Below, one piece after another: positions 1 through 64,000 of a DNA stretch of 64,000 bases; the stretch's first letter is position 1; every line of letters begins with the position of its first letter. This stretch comes from Phycicoccus sp. Root101 (GTDB lineage Bacteria > Actinomycetota > Actinomycetes > Actinomycetales > Dermatophilaceae). The stretch lies in NCBI RefSeq assembly GCF_001426245.1, contig NZ_LMCM01000010.1, positions 353,830-417,829 of the forward strand, written 5' to 3'. The translations under genes were made by a program, and so were the position numbers. Below the pieces are notes generated by a model. That model saw only the letters and a list, made by a program, of their open reading frames with translations. It was not told the origin of the DNA and did no database searches.

Positions 1-153
1 GGGCCGGCCTACCTCGGTGCGCTCGCGGCATACGGGACGGGCACGCGGGAAGGTGTGGGGCTGTGGCTGGAGCACTGCGCCGCCGCCCTCGTCGCCGGCG
101 CCGAGCAGGGGGAGCAGGTCTGCGACGCGGTCCGGGCCGGACGCCTGAGCTGA
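1..153 (+). CDS. C-terminal end of an unidentified protein (partial)
   Basis: Only the last 50 codons are present, read in the frame that starts at base 1 and ends at TGA 151-153. The visible tail is alpha-helical in character (Trp-Leu-Glu-His-Cys followed by an Ala-rich helix and a final Ala-Gly-Arg-Leu-Ser). It lies immediately upstream of the Tad locus. I do not recognise the family from this fragment; a Fic-type or similar helical C-terminus is possible but not supported by any motif. Confidence 0.5.
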   Translation, partial: GPAYLGALAAYGTGTREGVGLWLEHCAAALVAGAEQGEQVCDAVRAGRLS

Positions 154-462
154 CCCGGAAGCGTTGCGGTCGCAGCGGATTCAGGCACCCGTCCTGACAT
201 GGGGCCGGTGGACGGTCACGATCGGGGGCGACACGCCGGGCGCCAGGGGACACGTCCCTGGTGAGCCAAAAGTCAAGGGTTCCCATCGCGTCCGGACCGC
301 GGTACACATGGAGTTGACGTCGACGCACGAGAGTCCGACGACCACCGTGACCCCATCGGGCACCCACGCGCGGGCAGTCCACTGGTGGACCGATCGTGAC
401 GGGCTTGTCCCGGTGCGACAACTACAGGAAGCACGCCTGGTAACCCGAGGCGGATCACGGTC

Positions 463-492
463 GATGGCACCCCGTTCGCGCGGGGTGCCATC
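463..492. terminator. Hairpin with perfect 12-bp stem
   Basis: GATGGCACCCCG at 463-474 pairs perfectly with CGGGGTGCCATC at 481-492 around a 6-nt loop. There is no T-run, as is usual in high-GC actinobacteria. It lies 310 bp after the upstream stop codon, so it could end that transcript or a short unannotated one. Confidence 0.6.
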
Positions 493-709
493 CTCGTGTG
501 GCGGGTGTGACGCCCGGGCCGGGCGTGGCGGATGTGACCGTTTGGGCTCGGTTGTTCGCGGACGTCTCCGCCTGGCCCGGCGCCCGAGACGACCCCCGCT
601 CGAACGAGTTGCGGTTGAACGGTTAATGGTCCACGATGTTCCTGTTCGCTCCCCCTCGGGGTAGAGCGGACCGGCGTACCTGCTCCTCCCCCCCGGAGCA
701 TGGTGCGTC

Positions 710-743
710 GACGGCCCCGGTTGTCCCCCCGACCGGGGCCGTC
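710..743. terminator. Hairpin with 11-bp GC stem
   Basis: GACGGCCCCGG at 710-720 pairs with CCGGGGCCGTC at 733-743 around a 12-nt loop, followed by a pyrimidine-rich stretch. It insulates the ssd/tad promoter region from upstream transcription. Confidence 0.6.
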
Positions 744-763
744 CCCTTTCTCCGGCCGGTTCC

Positions 764-800
764 GTCCACAGGTCCGTATGCCGCCCGCGGCCGTCCACAG
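764..800. promoter_or_regulatory. Paired TCCACAG boxes upstream of ssd/cpaE
   Basis: GTCCACAG occurs at 764-771 and again at 793-800, a 29-bp period. A weak -10-like CAGGCT at 841-846 lies 6 nt before the ATG at 853, so the transcript is probably leaderless with its start at 853. On that reading the boxes are centred near -56 and -85, a typical activator geometry. The same pair with the same 29-bp period recurs at 4127-4163 and 27442-27478. The boxes resemble 7 of 9 positions of a DnaA box, but the regulator is unknown. Confidence 0.6.
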
Positions 801-852
801 GCCCGTCGCCACCCGCTTCCGGGCCGGTCCGTGACCCCTGCAGGCTCGTCGC

Positions 853-1566
853 ATGGAGCATCGCGTGCTGGGTGTCGTCGGAGCGTCGGGCGGGCTGGGG
901 GCCTCGACCCTCGCTGTCGCCCTGGGGGTGCGCGCGGCCGCCTCGGTGGGGGCGACCGTGTGCGTCGACGGCTCGTTCGAGCGCGGCGGCCTGGACGTCA
1001 CCGCCTGCATCGAGCACGAACCCGGGCTGCGTTGGCCCGACCTGTCCGACGTCCGGGGCGAGGTCGACGGCGCGGACCTGCTGAGGTCCCTGCCTGCAGA
1101 CGGTGTGGCGCGCGTGCTGGCCGCCCGCGGGTCGCCGGTGCCTGACGACGTGGTCGGTGCCTGTCTGGGGGCGCTGTCCTCGATCTGCGCGCTGACGGTC
1201 CTCGATCTCGGCGGATCCCTGCGGTGGGCCGGGCAGTGCACGGACGTCCTGATGGTCTGTGGCCCCACTGCCCGGCACCTCGCGGATGCCGCGGCGGTGG
1301 CGGCGGAGGTCGGCCGGCTCAGCGTCCCAGCGCGGCTGGTCCTGCGGGCGGGTCGGCGGGAGCCGGTGACGGGGGAGCAGGTCGCCCAGCACCTCGACCT
1401 GCCGCACGCCGGCACCCTGGTCCACGACAGCCAGGTCGTCGCCGACGCCGAACGCGCACCGGGCACCCGCAGGAACGGGGCGTTCGTCACCGCCGTGGAC
1501 CGACTGCTGGCCGAGCTGGAGGTCTGCGCCGGCCGCGGCGTCGACGCCGACCGGGTCAGCGCGTGA
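853..1566 (+). CDS. CpaE-like/Ssd protein of the Tad pilus locus
   Basis: This 237-residue protein is a MinD/ParA-superfamily member of the helicase/secretion-neighbourhood CpaE-like type (the Ssd family; Rv3660c is the mycobacterial relative). In Tad systems CpaE-like proteins help localise the pilus machine; mycobacterial Ssd also affects septation. The N-terminus shows a P-loop-like GASGGLGAST at residues 10-19 where the signature lysine is replaced, as is usual in this family, so ATP use may differ from MinD. A later LTVLDLGG segment corresponds to the Walker-B strand. ATG at 853 is preceded by CAGGCT and 6 nt rather than by a Shine-Dalgarno site, suggesting leaderless translation. It is the first gene of the tad cluster, 46 bp before tadA. 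Confidence 0.88.
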   Translation: MEHRVLGVVGASGGLGASTLAVALGVRAAASVGATVCVDGSFERGGLDVTACIEHEPGLRWPDLSDVRGEVDGADLLRSLPADGVARVLAARGSPVPDDVVGACLGALSSICALTVLDLGGSLRWAGQCTDVLMVCGPTARHLADAAAVAAEVGRLSVPARLVLRAGRREPVTGEQVAQHLDLPHAGTLVHDSQVVADAERAPGTRRNGAFVTAVDRLLAELEVCAGRGVDADRVSA

Positions 1567-1612
1567 GCGGCCCGCCCCGCCCGGGCCGCGGCGCACACGT
1601 CGGGGTGTCGAC

Positions 1613-2748
1613 GTGAACGGGGCCGAGCACATCGCCGGCCGGATCCGGCGCGGGGAGTCGCCGGACGTCGCGGCGGTCGGTCGGGTGGCGACCGTGGACG
1701 CGGTGCGGCTGGGGTCCCGTGGTGCCGAGGAGGCCCGAGCCGCGCTCGCGGCGAAGGTGTTGGGGTTCGGGCCGCTGGAGGGCCTGGTCGCCGACCGGTC
1801 GGTCACCGACGTCCTCGTCAACGGCGACGGATCCGTGTGGGTCGACCGCGGTGCCGGCGTCGAGGCGGCAGGGGTCGACCTCGCCGACGCCGCGGCCGCG
1901 CGGCGCCTCGGTGTGCGCCTGGCCGCCCTTGCGGGGCGGCGTCTGGACGAGAGCCAGCCATGGGTGGACGGCCTGCTGCCGGGTGGGGCCGGTTGCACGC
2001 CATCCTCCCGCCGCTGGTGGAGGGCGGGGTCCACGTCAGCCTCCGCATCCCGCGTGCGCGGGCCGACGGGTTGGCCTCGTTGCGGTCCACGAGGATGTTC
2101 GACGACTCGGTGGAGGAGCTGCTGCGCGCACTGGTCACCCGTCGGCGGTCCTTCGTCGTGACTGGTGGCACCGGCTCCGGGAAGACGACGCTGCTCGCCG
2201 CCATGCTCGCCGAGGTGCCGGTCGACGAGCGGCTGGTCGTGGTGGAGGACGTCCGCGAGCTCGCCATCGCCCACCCCCACGTGGTGCTGCTCCAGGGCCG
2301 TGGGGCCAACGTGGAGGGGCACGGTCACGTCGGCCTGGTCGACCTCGTCCGCCAGGCCCTGCGCATGCGGCCGGACCGGCTCGTCGTGGGAGAGGCCCGC
2401 GGACCGGAGGTGCGCGAGATGCTCGCGGCCCTCAACACCGGGCACGACGGCGGCTGCTGCACGGTCCACGCCAACTCCCCGGGCGACGTGCCGACCCGGT
2501 TCGACGCGCTCGGGGCGCTCGCGGGGATGCCGCGGGAAGCGGTGCAGCGCCAGCTCGCCAGCGCGGTGCAGGCGGTCGTGCACGTCGAACGGACCCGCAC
2601 CGGCAGGAGGGTGGCGTCCCTGTCGGTGCTGCGGCGCGAGGGCGACGAGGTGGTCTGCGAGCTGGCCCTCGATGCCGTGACGGGGCGGCGGGGTCCGGCC
2701 TGGTCGGCGTTGGTGGAGCAGGGGGTCCGGCCCGTGGCGCGGGCATGA
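1613..2748 (+). pseudogene. tadA: TadA/CpaF secretion ATPase, interrupted by a one-base frameshift
   Basis: The VirB11/PulE-type ATPase powers Tad pilus assembly. The first part (from GTG 1613) carries the N-terminal ATPase region, including VTDVLVNGDGSVWVDR and SQPWVDGLLPGG. Homology then continues in another frame, RLHAILPPLV onward, through the Walker A GGTGSGKTTLLAAML, the Walker B region with VVVEDVRELA, the His-box HANSPGDVPTR, and the end at 2748. The switch falls in the G-rich run near 1984-1991; restoring one missing base there (VRLHA expected) would give a normal 378-residue protein. Either the gene is broken in this strain or a base was lost in sequencing. The ATGA overlap with tadB is intact, and all catalytic motifs are conserved. 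Confidence 0.85.
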
Positions 2749-3533
2749 TGGCGGGCGCCGAGGACGCGATGGCGGGCGCCGTGGACGTGATGACGGGCTG
2801 GTCCGCCGAAGGGGTCCTGCACCTCACGCTCGGACTCGTCGTGGCTGCGGTGCTGGTCTGGCCCGGACGACGGGTCGGGTCGGGGCGGCGGGTGTGGCCG
2901 GGTCGGCGGGTCGGGCGGGACGCCGTCGGCCCGTCATGTCGTGACGAGTGGCCCCCGCGCCCACGTCGCCCACACCCGCGCCGGGTGGTGGTCGCGGCGG
3001 AGGGTCGGCTGGCCGACCTGCTGGGCCTGGTCGCCGCGCCGCTGCGCGCAGGAGTCCCGGCGACCACGAGCCTGGAGGCCGGCGCGGCTGCGGTCGCCGA
3101 CGACCGGGTGCTCGGGCCGCTTCTCCAGGAGCTCGTCAGCGTCGGCGCCTCCGGCGAACCAGTCTCGAGCACCTGGCGCCACCACGCCGCCCTGCTCGAC
3201 AGCGAGGCCCTGCGGTTCGTCGGTCAGGCATGGGCGCTCAGCGAGCGCACGGGCGCGCCGCTGGCCGACGCCCTCACCGCCAGCGAGCAGGTGCTGCGAG
3301 CCCGGGTGCGCTCGCGCGAGCGCCTCGCCAGTGCCGCAGCCGGCCCCCGGGCCTCGATGACGGTGCTGGCACTGCTGCCGCTCAGCGGTCCTGTGGTCGG
3401 CCTCGCCTGCGGGATCAGCCCCCGTGACCTGTACCTCTCGACCACCTGGTCGACGGCCAGCCTCGTCGCAGGTGTGGTGTTCGCGGGGTTCGGCTGGTGG
3501 TGGAGCCGGTCCATCCTCGCCCGGGCGGCATGA
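2745..3533 (+). CDS. tadB: TadB-like inner-membrane platform protein
   Basis: This 262-residue member of the type II secretion F (T2SF) family would form the membrane platform of the Tad pilus together with TadC. A hydrophobic segment lies near residues 20-38, followed by a strongly basic Arg/Pro stretch, then the cytoplasmic T2SF domain (LLGLVAAPLRAGVPATTSLEAG, RTGAPLADALTASEQ), and two C-terminal membrane segments. The ATG at 2745 overlaps the tadA stop by 4 nt, implying translational coupling. The final residues overlap the tadC start. The basic linker repeats (three Gly-Arg-Arg-Val-like units) are low complexity and not conserved in the family. Confidence 0.85.
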   Translation: MMAGAEDAMAGAVDVMTGWSAEGVLHLTLGLVVAAVLVWPGRRVGSGRRVWPGRRVGRDAVGPSCRDEWPPRPRRPHPRRVVVAAEGRLADLLGLVAAPLRAGVPATTSLEAGAAAVADDRVLGPLLQELVSVGASGEPVSSTWRHHAALLDSEALRFVGQAWALSERTGAPLADALTASEQVLRARVRSRERLASAAAGPRASMTVLALLPLSGPVVGLACGISPRDLYLSTTWSTASLVAGVVFAGFGWWWSRSILARAA

Positions 3534-4117
3534 GCTGGGCGCTCGCGCTCGCCGCCGGCGTGGCCGTCCTGGTCTGGCCGGGGCGCCTGCGGCCGGCGGT
3601 TCGGCGCGCGGCGTCGACCCCGGGCCGGAGGGTGCCGCGCGTCCGGCGCCGGTCCCGGGACGCGTCTCCTGCGCCTCCGGTCGACGAGGTGGCCGATGCG
3701 CTGGTCCTCGTCGCCCTGGCCCTGCGTGCCGGCCTCGACCTCACGCGGGCGCTCGAGGAGGTCGCCACAGGGGCGGGGGCGCTGGTGTCCAAGGACCTGT
3801 CCGCGGTCGTCGCCGCAGTGCGCTGGGGGCGCCCCGTGGACGAGGCCTGGTCGTACGCCAGCCCGGTCTGGCGGCCGGCTGCCCTCGCCTGGTCCGTGGC
3901 CGAGGCCACCGGTGCCGCTCCGGCAGCCCTGGTCGCCGACGCCGCCGCACGGCTGCGAGACGGTCGGGAGCGTGACCGTGAGCGACGAGCGGCGCGAGCC
4001 GGGGTGCTGCTCGTGCTGCCCCTCGGGCTGGGCTTCCTCCCCGCGTTCGCCTGCACGGCGGTGCTCCCCGTCGTCATCGCCCTGGCCGTGGGCGTCCTCG
4101 ACACCGCGGGCCGATGA
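3530..4117 (+). CDS. tadC: TadC-like inner-membrane platform protein
   Basis: This second T2SF-family protein (195 residues) is the partner of TadB. It has an N-terminal hydrophobic segment, a basic linker, a T2SF core (VADALVLVALALRAGLDLTRAL, then WSVAEATGAAPAALVADAAARL) and a C-terminal hydrophobic hairpin (LLVLPLGLGFLPAFACTAVLPVVIALAVGVL). It starts at ATG 3530, overlapping the tadB stop by 4 nt. It is shorter than many TadC proteins but matches the compact actinobacterial type. Its stop at 4117 is followed at once by the second pair of TCCACAG boxes. Confidence 0.85.
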   Translation: MSWALALAAGVAVLVWPGRLRPAVRRAASTPGRRVPRVRRRSRDASPAPPVDEVADALVLVALALRAGLDLTRALEEVATGAGALVSKDLSAVVAAVRWGRPVDEAWSYASPVWRPAALAWSVAEATGAAPAALVADAAARLRDGRERDRERRAARAGVLLVLPLGLGFLPAFACTAVLPVVIALAVGVLDTAGR

Positions 4118-4126
4118 GGGCCGTCG

Positions 4127-4163
4127 GTCCACAGCACCGGGACGTCGGGGACACCGTCCACAG
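4127..4163. promoter_or_regulatory. Paired TCCACAG boxes between tadC and the pilin gene
   Basis: GTCCACAG is found at 4127-4134 and 4156-4163, the same 29-bp period seen before ssd/cpaE and before the DUF559 gene. The boxes begin 10 bp after the tadC stop and lie about 90 bp upstream of the pilin start, so they could drive an internal promoter that raises pilin expression above that of the assembly genes. No clear -10 could be fixed by eye. Confidence 0.5.
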
Positions 4164-4254
4164 GAAGGGACGACGACGGTGGTGGGTCGTCCTCCAGATG
4201 GCTGGACTGGTGCCGAAGACGGCACGCAGCCGTCACCGACACAAGGAGTGCAGC

Positions 4255-4449
4255 GTGAGATGCAAACTGGCACAGCGGTTCCCGAGGGTTCGTCTCGCAG
4301 GGGAGGCCGGCATGACGACCGCGGAGTATGCCGTGGGGACGCTGGCCGCCTGCGCGTTCGCGGCCGTGCTCCTGGCCGTGGTCCGCTCGGGAGGCGTGAA
4401 GTCGGCGTTGGCCTCGGTGATCACGGCGGCCCTCGGCATGGCGAGCTGA
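4255..4449 (+). CDS. DUF4244 Flp-type pilin
   Basis: This 64-residue protein has the form of an actinobacterial Flp-like prepilin: a basic leader (RCKLAQRFPRVRLAGEA), a processing-like GMTTAEYAVGT motif with the conserved Glu five residues after Gly, then one hydrophobic helix (LAACAFAAVLLAVV) and a short tail. It would be the major pilus subunit, cleaved by a prepilin peptidase not present in this window. GTG 4255 is chosen because AAGGAG lies 6 nt upstream; an in-frame ATG at 4198 is possible but lacks a good ribosome-binding site. It sits between tadC and tadE, as in other tad loci. Confidence 0.85.
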   Translation: MRCKLAQRFPRVRLAGEAGMTTAEYAVGTLAACAFAAVLLAVVRSGGVKSALASVITAALGMAS

Positions 4450-4463
4450 GGCGGGAGAGGGGG

Positions 4464-4823
4464 ATGGCGACCGTCGAGCTGGCGGTCGCACTCCCCGCCC
4501 TCGTGCTGGTCCTGGTCCTGGCGCTGTCGGCTCTGACCACCGTGCTGGACCAGGTCCGGTGCGTCGACGCGGCTCGCGCGACTGCCCGGGCGATGGCGAG
4601 GGGTGACGCGACCGGAGCGGCGGTGGAGCAGGGTCGCCGGCTGGCTCCGCCGCGCGCCGGGTTCGCCGTGTCCGGGTCGGCCGGTGCGGTGGAGGTCACC
4701 GTGCGTGCTCCGGCAGCGCCGGCGCTGCACTGGCTGGGTGCGCGGGCCTCGCCGGTGGCGCGCGCCGTGGCGGCGAGGGAGGACGCGCCGGCCGCCGGAG
4801 CGCCCGGCGGTGGGTCGCCGTGA
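4464..4823 (+). CDS. TadE-like pseudopilin
   Basis: This 119-residue protein begins MATVELAVALPALVLVLVLAL, the TadE-type signature: a Glu at +5 followed by a long hydrophobic helix. The remainder is a small exported domain. Members of the family act as minor pilins. ATG 4464 follows a GGGAGAGGGGG ribosome-binding stretch. The stop overlaps the next start by 4 nt. Confidence 0.85.
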   Translation: MATVELAVALPALVLVLVLALSALTTVLDQVRCVDAARATARAMARGDATGAAVEQGRRLAPPRAGFAVSGSAGAVEVTVRAPAAPALHWLGARASPVARAVAAREDAPAAGAPGGGSP

Positions 4824-5272
4824 ACGCCCGGGAGAGGCGTGTGGTTCAGGCTCCGGGGCCGCCCGGGATCCTGAGGCGTGGCGCCCTGGGCGGGCGTGGG
4901 CGCTACCGGCGGGGGGAGCGAGGGAGCGGCACCGTCCTGGCCCTCGCAGCGATCGGGCTGCTGCTCATCGTGCTGGTCGGCGGACTCGCCCTCGCCAGCG
5001 CCGTGGTGGCGACCCATCGTGCTCGTGCTGCTGTCGACCTCGCCGCCCTGGCGGCCGCCACGGCCGTCCAGGGAGGAGCCACGACTGCGCAGGCCTGTGC
5101 CCGCGCGGCCGCCGTCACCGTCGCCAACGATGCTCGGCCGAGCGCGTGCTCCGTCTCGGTGGACGGTTCGGCACGGGTCGTGGTCACCGCCCCGGTGGGC
5201 CTGGTCCTCCCGGGCTTCGGAGCGCCCCGGGCACGAGCGACGGCGCGGGCTGGGCCCGCGCCGTCGGAGTGA
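4820..5272 (+). CDS. TadE/TadG-like protein of the helicase/secretion neighbourhood
   Basis: This 150-residue protein belongs to the Rv3654c-like group. A basic N-terminal region (residues 1-35) leads into GSGTVLALAAIGLLLIVLVGGLALASAVV, a TadE-type hydrophobic helix, then RARAAVDLAALAAATA, typical of TadG-like proteins. Two cysteines (in AQACARAA and PSACSVSV) could form a disulphide outside the membrane. GTG 4820 overlaps the tadE stop. The last codons encode a hairpin (5239-5265) that probably doubles as the operon terminator. Confidence 0.8.
   Translation: MNARERRVVQAPGPPGILRRGALGGRGRYRRGERGSGTVLALAAIGLLLIVLVGGLALASAVVATHRARAAVDLAALAAATAVQGGATTAQACARAAAVTVANDARPSACSVSVDGSARVVVTAPVGLVLPGFGAPRARATARAGPAPSE
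5239..5265. terminator. Hairpin in the 3' end of the last tad gene
   Basis: GACGGCGCGGGC at 5239-5250 pairs perfectly with GCCCGCGCCGTC at 5254-5265 around a 3-nt loop. It ends 4 bp before the stop codon at 5270-5272 and lies between convergent transcription units. No T-run is present. Confidence 0.6.
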
Positions 5273-5373
5273 GTCGTGGTGGTCTCGCTGGGTGATCTCC
5301 CGGGAGGCCCCTGGGTCTCGCCTGCGCGTCGCCCGGGGTCTCCTCGCCGCGGTGGGCGGCCCGGCCGACGGGG

Positions 5374-6270
5374 TCAGCCGTGGTTCTGCGGGTCCCGGCC
5401 CATGATGCGGTCGGCCATGGTGCGGTGCGCGGGGCGGTTCTCGGCGGAGGCGTCGGTGCCGTCCCCGACCTCGGCGTCGCCGGTCGTGCCGTCAGCGGCC
5501 GCCGCGTCACGGTTCGAGTGGCTGTCCGCGCTGTCACCGGGGGTGTAGAGGCGCTCGTCGGCCGAACCGTCCCCGAGCCCGGAGCCGGAAGTGGCGACAT
5601 CGTCGTTGCGCTGGTCGGCGGTGCCACCGGCCACGGGGACCTCGGTGCCCTCGCGCCCGTGGTCGTGCGCCTGGTCGTGCCCGTGGTCCGCGTGGTCACC
5701 GTGAGAGACCGCAGCGACGCCAGCGGCCGGGACAGCGGCGGCAGCAGCAGCCTGGCGAGCGCTGAACTCGCGCTCCAGGCGCTCGCGCTCGTCGGCGCGG
5801 GCGCGGTCCTCGATCTCGCGCTCGCGGGTGCGGAACTCCTCGTCGCGGGCGCGGTCCCGCTCGGCCAGGGTCGACTCCAGCTCGGCGTCCTTGGCGCGGT
5901 CCCGCTCGGCGAGGGCGCTCTGGTGGGTCTCCTCGGCGCGCTTGCGCTCGTCGGATCGGATCGACTCCTCGAGCTCGGCCTGGCGCTGCGCCTCCTTGGC
6001 CTCACGACCGGGTCGACGCCTGCGCTTCATGCTGCCTCGCACCATGCCGAGGCCGAACCACACGAGCAGCATGATCGCCGCACCTGCGATCAACAGCTGC
6101 AACGGCGTCAGCTCGAACTTGAAGATGCCGGTCTCGAGCGTCGAGGTGGCGGTCACGGGCAGGGCGCCGAGGACCAGGAGGATCGCGGCGACGACGGCCA
6201 CCACGACCAGGATCAGTCCGAGCACGATCACGGGGGACCTCCGAAAAGTCTGCGGCGCGCGGTGCGCCAT
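5374..6270 (-). CDS. Membrane protein with charged coiled coil and His-rich tail
   Basis: I do not recognise a named family. The 298-residue protein has two membrane segments (about residues 12-35 and 56-77), then a basic stretch and a long highly charged coiled coil with repeated ALAERDRAKDAELES-like units (about residues 90-170). A linker with a His/Asp cluster (HGDHADHGHDQAHDHG) could bind divalent metal. The C-terminal third is acidic, Gly/Ser/Ala-rich and probably disordered. ATG at 6270 lies 8 nt after a TAGGGT -10-like box (minus strand), compatible with a very short leader. It is convergent with the tad operon and follows the helicase on the same strand. Confidence 0.75.
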   Translation of the reverse strand: MAHRAPQTFRRSPVIVLGLILVVVAVVAAILLVLGALPVTATSTLETGIFKFELTPLQLLIAGAAIMLLVWFGLGMVRGSMKRRRRPGREAKEAQRQAELEESIRSDERKRAEETHQSALAERDRAKDAELESTLAERDRARDEEFRTREREIEDRARADERERLEREFSARQAAAAAAVPAAGVAAVSHGDHADHGHDQAHDHGREGTEVPVAGGTADQRNDDVATSGSGLGDGSADERLYTPGDSADSHSNRDAAAADGTTGDAEVGDGTDASAENRPAHRTMADRIMGRDPQNHG

Positions 6271-6369
6271 TCGCTTCGACCCTAGCCCGTGGCCTGCGGT
6301 TTTGCCCGTTTCGCGGCCGTCGCTCCGGCGTGGTTCCCGGGCGTCGGCCGGGGCCGGGACGCAGGCGCT

Positions 6370-8835
6370 TCAGGCGGGTTCGGGAGCGTGGCGCAGGACG
6401 GCCTCGAGCAGCCGGACCGCCCCCGCCTTGTCCAGGGGTTCGTTGCCGTTGCCGCACTTGGGGGACTGGACGCACCCCGGGCACCCGCTCTCGCACCGGC
6501 AGGAGCGCACGGCCTCGAGCGTGGCCGACAACCACATCTCGAAGACGCCGAACGCCCGCTGGGCGAAGCCCGCGCCGCCCGGGTGCCCGTCGTAGACCAT
6601 GATCGTCGGCAGTCCGGTGTCCGGGTGCAGGGCCGTCGAGACGCCGCCGATGTCCCAGCGGTCGGAGGTCGCCACCAGCGGCATCATGCCGATGGCTGCG
6701 TGCTCCGCGGCGTGGGCGGCCCCCGGGATGTCGACCTCGGCCACGCCGACGGCCTCCAGCCAGTCGACGGGCATGGTCCACCACACCGCCTTGGTGGCCA
6801 GGGTCCGCTGCGGGAGCGTGAGCGGATGGGTGCCGATGACCTCACCCCCGGGGAGCCTTCGCAGGAAGCTCGTCACCTGGTGGTGCACGCGCACGTTCCC
6901 GAACGCGACGTCGATCGGTCCCCACGAGAACTCGTCCGAGGCGCCCACGACGTCGAACGCGCTCACCGACTGCGCGAACGTGCTCCACCCCGGGTCGCCA
7001 CGGACCGCCGTCGCCGTCCCCGCCTCGAGGTCGAGCTCGGTGACGACGTAGGTGCTGCCCTGGTGCACGTGCACCGCGCCGGTGTGGACCTGGGAGTGCG
7101 CCGAGGCCTCGTCGATGGTGCCGAGGACCCGACCCGTGCGGCGCTCGACGATCCCGACGACCTCCCCGCTGCCCCGGAGCGAGACGTGGTCGCTGGCGCG
7201 GTCCGACCTGGCCCAGAACCACCCCGTGGGCCGACGCCGCAGGATCCCGCGGGCCACGAGGGCGTCCACCAGGCGCCGCGCATCCGGTCCGAACATCTCC
7301 AGGTCCGCCTCGCGCAGCGGCAGCTCGGCCGCCGCGGCCGCGAGGTGGGGGGCGAGCACGTGCGGGTTGTCGGGGTCGAGCACCGTGCTCTCCACCGGCT
7401 GCCCGAACACGACCTCGGGGTGGTTGACGACGTAGGTGTCGAGCGGGTCGTCCGCGGCCACGAACACCGCGAGCGAACGCGTGCCGGCCCGCCCGGCCCG
7501 GCCAGCCTGCTGCCACAGCGAGGCCCGTGTCCCCGGCCAGCCGGCGAGCAGGACGGCGTCCAGCCCGCTGATGTCGACGCCGAGCTCGAGGGCGTTGGTG
7601 GCGGCCAGACCGAGGATGTCGCCGTGGCGCACGGCGCGTTCGAGCTCGCGCCGCTCCTCGGGGAGATAACCGCCCCGGTATGCCGCGACGGCGGCTGCCA
7701 GCCGCGGCTGTCCCTCCAGCGTGCGCCGGGCGCTCGAGGCCAGGGCCTCGACCCCGGCCCGGGACCGGGCGAACGCCACGGTCTGCACCTTGGCGGCGAC
7801 GAGCTGGGCCAGCAGGTCGGCGGCCTCGGACGTCGCGCTGCGGCGGGCCGGGGTCTCACCGGAGGTGTCCGTGAGCTCGGCGGCGGAGAAGGACTGCCCG
7901 AAGAACTCGTCCTGCGGTCCCGACGGGACCTCGTCCGCGGGGCGGCCACCGGACCAGCCGAGGTCCGTCGGCGCCGTGGCGCCGAACCCCTCGTCGAGCG
8001 GCCCGGGCTCCCACAGCGCGAACGTCATCGCCTCGCGCGGGGACCCGTCGGTCGTCACGGCCGTCACCGGGAGGCCGACCAGCCTGCTGGCGTGGTCGCC
8101 GGGGTCACGCACGGTCGCGGACGCGAGGACGAAGGTGGGGGAGGCGCCATACCGGGCACAGACACGGCGCAGGCGGCGGAGCAGGGCGGCGAGGTGGGAG
8201 CCGAACACCCCCCGGTAGACGTGGCACTCGTCGATGACGACGTAGCGAAGTCGCCGCAGGAACGGTGCCCAGCGCTCGTGCAGCGGCAGGAGGGAGTGGT
8301 GGACGAGGTCGGGGTTGGTGAGCACGAGGTGGGCGTGGTCGCGGATCCAGCGGCGCTCCTCGCTGGGGGTGTCACCGTCGTACGTCGCGGCCCGCACGCC
8401 GGGCGCCGCCATGGCCTGCACCCGGGACAGCTGGTCGGCGGCCAGGGCCTTGGTGGGGGAGAGGTAGAGGGCGGTGGCGCCCCGACCCGTGGGTGCAGCA
8501 GACCCCTCGACCAGGGCCGTGAGCACCGGCAGGAGGTACCCCAGGCTCTTGCCCGAGGCGGTGCCGGTCGCCATGACGACGTGCGACCCGGAGTGGGCGA
8601 GGTCGGCCGCCTCCCGCTGGTGCGACCACAGGGAGGTGACCCCGGCCCCGGCGCACGCGGCATACACGGACGGGTCCACCCACTGCGGCCACTCCGCCAG
8701 TGACGCGGGGCGGGCGGGCACCTCGTGGACGTGCCGCAGGCGGTCGGCGCGGGGGCCGGAGGCCAGGGCGGCGAGCGTCGCCTCGGGGTCGAAGGCGAGG
8801 CGCGCGCCGGGTGCGGTACCAAGGGGTGTGGACAT
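6370..8835 (-). CDS. DEAD/DEAH-box helicase with DUF1998, MrfA/YprA type
   Basis: This 821-residue superfamily 2 helicase carries motif I (MATGTASGKSLGYLLP), an Ia-like YLSPTKALAADQ, motif II DECH (VVIDECHVYRG), motif III (ASAT), and a C-terminal RecA fold with ATNALELGVDISGLD and QQAGRAGRAG. The DUF1998 tail has four clustered cysteines (CRCESGCPGC..SPKC) that bind zinc in Bacillus MrfA, which helps remove mitomycin adducts. A position next to tad genes is the conserved helicase/secretion neighbourhood. The ATG at 8835 is chosen because TACGGT (8843-8848, minus strand) lies 7 nt upstream, consistent with a leaderless transcript; the open frame extends further but without homology. Confidence 0.9.
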   Translation of the reverse strand: MSTPLGTAPGARLAFDPEATLAALASGPRADRLRHVHEVPARPASLAEWPQWVDPSVYAACAGAGVTSLWSHQREAADLAHSGSHVVMATGTASGKSLGYLLPVLTALVEGSAAPTGRGATALYLSPTKALAADQLSRVQAMAAPGVRAATYDGDTPSEERRWIRDHAHLVLTNPDLVHHSLLPLHERWAPFLRRLRYVVIDECHVYRGVFGSHLAALLRRLRRVCARYGASPTFVLASATVRDPGDHASRLVGLPVTAVTTDGSPREAMTFALWEPGPLDEGFGATAPTDLGWSGGRPADEVPSGPQDEFFGQSFSAAELTDTSGETPARRSATSEAADLLAQLVAAKVQTVAFARSRAGVEALASSARRTLEGQPRLAAAVAAYRGGYLPEERRELERAVRHGDILGLAATNALELGVDISGLDAVLLAGWPGTRASLWQQAGRAGRAGTRSLAVFVAADDPLDTYVVNHPEVVFGQPVESTVLDPDNPHVLAPHLAAAAAELPLREADLEMFGPDARRLVDALVARGILRRRPTGWFWARSDRASDHVSLRGSGEVVGIVERRTGRVLGTIDEASAHSQVHTGAVHVHQGSTYVVTELDLEAGTATAVRGDPGWSTFAQSVSAFDVVGASDEFSWGPIDVAFGNVRVHHQVTSFLRRLPGGEVIGTHPLTLPQRTLATKAVWWTMPVDWLEAVGVAEVDIPGAAHAAEHAAIGMMPLVATSDRWDIGGVSTALHPDTGLPTIMVYDGHPGGAGFAQRAFGVFEMWLSATLEAVRSCRCESGCPGCVQSPKCGNGNEPLDKAGAVRLLEAVLRHAPEPA

Positions 8836-8913
8836 TGCCGCTACCGTAATCCCGAGGGCAGGCGGCCGAGCCGCGCGCCCGAGGGTGAAGAACTGGCGTA
8901 GTCGAGGGAAAGG

Positions 8914-9264
8914 GTGACTGTGGACCTGTCGGTCTCGAGCAGCGAGCAGGGTGCCGTGACGATCGTCCACGTGGCGGGCGAGATCGACGTGTACACCGCT
9001 CCGTTGCTCCGTGAGGTGCTCGACAAGCAGGTCGCCGCCGGCCGCACGACGCTGGTGGTCGACCTCGAGAACGTCACCTTCATGGACTCCACCGGGCTGG
9101 GCGTCCTCGTCGGCCGTCTCAAGCTCGTCCGCGGCCAGAGCGGCAGCCTGCGCATCGTCAGCGCCCAGGACCGCATCCTCAAGGTCTTCAAGATCACCGG
9201 GCTCGACAAGGTGTTCCACATCTACCCGTCGGTCGACGAGGCCACCGCGGCCTCCAACGCCTGA
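8914..9264 (+). CDS. Anti-sigma factor antagonist, BldG-like STAS protein
   Basis: This 116-residue single STAS domain resembles BldG/RsbV/Spo[19 protein letters not shown], then [23 protein letters not shown]. The Ser in FMDSTGLG is the expected phosphorylation site of a partner anti-sigma kinase. In streptomycetes BldG controls morphology and secondary metabolism; here it presumably frees a sigma factor, but no kinase or sigma gene is adjacent. The alternative GTG at 8920 (VDLSVS) aligns best with BldG; both starts are preceded by GAGGGAAAGG. It is divergent from the helicase, as in other actinobacteria. Confidence 0.9.
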
Positions 9265-9301
9265 CCGGAGCCTCCTCCCGCCCCACCTGCGTGACCCCCT
9301 G

Positions 9302-9364
9302 CGTCACGAATTCACTGTGACGCTGCTCACCGGCCGTCACATTCGGTGTGACGTGCATTACTCT
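9302..9364 (+). promoter_or_regulatory. Promoter and GTGAC dyads upstream of the pyrophosphatase
   Basis: CGTCAC-N9-GTGACG (9302-9322) and CGTCAC-N7-GTGACG (9335-9353) are two adjacent dyads. Between them TGTGA-N6-TCACC (9316-9331) matches 9 of 10 conserved bases of the CRP/GlxR consensus. A promoter GTCACA (9336-9341), 17-bp spacer, TACTCT (9359-9364) overlaps the second dyad. A factor bound at the second dyad would cover the -35, and one at the CRP-like site would sit just upstream. Confidence 0.5.
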
Positions 9365-9447
9365 CGCCAGCATCGTCCCCCGTGGTGGTGCGTCATCACG
9401 TCGTGCCCGGGGACGAGCCCGCAGTGTTCCCCATCGAGGAGGATGGA

Positions 9448-11943
<2,496 letters not shown>

Positions 11944-11959
11944 CCCGCACCACCTCGCC

Positions 11960-12000
11960 CGAACGGCCGGTCCCACCACCACGGTGGGGCCGGCCGTTCG
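11960..12000. terminator. Strong 18-bp hairpin after hppA
   Basis: The arms 11960-11977 and 11983-12000 pair over 18 bp with a single G-T wobble and a 5-nt loop. It begins 17 bp after the hppA stop. Confidence 0.8.
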
Positions 12001-12037
12001 CCGTCCACCCGGTATGGCGCCCGCGTAGATTCCGCCC

Positions 12038-12511
12038 ATGGCCCCTCCCGCCGAAGTCACCGTCGCCACCGTCACCGAGCAGGACCTCGAGGACCTCGTG
12101 CCGTCGATGCTGTCCTACGCCCGCTTCTACCGCGAGGACCCGTCGGTGGACGACCTGGAGGCCATGGCGCGGACCTTCCTCACCGGCGGCGGGGGCACGC
12201 AGCTGATCGCCCGTGACGCGCAGGGGCACGCGGCAGGCCACGCGACCGTCCTGTGGAGCTGGGACACCACGCTGGGCCTGCCGCTCGCCGTGATGGAGGA
12301 CCTGTTCGTCCACGCCGAGTCCCGCTCGCACGGCGCCGGGCGGGCCCTGCTCGAGGCCTGCCGCGGCCTGGCCGCGGACCGCGGGTGCCGCTGGCTCCAG
12401 TGGCAGACCGCTCCTGACAACGCCAGGGCGCAGCGGCTCTACGACAGCCTCGGCGGCGATCGGTCCGAGTGGTTCACCTACCGCCTCCCCACCGGGGTGC
12501 CTTCGGCCTAG
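12038..12511 (+). CDS. GNAT-family acetyltransferase
   Basis: This 157-residue single GNAT domain has the expected strand pattern and a motif A segment, VMEDLFVHAESRSHGAGRALLEACRGLA, which binds acetyl-CoA, followed by NARAQRLYDSLGG. The substrate is unknown. TAGATT (12026-12031) lies 6 nt before the ATG, so the transcript is probably leaderless. The stop codon TAG is part of the -10-like box of the next gene. Confidence 0.85.
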   Translation: MAPPAEVTVATVTEQDLEDLVPSMLSYARFYREDPSVDDLEAMARTFLTGGGGTQLIARDAQGHAAGHATVLWSWDTTLGLPLAVMEDLFVHAESRSHGAGRALLEACRGLAADRGCRWLQWQTAPDNARAQRLYDSLGGDRSEWFTYRLPTGVPSA

Positions 12512-12520
12512 GCTTGCCGC

Positions 12521-13234
12521 ATGCAGAGTCCACTGTTCGAGCAGGCGAACCTCGAGGTCCAGGCGCAGCAGCGCTTCGCCCTCCAGAACCCGCAGATGCT
12601 GCGCGTCCACCTCGGCGGCGACGTGCTCGCCGTCAAGGGCGCCATGGTGTCCTACCAGGGCAGCATCCGCTTCGACCACGAGAAGGCCGGCAGCGTCGGC
12701 AAGCTGTTCAAGAAGGTCGTCACGGGCGAGGACGTCTCGCTGATGCGGGTCTCCGGCGAGGGGGACGTGTTCTTCGCGTCCGAGGCCGGGTTCGTCTTCC
12801 TCGTCGAGCTGACCGGCGACGGCATCAGCCTCAACGCCCGGAACCTGCTCGCGTTCGACTCGAGCATCGAGTGGGACATCAAGCGGGTCCAAGGCGCCGG
12901 GATGCTCAGTGGTGGGCTCTTCAACACGACCCTGCACGGCACCGGCACTGCAGCGATCCACACGGTCGGTCAGCCGGTCGTCCTCGACTGCGGTACCCAG
13001 CCGACCTACGTCGACGTCCAGGCCTGCGTCGGCTGGTCGGCGAACCTCGTGCCGCAGGTCGTCTCGAGCATGAACGTGCGCTCGATGCTCCGTGGTGGCT
13101 CCGGCGAGGCCTTCCAGTACGCGTTCCACGGCCCCGGCTTCGTCATCGTGCAGCCGAGCGAGTGGACGCCGCCGCCGGCCCAGGGTGGAGGCAGCGGGGG
13201 AGGGTTCAACCTCGGCGGCCTGCTCGACGGCTGA
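12521..13234 (+). CDS. AIM24-family protein
   Basis: This 237-residue protein is a beta-rich AIM24 (TRAP-like, AIM24/DUF124) domain for most of its length, with features such as MLRVHLGGDVLAVKGAMVSYQGSI and LLAFDSSIEWDI. Bacterial members have no firmly established activity. The C-terminus is Gly/Pro-rich (PPPAQGGGSGGGFNLGGLLDG) and probably flexible. TAGGCT at 12509-12514 is 6 nt before the ATG, again suggesting a leaderless message. The stop overlaps the next ATG (TGATG). Confidence 0.82.
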   Translation: MQSPLFEQANLEVQAQQRFALQNPQMLRVHLGGDVLAVKGAMVSYQGSIRFDHEKAGSVGKLFKKVVTGEDVSLMRVSGEGDVFFASEAGFVFLVELTGDGISLNARNLLAFDSSIEWDIKRVQGAGMLSGGLFNTTLHGTGTAAIHTVGQPVVLDCGTQPTYVDVQACVGWSANLVPQVVSSMNVRSMLRGGSGEAFQYAFHGPGFVIVQPSEWTPPPAQGGGSGGGFNLGGLLDG

Positions 13235-14739
13235 TGGCCTCGACCTCGCCACCCACGGCCACCGACCCCGCACTCGTCGCCGCGCTGCGCACCGACCTGG
13301 CCGCCGCGGCATACACGGTCGAAGGGGTGTCCGACCTCCTCGGCCCGCTCGCCGGGGCAGCCCTCGCCCGTGAGCAGGTGCTGCCCGCGCAGCGGGCCAC
13401 CGCCGACGCGGGCACGCCGCTCGCCACGCTCGTGCGGCTGTTCGGGCTCGGCGACGCGGTCGACACCGACGACGTCGCCGCGGCGCTCCCGACGCTGGGC
13501 CTGCAGGGGGCCCAGTCCTTGGGCCTGGTGCGCGAGCAGGGCCCCGGCGTCGTCGCGACGTGCGACCTGCGCCCCTACGGCGACGAGGACCACGCCTGGT
13601 GGGTGGCCTCCGACCTCGCCGAGATCGCGACGCGCGAGCCGTTGCACGAGGACCACGTGCTCGGCATCGGCGGTGCCTCGACGACCCTGGCGTCCTGGAC
13701 CCCGCGTCCCGTGGTCGGTAGGGCGCTCGACATCGGCACCGGGTGCGGCGTCCAGGCCCTCCACCTCGGGGCCCACGCCGGACACGTGACCGTGACCGAC
13801 CTGTCCGAGCGTGCCCTCGACTACGCCCGCTTCAATGCTGCCCTCAACGACGTCAGCTGGGAGGTCGTGGGCGGTTCGATGCTGGATCCCGTTGCGGGAC
13901 GGCAGTTCGAGCTCATCGTCAGCAACCCGCCGTTCGTCATCACGCCCCGAACCCCGGACGTCCCGCTCTTCGAGTACCGCGACGGGGGTGCCTCGGGGGA
14001 TGCCATCGTCGCGGGGCTCGTCCGCTCCATCGGTGACCACCTGGTCCCCGGCGGCATCGCCCAGTTCCTCGGCAACTGGGAGGTCGTCGGCGACACCGAC
14101 TGGCGTGACCGGGTGCGCGGCTGGGTCGAGGGCACCGGGCTCGACGCCTGGATCGTCCAGCGTGACGTGCAGGACCCCGCCGAGTACGCCGAGACCTGGG
14201 CGCGCGACGGCGGCCACCACAGCGCCACGGTCGAGTTCGCGACGATGTATGCCGCGTGGCTGGACGACTTCGCGTCCCGCGACGTGACGGCCGTGGGGTT
14301 CGGGGTCGTCACGCTGCAGCGACCGCTCGGCGACCGGGACCCGTTCGTGCACCTGGACGAGGTCGGAGGGCCCGTCGCCCAACCGATGGGGCCCCACGTC
14401 CTGGCCGGCATCCGCGCTCGCACCTGGTTGGCCGAGCACGGTGACGACGAGCTGCTCTCCGTCGCCTGGACGGCAGCCGCCGACGTCACCGAGGAGCGGC
14501 ACTCGCGCCCGGGTGACCCGGACCCCACCGTCATCCTCCTGCGGCAGGGTGGCGGACTGCGACGATCCGTCCGCCTCGACACCGCCGGAGCGGCGCTGCT
14601 CAGCGTCTGCGACGGCACGCTGCCCGCCCGCGCCGCGATCGCCGCCATCGCCCAGCTGCTCGAGGTCGACGAGGACGCCCTGCGGCCCGACCTCGTCGCC
14701 CTGCTCCGGGAGCTGGTGGCCGACGGTCTGCTGACGTGA
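13234..14739 (+). CDS. SAM-dependent methyltransferase with N5-glutamine MTase-like NPPF motif
   Basis: This 501-residue protein has an N-terminal helical domain (about residues 1-150), a Rossmann methyltransferase fold with ALDIGTGCGVQALHL (motif I) and the catalytic-type VSNPPFVITP (motif IV), and a C-terminal region ending in a winged-helix-like segment. NPPF/NPPY enzymes methylate glutamine, adenine or cytosine amino groups; relatives of this long actinobacterial type (the Rv3647c neighbourhood) are not assigned a substrate. It is coupled to the AIM24 gene by a one-base overlap and to the next gene by a GTGA overlap. Confidence 0.85.
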   Translation: MASTSPPTATDPALVAALRTDLAAAAYTVEGVSDLLGPLAGAALAREQVLPAQRATADAGTPLATLVRLFGLGDAVDTDDVAAALPTLGLQGAQSLGLVREQGPGVVATCDLRPYGDEDHAWWVASDLAEIATREPLHEDHVLGIGGASTTLASWTPRPVVGRALDIGTGCGVQALHLGAHAGHVTVTDLSERALDYARFNAALNDVSWEVVGGSMLDPVAGRQFELIVSNPPFVITPRTPDVPLFEYRDGGASGDAIVAGLVRSIGDHLVPGGIAQFLGNWEVVGDTDWRDRVRGWVEGTGLDAWIVQRDVQDPAEYAETWARDGGHHSATVEFATMYAAWLDDFASRDVTAVGFGVVTLQRPLGDRDPFVHLDEVGGPVAQPMGPHVLAGIRARTWLAEHGDDELLSVAWTAAADVTEERHSRPGDPDPTVILLRQGGGLRRSVRLDTAGAALLSVCDGTLPARAAIAAIAQLLEVDEDALRPDLVALLRELVADGLLT

Positions 14740-15287
14740 GGTCGGGTCCCCACGTCATCGTGCTCAACGGCGGGTCGAGCTCGGGGAAGTCCGCGCTCTC
14801 CGCCGCCCTGGTCGACCTGTTGCCCGGCACCTGGCTGCGCCTGTCCGTCGACACGCTGATCGACGCCTTGCCGCCCGGCTTCGACCGGGTCGAGGGCGGC
14901 CTGGTGCTGCGTCCGGACGGCACGGTCGGGACCGGACCGGAGTGGCGGCGCGTGGAGCACGCGTGGATGGGCGGGGTCGCGACCATCGCCCGCGAGGTCC
15001 CGGTCGTCGTCGAGGACGGGTTCCTGTCCGGACCGGCCGCCCAGGACCGTTGGCGCGGTGCGCTCGAGGGGCTGGACGTGCTCTGGGTCGGGGTCCGGTG
15101 CGACCCCGAGGTGGCCGAGGCGAGGGAGCGGGCGCGCGGCGACCGGGTCGTCGGGATGGCGCGGGCGCAGGCGCTCGCAGTCCACGAGGGGATCTACTAC
15201 GACCTCGAGGTCGACACGGCGCGGTCGTCGCCCCGGGGCGCGGCCGCTTTGGTGGCCGAGCAGGTCCGGGGCGCCCCGACGAAGTGA
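14736..15287 (+). CDS. Chloramphenicol phosphotransferase-like P-loop protein
   Basis: This 183-residue protein has a Walker A motif IVLNGGSSSGKSALSAAL at the N-terminus and the family-like RLSVDTLIDALPPGF with an Asp in the position of the catalytic base. It resembles the CPT family (PF07931), whose founding member phosphorylates chloramphenicol, but most relatives are of unknown substrate. GTG 14736 overlaps the methyltransferase stop by 4 nt. I would not infer antibiotic resistance from sequence alone. Confidence 0.75.
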   Translation: MRSGPHVIVLNGGSSSGKSALSAALVDLLPGTWLRLSVDTLIDALPPGFDRVEGGLVLRPDGTVGTGPEWRRVEHAWMGGVATIAREVPVVVEDGFLSGPAAQDRWRGALEGLDVLWVGVRCDPEVAEARERARGDRVVGMARAQALAVHEGIYYDLEVDTARSSPRGAAALVAEQVRGAPTK

Positions 15288-15343
15288 GCGCCCGCCCCGG
15301 TCGTGCACCTCATCTCCTCCATTTCCGCAGGTCAGGAAAGGTG

Positions 15344-15371
15344 TTGTGAGTGAGTGCTCACTCACTTACTC
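15344..15371 (+). promoter_or_regulatory. Promoter with embedded 20-bp palindromic TetR operator
   Basis: A -35-like TTGTGA (15344-15349), 16-bp spacer and TACTCT (15366-15371) form a promoter. A perfect palindrome GTGAGTGAGTGCTCACTCAC (15346-15365) fills the spacer, the arrangement of an autorepressed TetR gene. The expected start point is at or next to GTG 15379. Confidence 0.75.
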
Positions 15372-15378
15372 TGATCGG

Positions 15379-15981
15379 GTGACTCCCCGAGCCCCCGCCA
15401 TGGCCCCCGACGAGCGCCGCGCCGCGATCATCGCGTCGACGGTGCCGCTGCTGCGCGACAAGGGCCGGACCGTCAGCACCAAGGAGATCGCCAAGGCGGC
15501 GGGGGTGGCGGAGGGCACGATCTTCCGGGTCTTCGAGTCGAAGGACGAGCTCGTCGACGCCTGCGTCCACGACGCGTTCCAGACCGAGTCGCTGGTCCTG
15601 CGGCTGCTCGAGATCGACGACGCCCTCCCCCTGCGCGAGCGCCTGGCGGCCGCGGTGGCGACGATGCAGGACTACCTGCGCGGGATCTTCTCCCTCATGA
15701 CCGTCCTGCAGGCCGGCGGCAAGCCGATGCGCCCGCCCCACAAGGGCCAGGACCCCCGGCGAGAGCGGGCCAACACCGCTGTCGACGACGCGTTCGTCGC
15801 GCTGATCGGGGCGGACACGGACCAGCTGCGCCTGCCGGCGCGCGAGCTCGTCAACTACCTGCGGATGCTGACGCTCTCGAGCGTGCACCCGATGCTCCAC
15901 CACCAGGGCTCCTCACCGCAGGAGCTCGTCGACGTCATCCTCGAGGGCGCCCTGCGGCGTCCCGAGGGAGGGGGGAACTGA
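15379..15981 (+). CDS. TetR-family repressor of the ABC exporter operon
   Basis: This 200-residue regulator has an N-terminal TetR helix-turn-helix (STKEIAKAAGVAEGTIFRVFESKDELV, about residues 31-58) and an all-helical ligand domain. The promoter spacer just upstream contains a perfect 20-bp palindrome, so autorepression and ligand-induced export are likely. GTG 15379 lies 7 nt after the -10, making the message leaderless; ATG 15400 is an alternative. The TGATG overlap with the first ABC gene couples regulator and transporter. Confidence 0.88.
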   Translation: MTPRAPAMAPDERRAAIIASTVPLLRDKGRTVSTKEIAKAAGVAEGTIFRVFESKDELVDACVHDAFQTESLVLRLLEIDDALPLRERLAAAVATMQDYLRGIFSLMTVLQAGGKPMRPPHKGQDPRRERANTAVDDAFVALIGADTDQLRLPARELVNYLRMLTLSSVHPMLHHQGSSPQELVDVILEGALRRPEGGGN

Positions 15982-17714
15982 TGCTCGTCCGGATCGTCCG
16001 CGACTACCTGCGGCCCTACCAGGGGCTGGTCACCGTGCTCGTCGGGCTGCAGCTCGTCGGCACCATCGCCTCGCTGTACCTGCCCAGCCTCAACGGCCGC
16101 ATCATCGACGAGGGGGTGGCTCAGGGCGACACCGGGTTCATCCTGCGCACGGGTGGCTGGATGCTGGCCGTGTCGCTGGCCCAGATCGCCGCGACCGTGT
16201 GGGCGACCTACCTAGGCGCGCGTTCCGCCGCCGGCCTCGGCCGTGACCTGCGCGCCCAGGTCTTCGCCCGGGTCGGTGACTTCTCCGCCCAGGAGGTCTC
16301 GCGCTTCGGCGCGCCCACCCTCATCTCCCGCACCACCAACGACGTCACCCAGGTGCAGCAGGTCGTCTTCATGGGCGCGGCGATGATGGTCTCGGCGCCC
16401 ATCATGATGGTCGGCGGCGTCATCATGGCCCTGCGCGAGGACGTCGGTCTCTCGTGGCTGCTGGCCGTGTCCGTCCCGCTGCTGGCGCTGTCGGTCGCCC
16501 TCGTGATCCGCCGCATGATCCCGCAGTTCCGGACCATGCAGGAGTCGGTCGACTGGGTGAACCGGGTGCTGCGCGAGCAGATCACGGGCATCCGCGTGGT
16601 GCGAGCCTTCGTCCGCGAGGACCACGAGCGGGCCCGGTTCGCCGAGGCCAACACGCAGTACACCGGCACGGCCCTGGCGGTCGGGCGGCTCATGGCCATG
16701 GTCTTCCCCATCGTCATGCTGATCTTCAACGCCTCGACGGTGGCGGTGCTGTGGTTCGGCTCGCACCGCGTGGCCAGCGGGCAGATGCAGATCGGCGAGA
16801 TGACCGCCTTCATGAGCTACCTCATGCAGATCCTCATGTCGGTGATGATGGCGACCTTCATGTCGATGATGATCCCCCGTGCCACCGTGTCGGCCGGGCG
16901 CATCGCCGAGGTGCTGGACACCGACTCGACCGTGGTGCCCCCCGCCGACCCCTTGACCATCCCACGGGTCGGTGCCGGCATCGAGCTGCGTGACGTGACC
17001 TTCGCCTACCCCGGCGCCGATGTCCCTGTCCTGCAGGGGGTTTCACTCAGGGCCGAGCCGGGCAGGACGACCGCGATCATCGGCAGCACCGGTGCGGGCA
17101 AGTCCACGCTGCTGTCGCTGGTCCCGCGCCTGTACGACGTCACGGGTGGTCAGGTCCTCATCGGGGGCGTCGACGTCCGGGACGCTGCGCTCGAGGACGT
17201 GTGGGCGCGGATCGGGCTGGTCCCGCAGAAGCCCTACCTCTTCACCGGCACCGTCGCGAGCAACCTGCGCTACGGCGACGCCGACGCGACCGACGACGAG
17301 CTGTGGGAGGCGCTGCGCATCGCCCAGGCGGAGGACTTCGTCCGCGCCATGCCGCAGGGGCTGGACTCGCCCATCGTGCAGGGTGGCACCAACGTCTCCG
17401 GTGGCCAGCGTCAACGGCTCGCGATCGCGCGTGCCCTCGTGGCCAAGCCGGAGATCTTCCTCTTCGACGACAGCTTCTCGGCCCTGGACCTGTCCACGGA
17501 CGCCAGGCTGCGGTCGGCGCTCAAGCCGGTCACGCGGCACGCCGCCGTCGTCGTGGTGGCCCAACGGGTGTCGACCATCGTCGACGCCGACCACATCGTC
17601 GTCCTCGACGACGGGCTCGTCGTCGGGGCGGGGACCCACGACGACCTGCTCGTGACGTGCCCGACGTACGTCGAGATCGTCGAGTCCCAGCAGAGCGCGG
17701 AGGCAGCAGCATGA
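15981..17714 (+). CDS. ABC exporter subunit 1 (degenerate-site half)
   Basis: This 577-residue half-transporter has a six-helix ABC membrane domain (about residues 15-310) followed by an ATPase domain with Walker [13 protein letters not shown], signature [15 protein letters not shown] and Walker [15 protein letters not shown]. The residue after the Walker B Asp is Asp, not the usual catalytic Glu, typical of the inactive-site partner in heterodimeric exporters such as BmrC/BmrD or TmrA/TmrB. It should pair with the next protein to export drugs or lipids. It is coupled to the TetR gene and overlaps the second subunit by 4 nt. Confidence 0.9.
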
Positions 17715-19747
17715 GCGAAGGTGTGAAGACCGCCGAGGAGAAGGCGGCAGAGGCCCGTCGCGGGCCGGGTGCGCGAGCCGGCCAGCGGCACGGACCCATG
17801 ATGGGTGCCGGTGTGCCGGCGGAGAAGTCGCAGAACTTCGTCCCCTCCGCGAAGCGCCTCCTCGGCCTGCTCCAGCCCGAGCGCACGCCCCTGTATGCCG
17901 TGCTGGCGCTCGCCGTCGCGAGCGTGGGCCTGTCGGCCATCGGCCCGAAGATCCTCGGCCGCGCGACCGACCACATTTTCGCGGGGGTGGTGGGCGCACG
18001 GTTCCCGGTCGGGACCGACAAGGCGCAGCTCGTCGAGGCGCTCCGCGCCCGGGGCGAGGGCAAGCTAGCCGACCTCGTCGGCGGGATGCCGTACCTCGTC
18101 CCGGGACAGGGCATCGACTTCGGCGCGGTGGGTGACGTGCTGCTCCTGGTGCTGGGCATCTACCTCGTCGCCAGCCTGCTCTCCTGGGCCCAGGGCTGGC
18201 TGCTCACCGGGGCGGTGAACCGCACGATCTTCGGTCTGCGCCGCGACGTCGAGGACAAGCTCAACCGGCTTCCGTTGCAGTACTTCGACGGCCAGCCGCG
18301 AGGTGAGCTGCTCAGCCGGGTCACCAATGACATCGACAACGTCGCCCAGAGCCTGCAGCAGACGCTCAGCCAGCTGCTGACGTCCCTGCTCACCGTCGTC
18401 GCGATGATCGCGATGATGCTCTACATCTCGCCGCTGCTCGCACTGATCGCCCTCGTCACGATCCCCGTGTCGATGGCGGTCACCGCCGCCATCGGCAAGC
18501 GCTCGCAGAAGCACTTCGTGCAGCAGTGGAAGAGCACCGGTGAGCTCAACTCGGTCGTCGAGGAGTCCTTCACCGGCCACGAGCTGGTCAAGGTGTTCGG
18601 TCGCCAGGACGAGGTGCGGTCGTCGTTCCGCGCCAAGAACGACGACCTGTATGCCGCGGGGTTCGGTGCGCAGTTCGTCAGCGGCATCATCATGCCGACG
18701 ATGATGTTCATCGGGAACCTCAACTACGTCGTCATCGCCGTGGTCGGCGGGCTGCGGGTCGCGAGCGGCTCGATGACCCTCGGTGACGTGCAGGCCTTCA
18801 TCCAGTACTCGCGCCAGTTCACCCAGCCCCTCACCCAGGTCGCCTCCATGGCCAACCTCCTGCAGTCCGGGGTGGCCTCGGCCGAGCGCGTCTTCGAGGT
18901 GCTCGACGCCACCGAGCAGCGGCCCGACGCGGTCGGCGCGACGGTCCTGGACGAGCCGCGCGGTCGGGTGGAGTTCGAGGACGTCTCCTTCTCCTACGAC
19001 CCGGCGAACCCGCTCATCGAGCACCTCGACCTCGTCGTCGAGCCCGGCCAGACGGTCGCGATCGTCGGGCCCACCGGTGCGGGCAAGACCACGCTGGTCA
19101 ACCTCGTGATGCGGTTCTACGAGCTGGATGCCGGGCGCATCACGCTCGACGGCGTCGACATCACGGCCCTGACGCGGCACAACCTGCGCAGCGAGATCGG
19201 CATGGTGCTGCAGGACACGTGGCTCTTCGGCGGCACGATCCGCGACAACATCGCCTACGGCAAGCCCGGGTCCTCCGAGGAGGAGGTGCTCGCGGCCGCG
19301 AAGGCCACCTACGTCGACCGGTTCGTGCACTCCCTGCCGGACGGGTACGACACCGTCCTGGACGCCGAGGGCGGCAACATCAGTGCCGGGGAGAAGCAGC
19401 TGCTGACGATCGCACGGGCGTTCCTGTCCGACCCGGCCCTGCTCATCCTCGACGAGGCGACGAGCTCGGTCGACACCCGCACCGAGCTGCTGGTGCAGCA
19501 GGCGATGTCAGCGCTGCGGCACGACCGCACGAGCTTCGTCATCGCCCACCGGCTGTCGACGATCCGCGACGCCGACGTCATCCTCGTGATGCGTGACGGC
19601 CAGATCGTCGAGCAGGGTTCGCACGCCGAGCTGCTCGCTCGCGACGGCGCCTACGCCGAGCTGTACGCCGCGCAGTTCAGCGGCGCCGCCGTCGACGTGG
19701 ACTCCGGGGAGGCCCCCGCCCCCGAGCTGACGCCGGCGCGTGGCTGA
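17711..19747 (+). CDS. ABC exporter subunit 2 (catalytic half)
   Basis: This 678-residue half-transporter has a long N-terminal cytoplasmic extension (about 55 residues), a six-helix membrane domain with an enlarged first extracellular loop (about residues 95-135), and an ATPase domain with [12 protein letters not shown], signature [14 protein letters not shown] and Walker [13 protein letters not shown]. It keeps the catalytic Glu, while its signature SAGEK is non-canonical, complementing subunit 1: one composite site is competent and the other degenerate. It is the second gene of the exporter pair, with ATGA overlap upstream and an 8-nt overlap with the next gene. Confidence 0.9.
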
Positions 19748-20543
19748 GGTCGAGCTCGCTGCGGACTGCTCGCGGTGCTTCGGGTTGTGTTGCGTCGTAC
19801 CGTCCTTCGCGGCGTCGGCCGACTTCGCCATCGACAAGCCTGCCGCGACGCCCTGCCCCAACCTGGCCCAGGACTTCCGGTGCGGCATCCACACCGAGCT
19901 ACGGCCGCGCGGCTTCGCCGGCTGCACGGCATACGACTGCTTCGGAGCCGGCCAGCGGGTCTCGCAGGTGACGTTCGGCGGAGTGGACTGGAGGTCCGCG
20001 CCCGAGACCGCCGCGCAGATGTATGCGGTGTTCCCGGTGGTGCGCGAGCTGCACGAGCTCCGGCGCCACCTCGGTGAGGCGGCGCGGCTGGTGGCCGGCA
20101 CCGACCTCGCCGTCAAGGTGTCCGCCCTGGACGCCGAGGTCGAGGCACACGCCGCCGGAACACCGGTCGCCCTGCAGGAGGTCGATCTGGCCCGCGTCGG
20201 CGCAGCGGTCGGGGCCCTGCTGGCCACGGTGAGCCTGGGCTCGCGGTCAGGTGGTGGTGGCCCGGGCCCCGACCTGTCGCGCGCCGACCTGGTGGGCAGC
20301 GACCAGAGGATGCGCGACCTGCGGCGAGCCAGCCTGCGTGGTGCCCTCCTGCTGGGTGCCGACCTTCGCGGGGTCGACCTCGGACGGACGGACCTGCTGG
20401 GGGCGGACCTGCGCGGTGCGCGGCTGGACGGGGCGGACCTGTCCGGCTCGCTCTTCGTCACCGGCCCGCAGGTGGCTTCTGCACGCGGGGACGGAGCGAC
20501 CCGTCTGCCCCGCGAGCTGGCACGGCCTGATCACTGGACCTGA
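19740..20543 (+). CDS. Cys-cluster (YkgJ-like) plus pentapeptide-repeat protein
   Basis: This 267-residue protein begins with a cysteine-rich region: CSRCFGLCC, then CPNL and FRCGI, then [10 protein letters not shown], resembling the CxxCxxCC putative zinc/iron-chelating family. A helical middle (about residues 95-165) precedes about nine A(D/N)LxG-type repeats (about residues 178-245). Pentapeptide repeats such as MfpA and Qnr mimic DNA and protect gyrase, but this array is short. GTG 19740 overlaps the exporter gene by 8 nt, so it belongs to the TetR-controlled operon. Its role there is unknown; protection from an exported DNA-gyrase poison or metal-dependent sensing are only guesses. Confidence 0.78.
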
Positions 20544-20546
20544 CGC

Positions 20547-20590
20547 CCGGGGTGCCAGGAGCAGCGCAGGCCGTGCTCCTGGCACCCCGG
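20547..20590. terminator. 17-bp perfect hairpin between convergent genes
   Basis: The arms 20547-20563 and 20574-20590 pair over 17 bp without mismatch around a 10-nt loop. It follows the pentapeptide gene stop by 3 bp and serves the minus-strand gene ending at 20606 too. Confidence 0.85.
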
Positions 20591-20605
20591 GGGACCGGCA
20601 GGAGG

Positions 20606-21589
20606 TCAGCCCCGGTGGGCCCGCAGCGGGGTGATCCAGTAGGGAGCGGTGTCCGGGTTCGCGACACCAAAGCGGGCGTTGACCGCCCACAGGGTGCCGC
20701 CGACGAGGACCGCGGTGGACGGGACGTCGAGGCTGGCGTCGGTGAGGGTGCGCTGGTACCTCGCCGACCACCCGTGGCGACTCTGCTCGAGTCGCACGAC
20801 CGACACCTCGGCCTGACCGGTGCCCCTGACGTTGTAGAGGGTCCGGCCCGACAGCTCGAGGCCGTCCCCGCCGGTGATGGCAGGGCCGCCGCGGACCGGG
20901 ATCGACGTCGTCACGCCGGTGCGCGGGTCGACCCGCCAGAGCCCGCCGACCCGGCTGTTGTTGAGGACCGCCGAACCATCCGACAGCTGGCGGATGCCGT
21001 TGGCGTTGTTGGCCACCCCGTCGCCGGCGGGCCAGGCACCACGCAGTTGGAGGAAGGCCGCCGCGGCCCCGGTCGGCTGCGCGTGTCGTCCGAGGGCGAT
21101 GACCGTGAGCCGGTCGACCCTCGAGTCGGTGACCCAGACCGCGTCGCGGGTCACGACCAGGTCGTTGAGGAAGACGCCGCCGGGGACGACGGTGTCCGAG
21201 GCGACCCGACCCGTGCGGCCGTCGACGGCCCAGACGTGTGCGACGCTGCCGACGTTGCCGGCCGCCCAGACCAGCCCGGTGCGGTCGTCGCGGTCGAGGC
21301 CACGGATCTGGCGGCCCTCCGCTCCGGGGAGCAGCACGCGGTTCGTCCGGCGGCTGAGGTCGCCGGTGACGATGCGGCCGTCGGCGAGCGACCCGACGTA
21401 GTAGGTGTCGCCCGGACCCGCGGTGATGCCTTCCGGGCGCAGGCCGTCGGGGAGGGGGACGAGGGACGTCCTGGCGGCGCCGGCGGGTGCGGCCGCGGCG
21501 ACGAGGAGTCCGAGGACGGCCGCAAGGGCCGTGAGCAGGAGTGCCGGTGACCTGAGCCATCCGGCGCGTGGGTGCACGGTGTGTTCCAT
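20606..21589 (-). CDS. Secreted SMP-30/NHL-like beta-propeller protein
   Basis: This 327-residue protein has a clear signal peptide (WLRSPALLLTALAAVLGLLVAAAAPAGAA) followed by a repeated propeller pattern: PEGITAGPGDTYYVGSLADGRIVTGDL, IRGLDRDDRTGLVWAAGN, VWVTDSRVDRLTVI and later blades. Such folds occur in gluconolactonase/SMP-30-like and NHL proteins; no catalytic residues could be assigned. ATG 21589 is preferred over the upstream TTG at 21703, because it places the signal peptide near the N-terminus. It is divergent from the sodium symporter, but a functional link is not evident. Confidence 0.75.
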   Translation of the reverse strand: MEHTVHPRAGWLRSPALLLTALAAVLGLLVAAAAPAGAARTSLVPLPDGLRPEGITAGPGDTYYVGSLADGRIVTGDLSRRTNRVLLPGAEGRQIRGLDRDDRTGLVWAAGNVGSVAHVWAVDGRTGRVASDTVVPGGVFLNDLVVTRDAVWVTDSRVDRLTVIALGRHAQPTGAAAAFLQLRGAWPAGDGVANNANGIRQLSDGSAVLNNSRVGGLWRVDPRTGVTTSIPVRGGPAITGGDGLELSGRTLYNVRGTGQAEVSVVRLEQSRHGWSARYQRTLTDASLDVPSTAVLVGGTLWAVNARFGVANPDTAPYWITPLRAHRG

Positions 21590-21748
21590 CAATCCATGAT
21601 GCGTGGGTTGTCCCGAAGCTGCACCGCGACGTCGGGGGCGCGCCATGCCAAGGAGCAGCGGCGCGGGGCCGCGCCGGGGCCCGGGTGCCCTTTCGCCCCA
21701 CAACGCCTAGGTTTGATCCGCTGGTTTGTCGTCACCTAGGAGCCGCTG

Positions 21749-23509
21749 ATGTCTCACCTCTCCCTCGCGGTGCCCGCCGCGACCACCTTGATCGACGCGA
21801 ACTGGTTGGACTACCTGCTCGTCGTCATCTACTTCGGGTTCGTCCTGGGCATCGGGTTCATGGCCCGGCGGTCGGTCTCCGACTCGATCGACTTCTTCCT
21901 GTCGGGACGCTCGCTGCCCGCGTGGGTCACCGGCCTGGCCTTCATCTCGGCCAACCTCGGTGCCGTCGAGATCATGGGCATGTCGGCCAACGGCGCCGAG
22001 ATCGGCCTGCCGACGGTGCACTACTTCTGGGTCGGCGCCATCCCCGCGATGTTGTTCCTCGGCGTCGTGATGATGCCCTTCTACTACGGCTCCAAGGTGC
22101 GCTCGGTCCCCGAGTTCATGTTCCGGCGGTTCGGCACCGGCGCCCACCTGGTCAACGCGATCAGCTTCGCGGTGGCCCAGCTGCTCATCGCCGGCGTCAA
22201 CCTCTACCTGCTCGGCTCGATCGTCCACGCGCTGCTCGGCTGGCCCCTCTGGGTCGCGCTGATCGTCGCCGCCGCGATCGTGCTGTCCTACATCACCCTC
22301 GGCGGGCTCTCGGCCGCGATCTACAACGAGGTCCTGCAGTTCTTCGTCATCGTGGCCTCGCTGCTGCCGCTGACCCTGATCGGCCTGCACCGCGTCGGTG
22401 GGTACGGCGGCCTCAAGGACAAGATCGCCGCGTTCGCGGAGTCTGCTCCCGCCGCCGCGAAGGTCGCTCCCGCGGCCCAGCAGCTCGAGTCCTGGCCCGG
22501 TCAGGCGCTCTCGGGGTTCAGCTCGTCGTTCCTGTCTGTCATCGGCATCGTGTTCGGCCTCGGGTTCGTCCTGTCGTTCGGCTACTGGACGACGAACTTC
22601 GTCGAGGTGCAGCGCGCCATGGCCTCCAAGTCGATCTCCGCGGCGCGCAAGACGCCGATCATCGGCGCCTTCCCGAAGATGTTCGTCCCGTTCATCGTCA
22701 TCCTCCCCGGCATGGTCTCGGCCGTCCTGGTCAAGGAGATGATCGACCTCAAGGGTGGCGGTACCCCCGCGGGTGGCGCGTCCGGCGAGGGCGTGAAGTA
22801 CAACGACGCACTCCTGCTGCTCATGCGTGACGTCCTCCCGAACGGCCTGCTGGGCCTGGCGATCGCGGGTCTGCTGGCCGCGTTCATGGCCGGCATGGCC
22901 GCGAACATCTCCGCGTTCAACACCGTCTTCAGCTACGACCTGTGGCAGCGCTACATCCGCAAGGACCACAGCGACGACTACTACCTGCGCATCGGCCGCC
23001 TCGCGACCGTCGCGGCGACCGTCATCGCGATCTTCACCGCGACGATCGCGTCGAGCTTCAGCAACGTCATGGACTACCTCCAGACGCTGTTCGGGTTCTT
23101 CAACGCACCGTTGTTCGCGACCTTCATCCTCGGCATGTTCTGGAAGCGGATGACGGCCACGGCCGGCTGGGTCGGTCTCTCGAGCGGCACCATCTCCGCG
23201 GTGGTCGTGGCGTTCCTCTCCGAGGACGCGTTCGGCTCCGCCAGCCTCGGCGTGCTGGGGCTGTCGGGGCAGGGCGCCAGCTTCGTGGCCGCCTCGACCG
23301 CGTTCGTCGTCGACATCGTCGTCAGCGTGCTCGTCACGATGGTGACGGAGCCGAAGCCGGCCTCGGAGCTCAAGGGCCTCGTCTACTCCGAGACGCCCAA
23401 GGAGGACCTCCGCGATCCCGAGGAGGCCAGCCAGCCGTGGTACCAGCGCACGATGCCACTCGCCGGCATCGCGCTGCTCATGGTCCTCGTCCTCAACTTC
23501 GCCTTCTAG
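21749..23509 (+). CDS. Sodium:solute symporter (SSS family)
   Basis: This 586-residue membrane protein has about 14 helices and the SSS/SGLT hallmarks: SIDFFLSGRSLPAWVTGLAFISANLGAVEIMG near the N-terminus, AAIYNEVLQFFVI in the middle, and a LAAFMAGMAANISAFNTVFSYDLW segment. The substrate (sugar, acid or other) cannot be told from sequence. RBS TAGGAG is 6 nt before the ATG, and TAGGTT (21708-21713) is a possible -10. A small membrane protein follows 11 bp later. Confidence 0.88.
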   Translation: MSHLSLAVPAATTLIDANWLDYLLVVIYFGFVLGIGFMARRSVSDSIDFFLSGRSLPAWVTGLAFISANLGAVEIMGMSANGAEIGLPTVHYFWVGAIPAMLFLGVVMMPFYYGSKVRSVPEFMFRRFGTGAHLVNAISFAVAQLLIAGVNLYLLGSIVHALLGWPLWVALIVAAAIVLSYITLGGLSAAIYNEVLQFFVIVASLLPLTLIGLHRVGGYGGLKDKIAAFAESAPAAAKVAPAAQQLESWPGQALSGFSSSFLSVIGIVFGLGFVLSFGYWTTNFVEVQRAMASKSISAARKTPIIGAFPKMFVPFIVILPGMVSAVLVKEMIDLKGGGTPAGGASGEGVKYNDALLLLMRDVLPNGLLGLAIAGLLAAFMAGMAANISAFNTVFSYDLWQRYIRKDHSDDYYLRIGRLATVAATVIAIFTATIASSFSNVMDYLQTLFGFFNAPLFATFILGMFWKRMTATAGWVGLSSGTISAVVVAFLSEDAFGSASLGVLGLSGQGASFVAASTAFVVDIVVSVLVTMVTEPKPASELKGLVYSETPKEDLRDPEEASQPWYQRTMPLAGIALLMVLVLNFAF

Positions 23510-23520
23510 GAGACGCTGCC

Positions 23521-23832
23521 ATGTCCGACAAGACGACCTCGACGAAGCCGGCCAAGAAGACCGCCGGCGCGTTCGACATCCGCAACATCATCGGCAGCCT
23601 CCTCGGCCTCTACGGCGTGATCCTGCTGCTCGCAGGGCTGTTCGCCGACAAGGCCCTGGACAAGACCGGAGGCGTCAACGCCAACCTCTGGACGGGCATC
23701 GTCCTGATCGTCGTCTCGGCCCTGTTCCTCGGCTGGGCCCGGGTCAAGCCGATCGTCGTCCCCGACGAGGTCGAGAAGGTCGGCGACGACCCGACGCGAC
23801 CGGCTCCCCGGCGCCGCTCCGGCGGTCACTGA
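23521..23832 (+). CDS. Small two-helix membrane protein downstream of the symporter
   Basis: This 103-residue protein has a Lys-rich N-terminus, two hydrophobic segments (about residues 24-42 and 57-75) and a charged Arg/Pro-rich tail. I recognise no family. AGGAG lies 8 nt before the ATG, and the 11-bp spacing to the symporter stop indicates co-transcription, so it may be an accessory subunit of the transporter. Confidence 0.7.
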   Translation: MSDKTTSTKPAKKTAGAFDIRNIIGSLLGLYGVILLLAGLFADKALDKTGGVNANLWTGIVLIVVSALFLGWARVKPIVVPDEVEKVGDDPTRPAPRRRSGGH

Positions 23833-23845
23833 CCCGCACCGCCCG

Positions 23846-25033
23846 TCACCGAGGGGTATGCCGCGTGGTCACCACGCGGCGTACCCCTCTGTCGTCCCTC
23901 GCCCGGGTCAGCCCCAGGACCGCCGCGGCGGCGAGGGCGAGGAGGCCTCCCACGACCCACATCAGGTGAGGTGAGGAGCTGAAGAGCGCGCCGGCCAGGG
24001 GTGGCGCGACAACCGTGCCGCCGATCGAAGCGGCGCCGTAGAGGCTCTGGTAGCGGCCGTGCATGCCCTCGGGGGCCCGGTCCGCGGCGTGCGCCGTGGC
24101 GGTCGGCTTGTAGAGCATCTCCCCGGCCGTGACGACGACGACGGCCGCGAGCACGGTCACGACGGCGGGGGAGGGGGCGACGACCAGCCAGCCGACGCCG
24201 ACGAGGACGAAGCCGGCGACGATGAGCGGCTCGGGTCGTCGGGCCCGCAGGCGATGGGCCAGCCACGGCTCGAGGAACACGATCAGGGCGCAGTTGAGCG
24301 AGATGGTGCTGCCGTAGACCCAGGGCGCCGCGCCGAGCGCCTCGAGCTGCCACGGGACGGCCGAGTACGCGAACCGGTAGGCCGTGTCGGCGGCCACGAC
24401 GGTGAGCAGCAGCAGGACGAACCGCGGGTCGGCTCGGAGCGCGTCGAGGACGCGGCGCGGGGCGCCGTCGGCGACCGTGGCCCGTGCGGTGGCGGGGACC
24501 ACGAGGAGGACCACGCCGAGCATCAGCAGGCTGGCGACCGCGTCGATCACGAAGACCGCGCCGAAGTGGTGCACGGCGAGCAGGCCGCCCAGCGGGGGCC
24601 CGAGGACGGTGCCGGCGTTGTTGACCGACCGCATCCAGGCGCTGGCCTGACGGCGGTCCTGCGCCGGGAGCGCGCTGGTGACCAGCGCGAAGGAGACCGG
24701 GCGCCCGATGCCACCGAGGGCGCCCATGACGAACAGGACCGCGGCGAGGCCGGTGGTCGGCGTGAGCGGGACGGCGACACAGCCGAGGGCGGAGGCGAGC
24801 GACGCGACGGCGAGCGTCGGGCGCAGGCCCCACCGGTCGCCGATCGACCCGCCGGCGAGGTTGCCGGCGATCGTGCCCACGCCCCATACGGCGGCGATCG
24901 AGCCGGCGGCCACCTCGTCGAGCCCGCGGTCGGACACGAGGTAGAGCGGGACGAACACCCAGGCCATCGAACCGAGCGCGTTGACGAACCGGCCGACGAG
25001 CAGCCACCTCACCCAGACCGGAAGCTCGCGCAC
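23846..25033 (-). CDS. Major facilitator superfamily transporter
   Basis: This 395-residue protein has 12 predicted membrane helices and an MFS loop 2-3 motif (GGSIGDRWGLRPTLA). The family exports or imports small molecules; neighbours suggest a drug or toxin exporter. GTG 25033 begins the reading frame 20 bp after the VOC gene stop on the same strand. The last codons double as a hairpin terminator. It is the third gene of the TetR-VOC-MFS operon. Confidence 0.85.
   Translation of the reverse strand: MRELPVWVRWLLVGRFVNALGSMAWVFVPLYLVSDRGLDEVAAGSIAAVWGVGTIAGNLAGGSIGDRWGLRPTLAVASLASALGCVAVPLTPTTGLAAVLFVMGALGGIGRPVSFALVTSALPAQDRRQASAWMRSVNNAGTVLGPPLGGLLAVHHFGAVFVIDAVASLLMLGVVLLVVPATARATVADGAPRRVLDALRADPRFVLLLLTVVAADTAYRFAYSAVPWQLEALGAAPWVYGSTISLNCALIVFLEPWLAHRLRARRPEPLIVAGFVLVGVGWLVVAPSPAVVTVLAAVVVVTAGEMLYKPTATAHAADRAPEGMHGRYQSLYGAASIGGTVVAPPLAGALFSSSPHLMWVVGGLLALAAAAVLGLTRARDDRGVRRVVTTRHTPR
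23851..23889. terminator. 19-bp hairpin overlapping the 3' end of the MFS gene
   Basis: The arms 23851-23869 and 23871-23889 form a near-perfect inverted repeat with one T-G wobble, giving an effective tetraloop. It lies 18 bp after the upstream plus-strand stop and inside the last codons of the convergent MFS gene, so it can terminate both. Confidence 0.75.
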
Positions 25034-25053
25034 GTCGGCATCCTGTCAGGTGG

Positions 25054-25455
25054 TCACCACATGGCGTCGAGCTCGGTGCCTCCGAGGGCCGGGGGGTCGT
25101 AGCTGGGCTGGTAGAGCACCATCGTCCCGGCTCCGGGGACCACGAGCTGGACGGTCCGCCCCCATCCCTGGTCGACGACATCGCCCTCGAAGCGGGCGCC
25201 GCGCCCCTCGAGCTCGGTCATGGTGGCCTCGAGGTCGTCGCACATCAACGACAGGTCGAACCTCTGGTCGGTGCCACCCGAGCGCCCTTCGTGCTCCCAC
25301 GAGGAGGGGTGGACGCCGAGCTCGCTCGGGCCGGTTCGGAAGATCAGCCAGCCGCCGCCGGTGTCGGCGCCGGGCAGCTGGAGGACGTCACGGAAGAAGG
25401 CGCGCGCGGCCGCGGGGTCCTCGGCGTAGACCAGGGTGTGCAGGGCAGTGATCAT
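25054..25455 (-). CDS. VOC (glyoxalase/bleomycin-resistance) family protein
   Basis: This 133-residue protein has the paired beta-alpha-beta-beta-beta pattern of the vicinal oxygen chelate fold: ALHTLVYAEDPAAARAFFRDVLQLP, then RFDLSLMCDDLEATMTELEGRGARF and GRTVQLVVPGAGTMVLYQPSY. Members detoxify methylglyoxal, bind bleomycin-like drugs or cleave aromatic rings. The ATG overlaps the TetR stop by 4 nt. Confidence 0.83.
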   Translation of the reverse strand: MITALHTLVYAEDPAAARAFFRDVLQLPGADTGGGWLIFRTGPSELGVHPSSWEHEGRSGGTDQRFDLSLMCDDLEATMTELEGRGARFEGDVVDQGWGRTVQLVVPGAGTMVLYQPSYDPPALGGTELDAMW

Positions 25456-26156
25456 GGGACCACGGTAGAAGCCCGGCGGCGCTCGAGCCCCTCGAGCAGG
25501 ACATCGAGCCCGAACTCGAACTCGGACTGGTCGTCGCACCACCCGAGGGTGGAGGCCGGGTCGTCGTGGGCGACCTCCGCCAGCATGCCGACGAGGTGGG
25601 GCACGTGCTCTGCCATCGCCTCGAGCATCTCCTCGGACGCGTCGTCGGCGGCCGCGCCGGGGTCGAAGAGCTCCTGCGAGAAGCCGACGACCCGGCTGCC
25701 CAGCGCGTGCAGGGAGTGGTGTGCCAGGTCGTTGCTGAACCCGCCCGCGCGCAGCACCCCCACGACGCCGTCGTAGTAGCGGACGAGGTCGAGGTTCATC
25801 GCCGTCCGGGTCTGCAGCACGCCGGGTGCCCAGCGGTGCCGCAGCATCACCTCCCGGGCGGCCAGCGCTCTCGCGCGCAGCGCGCCGCGCCAGTCCGTCG
25901 CGGGGTCCGGCGCGTCGAGCGAGGACGTCCCGGCGATGAGCTGGGCGGCCACCAGCTCCACCATCGCGTCGAGCATGGCGTCCTTGTTGGCGACGTGGTT
26001 GTACAGGGACATCGCCTCGACGCCCAGCTCCTGACCGATGCGCCGCATCGAGACGGCCCCGATCCCCTCGGCGTCCGCGACGGCGACGGCGGCCTCCCCG
26101 ATCCGCCCACGACTGAGGGGGCGGGTTGCTGCGGCGGTCTGGGCGGTGTCGGTCAC
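25452..26156 (-). CDS. TetR-family regulator with TetR_C-type C-terminal domain
   Basis: This 234-residue regulator has an N-terminal helix-turn-helix (GAVSMRRIGQELGVEAMSLYNHVANKDAMLDAMV) and a C-terminal domain reminiscent of TetR proper (LRHRWAPGVLQTRTAMNLDLVRYYDGVVGVLRAGGFS). It is first in an operon with the VOC and MFS genes and divergent from the quinone reductase. The 100-bp divergent region carries three TTAC-N2-CGTA operator-like motifs, so it probably controls both directions. Confidence 0.85.
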   Translation of the reverse strand: MTDTAQTAAATRPLSRGRIGEAAVAVADAEGIGAVSMRRIGQELGVEAMSLYNHVANKDAMLDAMVELVAAQLIAGTSSLDAPDPATDWRGALRARALAAREVMLRHRWAPGVLQTRTAMNLDLVRYYDGVVGVLRAGGFSNDLAHHSLHALGSRVVGFSQELFDPGAAADDASEEMLEAMAEHVPHLVGMLAEVAHDDPASTLGWCDDQSEFEFGLDVLLEGLERRRASTVVP

Positions 26157-26179
26157 CAGCCAAGGGTAGCCCGCAACCG

Positions 26180-26232
26180 TTGACAGACTTACGGCGTAGG
26201 TCTAACTTACAGCGTACATATTTACACCGTAA
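26180..26232. promoter_or_regulatory. Divergent promoter with three TTAC-N2-CGTA operator motifs
   Basis: TTGACA (26180-26185), 17-bp spacer, TAACTT (26203-26208) is a good promoter toward the quinone reductase. Three related motifs, TTACGGCGTA (26189), TTACAGCGTA (26207) and TTACACCGTA (26222), lie between and downstream of the promoter elements. Their repetition, at 18- and 15-bp intervals, suggests cooperative TetR binding to both promoters. Confidence 0.7.
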
Positions 26233-26260
26233 GTTGGACTTGAGGCACCGGGAGAGCGCC

Positions 26261-27319
26261 ATGACCGACATCGACAGCAGCATCTCGCTGGACCATCGGC
26301 CGGCCGGCGGGGACGAGGGAGCCGGCACGACGCCGACGACCATGCGAGCCGCCGTCCACGAGCGCTACGGCCGACCCGAGGACGTCGTGGCGGTGCGCAC
26401 CGTGCCCGTCCCCGCGGTCGGCCCGACCGATGTGCTCGTCCGTGTGGCGGCGGCCTCGGTCAACGCCCTGGACTGGCACTACGTCACCGGCCTGCCGATG
26501 TTCGCGCGACCGACGCTGGGGCTGCGCCGGCCCAAGCGGCAGGTCCCCGGTGCGGATGTCGCGGGGGTGGTGGAGGCGGTCGGCGCAGACGTCACCCGGC
26601 TCCGCCCGGGGGACCGGGTCTTCGGGGAGGTGTCCGGCGGGGCCTATGCGGAGTACGTGGTCGCGCCGGCCGACTGGCTCGTGCCGGTACCGGCCGGGGT
26701 CCAGCTGGAGCAGGCAGCCACCATCGGAGTCGCGGCGGAGACGGCCCTCCAGGGGCTGCGCGACTGGGGCGGACTGCAGCCCGGACAGCGGGTGCTGGTC
26801 AACGGCGCCTCGGGGGGTGTCGGCAACTTCGCCGTCCAGCTGGCCAAGGCCCTCGGCGCCTCCCACGTGACGGCGGTCTGCAGCACCCACAACCTCGAGG
26901 CGGCGCGACGGGCGGGCGCCGACCGGGTCGTCGACTACACCCGCGAGGACCTGCGGGCGGTGGGGGACACCTTCGACCTCTTCTTCGACAACGCCGGCAG
27001 CCTGAGCCTGCGCGACAGCCGCCGGCTGGTCGCGGACGGTGGAACGTACGCCATGGTGACCTCGCCCAAGTCCACGTGGCTGCACCCCCTGCCGCGCATG
27101 CTGAGCGTCCCGTTCGTCTTCGCGTTCGGCGGTCGCACGGCGCCCGCGTTCAAGGTCGCGTCCCGCAGCCGTTCCGACCTCGAGCTCCTGATCGACCTGG
27201 TGGCGCAGGGAAAGGTGAAGCCGGAGATGGATCGGCGCTGGTCGCTGGACGACGCCGCCGAGGCGCTGCGCGTGCAGGGCGAGTTCCACGCTCGCGGCAA
27301 GTCAGTCGTCATCCCCTGA
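26261..27319 (+). CDS. NAD(P)H-dependent quinone oxidoreductase (MDR, zinc-independent)
   Basis: This 352-residue medium-chain reductase has a GroES-like N-terminal domain (VLVRVAAASVNALDWHYVTG, PGADVAGVVEAVG, GDRVFGEV) and a Rossmann domain with VNGASGGVGNFAVQLAKALGA. The zinc-ligand cysteines of alcohol dehydrogenases are absent, pointing to quinone oxidoreductase-type reductases. ATG 26261 has GGGAGA upstream; the longer open frame runs through the promoter and is not used. It is divergent from and probably co-regulated with the TetR-VOC-MFS operon, fitting a quinone or electrophile response. Confidence 0.87.
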   Translation: MTDIDSSISLDHRPAGGDEGAGTTPTTMRAAVHERYGRPEDVVAVRTVPVPAVGPTDVLVRVAAASVNALDWHYVTGLPMFARPTLGLRRPKRQVPGADVAGVVEAVGADVTRLRPGDRVFGEVSGGAYAEYVVAPADWLVPVPAGVQLEQAATIGVAAETALQGLRDWGGLQPGQRVLVNGASGGVGNFAVQLAKALGASHVTAVCSTHNLEAARRAGADRVVDYTREDLRAVGDTFDLFFDNAGSLSLRDSRRLVADGGTYAMVTSPKSTWLHPLPRMLSVPFVFAFGGRTAPAFKVASRSRSDLELLIDLVAQGKVKPEMDRRWSLDDAAEALRVQGEFHARGKSVVIP

Positions 27320-27369
27320 CCCCAGTTCGGACCCGCCCCGCCCGCCGACCCCCGACCCCCGACCGACCC

Positions 27370-27424
27370 CTTCCGCGCTTTGGGTGCCCAGACGGTCGGG
27401 ATTCCGACCACCTGGGCACCCAAA
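27370..27424. repeat. Hairpin repeat, copy 1, upstream of the DUF559 gene
   Basis: Arms 27379-27399 and 27404-27424 pair over 21 bp with two wobble-type mismatches and a 4-nt loop. The 30 bp at 27370-27399 are identical to 28469-28498 downstream of the DUF559 gene. It lies 50 bp after the reductase stop, so it may also act as a terminator. Confidence 0.75.
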
Positions 27425-27441
27425 CTCCGGCAGCGGGCGGC

Positions 27442-27478
27442 GTCCACAGGGCTCCCGCTGCCGCCGGGGGATCCACAG
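27442..27478. promoter_or_regulatory. Paired TCCACAG boxes upstream of the DUF559 gene
   Basis: GTCCACAG at 27442-27449 and ATCCACAG at 27471-27478 are 29 bp apart. A weak -10-like CACCCT (27518-27523) lies 6 nt before the ATG at 27530. With a start point at 27530 the boxes are centred near -55 and -84, matching the pair before ssd/cpaE (-56 and -85). Confidence 0.6.
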
Positions 27479-27529
27479 GAGTGGACGCGGACGTCGTGAG
27501 CTCGCCGGGACGTCGACCACCCTGCCGTC

Positions 27530-28450
27530 ATGGGTGGGGAGCGGCTGTGGGAACGGCGACGGAGTGTCCAGCTGGCCGCAAGCGACAGGGACGGCGTCAT
27601 CTCTCGAGCGGACTTGCGCGACCTCGGAGTCGACCGCCACTCGGTCGCGCGGGAGGTGGCGGCCGGTCGATGGCGGCTGCACGGTCGCGTCACGGTGGCC
27701 GTGCACACGGGGAGCCTCTCACGCACTGCCTGGTGGTGGCGTGCCGTCTGGGAGGTGGGTCACGGCGCGGCGCTGGACGGCATCTCGGCGCTGCACGCAG
27801 CCGGACTGGAGAACTTCACGTCCGACGAGGTGCACGTGGCCGTCCCCCACCCGGCGGTGCCGCGACCCGTCGACGGGGTGGTCCTGCACCGCATACGCGA
27901 CCTGGACCTGGATCGGGACGCGGTCGGCGCGGGTCTGCCGCGGGTCCGATCCGAGGTCGCGACGATTCGCGCCGCGCAGTGGGCGGTCAGTGACCGGCAG
28001 GCCGCGCTCATCGTCTGCATGGCCGTGCAGCAGAGGCTCGTCCGAGCCGAGCAGCTGTGCCCCGTTCGGCACCCCGGCGCGCACTACGGCCGGACCCGGT
28101 TCGTGCGACGCCTCGTGCGCGACGTGGCTGACGGAGCGCAGTCCCTGGGCGAGCTCGACTTCGCGCGGCTGTGCCGCGAGCGGGGGTTGCCCGTGCCCAG
28201 TCGACAGGTGGTCCGTCGTGGCCATCGGGGTCGCCTCTACCTCGACGTGGCCTGGGAGGATCACGGCGTGGTCGTGGAGATCGACGGGGCGCAGCACCGG
28301 CAGGGGCTGGCCGTCACGTCGGACAACCTCCGTCGCAACTCGCTCACCCTCGGCGACGACATCGTGCTGACGATCGACCTGATCGGGCTGCGCCTGGAGG
28401 AGGACCTCTTCATGGCCCAGGTCGGGCAGGCGCTCCGTCGAGCCGCCTGA
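27530..28450 (+). CDS. DUF559 (Vsr-like nuclease fold) protein with AbiEi-like N-terminus
   Basis: This 306-residue protein has an N-terminal winged-helix like the AbiEi_4 antitoxin type (GVISRADLRDLGVDRHSVAREVAAGRWRLHGR, about residues 23-54) and a C-terminal DUF559 domain of the PD-(D/E)xK superfamily (RLYLDVAWEDHGVVVEIDGAQHRQ, about residues 228-251, then RRNSLTLGDDIVLTI). DUF559 proteins are abundant orphans in actinobacteria; nuclease activity is assumed from the fold, not shown. The gene is flanked by two copies of a hairpin repeat and preceded by the TCCACAG pair. The ATG is probably leaderless. No partner toxin is adjacent. Confidence 0.82.
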   Translation: MGGERLWERRRSVQLAASDRDGVISRADLRDLGVDRHSVAREVAAGRWRLHGRVTVAVHTGSLSRTAWWWRAVWEVGHGAALDGISALHAAGLENFTSDEVHVAVPHPAVPRPVDGVVLHRIRDLDLDRDAVGAGLPRVRSEVATIRAAQWAVSDRQAALIVCMAVQQRLVRAEQLCPVRHPGAHYGRTRFVRRLVRDVADGAQSLGELDFARLCRERGLPVPSRQVVRRGHRGRLYLDVAWEDHGVVVEIDGAQHRQGLAVTSDNLRRNSLTLGDDIVLTIDLIGLRLEEDLFMAQVGQALRRAA

Positions 28451-28468
28451 CCGGCTGCCTCTCTCTTT

Positions 28469-28523
28469 CTTCCGCGCTTTGGGTGCCCAGACGGTCGGAT
28501 TTCCGACCGTCTGGGCACCCAAA
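28469..28523. repeat. Hairpin repeat, copy 2, downstream of the DUF559 gene
   Basis: Arms 28478-28498 and 28503-28523 pair perfectly over 21 bp around a 4-nt loop. The leading 30 bp (28469-28498) are identical to copy 1. It starts 18 bp after the DUF559 stop and may terminate transcription, but the high identity between copies suggests an interspersed repeat family. Confidence 0.78.
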
Positions 28524-28591
28524 GCCAGGCCGGGGCGGCGTCGGGGCGGCATCGGGGCCGGGGCGGGGTGGGGCGGGCTTGGAGGGTGGGG

Positions 28592-29395
28592 CTACGCGAA
28601 CTGCCAGGAACGCTTGCTCAGGCCGAACCAGAACCCGTCGATGACGCTCTGGTTCTCCAGCGACCCGGACTCGTATGCCGCGCCGAGACTCACGTAGAGG
28701 GGGGCCCAGTGCTCGGTGCGCGGGTGGGCCTCGAGGGCAGCGGGGGCCTTGTGGACGAAGTCGAGGATGCCGTCGACATCTTGGCGCTCGAGCGCCTCGG
28801 CGGCCCAGTGGTCGAACTCGCTCGAGGCGGCCGGGGGAGTGCCGTCAGGGCCGGCCGACGGGTTGAACCAGCGCAGGTTGTGGGTGGTGAACCCCGAACC
28901 CACGATCAGCGTGCCCTCGTCGCGCAGCGGGGCGAGCTTGCGACCGATCTCGAACAGGGCCCTGGGGTCCAGTGTCGGCATCGACATCTGCAGGACGGGG
29001 ATGTCCGCCTCGGGGTACATCTCGACGAGCGGCACGTAGGCGCCGTGGTCCAGGCCGCGCGACTCGTCCCGGTGGACCGGGGTCTCGGACGACTGCACGA
29101 GCTTGGTGATGCTGTCCGCGAGCTCGGGCGCACCCGGGGCGGCATACGTGACGTCGTAGTACTTCTGGGGAAAGCCCCAGAAGTCGTACACGAGGGGGAC
29201 GTCGCCGGAGGTCGCGCTGAGGGCGAGCGGGGCCTCCTCCCAGTGCGCCGACACCATGAGGATGTTGGTGGGCTTGCCGAAGCGGCCGGACCAGTCGGAC
29301 AGCTGGCGGGTCCAGCGGGGGTCGTCCGCCAGCGGCGGCGCGCCGTGGCTGAGGTACAGCACGGGCTGCCGCTCGGGCAGGGAGGACTCGGTCAT
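28592..29395 (-). CDS. DODA-type extradiol aromatic ring-opening dioxygenase
   Basis: This 267-residue protein belongs to the LigB/YgiD family of iron- or zinc-dependent ring-cleaving dioxygenases. Conserved His motifs are visible: LSHGAPP, VSAHWEEA, RGLDHGAYVPL and SGFTTHN. Relatives cleave 3,4-dihydroxyphenylalanine or other catechols; the substrate here is open. ATG 29395 is preferred over the in-frame ATG at 29410 because a minus-strand TACACT (29402-29407) lies 6 nt upstream of it, giving a leaderless message. No regulator gene is adjacent. Confidence 0.87.
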   Translation of the reverse strand: MTESSLPERQPVLYLSHGAPPLADDPRWTRQLSDWSGRFGKPTNILMVSAHWEEAPLALSATSGDVPLVYDFWGFPQKYYDVTYAAPGAPELADSITKLVQSSETPVHRDESRGLDHGAYVPLVEMYPEADIPVLQMSMPTLDPRALFEIGRKLAPLRDEGTLIVGSGFTTHNLRWFNPSAGPDGTPPAASSEFDHWAAEALERQDVDGILDFVHKAPAALEAHPRTEHWAPLYVSLGAAYESGSLENQSVIDGFWFGLSKRSWQFA

Positions 29396-29401
29396 GACAT
29401 C

Positions 29402-29430
29402 AGTGTACATCTACTTGAACTTTCAACCAA
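29402..29430 (-). promoter_or_regulatory. Promoter and TTGAA-N2-TTCAA operator of the dioxygenase gene
   Basis: On the minus strand TTGGTT (29425-29430), 17-bp spacer, TACACT (29402-29407) forms a promoter. A dyad TTGAACTTTCAA (29415-29426) overlaps the spacer. Similar A/T-rich dyads are used by MarR-type regulators of redox or aromatic response genes (inference). Confidence 0.6.
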
Positions 29431-29582
29431 GTGCTCGAGGCAGACCGCTCAGGACCAGCACCAGGCACGTCCGCGAGACCGGACGAGGCAGATTTGACGG
29501 GACCGGCTACCGTCTTTCGCGTTGCCATGTCCACGCTGCGACGAATCCGCAGCACATGGGAGCAGGAACCGAGGAAGAGAAC

Positions 29583-32378
29583 GTGGCTGAAGGGCGCAAG
29601 CTCGTCATCGTCGAGTCGCCGGCCAAGGCGAAGACGATCGGCGGATACCTGGGCAAGGACTGGGACGTCGAGGCGTCCGTCGGTCACATCCGCGACATCC
29701 CGACCCCGTCGGAGATGCCCGCAGACATCAAGAAGGGCCCGTTCGGCCGGTTCGGCGTCGACGTGGACAACGGCTTCGAGGCCTACTACGTCGTCGACAA
29801 CGACAAGAAGAAGAAGGTCGCCGAGCTCAAGCGCCTGCTCAAGAACGCCGACGAGCTCTACCTGGCCACTGATGAGGACCGCGAGGGCGAGGCGATCGCC
29901 TGGCACCTGCTCGAGGTGCTCAAGCCCAAGGTCCCGGTCAAGCGCATGGTGTTCCACGAGATCACCAAGGAGGCCATCCAGCGCGCCTCCACCAACACCC
30001 GTGACCTCGACGTCGCGCTCGTCGACGCCCAGGAGACCCGCCGCATCCTCGACCGCCTGTACGGCTACGAGGTCAGCCCGGTCCTGTGGCGCAAGGTCAA
30101 GGCGGGACTGTCCGCCGGCCGTGTGCAGTCCGTCGCCACCCGCATCGTCGTGGAGCGCGAGCGCGAGCGGATGGCGTTCGTCCGTGCGTCCTACTGGGAC
30201 GTCGAGGGCGACTTCACGCCCGACGGCGCGTCGAACCAGTTCACGGCGCGGCTCAGCTCCGTCGACGGCAACCGCGTCGCCATGGGCCGTGACTTCAACG
30301 ACGACGGCACCCTGAAGGGCAAGTCGGTCGTCCACCTCGACCAGGCCACCGCGACCTCGATCGCGACCCAGGTGCTCACCTGCCAGGTGGCCGTGACCAG
30401 CGTCCAGGAGAAGCCGTACACCCGGCGTCCCAGCGCTCCGTTCACGACCAGCACCCTGCAGCAGGAGGCCTCCCGCAAGCTGCGCCTCTCCTCGAAGAAC
30501 GCCATGCGCGTCGCGCAGCGCCTCTACGAGAACGGCTACATCACCTACATGCGTACCGACAGCACCACGCTGTCGGAGGCCGCCCTCACCGCCGCGCGCC
30601 AGCAGGCCCGGGACCTGTATGGGGCCGAGTACGTCCCCCAGTCGCCTCGCCTCTACGAGAAGAAGGTCAAGAACGCGCAGGAGGCCCACGAGGCCATCCG
30701 TCCCGCCGGGGACCGCTTCCGGACGCCGGCGCAGGTGGCCGGCGAGCTGCGCGGTGACGAGTTCGCGCTCTACGAGCTGATCTGGAAGCGCACCGTCGCC
30801 TCGCAGATGGCCGACGCGCGTGGCTCGACCGCCACCGTGAAGCTCGGCGGCACGCTCGAGGACGGCCGGGTCGTGGAGTTCAGCGCCTCCGGAACGGTCA
30901 TCACGTTCCGCGGCTTCCTCGCGGCATACGAGGAGGGTCGTGACGAGGAGCGCGCGTCCAAGGCCGCCGAGGCCGAGGAGGAGCGCCGCCTCCCGAAGCT
31001 GAGCGAGGGCGTCTCCCTCACCGTCGTCCGGGCCGAACCGGACGGCCACGAGACCACGCCGCCGCCGCGCTACACCGAGGCGACGCTCGTGAAAGCCATG
31101 GAGGAGAAGGGAATCGGTCGTCCGTCGACCTACGCCTCCACCGTCGGCACGATCCAGGACCGTGGCTACGTCAACACGCGTGGCTCGGCCCTGATCCCGA
31201 CCTGGCTCGCGTTCGCCGTGACGCGGCTGCTTGAGGAGCACTTCACCGAGCTCGTCGACTACGACTTCACGGCCTCGATGGAGGAGGACCTCGACCGCAT
31301 CGCGGGCGGCGACGCACAGCGCGCGGAGTGGCTCAAGCGGTTCTACTTCGGTGAGGGTGATGGGGCGCTCGTCGGCTCCGAGCCTGGCCTGCCCGACGCG
31401 GGCAACGCGCACCTGGGCCTCAAGCAGCTCGTCGAGGACCTCGGTGACATCGACGCCCGCGCGATCTCGACGATCGACATCGGCGAGGGGATCGTCGTCC
31501 GCGTCGGCCGCTACGGCCCGTACGTCGAGGAGACCGTCCCGCGCGGTGTCGACCTGTCGACCGGTGAGATGACCGACGACGCCGACACCACGCCGCGTCG
31601 CGCCACCATCAACGACGACATCGCCCCCGACGAGATGACCCCGGCCAGGGCGCGTGAGCTGCTCGAGCAGTCCGCCGACGACGGCAAGGTCCTGGGCCAG
31701 GACCCGGAGAACGGTCGCGACATCGTGGCCAAGGCCGGGCGCTACGGGCCGTACGTCACCGAGGTCCTCGACGAGGAGACCGCGGCGCTCAAGGGCAAGA
31801 ACAAGGTCAAGCCGCGCACCGCGTCGTTGTTCAAGGACATGGACCTCGCGACCATGGACCTCGAGACCGCGCTCAAGCTGCTCAGCTTGCCCCGCGTCGT
31901 CGGCACCTCCACGGAGGAGGACGGCAGCGTCGTCGAGATCACGGCGCAGAACGGCCGGTACGGCCCCTACCTCAAGAAGGGCACCGACTCCCGGTCCCTG
32001 GTCACCGAGCAGCAGCTCTTCGACATCACGCTCGAGGAGGCGCTGGCGATCTACGCCCAGCCCAAGCAGCGCGGCCGCGCCGCCTCGGCGCCGCTCAAGG
32101 AGCTCGGCAACGACCCGGTGTCCGGGCGCCCGATGGTGGTCAAGGACGGCCGGTTCGGTCCGTACGTCACCGACGGCGAGACCAACTCGACCCTGCGCAA
32201 GGGCGACGAGCCCGAGTCGATGACGCCCGAGCGTGGTGCCGAGCTGTTGGCCGAGAAGCGCGCCAAGGGTCCGACGACCCGCAAGCGCGCGGCCAAGAAG
32301 GCCCCGGCCAAGAAGGCTGCGAAGAAGACGACCGCCAAGAAGACCACCACGAAGAAGGCCGCCGCCAAGAAGGCCTGA
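29583..32378 (+). CDS. topA: DNA topoisomerase I
   Basis: This 931-residue type IA topoisomerase relaxes negative supercoils. It starts with the Toprim domain (KLVIVESPAKAKTIGGYLG, ATDEDREGEAIAWHL), followed by the core with the active-site Tyr322 in ITYMRTDST and the EAHEAIRPA motif. The C-terminus lacks zinc fingers and has repeated Topo_C modules (RYGPYV or RFGPYV, several copies), then a Lys/Ala-rich tail (about the last 35 residues), as in other actinobacteria. GTG 29583 is chosen because GAGGAAG lies 5 nt upstream; ATG 29556 is in frame but less likely. The gene stands alone. Confidence 0.96.
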   Translation: MAEGRKLVIVESPAKAKTIGGYLGKDWDVEASVGHIRDIPTPSEMPADIKKGPFGRFGVDVDNGFEAYYVVDNDKKKKVAELKRLLKNADELYLATDEDREGEAIAWHLLEVLKPKVPVKRMVFHEITKEAIQRASTNTRDLDVALVDAQETRRILDRLYGYEVSPVLWRKVKAGLSAGRVQSVATRIVVERERERMAFVRASYWDVEGDFTPDGASNQFTARLSSVDGNRVAMGRDFNDDGTLKGKSVVHLDQATATSIATQVLTCQVAVTSVQEKPYTRRPSAPFTTSTLQQEASRKLRLSSKNAMRVAQRLYENGYITYMRTDSTTLSEAALTAARQQARDLYGAEYVPQSPRLYEKKVKNAQEAHEAIRPAGDRFRTPAQVAGELRGDEFALYELIWKRTVASQMADARGSTATVKLGGTLEDGRVVEFSASGTVITFRGFLAAYEEGRDEERASKAAEAEEERRLPKLSEGVSLTVVRAEPDGHETTPPPRYTEATLVKAMEEKGIGRPSTYASTVGTIQDRGYVNTRGSALIPTWLAFAVTRLLEEHFTELVDYDFTASMEEDLDRIAGGDAQRAEWLKRFYFGEGDGALVGSEPGLPDAGNAHLGLKQLVEDLGDIDARAISTIDIGEGIVVRVGRYGPYVEETVPRGVDLSTGEMTDDADTTPRRATINDDIAPDEMTPARARELLEQSADDGKVLGQDPENGRDIVAKAGRYGPYVTEVLDEETAALKGKNKVKPRTASLFKDMDLATMDLETALKLLSLPRVVGTSTEEDGSVVEITAQNGRYGPYLKKGTDSRSLVTEQQLFDITLEEALAIYAQPKQRGRAASAPLKELGNDPVSGRPMVVKDGRFGPYVTDGETNSTLRKGDEPESMTPERGAELLAEKRAKGPTTRKRAAKKAPAKKAAKKTTAKKTTTKKAAAKKA

Positions 32379-32480
32379 GGAACGTTGCCGGTTCGCGCAA
32401 GTTCCGCCGCTCCCGGCCCGCGACGCGCCGTACCCGTCTAGGCTCCCGCCAGCATCAGCTGGAACTGGGGAGCAGAGGGT

Positions 32481-34733
32481 ATGGCGCGTCGTCGCGTTCG
32501 GGGAATGGTCGCCGTGGTCGGTGGGGTCGTCGCGACCCTCGTGTCGGGTCTGCTGACCGCCACACCAGCCAGCGCCGCGGCCGGACCGGTCATCACGTCC
32601 ATCTCGGTGAGCACCAACGCCGTCAAGGCGCCAGGCGAGGTGGTGCTGTCCTACACCGCGACCACCACCGCCCCCGTGGACGAGGCTCTGGCCGGGTACA
32701 AGGACCCAGCCGGCCGGCTCTACTCGGTCAACCTGTCGAAGGGAACGTCAGGCTCGGGGACCCGGAAGGTGCCGGACGGGGTGCAGAACGGGACGTGGAC
32801 GTTGCAGTACGTCTTCCTCACGTACTCCCCGAACGACTTCACGTACGCCTGCAACCCGTCGTACGCCAGCACTAACGCCAAGTGCACCGAGACCCGGGAC
32901 CTGTCGCCGTACGACGTCGTGGTGTCGGGGTCCACCGAGGACTTCGACGCGCCGGTGCTGCGATCCGTGTCGGTGACCCCCACGACAGCCGCTCCGTCCG
33001 CACCTCTGACCGTCAGCTTCCGGGCCGATGACGTACTCGGCGTCGCGGACGTGAAGGCGACCTGGAAGCACAGGACTCGAGCGGACTGGGTCACCACCCA
33101 GTTCAGCGGGCGCAATGGCCTCGCCGACGGTGAGTACACGCAGAACCTCCCGGCAACCATCTACAACGGTGAATACGACCTCCAGTCGCTGGTGCTGAAG
33201 GACCCCAACGGTTTCCGCTCCACCTATGCGTCCGACGGCTCTGTCACCTATCAGGCCTCGCCGGGCATCTTCTTTCCGCAGCCGGTGCGCCCACCAGGCA
33301 CCCACACGATCGACTTCAGCGCCGCGACCTTCCATCTCACTGGCTCCACGGTGGACGGCGATGCGCCCGTCATCACGAGCCTTGCCCTGCAGCGTCCCTC
33401 TCCTTCGGCGAAAGATCCGACAGGGCTGCGCTTCACCGCCACAGACCGTCAAGGTGGGGTCAGCTTCATGAACTCGACCTGGGCTGTCGAGCCCGGCGGC
33501 GGCAGCACAGGACCGCTGGCGGCGTTCGACCTCGCGTTGAACGATGTTCTCCCGTTGCCGGGAACCCCGGGTGCGACTTATCGGCTGAGCACCATTCGGA
33601 TCAAGGACCGGCAGGGAAACCTGGCCACCTACTCCCGCGACGGTGTCGTGCTGTTGGCCGACGGGACCACAACGACCCATGCGCTGAACTTCCCGTCGCT
33701 CGACTTCACGCTGCGGCCGAGCGCTCCTCGGGTCCAGGCCCGAAGTCGTCCCCAGTCGGCCAAGCTCTCGGTGACCTCGTTCGGCAGTGGCGCGGGTGTC
33801 ACGGGGTACAGGGTCGTGGTGAGTCCGGGTGGCAAGGTCCTGAACCTTTCAGCGCCCGACGCCACGGGCCTGGCCGAAGCGCAGGTCAACGGTCTGACGA
33901 ACGGGATCCCCTACACGATCGCGGTCACGCCGCAGAGCAACGTCGGGCCCGGTCCCACGACGACGGTGTCAGTGACGCCGATGATCTCCGGGAACGTCTG
34001 GGGAGCCGGGGACGTGAACATCGACCGGCGCGACGACCTCTTCGCGCGACTGCCGGCAGGACAGGTGCGGCTCTACCGTGGCGCCGGGTTCCCGAAGTTC
34101 AAGGCCGCAACCACCGTCACGGACCTCCCTTCGAGCCGCAACTTCCCGTCGGGCCGGATCTACGGGTACACGGCGTTCCTCACGATCAACCAGAACGGTG
34201 GCCTCGAGGGAAACATGGTCGACCGGGACGGGAAGTCGCTCGGGTCGACCATCAGCGGGACCGGCTGGGGGAGCATGCGCTCCATCGACGGCAGCGCCGA
34301 CTTCTCGGGCGATGGTCTGCCCGACATCGTGGCGGTGACGTCGACCGGTGCGATGCGGCTCTACAAGGGCAACGGCCAGGGGAGGTTCGCCGCGGGGACC
34401 CAGATCGGGACCGGCTGGGGTTCGATGGTCCGGGTCTTCGTCCCCGGGGACGTGACCGGTGACCGCAGGGCCGATGTCATGGCGGTCGACGCGACCGGGG
34501 TCCTGTGGATCTACCGCGGCAATGGCAAGGGTGCTCTGACCTCGCGGGTCAAGGTCGGCTCGGGCTGGGGTGGGCTCGGTGCGCTGTTCTCTGCGCGCGA
34601 CGCGAACGGTGACAGCCGTGGCGACCTCGGGGCGATCACGATGAACGGTGAGCTGCGGTTCTACAAGGGCCGCGGCAACGGCACCTTCACCGGCGCGACC
34701 GTCGCCGGCACCGGCTGGGGCTCCTTCCTCTAG
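32481..34733 (+). CDS. Secreted FG-GAP/VCBS repeat protein
   Basis: This 750-residue exported protein has a signal peptide (VAVVGGVVATLVSGLLTATPASA). Residues 30-410 form Ig-like beta domains, then comes a fibronectin-III-like segment (residues 415-510), and the C-terminus holds at least four FG-GAP/VCBS units with GTGWGSM-type blade ends and Ca-binding-like loops (DFSGDGLPDI, DVTGDRRADV, DANGDSRGDL). Such propellers bind ligands or surfaces. There is no sorting signal, so it should be released. A GGGGAGCAGAGGG ribosome-binding site precedes the ATG. The gene is solitary and is followed by a large hairpin repeat. Confidence 0.85.
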   Translation: MARRRVRGMVAVVGGVVATLVSGLLTATPASAAAGPVITSISVSTNAVKAPGEVVLSYTATTTAPVDEALAGYKDPAGRLYSVNLSKGTSGSGTRKVPDGVQNGTWTLQYVFLTYSPNDFTYACNPSYASTNAKCTETRDLSPYDVVVSGSTEDFDAPVLRSVSVTPTTAAPSAPLTVSFRADDVLGVADVKATWKHRTRADWVTTQFSGRNGLADGEYTQNLPATIYNGEYDLQSLVLKDPNGFRSTYASDGSVTYQASPGIFFPQPVRPPGTHTIDFSAATFHLTGSTVDGDAPVITSLALQRPSPSAKDPTGLRFTATDRQGGVSFMNSTWAVEPGGGSTGPLAAFDLALNDVLPLPGTPGATYRLSTIRIKDRQGNLATYSRDGVVLLADGTTTTHALNFPSLDFTLRPSAPRVQARSRPQSAKLSVTSFGSGAGVTGYRVVVSPGGKVLNLSAPDATGLAEAQVNGLTNGIPYTIAVTPQSNVGPGPTTTVSVTPMISGNVWGAGDVNIDRRDDLFARLPAGQVRLYRGAGFPKFKAATTVTDLPSSRNFPSGRIYGYTAFLTINQNGGLEGNMVDRDGKSLGSTISGTGWGSMRSIDGSADFSGDGLPDIVAVTSTGAMRLYKGNGQGRFAAGTQIGTGWGSMVRVFVPGDVTGDRRADVMAVDATGVLWIYRGNGKGALTSRVKVGSGWGGLGALFSARDANGDSRGDLGAITMNGELRFYKGRGNGTFTGATVAGTGWGSFL

Positions 34734-34751
34734 AACCAGCCGGTCGACCCC

Positions 34752-34809
34752 GCCCACGAAACTGCGCTCTGCCCATGGAACTTCGTGGGCAGAGCGCACT
34801 TTCGTGGGC
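34752..34809. repeat. Large hairpin repeat with 24-bp arms
   Basis: Arms 34752-34775 and 34786-34809 pair over 24 bp with one mismatch around a 10-nt loop. The element also has a direct repeat of TTCGTGGGC (34782-34790, 34801-34809). It lies 19 bp after the FG-GAP gene stop, so it could be a terminator, but its size and symmetry are like an interspersed palindromic element. Confidence 0.75.
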
Positions 34810-34855
34810 TGGGTGGCAACCCGCGCGCCAACGGTGGCGGCTACGGTGAGGCACC

Positions 34856-36217
34856 ATGCCGCTCGAGACCACGACCGTCGCCGCCCTGGACCGCAGGCTC
34901 GCCGAGGAGCAGTCGACCTGCCGCCTCCCGTCCATCGCTGCCGGCCTGGTCCGCGGTGGGGAGCTGGTCTGGTCCGGTGCCGTCGGCACGGTCGACGGTC
35001 GCAAGGACGGTGAACCGGCCACCGACGACACGCAGTACCGCATCGGCTCGATCACCAAGACCTTCGTCGGCGTCGAGGTGCTGCGCCTGCGGGACGAGGG
35101 TGCCCTGGACCTGTCCGACCGGATCGACGCCCACCTGCCCGAGACCTCCGACAGCGAGTTCGGGCACGTCTCGGTGGCCCAGCTGCTCTCGCACAGCTCC
35201 GGGCTGCAGGCGGAGACCAACGGCCCGTGGTGGGAGCGCACCGAGGGCGGCGACTGGGCAGCTCTGCTCGCCAGCCGTCCCGGCCTGCGGTTTCGCCCCG
35301 GCGCCCGCTTCCACTACTCCAACACCGGGTACGCCGTCCTCGGCGAGCTCGTCGGCCGGCTGAGGGGAGTGCCGTGGGACGAGGCGGTCCGCACCGGCCT
35401 CCTCCACCCCCTCGGTATGGCGCGGACCTCCCTTCGCCCGCAGGCCCCCAGCGCCCCGGGCTGGGCCGTGCACCCGCTGGCCGACCTCGTCCACGTGGAG
35501 CCCGAGCACGACGCCGGGGCGCTGGCACCGGCCGGCCAGCTGTGGTCCACGGTGTCGGACCTGGCGCGCTGGGCGGCCTTCCTGGGTGGGCGGACCGAGG
35601 GGCTGCTCTCGGCTGCGACGTTGGCGGAGATGTGCCTGCCGATCGTCGTCAACGACAACCCCGGCCAGGCGTGGACCGCGGCGCACGGACTCGGGTGGCA
35701 GGTGTGGAACCTCGAGGGCCGCAGGTTCGGTGGCCACGGCGGCTCGATGCCGGGGTTCCTCGCCGGGCTGCGGGTCGACCTCGAGACCGGTGACGGCGTC
35801 GTGGTGTTCGCCAACGCGACCTCCGGGATGGGCACGATCACCGTCGACCTGATGACCCTGCTCGCGGAGCGCGAACCCCTCCCGCCGACCCCGTGGACCG
35901 CCGACGCCGAGCAGGTGGGCGGACTGGAGCTGGTGGGGGACTGGTACTGGGGGACGACGGCATACTCGCTGCGGTTGGCCGCCGACGGCGGGCTGGTCCT
36001 GGGCGAACCCGGGCTGAAGCGTGGCTCGCGGTTCAAGCGCACCGAGACCGGCTGGGTCGGGCTCGACAGCTACCACGAGGGGGAGCCGCTGGTGGCGCAC
36101 CGTGGCCCCGACGGGCACGTCAGCCACCTCGACCTCGCCTCGTTCCGGTTCAGCCGCACGCCGTACGACCCGACCGCGCAGATCCCCGGGGACGTCCACC
36201 CCGACCGCTGGCACTGA
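34856..36217 (+). CDS. Serine hydrolase of the beta-lactamase/class C (PBP-like) family
   Basis: This 453-residue protein has the SxxK nucleophile motif (Ser65 in GSITKTF), the YSN motif (HYSNTGYAVLGELV) and a KTG-equivalent HGG (GHGGSMPGFL). The first 350 residues form the catalytic domain; the remaining 100 make a beta-rich lipocalin-like tail. No signal peptide is seen, so it is probably a cytoplasmic esterase or peptidase rather than an antibiotic-degrading enzyme. TACGGT (34842-34847) is 8 nt before the ATG, suggesting a near-leaderless transcript. Confidence 0.86.
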   Translation: MPLETTTVAALDRRLAEEQSTCRLPSIAAGLVRGGELVWSGAVGTVDGRKDGEPATDDTQYRIGSITKTFVGVEVLRLRDEGALDLSDRIDAHLPETSDSEFGHVSVAQLLSHSSGLQAETNGPWWERTEGGDWAALLASRPGLRFRPGARFHYSNTGYAVLGELVGRLRGVPWDEAVRTGLLHPLGMARTSLRPQAPSAPGWAVHPLADLVHVEPEHDAGALAPAGQLWSTVSDLARWAAFLGGRTEGLLSAATLAEMCLPIVVNDNPGQAWTAAHGLGWQVWNLEGRRFGGHGGSMPGFLAGLRVDLETGDGVVVFANATSGMGTITVDLMTLLAEREPLPPTPWTADAEQVGGLELVGDWYWGTTAYSLRLAADGGLVLGEPGLKRGSRFKRTETGWVGLDSYHEGEPLVAHRGPDGHVSHLDLASFRFSRTPYDPTAQIPGDVHPDRWH

Positions 36218-36227
36218 CCGCACCCGA

Positions 36228-36259
36228 GCGCGGGAGGGCCTCGCGAGGCCCTCCCGCGC
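36228..36259. terminator. 32-bp perfect palindrome after the serine hydrolase gene
   Basis: The 32 bp are self-complementary and would form a 14-bp GC-rich stem with a CGCG loop. It begins 10 bp after the stop at 36217. Confidence 0.8.
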
Positions 36260-36278
36260 CTCGATCAGGTATGTGGGG

Positions 36279-36327
36279 CCCGGACATGTTCTCTGGTGGC
36301 TCTGTGTCGAGGGCGGCCATGTCCGGG
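36279..36327. promoter_or_regulatory. 10-bp inverted repeat upstream of the amino-acid importer operon
   Basis: CCCGGACATG (36279-36288) and CATGTCCGGG (36318-36327) are perfect inverted repeats separated by 29 nt. They lie 80-125 bp before the first importer gene and could be a two-site operator or a leader hairpin. TAGTGT near 36343 is a possible -10. Confidence 0.4.
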
Positions 36328-36404
36328 GTCACTGGGCGCCCCTAGTGTTCTGCAGAACCGCGACGGTCCCCCTGCCGTCGCACCAGCCGCACGAGGAGGT
36401 GCCG

Positions 36405-37911
<1,507 letters not shown>

Positions 37912-37983
37912 CCGGGGCTCGAGGCACCTGCACACCGCGTCACCACATCCCACACGCACCACTGAACAACCCCAGGAGGGGAC

Positions 37984-39255
37984 ATGCAGCGCACCCGGAA
38001 CTCGATGTCCAGCTTCGCCCGGAGGCCCTTGGCCCTCGCGGCCACCGCGGTCACCGGCAGCCTCGTGCTCGCCGCCTGTGGCGCCGGAGGCCCGAGCTCG
38101 GGCGGCGGCAAGATCAGCGACGACAAGGTCGTCCTCGGTCTGCTCAACGACCAGTCGGGGGTCTACAAGGACCTGTCCGGCCCCAACTCCAAGGTCGCCA
38201 TCGAGATGGCCGTCGCGGACTACAAGGCCAAGTACGGCGACAAGGCGGTGGCCAAGAACATCGAGATCGTGCAGGCCGACCACCAGAACAAGCCCGACAT
38301 CGCCAACACCAAGGCGCAGGAGATGTACGACCGCCAGAAGGCCGACATCATCCTCGACGTCCCCACCTCCTCGGCCGCGCTCGCCGTCGCCACGCAGGCC
38401 AAGGCCAAGAAGAAGCTGTTCATCGACATCGGCGCCGGCACCACCGCGCTGACCGGCAAGTCGTGCAACAAGTACACGTTCCACTGGGCCTACGACACCT
38501 ACATGCTCGCCCAGGGCACCGGCGCCACGGCCGTGCAGAACGGTGGCAAGAACTGGTCCATCGTCTACCCCGACTACGCCTTCGGCCAGGACATGACCAA
38601 GTCCTTCACCAACGCCGTCACCAAGGCCGGCGGCACGGTGCAGCAGTCCATCGCGACGCCGTTCCCCAACGACAACTTCTCGACCTTCATCACCAAGGCC
38701 GAGTCGAGCAAGCCCAACGTCATCGGGATCATGGCCGCCGGCGGCGACCTCATCAACTTCGTCAAGCAGTTCAACCAGGCCGGCCTGCAGGGCAAGACCC
38801 AGCTCGCCGTCGGCCTGATGTTCATCACCGACATCCACAGCCTGGGCGTCGACCAGTTCCAGGGCACGCAGTTCACCGACGCGTGGTACTGGAACTTCGA
38901 CGACCAGAACCGCGCCTGGGCCGACAAGTTCAAGGCCAAGACCCAGACGCGTCCGTCCTTCGCCCACGCCGGCAACTACTCCGCGGCCCTGCAGTACCTC
39001 GAGGCCGTGCAGCGCGCCGGCACCGACAACTCCGACGCCGTGGTGAAGGAGCTCGAGGGCAAGAAGCTCAACGACGTCTTCCTGCGCAACGGTGAGGTCC
39101 GCGCCGCCGACCACCGCGTCCTGCACGACGCGTACCTGGTCAAGGTCAAGAGCAAGGACCAGGTCAAGGAGGAGTGGGACTACGAGGAGGTCGTCTCAAC
39201 GATCCCCGCGGCCGAGGCCTTCAACCCGACCGTGAGCACCGACTGCACGATGTGA
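37984..39255 (+). CDS. Substrate-binding lipoprotein of the ABC importer
   Basis: This 423-residue protein has a lipoprotein signal with the lipobox LAAC (Cys32), so it is anchored outside the membrane. The body is a periplasmic-binding-protein type 1 fold (VVLGLLNDQSGVYKDLSGP, MAVADYKAKYG, NWSIVYPDYAFGQDM), as in LivJ/LivK-like proteins. The SYR-like region and acidic loops do not tell the ligand. A 13-bp hairpin 6 bp after the stop probably reduces read-through into livH, so the binding protein is made in excess. Confidence 0.9.
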   Translation: MQRTRNSMSSFARRPLALAATAVTGSLVLAACGAGGPSSGGGKISDDKVVLGLLNDQSGVYKDLSGPNSKVAIEMAVADYKAKYGDKAVAKNIEIVQADHQNKPDIANTKAQEMYDRQKADIILDVPTSSAALAVATQAKAKKKLFIDIGAGTTALTGKSCNKYTFHWAYDTYMLAQGTGATAVQNGGKNWSIVYPDYAFGQDMTKSFTNAVTKAGGTVQQSIATPFPNDNFSTFITKAESSKPNVIGIMAAGGDLINFVKQFNQAGLQGKTQLAVGLMFITDIHSLGVDQFQGTQFTDAWYWNFDDQNRAWADKFKAKTQTRPSFAHAGNYSAALQYLEAVQRAGTDNSDAVVKELEGKKLNDVFLRNGEVRAADHRVLHDAYLVKVKSKDQVKEEWDYEEVVSTIPAAEAFNPTVSTDCTM

Positions 39256-39260
39256 CGGCC

Positions 39261-39296
39261 CGGACCCGGTGGGAACCCCCCCACCCACCGGGTCCG
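39261..39296. terminator. Internal hairpin between binding protein and livH
   Basis: CGGACCCGGTGGG (39261-39273) pairs perfectly with CCCACCGGGTCCG (39284-39296) around a 10-nt loop. It sits inside the operon and probably acts as a partial terminator or 3'-end stabiliser for the binding-protein message. Confidence 0.7.
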
Positions 39297-39348
39297 CACC
39301 CTACGCGCACCCTTCCCGCCACCGCCGCACCGACGAACCGGAAGAGCC

Positions 39349-40221
39349 ATGACCGCATTCATCCAGTACACCCTCCAGGGCCTGGCCCTCGGCGGGTTCT
39401 ACGCCCTGGCCGCCCTGGGCCTGGCGGTGATCTTCGGCGTGCTCGGCGTGGTCAACTTCAGCCACGGCGCCTGCTACATGCTCGGCGCCGTCGGTGCCGC
39501 CCTGCTGCTCGACGCGACCGGCCTCGGCTTCTGGGCCGCCCTGCCGATCATCACGGTGGCGATGTTCCTGTTCGGCGTGCTACTGGAACGGCTCTTCGTC
39601 CAGTGGCTGCTGCGCCTGGACCCCCTCTACAACTTCCTGCTCACCTTCGGCATCACCTTGTTCCTCGTCGACTTCGTCAAGCGCCGGTACGGCGTCTCGT
39701 CGCTGCCCTACGAGCTGCCCGCCGGCCTGCAGGGCCGGGTGAACGTCGGCAGCGTCTCGCTGTCGAGCTACCAGATCTTCGTGGCGGTCTTCTCGGTCGC
39801 CCTGTGCCTGGCGGTGTGGCTGCTGCTCACCAAGACGCGGGTGGGCATGATCGTGCGGGCCTCGACCGAGGACGCCGAGCGCTCGCGGGCGCTGGGCATC
39901 AACGTCGGCCGCTGGGTCACCCCCGTGTTCGGCTTCGGCATCGCCCTGGCCGGCCTCGCCGGTGTGCTGCGGGCGCCCACGGGTTCGGTCAACGCCGACA
40001 TGGGCAGCTTCTTCATCATCATCCTGTTCGCCGTGGTCGTCATCGGCGGACTCGGGTCCATCCTCGGCGCAGTGGTGGCGGGCTTCCTCGTCGGACTCGT
40101 CGAGGCCTACGGCCAGGGCTACGCCGGGTCGTTCAGCCAGGTCCTCATCTTCGTCCTCATGGCCGTGGTGATCCTGGTCCGGCCCTCGGGCCTGTTCGGT
40201 CGCGAGGAGGCCGCATCATGA
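39349..40221 (+). CDS. livH: Branched-chain amino-acid-type ABC permease (LivH-like)
   Basis: This 290-residue permease has about eight membrane helices and the family motifs GLALGGFYALAALGLAVIFGVLGVVNFSHGACYMLG at its start and ALGINVGRW with GFGIALAGLAGVL in the conserved cytoplasmic loop. The ATG overlaps no other gene and has GGAAGAG upstream. The stop overlaps livM by 4 nt. Confidence 0.9.
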   Translation: MTAFIQYTLQGLALGGFYALAALGLAVIFGVLGVVNFSHGACYMLGAVGAALLLDATGLGFWAALPIITVAMFLFGVLLERLFVQWLLRLDPLYNFLLTFGITLFLVDFVKRRYGVSSLPYELPAGLQGRVNVGSVSLSSYQIFVAVFSVALCLAVWLLLTKTRVGMIVRASTEDAERSRALGINVGRWVTPVFGFGIALAGLAGVLRAPTGSVNADMGSFFIIILFAVVVIGGLGSILGAVVAGFLVGLVEAYGQGYAGSFSQVLIFVLMAVVILVRPSGLFGREEAAS

Positions 40222-41246
40222 GCTCCCAGCTGGTGTCCAAGGTCGACGTCGACCTCCCCGACGCCCCGTCCATCACGGCGCAGCGCCCCTACCTGCGGTG
40301 GGTGGGCATGGCCGTCGGCCTCCTCGTCGTCCTCGCGCTGCCGTTCTTCATCTACCCGCCGGTCGCGATGGACATCGCCGCCTGGGCGCTGTTCGCGATC
40401 TCGGTCGACCTGCTGCTCGGCTACACCGGCCTGCTGTCCTTCGGGCACGCCGCCTTCTGGGGTACGTCGGCATACACGACCGGCCTCATCGCGATCCACG
40501 CCGGCCTGCCGTTCCCGGTCGCGGTGCTGGGCGGCGCGGTCTGCGCCATGATCCTGGCGGTGCCGACCGGGTACCTCGCGGTCCGGCGCACCGGCATCTA
40601 CTTCGCCATGGTGACCTTGGCGTTCGCGCAGATGGTCTACTTCATCGCCAACCAGTGGCGCAGCGTCACCGGCGGCGAGAACGGCCTGCAGGGCGTGCCC
40701 AAGAACCTCGGTCCGCTGACCGACCTGATCAACCAGGACCCGTTCTACTTCTACTACGCGGCCCTCCCGCTGATCCTCATCGGCGTCGTCATCGCCTGGC
40801 GCACGGTCAACAGCCCGTTCGGCCGGGTCCTGGTCGCCATCCGCGACAACCCGGCCCGCGCCCGCGCCCTGGGTTACGACGTCGAGCGCTACAAGATCAT
40901 GGTGTTCGTCATCTCGGCGGGCCTGGCCGGCCTGGCCGGTGGGGTGTTCTCCGCCAGCCACGGGTTCGCCTCGCTGCAGGAGCTCATCTGGACGACGTCG
41001 GGCAAGGTCGTGCTGATCACCGTCCTCGGCGGCATCGGCACCCTCTGGGGCGGTCCTGTCGGCGCCGCGCTCGTGGTGCTCCTCGAGGACCGGCTCGCCT
41101 CCTCGGGGTTCAACGGCATCGGCATCATCACCGGCGCGATCTTCGTGATCATCGTCCTGGCCTTCCGGCACGGCATCTGGGGCACCGCCCGCAACGGCAT
41201 CGGTTCCTGGCTGCGGTCGCGGCGCCGGGCCCGCGAGGACGCCTGA
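40218..41246 (+). CDS. livM: Branched-chain amino-acid-type ABC permease (LivM-like)
   Basis: This 342-residue permease has an N-terminal cytoplasmic tail of about 30 residues, then about ten helices including SVDLLLGYTGLLSFGHAAFWGTSAYT and RVLVAIRDNPARARALGYDVERYK, the EAA-like coupling loop. It completes the importer. ATG 40218 overlaps the livH stop by 4 nt. Confidence 0.9.
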   Translation: MSSQLVSKVDVDLPDAPSITAQRPYLRWVGMAVGLLVVLALPFFIYPPVAMDIAAWALFAISVDLLLGYTGLLSFGHAAFWGTSAYTTGLIAIHAGLPFPVAVLGGAVCAMILAVPTGYLAVRRTGIYFAMVTLAFAQMVYFIANQWRSVTGGENGLQGVPKNLGPLTDLINQDPFYFYYAALPLILIGVVIAWRTVNSPFGRVLVAIRDNPARARALGYDVERYKIMVFVISAGLAGLAGGVFSASHGFASLQELIWTTSGKVVLITVLGGIGTLWGGPVGAALVVLLEDRLASSGFNGIGIITGAIFVIIVLAFRHGIWGTARNGIGSWLRSRRRAREDA

Positions 41247-41260
41247 GTCACGGAACGGCC

Positions 41261-41291
41261 TTGACCCTCACGCGGCGTGAGGGGTCACAGT
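41261..41291 (+). promoter_or_regulatory. MerR-type promoter with 19-bp spacer and dyad
   Basis: TTGACC (41261-41266) and CACAGT (41286-41291) are separated by 19 bp, the unusual length that MerR regulators correct by twisting DNA. A dyad TGACCCTCACGC with GCGTGAGGGGTCA (41262-41287) spans the spacer. It lies directly before the MerR/TipA-like gene, implying autoregulation. Confidence 0.75.
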
Positions 41292-41298
41292 GGTCGTC

Positions 41299-42075
41299 AT
41301 GACCGAAGGCACGCAGCTGACCATGCTCACGGTGGGGCAGGTGGCCGAGCAGTTCGACCTCACGGTGCGGACCCTGCACCACTACGACGAGATCGGGCTG
41401 CTCACCCCCACCGACCGTTCGCGGGCGGGCTACCGGCTCTACACCCCCGACGACCTCACGCGCTTGCAGCACGTGGTGGTCTACCGGCGGCTCGGGTTCA
41501 CCCTCGAGGAGGTCGCCCTCCTCCTGGACCACCCGGAGAGCGCGGAGCAGCACCTGCGTCGCCAACGCGCAGCGGTCATGTCCCGGCTCGACGAGATGCG
41601 CGATCTCGTCGTGGCCATCGACCGAGCACTGGAGCGAGAGATGAACAACCAGCCAGCCAGCACCGAGGACATGAAGGAGCTCTTCGGAGACGGCTTCCAC
41701 GACAGCCAGACCGAGGCCGAGCAGCGGTGGGGCGACACCGACGCCTGGAAGCAGTCCCAGCAGCGGACCAAGGGGTACACCAAGGCCGACTGGGCGCAGG
41801 TCAAGGTCGAGAGCGACGCCCTGCACCAGGGTTTCACCGACGCCATGGACGCAGGGGAGCCCCCGACCAGCGTCGCGGCGATGGACGCGGCCGAGGCGCA
41901 CCGGCGGCACATCGACGAGCGGTTCTACGACTGCTCGCCCCAGTTCCACCGCAACCTGGCCGACCTGTACACCAGCGACCCGCGGTTCACGGCGACGTAC
42001 GACGAGATCCGCCCGGGCATGGCGCTCTACGTGCGGGACGCGATCTACGCCAACGCCGACCGCCAGGAGGCCTGA
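41299..42075 (+). CDS. MerR-family regulator with TipAS antibiotic-recognition domain
   Basis: This 258-residue protein has a MerR helix-turn-helix (LTVGQVAEQFDLTVRTLHHYDEIGLLTPTDRSRAGYRLY, about residues 9-47), a dimerisation coil (about residues 75-120) and a TipAS-like helical domain (about residues 125-255). TipAL of streptomycetes activates its own gene upon binding thiopeptides. The promoter before it has the matching 19-bp spacer. ATG 41299 lies 7 nt after the -10, so the mRNA is probably leaderless; GTG 41290 is inside the -10 region and unlikely. Confidence 0.87.
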   Translation: MTEGTQLTMLTVGQVAEQFDLTVRTLHHYDEIGLLTPTDRSRAGYRLYTPDDLTRLQHVVVYRRLGFTLEEVALLLDHPESAEQHLRRQRAAVMSRLDEMRDLVVAIDRALEREMNNQPASTEDMKELFGDGFHDSQTEAEQRWGDTDAWKQSQQRTKGYTKADWAQVKVESDALHQGFTDAMDAGEPPTSVAAMDAAEAHRRHIDERFYDCSPQFHRNLADLYTSDPRFTATYDEIRPGMALYVRDAIYANADRQEA

Positions 42076-42103
42076 CCTCCCTCGCCCGACGACCCACCGG
42101 TAT

Positions 42104-42135
42104 GGAGCCGGCTCCCCCTCGAGGGAGCCGGCTCC
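42104..42135. terminator. 13-bp hairpin after the TipA-like gene
   Basis: GGAGCCGGCTCCC (42104-42116) pairs with GGGAGCCGGCTCC (42123-42135) around a 6-nt loop, 29 bp after the stop. Confidence 0.8.
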
Positions 42136-42267
42136 TCCGCGTGGGGTGGCCGGTCGGAGAAGGGCGCGTGGGTACTACGACCATCGCCCAATACCGCGTG
42201 AACCGACCTGAACCGCACAGTGGTCGCACGGTCACAGGTGGTGACCACCTCACGGAAGGACAGAGCG

Positions 42268-42663
42268 ATGAACACCTCCACGAAGAGCGCAGCGGTGGTC
42301 CTCGGCGTCGCGCTGGTCGCCACCGTCGGCGCCCAGCCCGCCAGTGCCAAGGGCCTGGACGTCCGCGCCAGCGGCACCTGCTCCAAGGGCAGCGTCTGGA
42401 AGCTCAAGGCCAAGGCCGACGACGGTCGTATCCAGACCGAGCTGGAGGTCGACTCCAACCGGGTCGGCCAGGCCTGGTCGGTGCGGCTCTCGGACAACGG
42501 CGTCCTGCTCTGGTCGGGGAAGCGCACGACGGTGGCCCCGAGCGGCTCGTTCACCCTGGGCCGCCTCGTCGCGAACCGCGCGGGCACCGACCGCATCAGG
42601 GCCACCGCCACCACGGCGTCGACCGGCGAGACCTGCTCCGCCGTCGTGGTCTTCCCCGGATAG
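42268..42663 (+). CDS. Small secreted protein of unknown function
   Basis: This 131-residue protein has a signal peptide (TKSAAVVLGVALVATVGAQPASA) and a mature part of about 105 residues rich in beta strands, with two cysteines (in GTCSKGSV and GETCSAVV) that could form one disulphide. I recognise no family. ATG 42268 has GGAAGGA 7 nt upstream. It is 49 bp before the next secreted gene and probably part of the two-component operon. Confidence 0.75.
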   Translation: MNTSTKSAAVVLGVALVATVGAQPASAKGLDVRASGTCSKGSVWKLKAKADDGRIQTELEVDSNRVGQAWSVRLSDNGVLLWSGKRTTVAPSGSFTLGRLVANRAGTDRIRATATTASTGETCSAVVVFPG

Positions 42664-42712
42664 GCCCCCTGCACCTCCATCACCCGTCACACTGGTCCCG
42701 GAAGGATCTGTC

Positions 42713-43261
42713 ATGAAGCGCACCACCATCACCCTCGCCGCCCTCGTCGTGGCCCTCTTGCCCGCCGCCGCAGGGCTCTGGGGCAACGCCTCCTTCTCCC
42801 AGGCGGTCCCCGTGCGGGTCCCGGCCAGCGGCCAGGTCGCCACCGGGACGGCCACGTCGCCCACCGGGACCTCGACCACGGCCGACGACCACGGCGGCGA
42901 CACCCCCCGTGACCAGCGCACCGAACCCGGTGACGACCGCGACCACAGCGCCACCTCGACGGGCTCCTCCACGTCCTCCGGCCACTCCGGCCGCGGGCAC
43001 TCGGGTTCGGCCACGCCGAGCGGCACCTCCACCACGGCCGACGACCACGGTGGCCGCACCCCGCGCGACCAGCGGACCGAACCCGGTGACGACCGCGGGT
43101 CGGCGACGTCAGGCAGCGCGACGTCCGGCGGCTCCGGTTCGGGGTCCGGTTCGGGGTCTGGTTCGAGCGGATCGGGCTCGAGTGGTTCCGGCTCGGGCGG
43201 CCACGGTGGTTCCGACGACAAGGGCGCCGACGACCACGGCGGCCACGGAAGCGACGACTGA
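42713..43261 (+). CDS. Secreted low-complexity protein with a duplicated 25-residue unit, coupled to a histidine kinase
   Basis: This 182-residue protein has a signal peptide (about residues 1-30) and a Ser/Gly/Asp/His-rich mature chain without a globular fold. A 25-residue unit occurs twice (about residues 52-76 and 104-128) with key residues GTSTTADDHGG and RDQRTEPGDDR. The C-terminus is a Gly/Ser linker ending in Asp/His repeats (HGGHGSDD), which might bind divalent cations. Its stop codon directly abuts the kinase GTG, so the two are translationally linked. A role as sensor co-factor is a guess. Confidence 0.72.
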   Translation: MKRTTITLAALVVALLPAAAGLWGNASFSQAVPVRVPASGQVATGTATSPTGTSTTADDHGGDTPRDQRTEPGDDRDHSATSTGSSTSSGHSGRGHSGSATPSGTSTTADDHGGRTPRDQRTEPGDDRGSATSGSATSGGSGSGSGSGSGSSGSGSSGSGSGGHGGSDDKGADDHGGHGSDD

Positions 43262-44746
43262 GTGACCAGCACCCCCAGCAGCCCGGCCGTCTCGGAGCAC
43301 CCCTCTCCCGAGACGGCTGCGGCTGTGCCCGCAGCCCCCGCCGACGAGGCCGTCGCCGTGCCCGCCGACGAGGCCGTCGCCGTGCCCTGGGTGACGGTGT
43401 CGCGGCCCGTCGTCGAGGCCGAGGTGGACCCACCGGTGCGGCCCAGGCGGGTGCTGCTGCAGCTCATCGCGGGCCTGGTCGCGGTGCTCGTGGTCGTGGG
43501 GGTGCTGGGTTCCCTTGCGTCGCAACGGCTCGCCGAGCGCGAAGCCGTCAACGACGCCGCGAACACCGCGGACGTCCTCGCCGATGCCGTGATCGCCCCG
43601 TCGCTCAGCGACGCGCTCGTCGCGGGCGACCCGACCGCGCTGGCCGAGTTCGACACCCTCGTGCGCGACCGCATCCTCGGTCCGGCGATCATCCGCGTGA
43701 AGCTGTGGGCGCCCGACGGCCGGGTCGTCTACGCCGACGAGCCCCAGCTGGTCGGTCGCACCTTCGCCCTCAGCGAGGACCAGCGCATCGCCCTGTCGGA
43801 CCCGCAGACCAAGGCCGAGGTCTCCAACCTCACCGGCTCCGAGAACCAGTTCGAGACCGGGGGCAAGGCGCTGGAGGTCTACCGTCCGGTGTGGTTGCCC
43901 GACGGGCGCCAGCTGCTCTTCGAGACGTACTCGCCGTACGAGCCGGTCCAGCAGCGGTCCTCCCAGCTGTGGCGCGGCTTCTCCGGGGTGACGCTGAGCA
44001 GCCTGCTGCTCCTGGTCGTGCTCATGGCGCCGATCCTCTGGCGCCTCCTTCGCCGCCTGTCCGAGGCCCAGCGGCAGCGCGAACGCCTGCTCGAGCGCAC
44101 CGTCGACGCCTCCGACGCCGAACGCCGCCGGATCGCGGGGACCCTGCACGACGGTCCGGTCCAGGACCTGGTCGCGACGTCGTTCGTCGCGGCAGGGGCG
44201 GCGGCGCGCGCGCAGATCGCGGGCGACGACCGGACGGCTGCCGAGCTGCACGAGCTGGCGGGCTCGGTCCGGGGCAACATCCGGGTCCTGCGCTCGCTGC
44301 TCGTCGACATCTACCCGCCGAGCCTGGCCGGGGCAGGACTGGGTACGGCGCTCGCGGACCTCGCGGAGTCCGCGACCAACCGGGGGCTCACCGTCCACCT
44401 CGACACCGAGGGGGAGGCGGACCTCGGGCTGGACGAGAGTGAGGAGCGACTCGTGTACGGAGTGGCCCAGGAGTGCCTGCGGAACGCGGCCAAGCACGCC
44501 GCACCGTGCACGGTCAGCGTCCGGCTGGCTCGCGAGGAGGGTGACCGGGACGAGGTCGTCCTCGACATCGTCGACGACGGGCCAGGGTTCGACACGGTGC
44601 TGCTGCGCGAACCCGCCGACGGCCACTTCGGCCTGCGAGTGCTGGCCGACCTCGCCAGCGACGGGGGTGCGACCCTCCAGGTGGCCTCGGCTCCCGGGGC
44701 CGGCACGCACTGGCGGCTGGCCTTGGTTCCCGGGGGTGCCGCGTGA
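43262..44746 (+). CDS. NarL-type sensor histidine kinase (HisKA_3)
   Basis: This 494-residue kinase has a cytoplasmic Pro/Ala-rich N-terminus, a membrane helix (about residues 62-84), an extracellular sensor of about 150 residues, a second helix (about residues 237-263), the HisKA_3 domain (ERRRIAGTLHDGPVQDLVATS, His phosphoacceptor) and an ATPase domain with ECLRNAAKHA and DDGPGF. GTG 43262 starts at once after the preceding stop. The stop overlaps the response regulator by 4 nt. The two secreted proteins upstream may feed its sensor. Confidence 0.92.
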   Translation: MTSTPSSPAVSEHPSPETAAAVPAAPADEAVAVPADEAVAVPWVTVSRPVVEAEVDPPVRPRRVLLQLIAGLVAVLVVVGVLGSLASQRLAEREAVNDAANTADVLADAVIAPSLSDALVAGDPTALAEFDTLVRDRILGPAIIRVKLWAPDGRVVYADEPQLVGRTFALSEDQRIALSDPQTKAEVSNLTGSENQFETGGKALEVYRPVWLPDGRQLLFETYSPYEPVQQRSSQLWRGFSGVTLSSLLLLVVLMAPILWRLLRRLSEAQRQRERLLERTVDASDAERRRIAGTLHDGPVQDLVATSFVAAGAAARAQIAGDDRTAAELHELAGSVRGNIRVLRSLLVDIYPPSLAGAGLGTALADLAESATNRGLTVHLDTEGEADLGLDESEERLVYGVAQECLRNAAKHAAPCTVSVRLAREEGDRDEVVLDIVDDGPGFDTVLLREPADGHFGLRVLADLASDGGATLQVASAPGAGTHWRLALVPGGAA

Positions 44747-45369
44747 TCAGGGTCCTGGTCGTCGACGACCACGCCATGGTCCGCAGCGGCCTCACGGCCC
44801 TGCTCGAGGCCAGCGGCGACATCACCGTCGTGGGCCAGGCGCCGGACGGCCGGGTCGCGGTGACCCAGGCCGGCACGCACCAGCCCGACGTGGTCCTCAT
44901 GGACCTGTCGATGCCGGTCATGGACGGTGCCGAGGCCACGCGCGAGGTGCTCGCCGTCGCCCCGGACGCCAAGGTCGTGGTGCTGACGTCCTTCTCCGAC
45001 AAGGACCGGGTCAACGCCGCCCTGCGTTCTGGTGCCGTCGGCTACCAGCTCAAGGACGGCGAACCTGCCGAGCTGCTCGCGGCCGTCCGCGCCGCGGCGG
45101 CCGGGCACGCCCCGCTCGACCCCAGGGTGGCGCGGGTGCTCCTGCCGACGCCTGGGGAGCAGTCCGGTGACGGCCTGAGCCCGCGGGAGCGCGAGGTGCT
45201 GCGGCTCGTCGCACAGGGCCTGGCCAACAAGCAGATCGGCCGCGCGCTGGGCATCAGCGAACGCACCGTGAAGGCGCACCTCGGCCGGGTGTTCCGTGAG
45301 ATCGGGGTGGTGGACCGGACCAGCGCGGCCCTGTGGGCGCGCGACCACCTCCCCGACGCCACCCTCTGA
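44743..45369 (+). CDS. NarL/FixJ-family response regulator
   Basis: This 208-residue regulator has a receiver domain (VLVVDDHAMVRSGL, phosphoacceptor in VVLMDLSMPVMDG, Lys in YQLKDGEP) and a LuxR-type helix-turn-helix (LSPREREVLRLVAQGLANKQIGRALGISERTVKAHLGRVF). It is the cognate partner of the upstream kinase, coupled through a GTGA overlap. No terminator is visible right after. Confidence 0.93.
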   Translation: MIRVLVVDDHAMVRSGLTALLEASGDITVVGQAPDGRVAVTQAGTHQPDVVLMDLSMPVMDGAEATREVLAVAPDAKVVVLTSFSDKDRVNAALRSGAVGYQLKDGEPAELLAAVRAAAAGHAPLDPRVARVLLPTPGEQSGDGLSPREREVLRLVAQGLANKQIGRALGISERTVKAHLGRVFREIGVVDRTSAALWARDHLPDATL

Positions 45370-45472
45370 CCGGACCACGCGGCATACCCGTCGCGACGGT
45401 CGGGCCGGACTGCGGCAGGGTGGGACGTGCACACCCCTGCACCGCCACCGGCCACGACGACGGGACGCCTCG

Positions 45473-47281
45473 ATGAGCTTCACCACCCGACCGACCCTGG
45501 AGGGGACGTTCGGCATGGTCTCCTCGACGCACTGGATCGCCTCGCAGGCGGCCATGCGCGAGCTCGAGCTCGGGGGCAACGCGTTCGACGCCGCGGTGTG
45601 TGCCGGCTTCGTGCTGCATGTCGTCGAGCCGCACCTCAACGGCCCCGGTGGGGACATGCCCGCGATCATCGCGACCGCCGCGGACCCGACGCCGCGCGTG
45701 CTCTGCGGCCAGGGTCCGGCCCCCGCCGCGGCGACCATCGGGCACTACCGGTCGGAGGGGCTCGACCTCGTGCCCGGGTCGGGGCCGCTGGCGGCGGCGG
45801 TACCCGGCGCGGTGGACGCGTGGCTGCTGCTGCTCCGGGACCACGGCACCCGTTCCCTCGAGGACGTCCTCGCGCCGGCGATCGGCTACGCCCGGCACGG
45901 ACACCCCCTCCTCGGCCGGGTGGCTGCCACCGTCGAGACGGTGCGCGAGCTCTTCGAGAGCGACTGGCGCACGTCCGCGGACCTCTGGCTCGAGGATGGG
46001 AAGGCGCCGGTCCCGGGTGCCCTGTTCCGGAACCCGACGTATGCCGACACGCTCGACCGCCTCGTCACCGAGGGGCGGGCAGCGGGCACCACCCGCGAGG
46101 CGCAGATCGACTGTGCCCGGCGGGCCTGGGGGCAGGGTTTCGTCGCCGAGGCGGTGGATGCATTCTCCCGCAAGGCTTTTCGCGACTCGAGTGGTGAGCG
46201 CCACGGCGGTCTGGTCACTGGCGCCGACCTGGCGGCGTTCCGTGCGACCTGGGAGGCCCCCGCCACCATCGACTGGCAGGGCCACACCATCGCCAAGACA
46301 GGCGCATGGGGTCAGGGCCCGACCCTCCTGCAGACCCTCAGGGTCCTCGACGCGCTGGACGATCCCGAGCTGCTCGACCCGTCGACGGCCGCCGGCATCC
46401 ACGCGTCGACCGAGGCCCTCAAGCTGTCCTTCGCCGACCGCGAGGCCTGGTACGGGGACGTCGACGACGTCCCCCTCGGGACCCTCCTCTCCCGGGGGTA
46501 TGCCGCGCAGCGTGCCGCCCTGGTCGGCGAGACCGCCTCGCGGGACCTGCGCCCCGGCAGCCCGGACGGCCGGGAACCCAGGCTCGCGGCCTACGTCCGG
46601 GGAGCGGTGCCACAGGCGTCCGGTGACGCCACCACCGGGGAGCCGACCGTGGCCCCCACCGGGGAGCCGACGGTGGCACCCACCGGGGTGACTCGCGGCG
46701 ACACGTGTCACGTCGACGTCGTCGACCGGTGGGGAAACATGGTCTCGGCCACCCCGAGCGGTGGGTGGCTGCAGAGCTCGCCGACGATCCCCGAGCTGGG
46801 CTTCTGCCTCGGGAGCCGGATGCAGATGTTCTGGCTCGAGGAGGGGCTGCCGTCCTCGCTCGCGCCGGGGCGCCGTCCGCGCACCACGCTCACCCCGACG
46901 CTGGTCCTGCGGGACGGGGTGCCCCACCTCGCCTGCGGGTCGCCGGGAGGCGACCAGCAGGACCAGTGGCAGCTGGGGTTCCTGCTGCGCCACCTCGTCG
47001 GTGGGCAGGACCTGCAGGAGGCCATCGACGCACCGGCGTGGCACACGACGAGCTTCCCGGGGTCGTTCTACCCGCGGCACAGCGAGCCGCGGGTCGTCGT
47101 CGCCGAGGCGCGGCTCGGGACCGACGTGATCGCAGGGTTGGAGGCGCGGGGGCACACCGTCCACGTCGCCGACCCCTGGAGCCTCGGGAGGTTGTGCGCC
47201 GTGAGTCGGGACGTCGACACCGGGGTGTTGCGCGCCGGGGCGAACCCGCGCGGCATGCAGGGTTACGCGGTCGGCCGCTGA
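45473..47281 (+). CDS. Gamma-glutamyltransferase family Ntn hydrolase
   Basis: This 602-residue protein is an autoprocessing Ntn hydrolase that cleaves gamma-glutamyl bonds. The large-subunit part includes MVSSTHWIASQAAMRELELGGNAFDAAVCAGFVL and LNGPGGDM; the new N-terminal nucleophile is Thr411 in GDTCHVDVVDRWGNMVSATPS, and PRTTLTPTLVLRDGVPHLACGSPGG follows. No signal peptide is seen, so it is cytoplasmic. Just before Thr411 is a Thr-Gly-Glu-Pro-Thr-Val-Ala-Pro tandem repeat not expected in the family. ATG 45473 begins 104 bp after the response regulator. Confidence 0.9.
   Translation: MSFTTRPTLEGTFGMVSSTHWIASQAAMRELELGGNAFDAAVCAGFVLHVVEPHLNGPGGDMPAIIATAADPTPRVLCGQGPAPAAATIGHYRSEGLDLVPGSGPLAAAVPGAVDAWLLLLRDHGTRSLEDVLAPAIGYARHGHPLLGRVAATVETVRELFESDWRTSADLWLEDGKAPVPGALFRNPTYADTLDRLVTEGRAAGTTREAQIDCARRAWGQGFVAEAVDAFSRKAFRDSSGERHGGLVTGADLAAFRATWEAPATIDWQGHTIAKTGAWGQGPTLLQTLRVLDALDDPELLDPSTAAGIHASTEALKLSFADREAWYGDVDDVPLGTLLSRGYAAQRAALVGETASRDLRPGSPDGREPRLAAYVRGAVPQASGDATTGEPTVAPTGEPTVAPTGVTRGDTCHVDVVDRWGNMVSATPSGGWLQSSPTIPELGFCLGSRMQMFWLEEGLPSSLAPGRRPRTTLTPTLVLRDGVPHLACGSPGGDQQDQWQLGFLLRHLVGGQDLQEAIDAPAWHTTSFPGSFYPRHSEPRVVVAEARLGTDVIAGLEARGHTVHVADPWSLGRLCAVSRDVDTGVLRAGANPRGMQGYAVGR
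46634..46689 (+). repeat. 24-bp tandem repeat inside the gamma-glutamyltransferase gene
   Basis: A 24-bp unit beginning ACCGGGGAGCCGAC occurs at 46634 and 46658, followed by the start of a third unit at 46682. It encodes Thr-Gly-Glu-Pro-Thr-Val-Ala-Pro units about eight residues before the autoprocessing Thr. Confidence 0.8.
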
Positions 47282-47634
47282 CACTGCGGTCGTCGTCCCC
47301 GTCAGGGCAGGCTCGGGCCCACGTCCTGAGCTGAACAGACGCACCCGGGCTCACCGCGCCCCAGCCGCACGAACCGGCTGCGCCATTCCCCCGCCCGGGG
47401 CCGAGAGTGCGTTCATCACTGCAGGTGAGAGACCTGTCCCTCAGTCGAAGTACTGCACAAGGGTGACCGTTTCTACGTCGCAGATGATCTTTTGTCATCG
47501 AACGGCCGGGGTGTCCCTCATGTCGTCGTCGCGCTGATGTGTCCGACCGGATCCTGATCCGCGATCGCACCGACGAGTTCCGCCGGGACGCAGATCACTC
47601 CTCACATCGGCACCACCCCAGACAAGGACACACC
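47282..47634. other. 350-bp leader of the surface-protein cluster
   Basis: No coding region is convincing. The stretch around 47440-47520 is notably less GC-rich than its surroundings (ACCGTTTCTACG, GATGATCTTTTGTCATC with a GATGA/TCATC dyad), as expected for a promoter/operator region of the exported-protein genes. A transcription start could not be fixed. Confidence 0.4.
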
Positions 47635-48111
47635 ATGGCTCACCTCTCTCGTCGTCAGAAGATCGCCGCCAGCGCCACCGCCCTGGTTCTCGTCGGCTCC
47701 GGCACCGCCGCCTTCGCGTTCTGGAGCAGCACCGGCGCCGGCTCGGGCGCCGGCTCCACCACTACGGGGGGCTCGAACCTCACGATCAGCGGCGACGTCG
47801 CCAGCCAGCTCTACCCGGGACAGGGCGCCCAGCCCTTCACCGTCACGGTGAAGAACAATGCCGACAACAACGCCCGGGTCGCCGGCCTCACCGCCGTCGT
47901 CACCACGGACAAGGTGGGCTGCGACGGTTCGGACTTCTCGATCAACGGCTCGAGCAGCTCGGCGTCGCCGGTCACGCTGAACTTCACCGCCATCGACCTC
48001 GCGAAGGACGTCTCGTCGACGTCGTCCAACACGATCCAGTTCATCAACAAGACCTCCAACCAGGACGCCTGCAAGGACGCCCACCTCGTGCTGACCTACG
48101 CCTCCAACTGA
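47635..48111 (+). CDS. Exported protein with alternate (SipW-like) signal, cluster gene 1
   Basis: This 158-residue protein has an N-terminal SRRQKIAASATALVLVGSGTAAFAFWSSTGAGSG, the FAxWSxTGxGSG pattern of actinobacterial alternate-signal (TasA/CalY-type) exported proteins. The mature part is one beta-rich module beginning LTISGDVASQLYPGQGAQPFTV and ending QDACKDAHLVLTYASN, with two cysteines. Genes 2 and 3 of the cluster carry a related module. No sortase signal is present. It is the smallest and first gene, with its own leader and 79 bp to the next; a structural subunit role is plausible but unproven. Confidence 0.78.
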   Translation: MAHLSRRQKIAASATALVLVGSGTAAFAFWSSTGAGSGAGSTTTGGSNLTISGDVASQLYPGQGAQPFTVTVKNNADNNARVAGLTAVVTTDKVGCDGSDFSINGSSSSASPVTLNFTAIDLAKDVSSTSSNTIQFINKTSNQDACKDAHLVLTYASN

Positions 48112-48190
48112 GGCGCGCCCGCTGCATGAACCCAGCCTGACCCTCGTCTGAGCCACTGCCGGCACGCCGGCCGACCACAACGGAGCACCC

Positions 48191-49360
48191 ATGAACGCAC
48201 GAGCCATCACCAGGGCGACCACCCTGCTGGCCCTTTGCGCCGTGCTGGCACTCGTCGTGGTCGGTCGGCTGCCAGGGGCGAACGGCGGCCTGGCGGAAGG
48301 CATCGGCCTCGGGCGCGCCACCACGGTGGCCGCCAAGGTCAAGGACTTCACCGTCACGTCACAGCCGCTCAGCGTCTCGGTGCAACGGAGCCAGTCGGCG
48401 ACGTTCGCCGTGACGGTCACCCCGTCGGGCGACTTCACGGGGGCCGTGGTCCTCACCGCCGCCGGGCTGCCGCTCGGGTCGACGGCCACCTTCACGCCCG
48501 GCGCCGTGAACGTCACGGGCGCCGCGGCGGTCGGCTCGACCCTCGTCGTGACGACCTCGGCCACGACGCCGCTGGGTAGCGACGGGTTCACGGTCACCGG
48601 GACCAACGGCTCGACCAAGCGGACCCTCGACCTCGCCGTCGTCGTGTCCACCCCACCAGCCGCGCTCGCCGTCGCGATCACCCCGGCGTCCGTCTCGGTC
48701 GCACCCGGTTCGACTGCCACGTACGCCGTGGGCATCAGCCGCGTCAACGGTTACGCGGGCGCGGTCTCCCTGACCGCCACCGGGCCGTTGCCCAAGGGCG
48801 TCCAGGTCGTGCTCTCCCCGGCGTCCCTCCCCGCCGGGACGGGCTCCGGGACCGCGACCCTACAGGTCACCACCGGGTCGACCACCCCGGACGGGACCAC
48901 TGCGATCGGCGTCACCGTGTCCGGCCCCGGGGTCAGCTCGTCGAGCGCCACGGCCTCCCTCGTCGTCGACTCCAAGGTCAGCGCGAAACCGTTCACCCTG
49001 AGCGGCGACCTTATGGGGTCGCTCTACCCGGGGGCGCCGGGACGTCCGGTCGCCCTCGCGGTGACGAACCCCAACAACCAGCCGATCAAGATCACCAACC
49101 TCGGGGTGACCGTGAGCTCGGTGACGAGACTCGGGTCCGCCGTGTCCGGTTGCACCCCCACAGATTTCGCCGTCCGTCAGTATGTCGGGTCCTACCCGCT
49201 CTCCGTGCCGGCGAACGCGCAGGCCACCCGGCTGGAGAACCTGGGTGTCCCCACGTCGGCCCTCCCCACCGTCACGTTCGTCAACGCGGCCCGCAGCCAG
49301 GACGCGTGCCGTGGTGTGACGGTCAACCTCGCCTACACGGGATCGGCGACGAACCAGTGA
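48191..49360 (+). CDS. Exported protein with two Ig-like domains and the shared C-terminal module, cluster gene 2
   Basis: This 389-residue protein has an N-terminal membrane/signal segment (TLLALCAVLALVVVGRL), then two repeats of an Ig-like domain (VSVQRSQSATFAVTVTPSGDFTGAVVLT and VSVAPGSTATYAVGISRVNGYAGAVSLT) and a C-terminal module FTLSGDLMGSLYPGAPGRPVALAVTNPN ending QDACRGVTVNLAYTG that aligns with gene 1. The duplicated Ig-like domain suggests a stalk carrying the terminal module. The stop overlaps gene 3 by 4 nt. Confidence 0.78.
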   Translation: MNARAITRATTLLALCAVLALVVVGRLPGANGGLAEGIGLGRATTVAAKVKDFTVTSQPLSVSVQRSQSATFAVTVTPSGDFTGAVVLTAAGLPLGSTATFTPGAVNVTGAAAVGSTLVVTTSATTPLGSDGFTVTGTNGSTKRTLDLAVVVSTPPAALAVAITPASVSVAPGSTATYAVGISRVNGYAGAVSLTATGPLPKGVQVVLSPASLPAGTGSGTATLQVTTGSTTPDGTTAIGVTVSGPGVSSSSATASLVVDSKVSAKPFTLSGDLMGSLYPGAPGRPVALAVTNPNNQPIKITNLGVTVSSVTRLGSAVSGCTPTDFAVRQYVGSYPLSVPANAQATRLENLGVPTSALPTVTFVNAARSQDACRGVTVNLAYTGSATNQ

Positions 49361-49899
49361 CCACGCGCCATACCTCTCGGGCTGCCGGGTCCCGGCACCT
49401 CCACCGTCGAGCGAACGGCCGCCTGCGCGCGCTCCGCGCCCTGGTCTCGGTCGCCACGACCCTCGTGCTGAGCGCCGTCATCGGAGGGGCCGCCTTCGCG
49501 GTCTGGTCCGTGACGGGTGCCGGCTCCGGAACTGCCACCGCCGGCTCGACGGTTGCCCTCACGACCAGCTCCGTGACGGCACCCGACGCCGGGGCGTACC
49601 CCGGTGGGCCGGCGGTGGCTCTCGCCCTCGTGGTCTCGAACCCCAACGGCGTGCCCGTCCAGATCACGGCGGTCTCGCTCGACACCACCCGGCAGGTCAC
49701 GGTCACAGGGGCCTCAGGAACCTGCGTCGCGCCCCCGGTCTCCGTGTCGGCCACCGGACTGGCGATCCCACTGCCGGCCAACGCCTCCAACGCCTCGGTC
49801 TCGGTCCCCGCCGCGCTGACCCTCGGTGCGACCACCGCATCCGGCTGCCAGGGCGCCACCTTCACCGTGCCCGTCGTCCTCAGCGGACGGACGCCATGA
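49357..49899 (+). CDS. Exported protein with alternate signal and shared module, cluster gene 3
   Basis: This 180-residue protein has a long basic N-terminus, the hydrophobic segment VATTLVLSAVIGG and the AAFAVWSVTGAGSG signature, followed by a module with AYPGGPAVALALVVSNPNGVPVQITAVSL, related to genes 1 and 2 (YPG..P..L.V.NPN..P..IT). Two cysteines are retained (GTCVAPPV, SGCQGATF). GTG 49357 overlaps gene 2 and the ATGA overlap couples it to gene 4. Confidence 0.77.
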   Translation: MTTRHTSRAAGSRHLHRRANGRLRALRALVSVATTLVLSAVIGGAAFAVWSVTGAGSGTATAGSTVALTTSSVTAPDAGAYPGGPAVALALVVSNPNGVPVQITAVSLDTTRQVTVTGASGTCVAPPVSVSATGLAIPLPANASNASVSVPAALTLGATTASGCQGATFTVPVVLSGRTP

Positions 49900-51557
49900 C
49901 AGGACAACGGATGACCCGCACCTCCCGCCGCGCCGGCCTCGGCGGCGCCGTCGCCGTCCTCGTGCTGCTCGGCCTGGCCGTGCCTGCCTGGGCGTACTTC
50001 TCCGTCTCCTCCTCGGCGGCGACGGCCTCAGGGCGTGCCGCCATCCTCGGAACCCCGGGCGTCGTGACCACCGGAGTCAGCGCCTCCACCGTGACCTTCG
50101 GCGTCACCGCCCCCAACGGGGGCGCGACCCCGACCGGCTACCGGGTCGCCCGCACGTCTCCGACGGCAGTGGCCAACGTCTGCGCCGTGGTCGGCGCCAG
50201 CGGGTCGTGCACGGACTCCTCCCCGGTGTCCGGCCAGACCAACAGCTATGCCGTGTATGCCGTCCTGTCCGGCAGCACCTGGGAGTCCCCTGTCCCCGCG
50301 ACCACTTCGGTCGCCGTCCCCAGTGCCGACACCAGCGCCCCCACGACGACTGTCTCGACCTCGCCGGCTCCCAACGGTGCCGGCTGGAACTCGGCCAACG
50401 TCACGGTCACCCTCGCCGCCACCGACGCGAGCGGGGTGGCGGGCACCTGGTACACCACCGACGGAAGTGCACCGACGACGTCCTCGACCGCCTACACCGG
50501 CGCCTTCGGCCTGACCTCCTCGGCGACGGTCAGGTTCTTCTCGACGGACACCGTCGGCAACGCCGAGACGCCCAAGTCGTTCGCCGTGAAGATCGACAAG
50601 GTCGGCCCCTCCGTGGTCGTCGGGTCACCCGCCGCGGCGTCCACCCAGGGCGGGACCATCGCGGTCTCCGGGACTGCGTCCGACACGGGTTCGGGGGTGT
50701 CGTCCGTCATGGTGCAGTACAAGCAAGGCACTGGCGCCTTCCAGATCCTGCCCGGCACAGTGACGCTCAACGGCACCTCGTGGTCCACGTCCTGGCCCAC
50801 CGCCACCGTCGCCGATGGCACCTACTCCGTGCAGGCGCTCGCCACCGACGTGGCCGGCAACACCACGACCAGTGGGCCCGTGTCGGTCACGCTGAAGAAC
50901 ACGTTCACCGTCACCGGTGCACCGGCGACAGCTACCGCAGGAACGCCCTTCAACCTCACCGTCACGACCTACCCCGGTTACAGCGGCACGAAGCCGGTCA
51001 CCGTGACCGGGCTCCAGGCCAGTCCGAGCGGAGGTACAGCCACGGTCCCGACGTCGGCGAGCTTCTCCGGTGGCACGGCGACGATCTCGGTCACACCGGT
51101 GAGGTCCGGGCCGCAGCAGGTCACCGTGACGGACACCGGCCTGCCGTCGATGACCGGCACCAGCAGCACCGTCAACGTCAACGCAGGGACGGCGACGCGA
51201 CTTGCCTGGACGACGTTCACCGCGCAGGGCCAGGTGCAGCCGGCGAGCTCGTGCTACTTCACCTGTACGGCAGTCATCGGGAACAACCTCCAGGCCACGT
51301 CCAACATCAGCGTGACGGACTCGCTGGGCAACATCGTCAGCGACCTGGGAGCGAGCCGTACCGTGACCGTCAGTGCACCCACCCCGGGTGGTGGCAACCC
51401 TGCAGGCACGCAGTCCCTCGTCGTTCCTGCCAGCGGCGCCGCAACATCGGGCACCCCGCAGTGGGGCTTCAAGGACAACGGTTCCTGGACCTCGTACACG
51501 TTCACGGCGACGTCCTCGGGCCTGGCGCAGGCCTCCTTGACGGTGAAGAAGCAATGA
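49896..51557 (+). CDS. Large exported multi-domain Ig-like protein, cluster gene 4
   Basis: This 553-residue protein has a signal-like N-terminus (GGAVAVLVLLGLAVPAWAYFSVSSSAATASG), a fibronectin-like domain (residues 45-150), a chitobiase-like C-terminal fold (WYTTDGSAPTTSSTAYTG, about residues 185-205), a Big-3-like domain (SGTASDTGSGVSSVMVQYKQG) and further beta domains with a Cys pair (SSCYFTCTA). The shared YPG/NPN module is absent. With no anchor it should be secreted or assembled with the other three products. ATG 49896 overlaps gene 3; ATG 49911 is an alternative. Confidence 0.78.
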   Translation: MTGQRMTRTSRRAGLGGAVAVLVLLGLAVPAWAYFSVSSSAATASGRAAILGTPGVVTTGVSASTVTFGVTAPNGGATPTGYRVARTSPTAVANVCAVVGASGSCTDSSPVSGQTNSYAVYAVLSGSTWESPVPATTSVAVPSADTSAPTTTVSTSPAPNGAGWNSANVTVTLAATDASGVAGTWYTTDGSAPTTSSTAYTGAFGLTSSATVRFFSTDTVGNAETPKSFAVKIDKVGPSVVVGSPAAASTQGGTIAVSGTASDTGSGVSSVMVQYKQGTGAFQILPGTVTLNGTSWSTSWPTATVADGTYSVQALATDVAGNTTTSGPVSVTLKNTFTVTGAPATATAGTPFNLTVTTYPGYSGTKPVTVTGLQASPSGGTATVPTSASFSGGTATISVTPVRSGPQQVTVTDTGLPSMTGTSSTVNVNAGTATRLAWTTFTAQGQVQPASSCYFTCTAVIGNNLQATSNISVTDSLGNIVSDLGASRTVTVSAPTPGGGNPAGTQSLVVPASGAATSGTPQWGFKDNGSWTSYTFTATSSGLAQASLTVKKQ

Positions 51558-51646
51558 CCCGGACCGGGCCCGGGTGCGCCGAGGTCCACGTCGGTGCACC
51601 CGTGCCTGCCGCACCCGCTGTCCGCCGGACGGCCTAGGCTCACTGC

Positions 51647-52264
51647 GTGACCGACGGACTCTTCATCGCCTTCGAGGGTGGCGACGGCGCGGGCAAGTCC
51701 ACGCAGGTGGCCCTGCTCCGTGACGCCCTCCAGGCTGCGGGCAGGACGGTCACCGTGACCCGCCAGCCCGGTGGCACCGACCTCGGGCACCAGATCCGCG
51801 ACCTGGTGCTGCACGGCGCCCACGTGGCCCCCCGGGCCGAGGCCCTGCTCTTCGCCGCCGACAAGGCGCATCACGTCGACCAGCTGATCCGCCCCGCCCT
51901 CGACCGGGGCGAGGTCGTGCTGACCGACCGCTACACCGACTCCTCGGTGGCCTACCAGGGCGCCGGTCGCGACCTCGGCGCGCAGGAGATCCACGACCTC
52001 AACATGTGGGCCGTTGACGAGCTCGTCCCCGACCTCACCGTCATCGTCGACGTGTCCGCGCAGGAGGGGCGCCGTCGGCGGGGCGAGGTCCACGACCGGC
52101 TCGAGGCGGAGGCGGACGCGTTCCACGAGGCCATCCGTGCGCACTTCCTGGCCATGGCGGAGGGCAACCCCCAGCGCTACCTCGTCGTCGACGGCACCCT
52201 GCCTCCCGACGAGATCCACGCGGCGGTCCTCGCACGGCTGAGGTCGCTGGTGGTGCTGCCGTGA
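51647..52264 (+). CDS. tmk: Thymidylate kinase
   Basis: This 205-residue enzyme phosphorylates dTMP to dTDP. The P-loop FEGGDGAGKSTQ, the VTRQPGGTDLG segment, the DRYTDSSVAYQG motif and a lid region with Arg residues are all present. GTG 51647 is 6 nt after TAGGCT (51635-51640), a probable leaderless promoter. The 3' end overlaps holB by 4 nt, the classical actinobacterial tmk-holB pairing. Confidence 0.95.
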   Translation: MTDGLFIAFEGGDGAGKSTQVALLRDALQAAGRTVTVTRQPGGTDLGHQIRDLVLHGAHVAPRAEALLFAADKAHHVDQLIRPALDRGEVVLTDRYTDSSVAYQGAGRDLGAQEIHDLNMWAVDELVPDLTVIVDVSAQEGRRRRGEVHDRLEAEADAFHEAIRAHFLAMAEGNPQRYLVVDGTLPPDEIHAAVLARLRSLVVLP

Positions 52265-53400
52265 CCGTCTGGCGCGACGTCATCGGGCAGGACTCCGCCG
52301 TCGCGACGCTCCAGCGAGCCGTCGCCGAGCCCGGGTCGATGACGCACGCGTGGCTGCTCACCGGACCACCCGGATCGGGACGCTCGGTGGCCGCGCGGGC
52401 GTTCGCCGGTGCGCTCGAGTGCCCGCTGAACGGCTGCGGCGAGTGCCGTGAGTGCCGCACCGCGGTCGACGGCACGCACGCCGACGTGGACCTCGTCGCC
52501 ACGGAGGGCCTGTCGATCAAGGTCGAGCAGGCGCGCGAGCTCGCCGCCATGTCTGCCCTGCGCCCGTCCGTCGGGCCCTGGCGCGTCATCATCGTCGAGG
52601 ACGCCGACCGCCTCACCGAACGCGCCGCCGATGCCCTGCTCAAGGCGATCGAGGAGCCCGTCGCACGCACGGTCTGGATCCTGTGCGCGCCCTCGCTCGA
52701 GGACGTCGTCATCACGATCCGTTCGCGCTCGCGCCACGTGCGGCTGCGCACCCCTCCCGTCGAGGCGGTCGCCGAGCTGCTCCACCGCCGCGACGGCATC
52801 GAGATGCCGATGGCCCTGTATGCCGCGCGAGCGGCCCAGAGCCACGTGGGCCTCGCACGCCGACTGGCCCGTGACGAGGGTGCCCGCATCCGGCGCCGGG
52901 ACGTCGTCGCCCTCGCGGGCAGGATCCACGGTGTCGGCGACGCGGTGGGCGCGGCCGCCGACCTCGTCTCCATCGCGGACGAGGAGTCCTCGGCCGCGGC
53001 CAGTGAGCGGGACGTCGCCGAGAAGAAGAGGCTGATGGAGATGCTGGGGGCCGACCCGTCGGCGCGCACCCAGCCGCCCCACATCCGCAGCCAGCTCTCG
53101 TCGCTGGAGAAGGAGCAGAAGGCGCGGGCCACCCGCCACTCGCGCGACGTGCTCGACCGGTCCCTGGTCGACCTGTTGTCGGTGTACCGGGACGCCCTCG
53201 TGGTGCACAGCGGTGCCGGTCTCGGGCTGGTCAACCAGGACAGCATCCGCGAGGTGCAGGCGCTCGCGCGGTCGATGACGCCCGAGCAGCTGCTCGGGGC
53301 GATGGATGCCATCGGCACCGCGCGCGAGCGCATCGGGCTCAACGTCGCACCGCTGCTGGCCCTCGAGGCGATGGCGATCACGCTGCGCGTACCCCGCTGA
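52261..53400 (+). CDS. holB: DNA polymerase III delta-prime subunit
   Basis: This 379-residue clamp-loader subunit has the degenerate Walker A GPPGSGRSVAARAF (Lys replaced by Arg, as is usual for delta-prime), the zinc-binding cysteines CPLNGCGECREC, and the sensor-like IIVEDADRLTERAADALLKAIEEP. It acts with DnaX and HolA to load the sliding clamp. GTG 52261 overlaps tmk by 4 nt. Confidence 0.95.
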   Translation: MTVWRDVIGQDSAVATLQRAVAEPGSMTHAWLLTGPPGSGRSVAARAFAGALECPLNGCGECRECRTAVDGTHADVDLVATEGLSIKVEQARELAAMSALRPSVGPWRVIIVEDADRLTERAADALLKAIEEPVARTVWILCAPSLEDVVITIRSRSRHVRLRTPPVEAVAELLHRRDGIEMPMALYAARAAQSHVGLARRLARDEGARIRRRDVVALAGRIHGVGDAVGAAADLVSIADEESSAAASERDVAEKKRLMEMLGADPSARTQPPHIRSQLSSLEKEQKARATRHSRDVLDRSLVDLLSVYRDALVVHSGAGLGLVNQDSIREVQALARSMTPEQLLGAMDAIGTARERIGLNVAPLLALEAMAITLRVPR

Positions 53401-53464
53401 GGCGCGCACGCGCCATACGCGTCCGAGGCGGCGTCTCCCAGCACGGCGGGATACCGTGCCGCCC

Positions 53465-55018
53465 ATGACTTCTCGCACACGGATGCTCGTGGCGGCGACC
53501 GCGATCGTGACCGTCGGCCTCTCCGGGTGCTCCCTGCTCGGTGGGGGCGACTCCGGCGCAACGCCCTCGACCTCCTCGACCGCGGCGGCCAGGCCCCCGG
53601 CCGGGTCCGAGGCGCTCGCGTCGTACTACGGGCAGAAGCTGGACTGGCAGAAGTGCCGGATCTCCGAGTGCGCGAAGCTCGAGGTCCCGCTCGACTACGC
53701 CAAGCCGGACGGCGACCGGATCGAGATCTCGGTGCTGCGCATGAAGGCCACCAAGCCCAGGGACCGCATCGGGTCGCTCGTGGTCAACCCGGGCGGCCCC
53801 GGAGGGTCGGGCGTGGACTACGCGCAGGCTGCGGACTTCATCGTGGGGAAGCCGGTGCGTCAGCGCTTCGACGTCGTGGGCTTCGACCCCCGCGGCGTGC
53901 AGCGGTCGCAGCCGATCGACTGCCTCCCGGACACCCAGATGGACGCGTTCCTCGGGCAGGACCCGACCCCGGACGACGCCGCCGAGGCCGCCGCGTTCGC
54001 CGCCTCGGGCAAGGAGTTCGCGCAGGGGTGCGTGCAGCGGACCGGGGCGCTCATCAGCCACGTCTCGACCGTCGACGCCGCCAAGGACATGGACATCCTG
54101 CGGTCGGCCCTCGGGGACGAGAAGCTCAACTACCTGGGCAAGTCCTACGGCACCTTCCTCGGCGCCACGTATGCCGGGCTGTTCCCGAAGCTCGTCGGTC
54201 GGTTCGTCCTCGACGGGGTCCTCCCGCCGGACATCAGCGCCGCAGAGGTGGCCAAGGGCCAGGCCGAGGGGTTCGAGCGGGCCACTCGCGCGTATGCCGC
54301 CAACTGCGTGGACGAGGGCGACTGCCCCCTCGGCGGCTCCGTCGACGAGGTCATGTCCGGGATGCGTGCGCTGCTGACCCGGCTGGACCAGCAGCCGGTG
54401 CCCATGCAGGACGGCACCCTCAAGCAGCTCACCGAGGGGTGGGCCGCCACCGGCATCGCGCAGGCCATGTACGACCAGGGTTCGTGGGGGACCCTCACGG
54501 ACGCCCTGGCCCAGGTCGTGCGCAAGGACGACGGCACCGAGCTGATGAAGCTCGCCGACCAGTACGCGCAGCGCAACCAGAACGGCGTCTACGCCGGCAA
54601 CCTGCTCGAGGCGTTCTACGCGATCTCCTGCCTGGACAACCCCGACAGCCCCGACCCGGCGGTGTACGCCCAGCGGGCCGCTGACAACGCGAAGGTCGCC
54701 CCGACCTGGGGGCCGTTCCTCGCGTGGGGGTCGCTGGTCTGCGGGCAGTGGCCGGTGAAGTCGACAGAGGGCCAGACCGGCCCGCACAAGATCAGCGCGG
54801 AGGGCAGCGGCCCCATCGTCGTGGTCGGCACGACCCGCGACCCCGCGACGCCGTACGAGTGGTCGGTGCGGCTGCGTGACCAGCTCTCCAACGCCGCACT
54901 GCTGACCTTCGACGGCGACGGGCACACGGCCTACACCCGCTCCAACAGCTGCGTCGACGACGCGATCAACGACTACTACACCGACGGCAAGGTGCCCAAG
55001 GACGGGACCAGGTGCTGA
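53465..55018 (+). CDS. Secreted alpha/beta-hydrolase lipoprotein, tripeptidyl aminopeptidase type
   Basis: This 517-residue protein has a lipoprotein signal with LSGC (Cys22). The hydrolase fold follows: NPGGPGGSGVDY, the oxyanion-hole region, the nucleophile in LGKSYGTFLG, RFVLDGVLPPD, and a TAP-like C-terminal domain with VVGTTRDPATPYEWS and GDGHTAYTR. It resembles mycobacterial Hip1 (CaeA) and streptomycete tripeptidyl aminopeptidases. TACCGT (53452-53457) lies 7 nt before the ATG, suggesting a leaderless message. A position after holB is conserved. Confidence 0.9.
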   Translation: MTSRTRMLVAATAIVTVGLSGCSLLGGGDSGATPSTSSTAAARPPAGSEALASYYGQKLDWQKCRISECAKLEVPLDYAKPDGDRIEISVLRMKATKPRDRIGSLVVNPGGPGGSGVDYAQAADFIVGKPVRQRFDVVGFDPRGVQRSQPIDCLPDTQMDAFLGQDPTPDDAAEAAAFAASGKEFAQGCVQRTGALISHVSTVDAAKDMDILRSALGDEKLNYLGKSYGTFLGATYAGLFPKLVGRFVLDGVLPPDISAAEVAKGQAEGFERATRAYAANCVDEGDCPLGGSVDEVMSGMRALLTRLDQQPVPMQDGTLKQLTEGWAATGIAQAMYDQGSWGTLTDALAQVVRKDDGTELMKLADQYAQRNQNGVYAGNLLEAFYAISCLDNPDSPDPAVYAQRAADNAKVAPTWGPFLAWGSLVCGQWPVKSTEGQTGPHKISAEGSGPIVVVGTTRDPATPYEWSVRLRDQLSNAALLTFDGDGHTAYTRSNSCVDDAINDYYTDGKVPKDGTRC

Positions 55019-55096
55019 CCTGACGGGTGTCGTCGGGCCCGGTTCGGAGATTCCGCGGCTCATCCGTATACTCATCGTCCGTGCCTTCGGGCACCT

Positions 55097-55173
55097 GCCG
55101 CCTTAGCTCAGTCGGCCAGAGCGATTCACTCGTAATGAATAGGTCATCGGTTCGATTCCGATAGGCGGCTCCA
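55097..55173 (+). tRNA. tRNA-Thr (anticodon CGU)
   Basis: The acceptor arm GCCGCCT pairs with AGGCGGC, the anticodon stem ATTCA/TGAAT closes a CTCGTAA loop with anticodon CGT at 55131-55133, and the T-arm carries GGTTCGATTCC. The CCA end is encoded (55171-55173); the mature body without it is 55097-55170. Confidence 0.96.
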
Positions 55174-55191
55174 CAGCAAAACCGCAGGTCA

Positions 55192-55222
55192 GGCCCCCAC
55201 GACGCCAGTCGAGGGGGCCTTT
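55192..55222 (+). terminator. Terminator after tRNA-Thr
   Basis: GGCCCCC (55192-55198) pairs with GGGGGCC (55213-55219), followed by TTTCCCTT, one of the few hairpins here with a U-rich tail. Confidence 0.8.
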
Positions 55223-55455
55223 CCCTTGCCCGTCCGTCTGGGACGTGCGTCGACAGGTCGAGCGATGGCGCCGCCGGGCGGTGGTGGCTCAGCGGTGCTC
55301 GTCGACGCTGCGCGAGTCGGTCAGGGTGAGGGCACCCCAGCCGGCCACGAGGCCGACGACCACGGCCAGGGCGCCGTACGTGATCCGCCCACCGTGGAAG
55401 AAGGAGGCGACGAGCTGCGGGCTCCACGTGCCGGCGCCGAAGCGTGCGGTCGCCG

Positions 55456-57683
<2,228 letters not shown>

Positions 57684-57687
<4 letters not shown>

Positions 57688-58052
57688 GGCTGCGCTTGCA
57701 GCCAGGTGACTGCGTCGGCCTCGGACGTGAACATCTTCACGGGGATGGAGCCACGCTTCAGGCCCAGGAAGAAGTTGGCCAGCATGCGGGTGGAGGCCGA
57801 GCCCGCCACGAGGGCCACGGCCCGGTAGTTGGGGTTGCGGTCCATGAAGAACTCACGGGCCGGCCGGTCGATCGAGGCGACCTCGCGCAGGTCGACCAGC
57901 GAGCGGATCTTGTCCTGCCCGAGGGCCTTGATCTCCGCGTCGACGGCGCGGGCCTCCTCGATGCCGCACACCGCACCGGGGAGCCAGTCGGTCCGGGCGA
58001 TCCCCGTCGCCTCGTCCCACGTGATCTCGTAGCACTTCTCCTCCGCGGCCAT
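57684..58052 (-). CDS. Small STAS/SpoIIAA-like protein coupled to the hybrid kinase
   Basis: This 122-residue protein has a SpoIIAA-like/STAS-like alpha-beta pattern: [86 protein letters not shown]. There is no conserved phosphorylatable Ser motif of the BldG type. ATG 58052 has GGGGGAG upstream. Its stop overlaps the hybrid kinase start, so the two proteins probably work together. The closest idea is a sensory partner of the kinase. Confidence 0.75.
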
Positions 58053-58125
58053 CCCGCTCCCCCTCTGCAGCAGTCCACGATCTGCGGTCAAGGTACCCCA
58101 GCGGGCCGGCGAGGACCCCTGGGGA

Positions 58126-58875
58126 TCAGTCCCGACCGGTGCCGCCCACCGTGTCCAGGTCGCGCACGGCATACCGGTGGTGCTCCCACTCCTCCTCGAG
58201 GATGGTGTGCAGGCACGCCAGGGTGCTCTCGCTGTGCTCCGGAGCCCAGGGGTGGCGCCGCGCCACCGCGAGGTCCTCGGTGGTGGCGGCGGCGAGGAAG
58301 TCCCGCACCATTGCGACGCGCCCGGCGCGCACCTCCAGCACCTCGTCGAACGACGGTTCCGTGCGGGAGAAGAACGAGGCGTCGTAGCCGTCGAGCTCGT
58401 ACTCCGCATGGGGCTGGCCGATGGGGTGGTACGGCTGCTCGCGTCCCAGGACGGCGCGCCCGAGCCACGTGTCGGTCGCCATCACCAGGTGTCGCAACGT
58501 CTGCGCGAAGGACCACTCGCCGTCCACCTGGACGTCGACCGCCCCCGGGGGCATCGTGCCGACCCGGTCGAGCGTCGTGGCCCAGGCCGCCTCGACCGCG
58601 GCCCACGCCTCCCGGAGGCCGTCAGGGTCCGTCGCCCTCCGCAGCGAACGCCCGGGAAAGCGGCGGTCCAGCTCCGCGTCCACGTATGGCGCCACGTCGA
58701 CTCCGTTGACCCACAACGAGTTCCCGCCCTCGAGGAGCCAGGGTGCATCGATGTCGGCGCCGGTGACGTGCACCGCGCGCATGACGACGCCGGACAGGTC
58801 GCTCCGGACGAAGCGGGCCCCGCTCAGGTCGGCATCGACGAACACCTGCACCTGCGGCTGGTCGGGTGGGCTCAT
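58126..58875 (-). CDS. DinB-family protein with N-terminal pentapeptide-like repeats
   Basis: This 249-residue protein starts with short pentapeptide-like repeats (VFVDADLSGARFVRSDLSGVVMRAVHVTGADID), followed by a four-helix DinB domain (about residues 80-235) with the His residues expected for metal binding (FAQTLRHLVMA, ILEEEWEHHRYA). DinB/YfiT-type proteins include thiol-dependent transferases using mycothiol or bacillithiol. ATG 58875 is 6 nt after a weak CACGGT on the minus strand. Confidence 0.83.
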   Translation of the reverse strand: MSPPDQPQVQVFVDADLSGARFVRSDLSGVVMRAVHVTGADIDAPWLLEGGNSLWVNGVDVAPYVDAELDRRFPGRSLRRATDPDGLREAWAAVEAAWATTLDRVGTMPPGAVDVQVDGEWSFAQTLRHLVMATDTWLGRAVLGREQPYHPIGQPHAEYELDGYDASFFSRTEPSFDEVLEVRAGRVAMVRDFLAAATTEDLAVARRHPWAPEHSESTLACLHTILEEEWEHHRYAVRDLDTVGGTGRD

Positions 58876-58932
58876 CGGTTCACCGTGGTGGCAGGGCCGC
58901 GCCTCGTCAAGACCGTGGGCCAGGACCGCTCG

Positions 58933-59030
58933 TCAGGACCGCTCGGCGAGGAGGGCGTGGATCAGGTCGTGCAGGGGAGCGGCGAGGTCCGCGGCGTCGG
59001 CCGAGGCGAGGGGGCTCGAGCCCGGCGGAG
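58933..59030 (-). pseudogene. Remnant of a minus-strand gene, possibly a regulator
   Basis: The frame that ends at TGA 58933-58935 reads PLASADAADLAAPLHDLIHALLAERS at its end, an amphipathic helix typical of C-termini of small helix-turn-helix regulators, but no complete domain or start codon can be found before it. It adjoins the MFS remnant on the other strand. Confidence 0.35.
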
Positions 59031-59046
59031 CGCAGCAGCAGGATGA

Positions 59047-59232
59047 GGACCTGGTTGGGCCGGCCGCCTGTTCCTGCTTGCGACCGTCCTGATGATGATG
59101 GTGTTCGGTCCCGTCGCCGGGGTCATCGACCGCCGCTACGGCCCGAAGGTGCCCATGACGATCGGTACCGCGCGCGCCGCCCTCGCCCTGCCGTCCGGCC
59201 GTGCGCGCCGCGAGGTCCCTGCGGCGACCTGA
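59047..59232 (+). pseudogene. Fragment of an MFS efflux transporter
   Basis: The frame from 59047 to TGA 59230-59232 encodes GRLFLLATVLMMMVFGPVAGVIDRRYGPKVPM, a transmembrane helix plus the DRRYGP loop seen in drug-efflux MFS proteins of the EmrB/QacA type. The rest of a transporter (over 400 residues) is missing, and downstream codons (ARAALALPSG) look random. It appears to be a decayed efflux gene. Confidence 0.55.
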
Positions 59233-59331
59233 CCCGCCACCCGGGAGCCCGGGACCACCCGGCCCTCGAGGGCAGTTCGGTGCCGTGGACGCCCGCCGGG
59301 GCGGCCGCGGCACCGAACTACACTCGCCGCT

Positions 59332-59952
59332 GTGTCGTGGTCGCTCTGGTTCACCCTGCTCGGGGCCGCGGTCCTCATCTCCCTGACGCCGGGTGCGGGG
59401 GCGATCAACACCATGGCCAACTCGATCGGCTCGGGGTGGGCCCGCTCCATCTGGGGCATCATCGGCCAGCAGCTCGCCCTCCTCGTGCACATCGCCGTGG
59501 TGGCGGCCGGGGTGGGCGTCCTCGTGGCCGAGTCCCCGTTGCTGTTCAACGTCATCCGGTATGCCGGTGCGGCCTACCTGGTCTTCCTCGGCGTCCGCCA
59601 GCTGCGTGCCCAGCCGACCGCGCAGGACGTCGAGGCGTCGGTGCCGCCGGCCTCCCGCGGGGCGATGCTCCGCCAAGGGGTGCTGGTCAACCTGACCAAC
59701 CCCAAGGCCGTGGTCTTCTTCCTCGCGTTCACGCCGCAGTTCATCCGTCCGGAACGGCCCCTCGTGCCGCAGTACGTCGTGCTCGCCGCGACGGTCGTGG
59801 TCGTGGACGTCCTCGTCATGTGGTTCGTGTTCGCGTTCGCCGCGCGGTGGCTGCGTCGGCTCACCCGCAGCCGCGACGGCCAGCGTCGCCTCAACCGCGT
59901 GTTCGGTGGGCTCTTCGTCGGGGTCGGCGTGCTGCTGGCCGCCGTGCACTGA
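59332..59952 (+). CDS. LysE/RhtB-family amino-acid exporter
   Basis: This 206-residue protein has six membrane helices and the LysE signature (LGAAVLISLTPGAGAINTMANSIGSG near the N-terminus, LVNLTNPKAVVFFLAFTPQFI in the middle). It exports amino acids or related compounds. GTG 59332 is 7 nt after TACACT (59319-59324), a probable leaderless promoter. Confidence 0.88.
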   Translation: MSWSLWFTLLGAAVLISLTPGAGAINTMANSIGSGWARSIWGIIGQQLALLVHIAVVAAGVGVLVAESPLLFNVIRYAGAAYLVFLGVRQLRAQPTAQDVEASVPPASRGAMLRQGVLVNLTNPKAVVFFLAFTPQFIRPERPLVPQYVVLAATVVVVDVLVMWFVFAFAARWLRRLTRSRDGQRRLNRVFGGLFVGVGVLLAAVH

Positions 59953-59987
59953 CGGCACCGGCCACGCCGTCCGCGAGGATGGGGCCC

Positions 59988-60647
59988 ATGCTGCAGGACC
60001 ACTGGCCCCTCTATGCCCTGACCACCCGGACCACTGTCGCCGGTGGCGACGCAGTCGTCGAGCTGCGACTGCCTCGGGAGGAGGAGGTCGCCGAGCTGGC
60101 CGACCTGGCCGGCCGTGGCGTCCACCGACCCGGCGAGCGACCGTTCCTCACGCCCTGGACCGAGGGCAGCGCCGGTGAGCGGGCCGACGCCGTCCTGCGC
60201 GGTCACTGGGAGCGGCTCGCCTCATGGACGCCGCAGTCGTGGCGCCTCGGGATGGCGGTCCTCCTCGACGGACGCCCGGTGGGCATGGTCACGTTGAGGG
60301 CCGACGACTTCCGCGTCGTCCGGGACGTGAGCACCTCGTCCTGGCTCGGGCTCGCGCACCAGGGCAGGGGCGTCGGGACGGCGGCGCGCGCCAGCCTCCT
60401 CGCCGTGGCCTTCGACCACCTGGGGGCCGAGTCCGCCCTGACCGAGGTCTTCCGTGACAACCACGCGTCGCAAGGGGTTTCGCGACGCCTCGGCTACGAG
60501 CCGGACGGCATCTCGCGCGATGCCCGCGGCGACGAGGTGCTCGTCTCCGACCGGCTCCGTCTCACCAGGACCCGGTGGTCCGCCCGGTCACGACCGGTGG
60601 TGGAGGTCACGGGGATGGACGGCTGCCGCGGGATGTTCGGGGTCTGA
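59988..60647 (+). CDS. GNAT-family acetyltransferase (RimJ/RimL-like)
   Basis: This 219-residue protein resembles RimJ/RimL-type N-acetyltransferases: LGLAHQGRGVGTAARASLLAVAFDHLGAESALTEVFRDNHASQGVSRRLGYEPDG. The first 30 residues precede the fold. ATG 59979 is in frame as an alternative start. GAGGATGGGG precedes ATG 59988. It is transcribed with the lysE-like gene, 35 bp downstream. Confidence 0.85.
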   Translation: MLQDHWPLYALTTRTTVAGGDAVVELRLPREEEVAELADLAGRGVHRPGERPFLTPWTEGSAGERADAVLRGHWERLASWTPQSWRLGMAVLLDGRPVGMVTLRADDFRVVRDVSTSSWLGLAHQGRGVGTAARASLLAVAFDHLGAESALTEVFRDNHASQGVSRRLGYEPDGISRDARGDEVLVSDRLRLTRTRWSARSRPVVEVTGMDGCRGMFGV

Positions 60648-60664
60648 CAGGGGAAGTGCACGAC

Positions 60665-60697
60665 GGAGCCCGGCCACCGCGATGGTGACCGGGCTCC
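60665..60697. terminator. 14-bp hairpin between convergent genes
   Basis: GGAGCCCGGCCACC (60665-60678) pairs with 60684-60697 apart from one position (C-A, or G-T on the minus strand), with a 5-nt loop. It serves both the acetyltransferase and the minus-strand PepSY-like gene. Confidence 0.75.
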
Positions 60698-60716
60698 ACC
60701 CCTCGGGTGGTGAGGG

Positions 60717-61466
60717 TCAGACAGTACGGAACGCCGTGGTGCTCGCCGTGCCGTTGCTCTGGGTTCCGTTGCTCTCCGTGCCCGAGCCGGTCGAGCCGCC
60801 CGGGGCGCCGGGGCCGTCGCCGTCGGGGCCGTGACCCTGGCCACCGCCGGGACCGCCGGTGCGGGCGGTGATGGTCTTGAGGTCCTTGCTCACCTCGAGC
60901 ATGACCTGGGCGCCGGCCCTGGTGCCGAACACGTCGTACGAGCCGTCCTCGTCCTTGCGGACGGAGGTGACGGTCACGGCGGAGTCCTTGGCCTTGACCG
61001 CGGCGGTGACCTTGGAGAGCTCGGTGCCGGTGACCGCGGTGTGCGCGCCACCACCGGGCCCTCCACCGTGGTTGCCACGACCGCCGGGACCGCCGGGACC
61101 GCCGGTGCGGGCGGTGATGGTCTTGAGGTCCTTGCTCACGTCGAACATGACCTGGGCACCGGCCTTCGTGCCGAACACGTCGTACGAGCCGTCCTCGTCC
61201 TTCTGGACGGAGGTGACGGTGACGGCGGAGTCCGTGGCCTTGACCTCGGCGGTGACCTTGGACAGCTCCGATCCGGTGACCGCGGTGTGCGTTCCGCCGC
61301 CGGGTCCACGGCCCTCGCCGGACTGCTGCCCGTAGCCGAAGGCGTAGCCCGTGACGGCGGACGGGGACGTGCTGGTGGAGGCGTTGGCCAACGAGGCGAC
61401 GGTGACGACGATCCCCGTCGCGGCGACGAGGCCGGCGGCCGCGGTGATGATGGTCTTGCTGGGCAC
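60717..61466 (-). CDS. Exported protein with two near-identical PepSY-like domains
   Basis: This 249-residue protein has an N-terminal signal/membrane segment (KTIITAAAGLVAATGIVVTVASLANA), then two copies of an 82-residue unit joined by Gly-rich linkers. Each unit contains HTAVTG(S/T)ELSKVTA and SAVTVTSVxKDEDGSYDVFGTxAGAQVM, a PepSY-like pattern. The C-terminus is a Gly/Ser/Thr/Asn-rich linker. PepSY-type domains are thought to inhibit or sense proteases at the surface. GTG 61466 follows AGGGGAG. The neighbour is the GAF-type histidine kinase, also on the minus strand. Confidence 0.8.
   Translation of the reverse strand: MPSKTIITAAAGLVAATGIVVTVASLANASTSTSPSAVTGYAFGYGQQSGEGRGPGGGTHTAVTGSELSKVTAEVKATDSAVTVTSVQKDEDGSYDVFGTKAGAQVMFDVSKDLKTITARTGGPGGPGGRGNHGGGPGGGAHTAVTGTELSKVTAAVKAKDSAVTVTSVRKDEDGSYDVFGTRAGAQVMLEVSKDLKTITARTGGPGGGQGHGPDGDGPGAPGGSTGSGTESNGTQSNGTASTTAFRTV
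60855..61345. repeat. 246-bp tandem duplication inside the PepSY-like gene
   Basis: The sequence beginning GCCGGTGCGGGCGGTGATGG at 60855 recurs at 61101, a period of 246 bp (82 codons), with only scattered differences. The identity is higher than expected for old domain duplications, so the copies are recent or kept similar by gene conversion. Confidence 0.85.
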
Positions 61467-61644
61467 TGTCGTGCTCCCCTCGGGTGCGGTGCCCGGCCGG
61501 GTGGCGAGGCTGTCACCACACCGTCGGCCCCCCACCTGTGGTGAGCCTGTGGTCGAACTGGCGCGACCCTAGGAGTCGGCGACCCGCCGCACAGGCGGGG
61601 TGTGGCGCATGGTCGCCCGTGCGCCATACCCGACCGGGTGGGTG

Positions 61645-63489
61645 CTAGCCGCGGTCCTGGGCGGAGTCGGCGCGGGGGAGCAGCACCGTGAACCTGGTGC
61701 CCTTGCCGAGCTCGGAGTCCACCGAGATCGTGCCGTTGTGCCGAGCCACGATGCGCTGGACGATGCTCAGCCCGAGCCCTGTGCCCGGGACCTCGAGGGC
61801 GTCGGGGTTGGTGCTGCGGAAGAACTCCGTGAACAGCGACTGCAGGTCGGTGCGCGAGATACCCAGGCCCTCGTCCGCGACGACCATCTCGACCTTGTCG
61901 CCGAGGGGACGCAGGGACACCGTGACCTCACCGCCGTCGGTCGTGTACTTCACGGCGTTGCTCACGAGGTTCTCGACGAGGCGGGCGAGCTCGTCGGTGC
62001 TGCCCAGCGCGGTCGGTGGGTGCTCCGGCGCGATGACCTTGATCGTGACGTCCTGCTGCGCCGCCCGCGGGAGGAACATGTCGGCGGCATCGCGGACGAG
62101 CTCGGAGATGTCGACGTGGTTGCGCACCAGCGGCCGGTCGGGGTCGCTCACCTTGGACAGCGTGAGCAGGTCGTCGACCAGGCCCTGGAGGCGGTGGGTG
62201 TTGCGGGCCATCACCTTCAGCGACCACGTGGCGTCCCCGGTCGGGTTCTCCTTGAGGAGCTCGACGTGGCCGACGATCGACGCCAGCGGGTTCTTGAGCT
62301 CGTGGTGCACCGTGGAGAAGAGCGTCGTCTTGGCCCGGTCGGCACGGCGCAGCTCGGCGATCATCCGGCGCTCGAGCTCGAACAGCCGGGCGTTGACGAT
62401 CGAGCGGCCCACGTCACGGCCGATCTCGAGCGCGGCGACCCGCTCGGCGTCGCTCCACGGCGGGGCGTCCGGGGACCGCGTCAGCACCATGTGGCCCAGG
62501 CACTCGGTGCCGGCACCGATCGGTGCGAGGAGCAGGGAGCCGGCGCCGGTGTTGGTGAGGTAGGCCAGGAGCTCGTCGAGGTCCTCGTCCGACAGCGCGC
62601 CGGCGGGTTGGACAGCTCCGTTGCTCACGACTCCGGAGACCTGCTCGGCCCAGGCCCGCTCGGCGAGCGTCCTGGCGACCTCGACCATCTTCGCCGGCGT
62701 CCGGGTGGTGCCCTGCGCGGAGTAGGCCGCGACGCTGTCGGTCTTGGCGGCGTCCTTGGTCGCGAACGCCCGGACCCACAGGCCGAGGCAGTCCAGCCCG
62801 GTGCGGATGGGGTCGACGATGGCCTCGACGACCTTGGAGGGCTCGAGGATGCCCTGCGAGATGCGGGCGACGCTCTGCACCGTGGCGGCGAGGCGCACCT
62901 GCTCGGCGAGGGTCTGGCGCTGGCGGAAGGAGTTGATGGCGATGCCGGCCTGGTTGGCGAAGACCTCGAGCACGCCCTGCTGGACCTGTGTCGGGCGCTT
63001 GGCCGACAGCGGCAGGTCGACGGAGATCATGCCGAGCATCTCGCCGGTCGGGTCGTAGAACGGTGCGAGCAGGGTGTCCTCGGGATCCCAGGCGTCCGGG
63101 TCGCCGATGACCTGCTCGTCCCACTCGGGCGCGACCCAACCGGGCCGCGCGTTGCTCGGGAGGTTGGCTGCCGGGATGAAGCGCAGCGAACCCCAGTGCT
63201 CGGCAACAGCGAACTCCCCGTCGAGGCTCTCGCGCGGTGTGCGCCGACCGACGAGCTGTGCCGTGGCGTCCGGGTGGCCCCCCACCGCGACGATCTGCAG
63301 GTCGCCGTTCGAGCGCACGAGGCTGATCGCCGCGACCTGGAAGCCCACGACATCGGCGGCACCGGCGACCACGAGGTCGAGCAGCTCCTGCAGGCTCTCC
63401 AGACCACTGGCCTGGTTCATCAGCTGAGAGAGCCGGCGCAGCGCCTGCACCTCGGCTGATGAAACGGTCGATTCCATATCGATTCCCAT
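61645..63489 (-). CDS. Sensor histidine kinase with GAF domains
   Basis: This 614-residue soluble kinase has a first GAF-like domain (about residues 20-190) that includes MLGMISVDLPLSAKRPTQVQQGVLEVFANQAGIAINSFRQ, a second GAF-like domain (about residues 205-380), a HisKA domain with FSTVHHELKNPLASIVGHVELL and an ATPase domain (NLVSNAVKYTTDGGEV, DEGLGIS, GTGLGLSI). It probably senses a small ligand or redox state in the cytoplasm. ATG 63489 follows GCGAGGT; an internal ATG lies at 63477. No response regulator is adjacent. Confidence 0.92.
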   Translation of the reverse strand: MGIDMESTVSSAEVQALRRLSQLMNQASGLESLQELLDLVVAGAADVVGFQVAAISLVRSNGDLQIVAVGGHPDATAQLVGRRTPRESLDGEFAVAEHWGSLRFIPAANLPSNARPGWVAPEWDEQVIGDPDAWDPEDTLLAPFYDPTGEMLGMISVDLPLSAKRPTQVQQGVLEVFANQAGIAINSFRQRQTLAEQVRLAATVQSVARISQGILEPSKVVEAIVDPIRTGLDCLGLWVRAFATKDAAKTDSVAAYSAQGTTRTPAKMVEVARTLAERAWAEQVSGVVSNGAVQPAGALSDEDLDELLAYLTNTGAGSLLLAPIGAGTECLGHMVLTRSPDAPPWSDAERVAALEIGRDVGRSIVNARLFELERRMIAELRRADRAKTTLFSTVHHELKNPLASIVGHVELLKENPTGDATWSLKVMARNTHRLQGLVDDLLTLSKVSDPDRPLVRNHVDISELVRDAADMFLPRAAQQDVTIKVIAPEHPPTALGSTDELARLVENLVSNAVKYTTDGGEVTVSLRPLGDKVEMVVADEGLGISRTDLQSLFTEFFRSTNPDALEVPGTGLGLSIVQRIVARHNGTISVDSELGKGTRFTVLLPRADSAQDRG

Positions 63490-63897
63490 TGTGTACCTCG
63501 CCCCCTGACGATGACGGGGAAAACGTACCCATAGCGCAAAGGCGCTACGGGCAAAACACCGATCAAGACACCTCTGGGACTAGGACCGTTCCGACGTTCG
63601 TGCCTTTTTTCGTGGACAGGTTGAGACGAGTCGGATCTCGTGCTTCGCTCTGGCGTCGGTCGCATGGTGCGGGCCTCGGGGAAGGCCGTGTCACCACCGT
63701 CCCGCATGTGGATCCCGGCAGCCCTGGGGAGTGGTCGGGACGACCGCTCCCGTGGTCGTCCGAGCGGCTCTAGTCCGTTCGGCCAGACGTGCAGCATCCG
63801 AACGTCCCAAGTCGGCTTCCAACCCCGTGTCGTGGCTGTACTCCCGGCCATATGTTGCCGTTCGCCCGAGTTTTCGTTGATGAGGAAAGGTGGCTCA
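63490..63897. other. 400-bp divergent intergenic region before the terminal partial gene
   Basis: No coding region is convincing. A near-symmetrical hairpin around CCCATAGCGC and GCGCTACGGG (63529-63551) lies in the GAF kinase leader, and a short dyad GGACGACC/GGTCGTCC is at 63738-63761. A run of six T at 63604-63609 is unusual for this GC-rich sequence. Promoters for both directions must lie here, but I cannot place them. Confidence 0.4.
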
Positions 63898-64000
63898 GTG
63901 TCCAGACTGCAGTCGGTAGCTGGCCGTGTCCCGCAAGGCTGGTCCTTCGGGCACTGGCCCCTGCGCCGAAAGCTTGCGGCGGCCGTTGCCCTGCCCGTGA
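63898..64000 (+). CDS. Start of an unidentified protein (partial), possibly a large sensor kinase
   Basis: The frame from GTG 63898 (AGGAAAGG 7 nt upstream) is open to the end of the window. The visible 34 residues end with HWPLRRKLAAAVALPV, a basic stretch leading into a hydrophobic segment; this is typical of actinobacterial sensor kinases with a nitrate-sensor-like extracellular domain, but so little is visible that the assignment is speculative. ATG 63880 is an in-frame alternative start. Confidence 0.45.
   Translation, partial: MSRLQSVAGRVPQGWSFGHWPLRRKLAAAVALPV

Follow-up and report, generated by a model that had tools for sequence, protein, structure and literature searches.

Paired TCCACAG boxes upstream of DNA-uptake genes in Actinomycetes, candidate sites of a competence activator

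Box pairs in a Phycicoccus window and genome

We analysed a window of Phycicoccus sp. Root101 DNA, a single stretch of 64,000 nucleotides, in which the heptamer TCCACAG forms three pairs, all on the + strand and all with a period of 29 bp (765/794, 4128/4157 and 27443/27472). The first pair (box 1, 765..771; box 2, 794..800) precedes ssd (853..1566, +), a septum site-determining/CpaE homologue in a Tad pilus locus, whose product matches TIGR03815 with an E value of 3.7e-31, under the curated cut-off. Its ATG lies 59 nt after box 2, and 6 nt before that ATG is a weak -10-like hexamer, CAGGCT (841..846), the position of which matches the A(-11)/T(-7) preference of the larger pair set described below. 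The second pair (4128..4134 and 4157..4163) lies upstream of a Flp-type pilin gene (DUF4244; 4255..4449, +). Here the GTG start at 4255 is 98 nt after box 2 and sits behind AAGGAG, which fits a short leader on the same type of promoter; we would expect transcription to start near 4215. The third pair (27443..27449 and 27472..27478) precedes a gene for an AbiEi/DUF559-like protein (27530..28450, +; AbiEi_4 under cut-off, E 0.0064), with the ATG 58 nt after box 2 and a weak -10-like hexamer, CACCCT (27518..27523), again 6 nt before it. A first-pass annotation of this DNA had described three pairs of common period, other copies that are single and a CANNNT -10 exactly 6 nt before the ATG, and all of this holds. 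Two points need amending: the second box of the third locus reads ATCCACAG and not GTCCACAG, and the leaderless start that it gave for ssd and the third locus, which stands as a prediction, does not extend to the middle pair, where flp appears to be leadered.

Pairing, not the heptamer, is what is enriched. By itself the heptamer is not over-represented in the window, with 11 copies of TCCACAG where chance predicts 8.7. Six copies lie inside the three pairs and five are single (8918, 12251 and 34503 on the - strand; 38834 and 55170 on the + strand). We found no further pairs in the window at spacers of 15–29, and shuffled windows yielded a mean of 0.00 pairs over the same range.

Scanning the source genome (4.38 Mb, 12 contigs) for exact pairs at spacers of 8–38 recovered 14, with ten at period 29, three at period 30 and one at period 26, whereas the reversed pattern, counted across all spacings, yielded 4. 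For 13 of the 14 to fall within two of 31 spacings has a binomial probability of ~4e-15. The first-pass annotation had staked its reading beforehand on an excess at period 29 across the genome, and that excess is present. The period-26 pair (L006) has extra TCCACA copies, lies ~31 kb from dnaA and has no assigned target, and was set aside. Allowing one mismatch at period 29 added five places. Allowing two gave 29 matches versus 32 in the reversed control, which is background, and we therefore retained only pairs with zero or one mismatch.

Competence and pilus functions are strongly over-represented among the downstream genes, as had been anticipated. Exact pairs lie upstream of YraN, followed by YifB/ComM and DprA (L003, L251); of ComF (L004), RecA (L009), Ssd (L011) and Flp (L012); and of an MTAP gene followed by CpaB/SAF (L008, L253). 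The ComF and Ssd names come from NCBIfam matches under curated cut-offs. Exact pairs also precede a DUF4192 gene (L001), three DUF222 genes (L002, L010 and L014, with the Pfam scan covering L002) and three AbiEi/DUF559-like genes (L005, L007 and L013, with only L007 above a Pfam cut-off). One-mismatch pairs are found upstream of ComEA, two SSBs (one of them small), a ParB-domain gene and a 98-aa WXG-like protein (T7SS_signal weak, E 0.03) whose gene is followed by a lipase-like one. The ComEA ATG is 87 nt from box 1, the same distance as at L003, L005, L007, L008 and L013. An M23 peptidase, found by profile, has a period-30 pair and an ATG 59 nt after box 2.

Geometry and targets of 109 pairs

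We assembled a larger set from 80 stretches of 11 relatives (G004, G007, G014, G016, G017, G018, G019, G021, G022, G028 and G037), chosen mostly for lineage-consistent spacing around pairs and not at random, combined with the loci from the pair searches of the source genome and its relatives. Removing duplicates from 113 pairs with an open reading frame gave 109 distinct pairs with periods of 26–34. Ten of the 43 loci L001–L043 (no pair at period 26–34) and three pairs with no predicted open reading frame (L025, L119 and L122) were left out, and loci L044–L063 lie outside the set. The mean box reads YYRTCCACAG, then G, then a pyrimidine; its core was set by the search, whereas the flanks were free. 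An in-frame start lies 56–60 nt after box 2 at 60 of the 109 pairs. ATG itself occurs 59 times in this interval, or 11.8 per position versus 1.0 elsewhere (~12-fold), and the peak persists at box-to-box periods from 27 to 34. By eye, we also noticed lineage-specific extra elements between the boxes, including CCCATGACA after box 1 in G017 (L064–L079) and GTCGCGTCC in G280, with others in G264 and G016; they may be a second contact of the factor.

Targets were assigned by tblastn of 34 reference proteins, 29 of which derive from the same loci as those tested, against the 109 downstream regions. A core competence or pilus gene came first in 44 regions: RecA in ten, SSB in eight, ComM/YraN and Ssd in seven each, ComEA in five, ComF and Flp/Tad in three each, and a prepilin peptidase in one. 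Other families accounted for 49 regions (AbiEi-like 21, M23 6, DUF222 5, MTAP 4, DUF4192 3, Uma2-like 3, WXG-like 2 and five singletons), where the Uma2 label is weak, one piece having matched under the cut-off and another having no match. The remaining 16 regions, a few of them oriC or chance pairs, had no reference match. When self-matches were barred, 78 of the 109 regions still matched, 38 of them to core genes, leaving 31 with no target. Among 14 two-mismatch chance pairs of the source genome, none matched a reference.

The recA regions carry a second regulatory signature. At eight of ten (L009, L035, L042, L093, L112, L115, L133 and L141), a PafBC-like motif, which we take to be TGTCRGTG-N8-TANNNT, starts 29–31 nt after box 2, and its -10 (box 2 +45 to +47) is the -10 of the pair. 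At five DUF222 loci such a motif starts 99–100 nt after box 2, a position that would fit a second promoter. In all, the motif occurs at 13 of the 109 pair loci (8 recA, 5 DUF222) and is missing from 96, by raw count, and as a class the pair loci do not fit the pattern of PafBC RecA-NDp promoters. The two elements are alike in kind. PafBC is described as acting through RecA-NDp, a non-palindromic promoter motif (PMC6789036, excerpted text). Like the pair as read here, that motif is an activator site of DNA-repair genes. They differ in placement, the PafBC-like motif sitting just upstream of the -10 and the competence pair further upstream. The arrangement suggests that DNA damage and competence jointly control recA.

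Changed boxes and spread across the class

Micrococcus lacusdianchii (G324; named via L173) has one exact pair, located in a region that we recognised by eye as oriC, dnaA–dnaN. A degenerate pattern applied to 12 genomes produced 36 matches versus 14 for its reverse, and in this genome 7 versus 2. Six of the seven Micrococcus matches are of one kind, all with period 28, with TCCTGCACAGG as box 1 in every case and TCCACCG as box 2. They precede genes for DUF4192, M23, WXG100, comEA, SSB and a DUF559-like protein (weak, E 0.025). tblastn on 30 regions of the changed kind matched a reference in 14 and none in 16. Several genomes of families f16 and f2 have a related variant, in which a C precedes the T of box 1, upstream of YraN–ComM, RecA, DUF4192, M23, Flp, ComEA and a TadA-like ATPase, the last named by eye from a 161-residue piece with no Pfam match. 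Both boxes can thus change separately within a genome, yet each is uniform across the promoters of that genome, which is the trace expected of a co-evolving, sequence-specific factor. It also suggests that a different surface reads each of the two boxes.

We then surveyed the distribution of the pair. At the loose spacing of 8–38, at least one pair was present in 38 of 39 relatives, several of these being chance matches or origins. In a sample of the class, 175 of 296 genomes had a tight pair, compared with 46 genomes for the reversed control, so single matches are partly chance or origins. A phylum sample gave matches in 30 of 149 genomes. Outside the class, many of these come from one family (f59) and consist of dense TTATCCACA clusters resembling origins, and the rest are scattered.

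The comEA promoters offered a comparison at one gene. ComEC was found in all 40 genomes picked for a ComEC search, and 38 comEA regions were compared, with G146 and G320 left out for split matches. In 27 regions the promoter pair scored above the best of the 38 reversed controls (11.4), and an in-frame comEA start lies 55–61 nt after box 2 in 22 of these 27 and in four regions below the control. The 11 regions with no pair above the control comprise five from families f6, f7, f9 and f12, three of the five from f16, and one each from f8, f27 (L211, a 1000-base contig-end stub) and f31. Among these 11 are five complete genomes from the same order (G029, G030, G032, G035 and G304), which retain comEC and ComEA. 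A separate case is G009 (L189), of the same genus, which has two pairs versus five in the reversed control and a comEA region above the control with one degenerate box; it is a possible natural loss case for the regulator.

A putative competence activator and alternative binders

We favour the reading, to which we assign a probability of roughly 0.74, that in Actinomycetes a transcription activator recognises the pair and induces natural competence. From where the sites lie, their geometry, their targets and their spread, we infer that the pair would be bound and activating, that one dedicated factor would be responsible and that a competence signal would trigger it. The fixed distance from box to start and the co-ordinated box change in Micrococcus support the dedicated, putative activator of the first-pass annotation. 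Its competence or DNA-uptake regulon is borne out well by comEA, comF, yraN–comM–dprA, ssb, recA, the Tad pilus genes and the M23 peptidase, a cis element being common to genes of DNA uptake and processing. Under this activator model, the factor would bind two direct-repeat boxes, YYRTCCACAGGY in most lineages seen, 27–34 bp apart, with the proximal box centred near -55 and the distal near -84 of a promoter that has a weak -10 only. About half of the targets would be leaderless, starting at the expected transcription start; at recA, flp, the larger ssb and the Micrococcus WXG100 gene, the same promoter seems to be followed by a short leader. Such a regulon would combine DNA capture (Tad/Flp pilus, prepilin peptidase and CpaB), wall hydrolysis (M23), DNA import (ComEA, ComF and probably ComEC behind ComEA) and DNA processing (SSB, DprA, ComM, YraN and RecA). 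It would also take in DUF4192, AbiEi/DUF559-like, Uma2-like and WXG-type proteins, for which the literature searched, partly as excerpts, gave no link to competence.

This arrangement recalls a known system. ComK boxes of Bacillus subtilis are likewise paired, with variable but quantised spacing, and lie upstream of late competence promoters; those sites are AT-rich and palindromic, whereas the Actinomycete boxes are non-palindromic direct repeats. Micrococcus luteus is reported to have no ComK (PMC12849477, excerpted text). Its described transformation machinery, namely Tad/Flp pili, ComEA/ComEC and DprA (PMC4322843), is the same as that downstream of the pairs, and the available sections of the published account give no promoter motif. 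The available text of a 2026 paper states that the signals or regulatory cascade acting upstream of competence in M. luteus are still to be identified (PMC12849477). We found no report of the motif or of a regulator that binds it in the literature searched, seen in part, with subscription papers mostly and preprints wholly outside it.

We considered DnaA, an HTH_17 protein and a NarL regulator as binders, and none fits well. It is unlikely that DnaA, or a factor mimicking its site, switches Actinomycete competence via paired DnaA-like boxes, with recA joined to the PafBC response at the common -10; if true, DNA uptake would be wired to replication state. Also improbable, in our estimate, is that DnaA itself binds the pair, moderate-affinity DnaA boxes at promoters allowing replication state to drive competence. 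The likeness lies in the TCCACA core with R before and G after, as found near dnaA in 25 of 30 relatives' loci, a rough oriC set of all TCCACA within 1150 bases of dnaA in which five loci, including that of the source genome, gave none. The Micrococcus oriC, moreover, has four TCCACC beside its 14 TCCACA, echoing the changed box 2. The perfect actinobacterial DnaA box is given as TT(G/C)TCCACA (PMC4285127, excerpted text). Among boxes with two leading pyrimidines, however, TT occurs in 67 of 119 near dnaA but in only 42 of 168 competence boxes (Fisher p 9e-8), and the competence boxes do not conform to the DnaA pattern (TTRTCCACA, TT preferred). They are set apart also by strict pairing, promoter geometry and the changed box 1 of Micrococcus: TCCTGCACAGG is found in all six promoters, whereas the oriC of that genome holds 14 TCCACA and 3 TGCACA, with GGRDHTTV retained in its DnaA. 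A deviation common to all six promoters points to a factor other than DnaA. The relaxed DnaA consensus allows N at the position changed in box 1, which keeps the DnaA reading alive. A DnaA paralogue is ruled out as binder, since the Bac_DnaA_C domain occurs exactly once in each of the 34 genomes searched.

We are more doubtful still that the boxes are bound by a small HTH_17 (excisionase-family) protein, represented in M. luteus by Mlut_14660. The excerpted account of a comEA-expression screen in M. luteus implicates this protein genetically: nearly all M-mutants were altered at Mlut_14660/14650, and R64W alone suffices for raised comEA activity (PMC8467076). Using an approximate query sequence, we obtained strong matches (E below 1e-14) in 31 of 43 genomes. 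With the same approximate query, strong matches were absent from G257, G227 and G320 (8, 10 and 12 tight pairs, respectively) and from the four f16 genomes searched, but present in G029, G030, G032, G035 and G304, whose comEA promoters show no pair; on this measure the protein does not occur wherever the site does. The NarL-type response regulator adjoining comF was rejected as binder. Of 35 genomes, 17 had a match with an E value of at most 1e-30, with none so strong in Micrococcus G324, G014 or G016, and the regulator is 96% identical in G009, the genome with fewer pairs than its reversed control. Least probable is a reading of the boxes as post-transcriptional or structural elements, or as remnants of a dispersed repeat, in place of activator sites, given that unrelated genes have a common geometry with differing spacer sequences and that the boxes sit upstream of the expected transcript start, although three source-genome pairs do precede related DUF222 genes that duplication could explain.

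If the pair is the site of a competence activator in high-GC Gram-positives, its cis code provides bait for that protein. It also offers a way to predict possibly transformable species, and it singles out little-studied genes (DUF4192, AbiEi/DUF559-like, Uma2-like and WXG-type) with a possible role in DNA uptake.

Two further target units caught our attention. In two genomes a similar pair-bearing promoter lies upstream of a ParB-domain gene (L046 and L065), with proteins that are 92% identical; this gene is perhaps a mobile element that joined the competence regulon. A gene for a small WXG-like protein, with a lipase-like (PGAP1-like) gene after it, lies under the pair in the source genome, and a similar WXG-like gene occurs in G017 (L254:2710-4541 and L259:5348-5635). 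This unit is possibly a secreted, competence-linked hydrolase.
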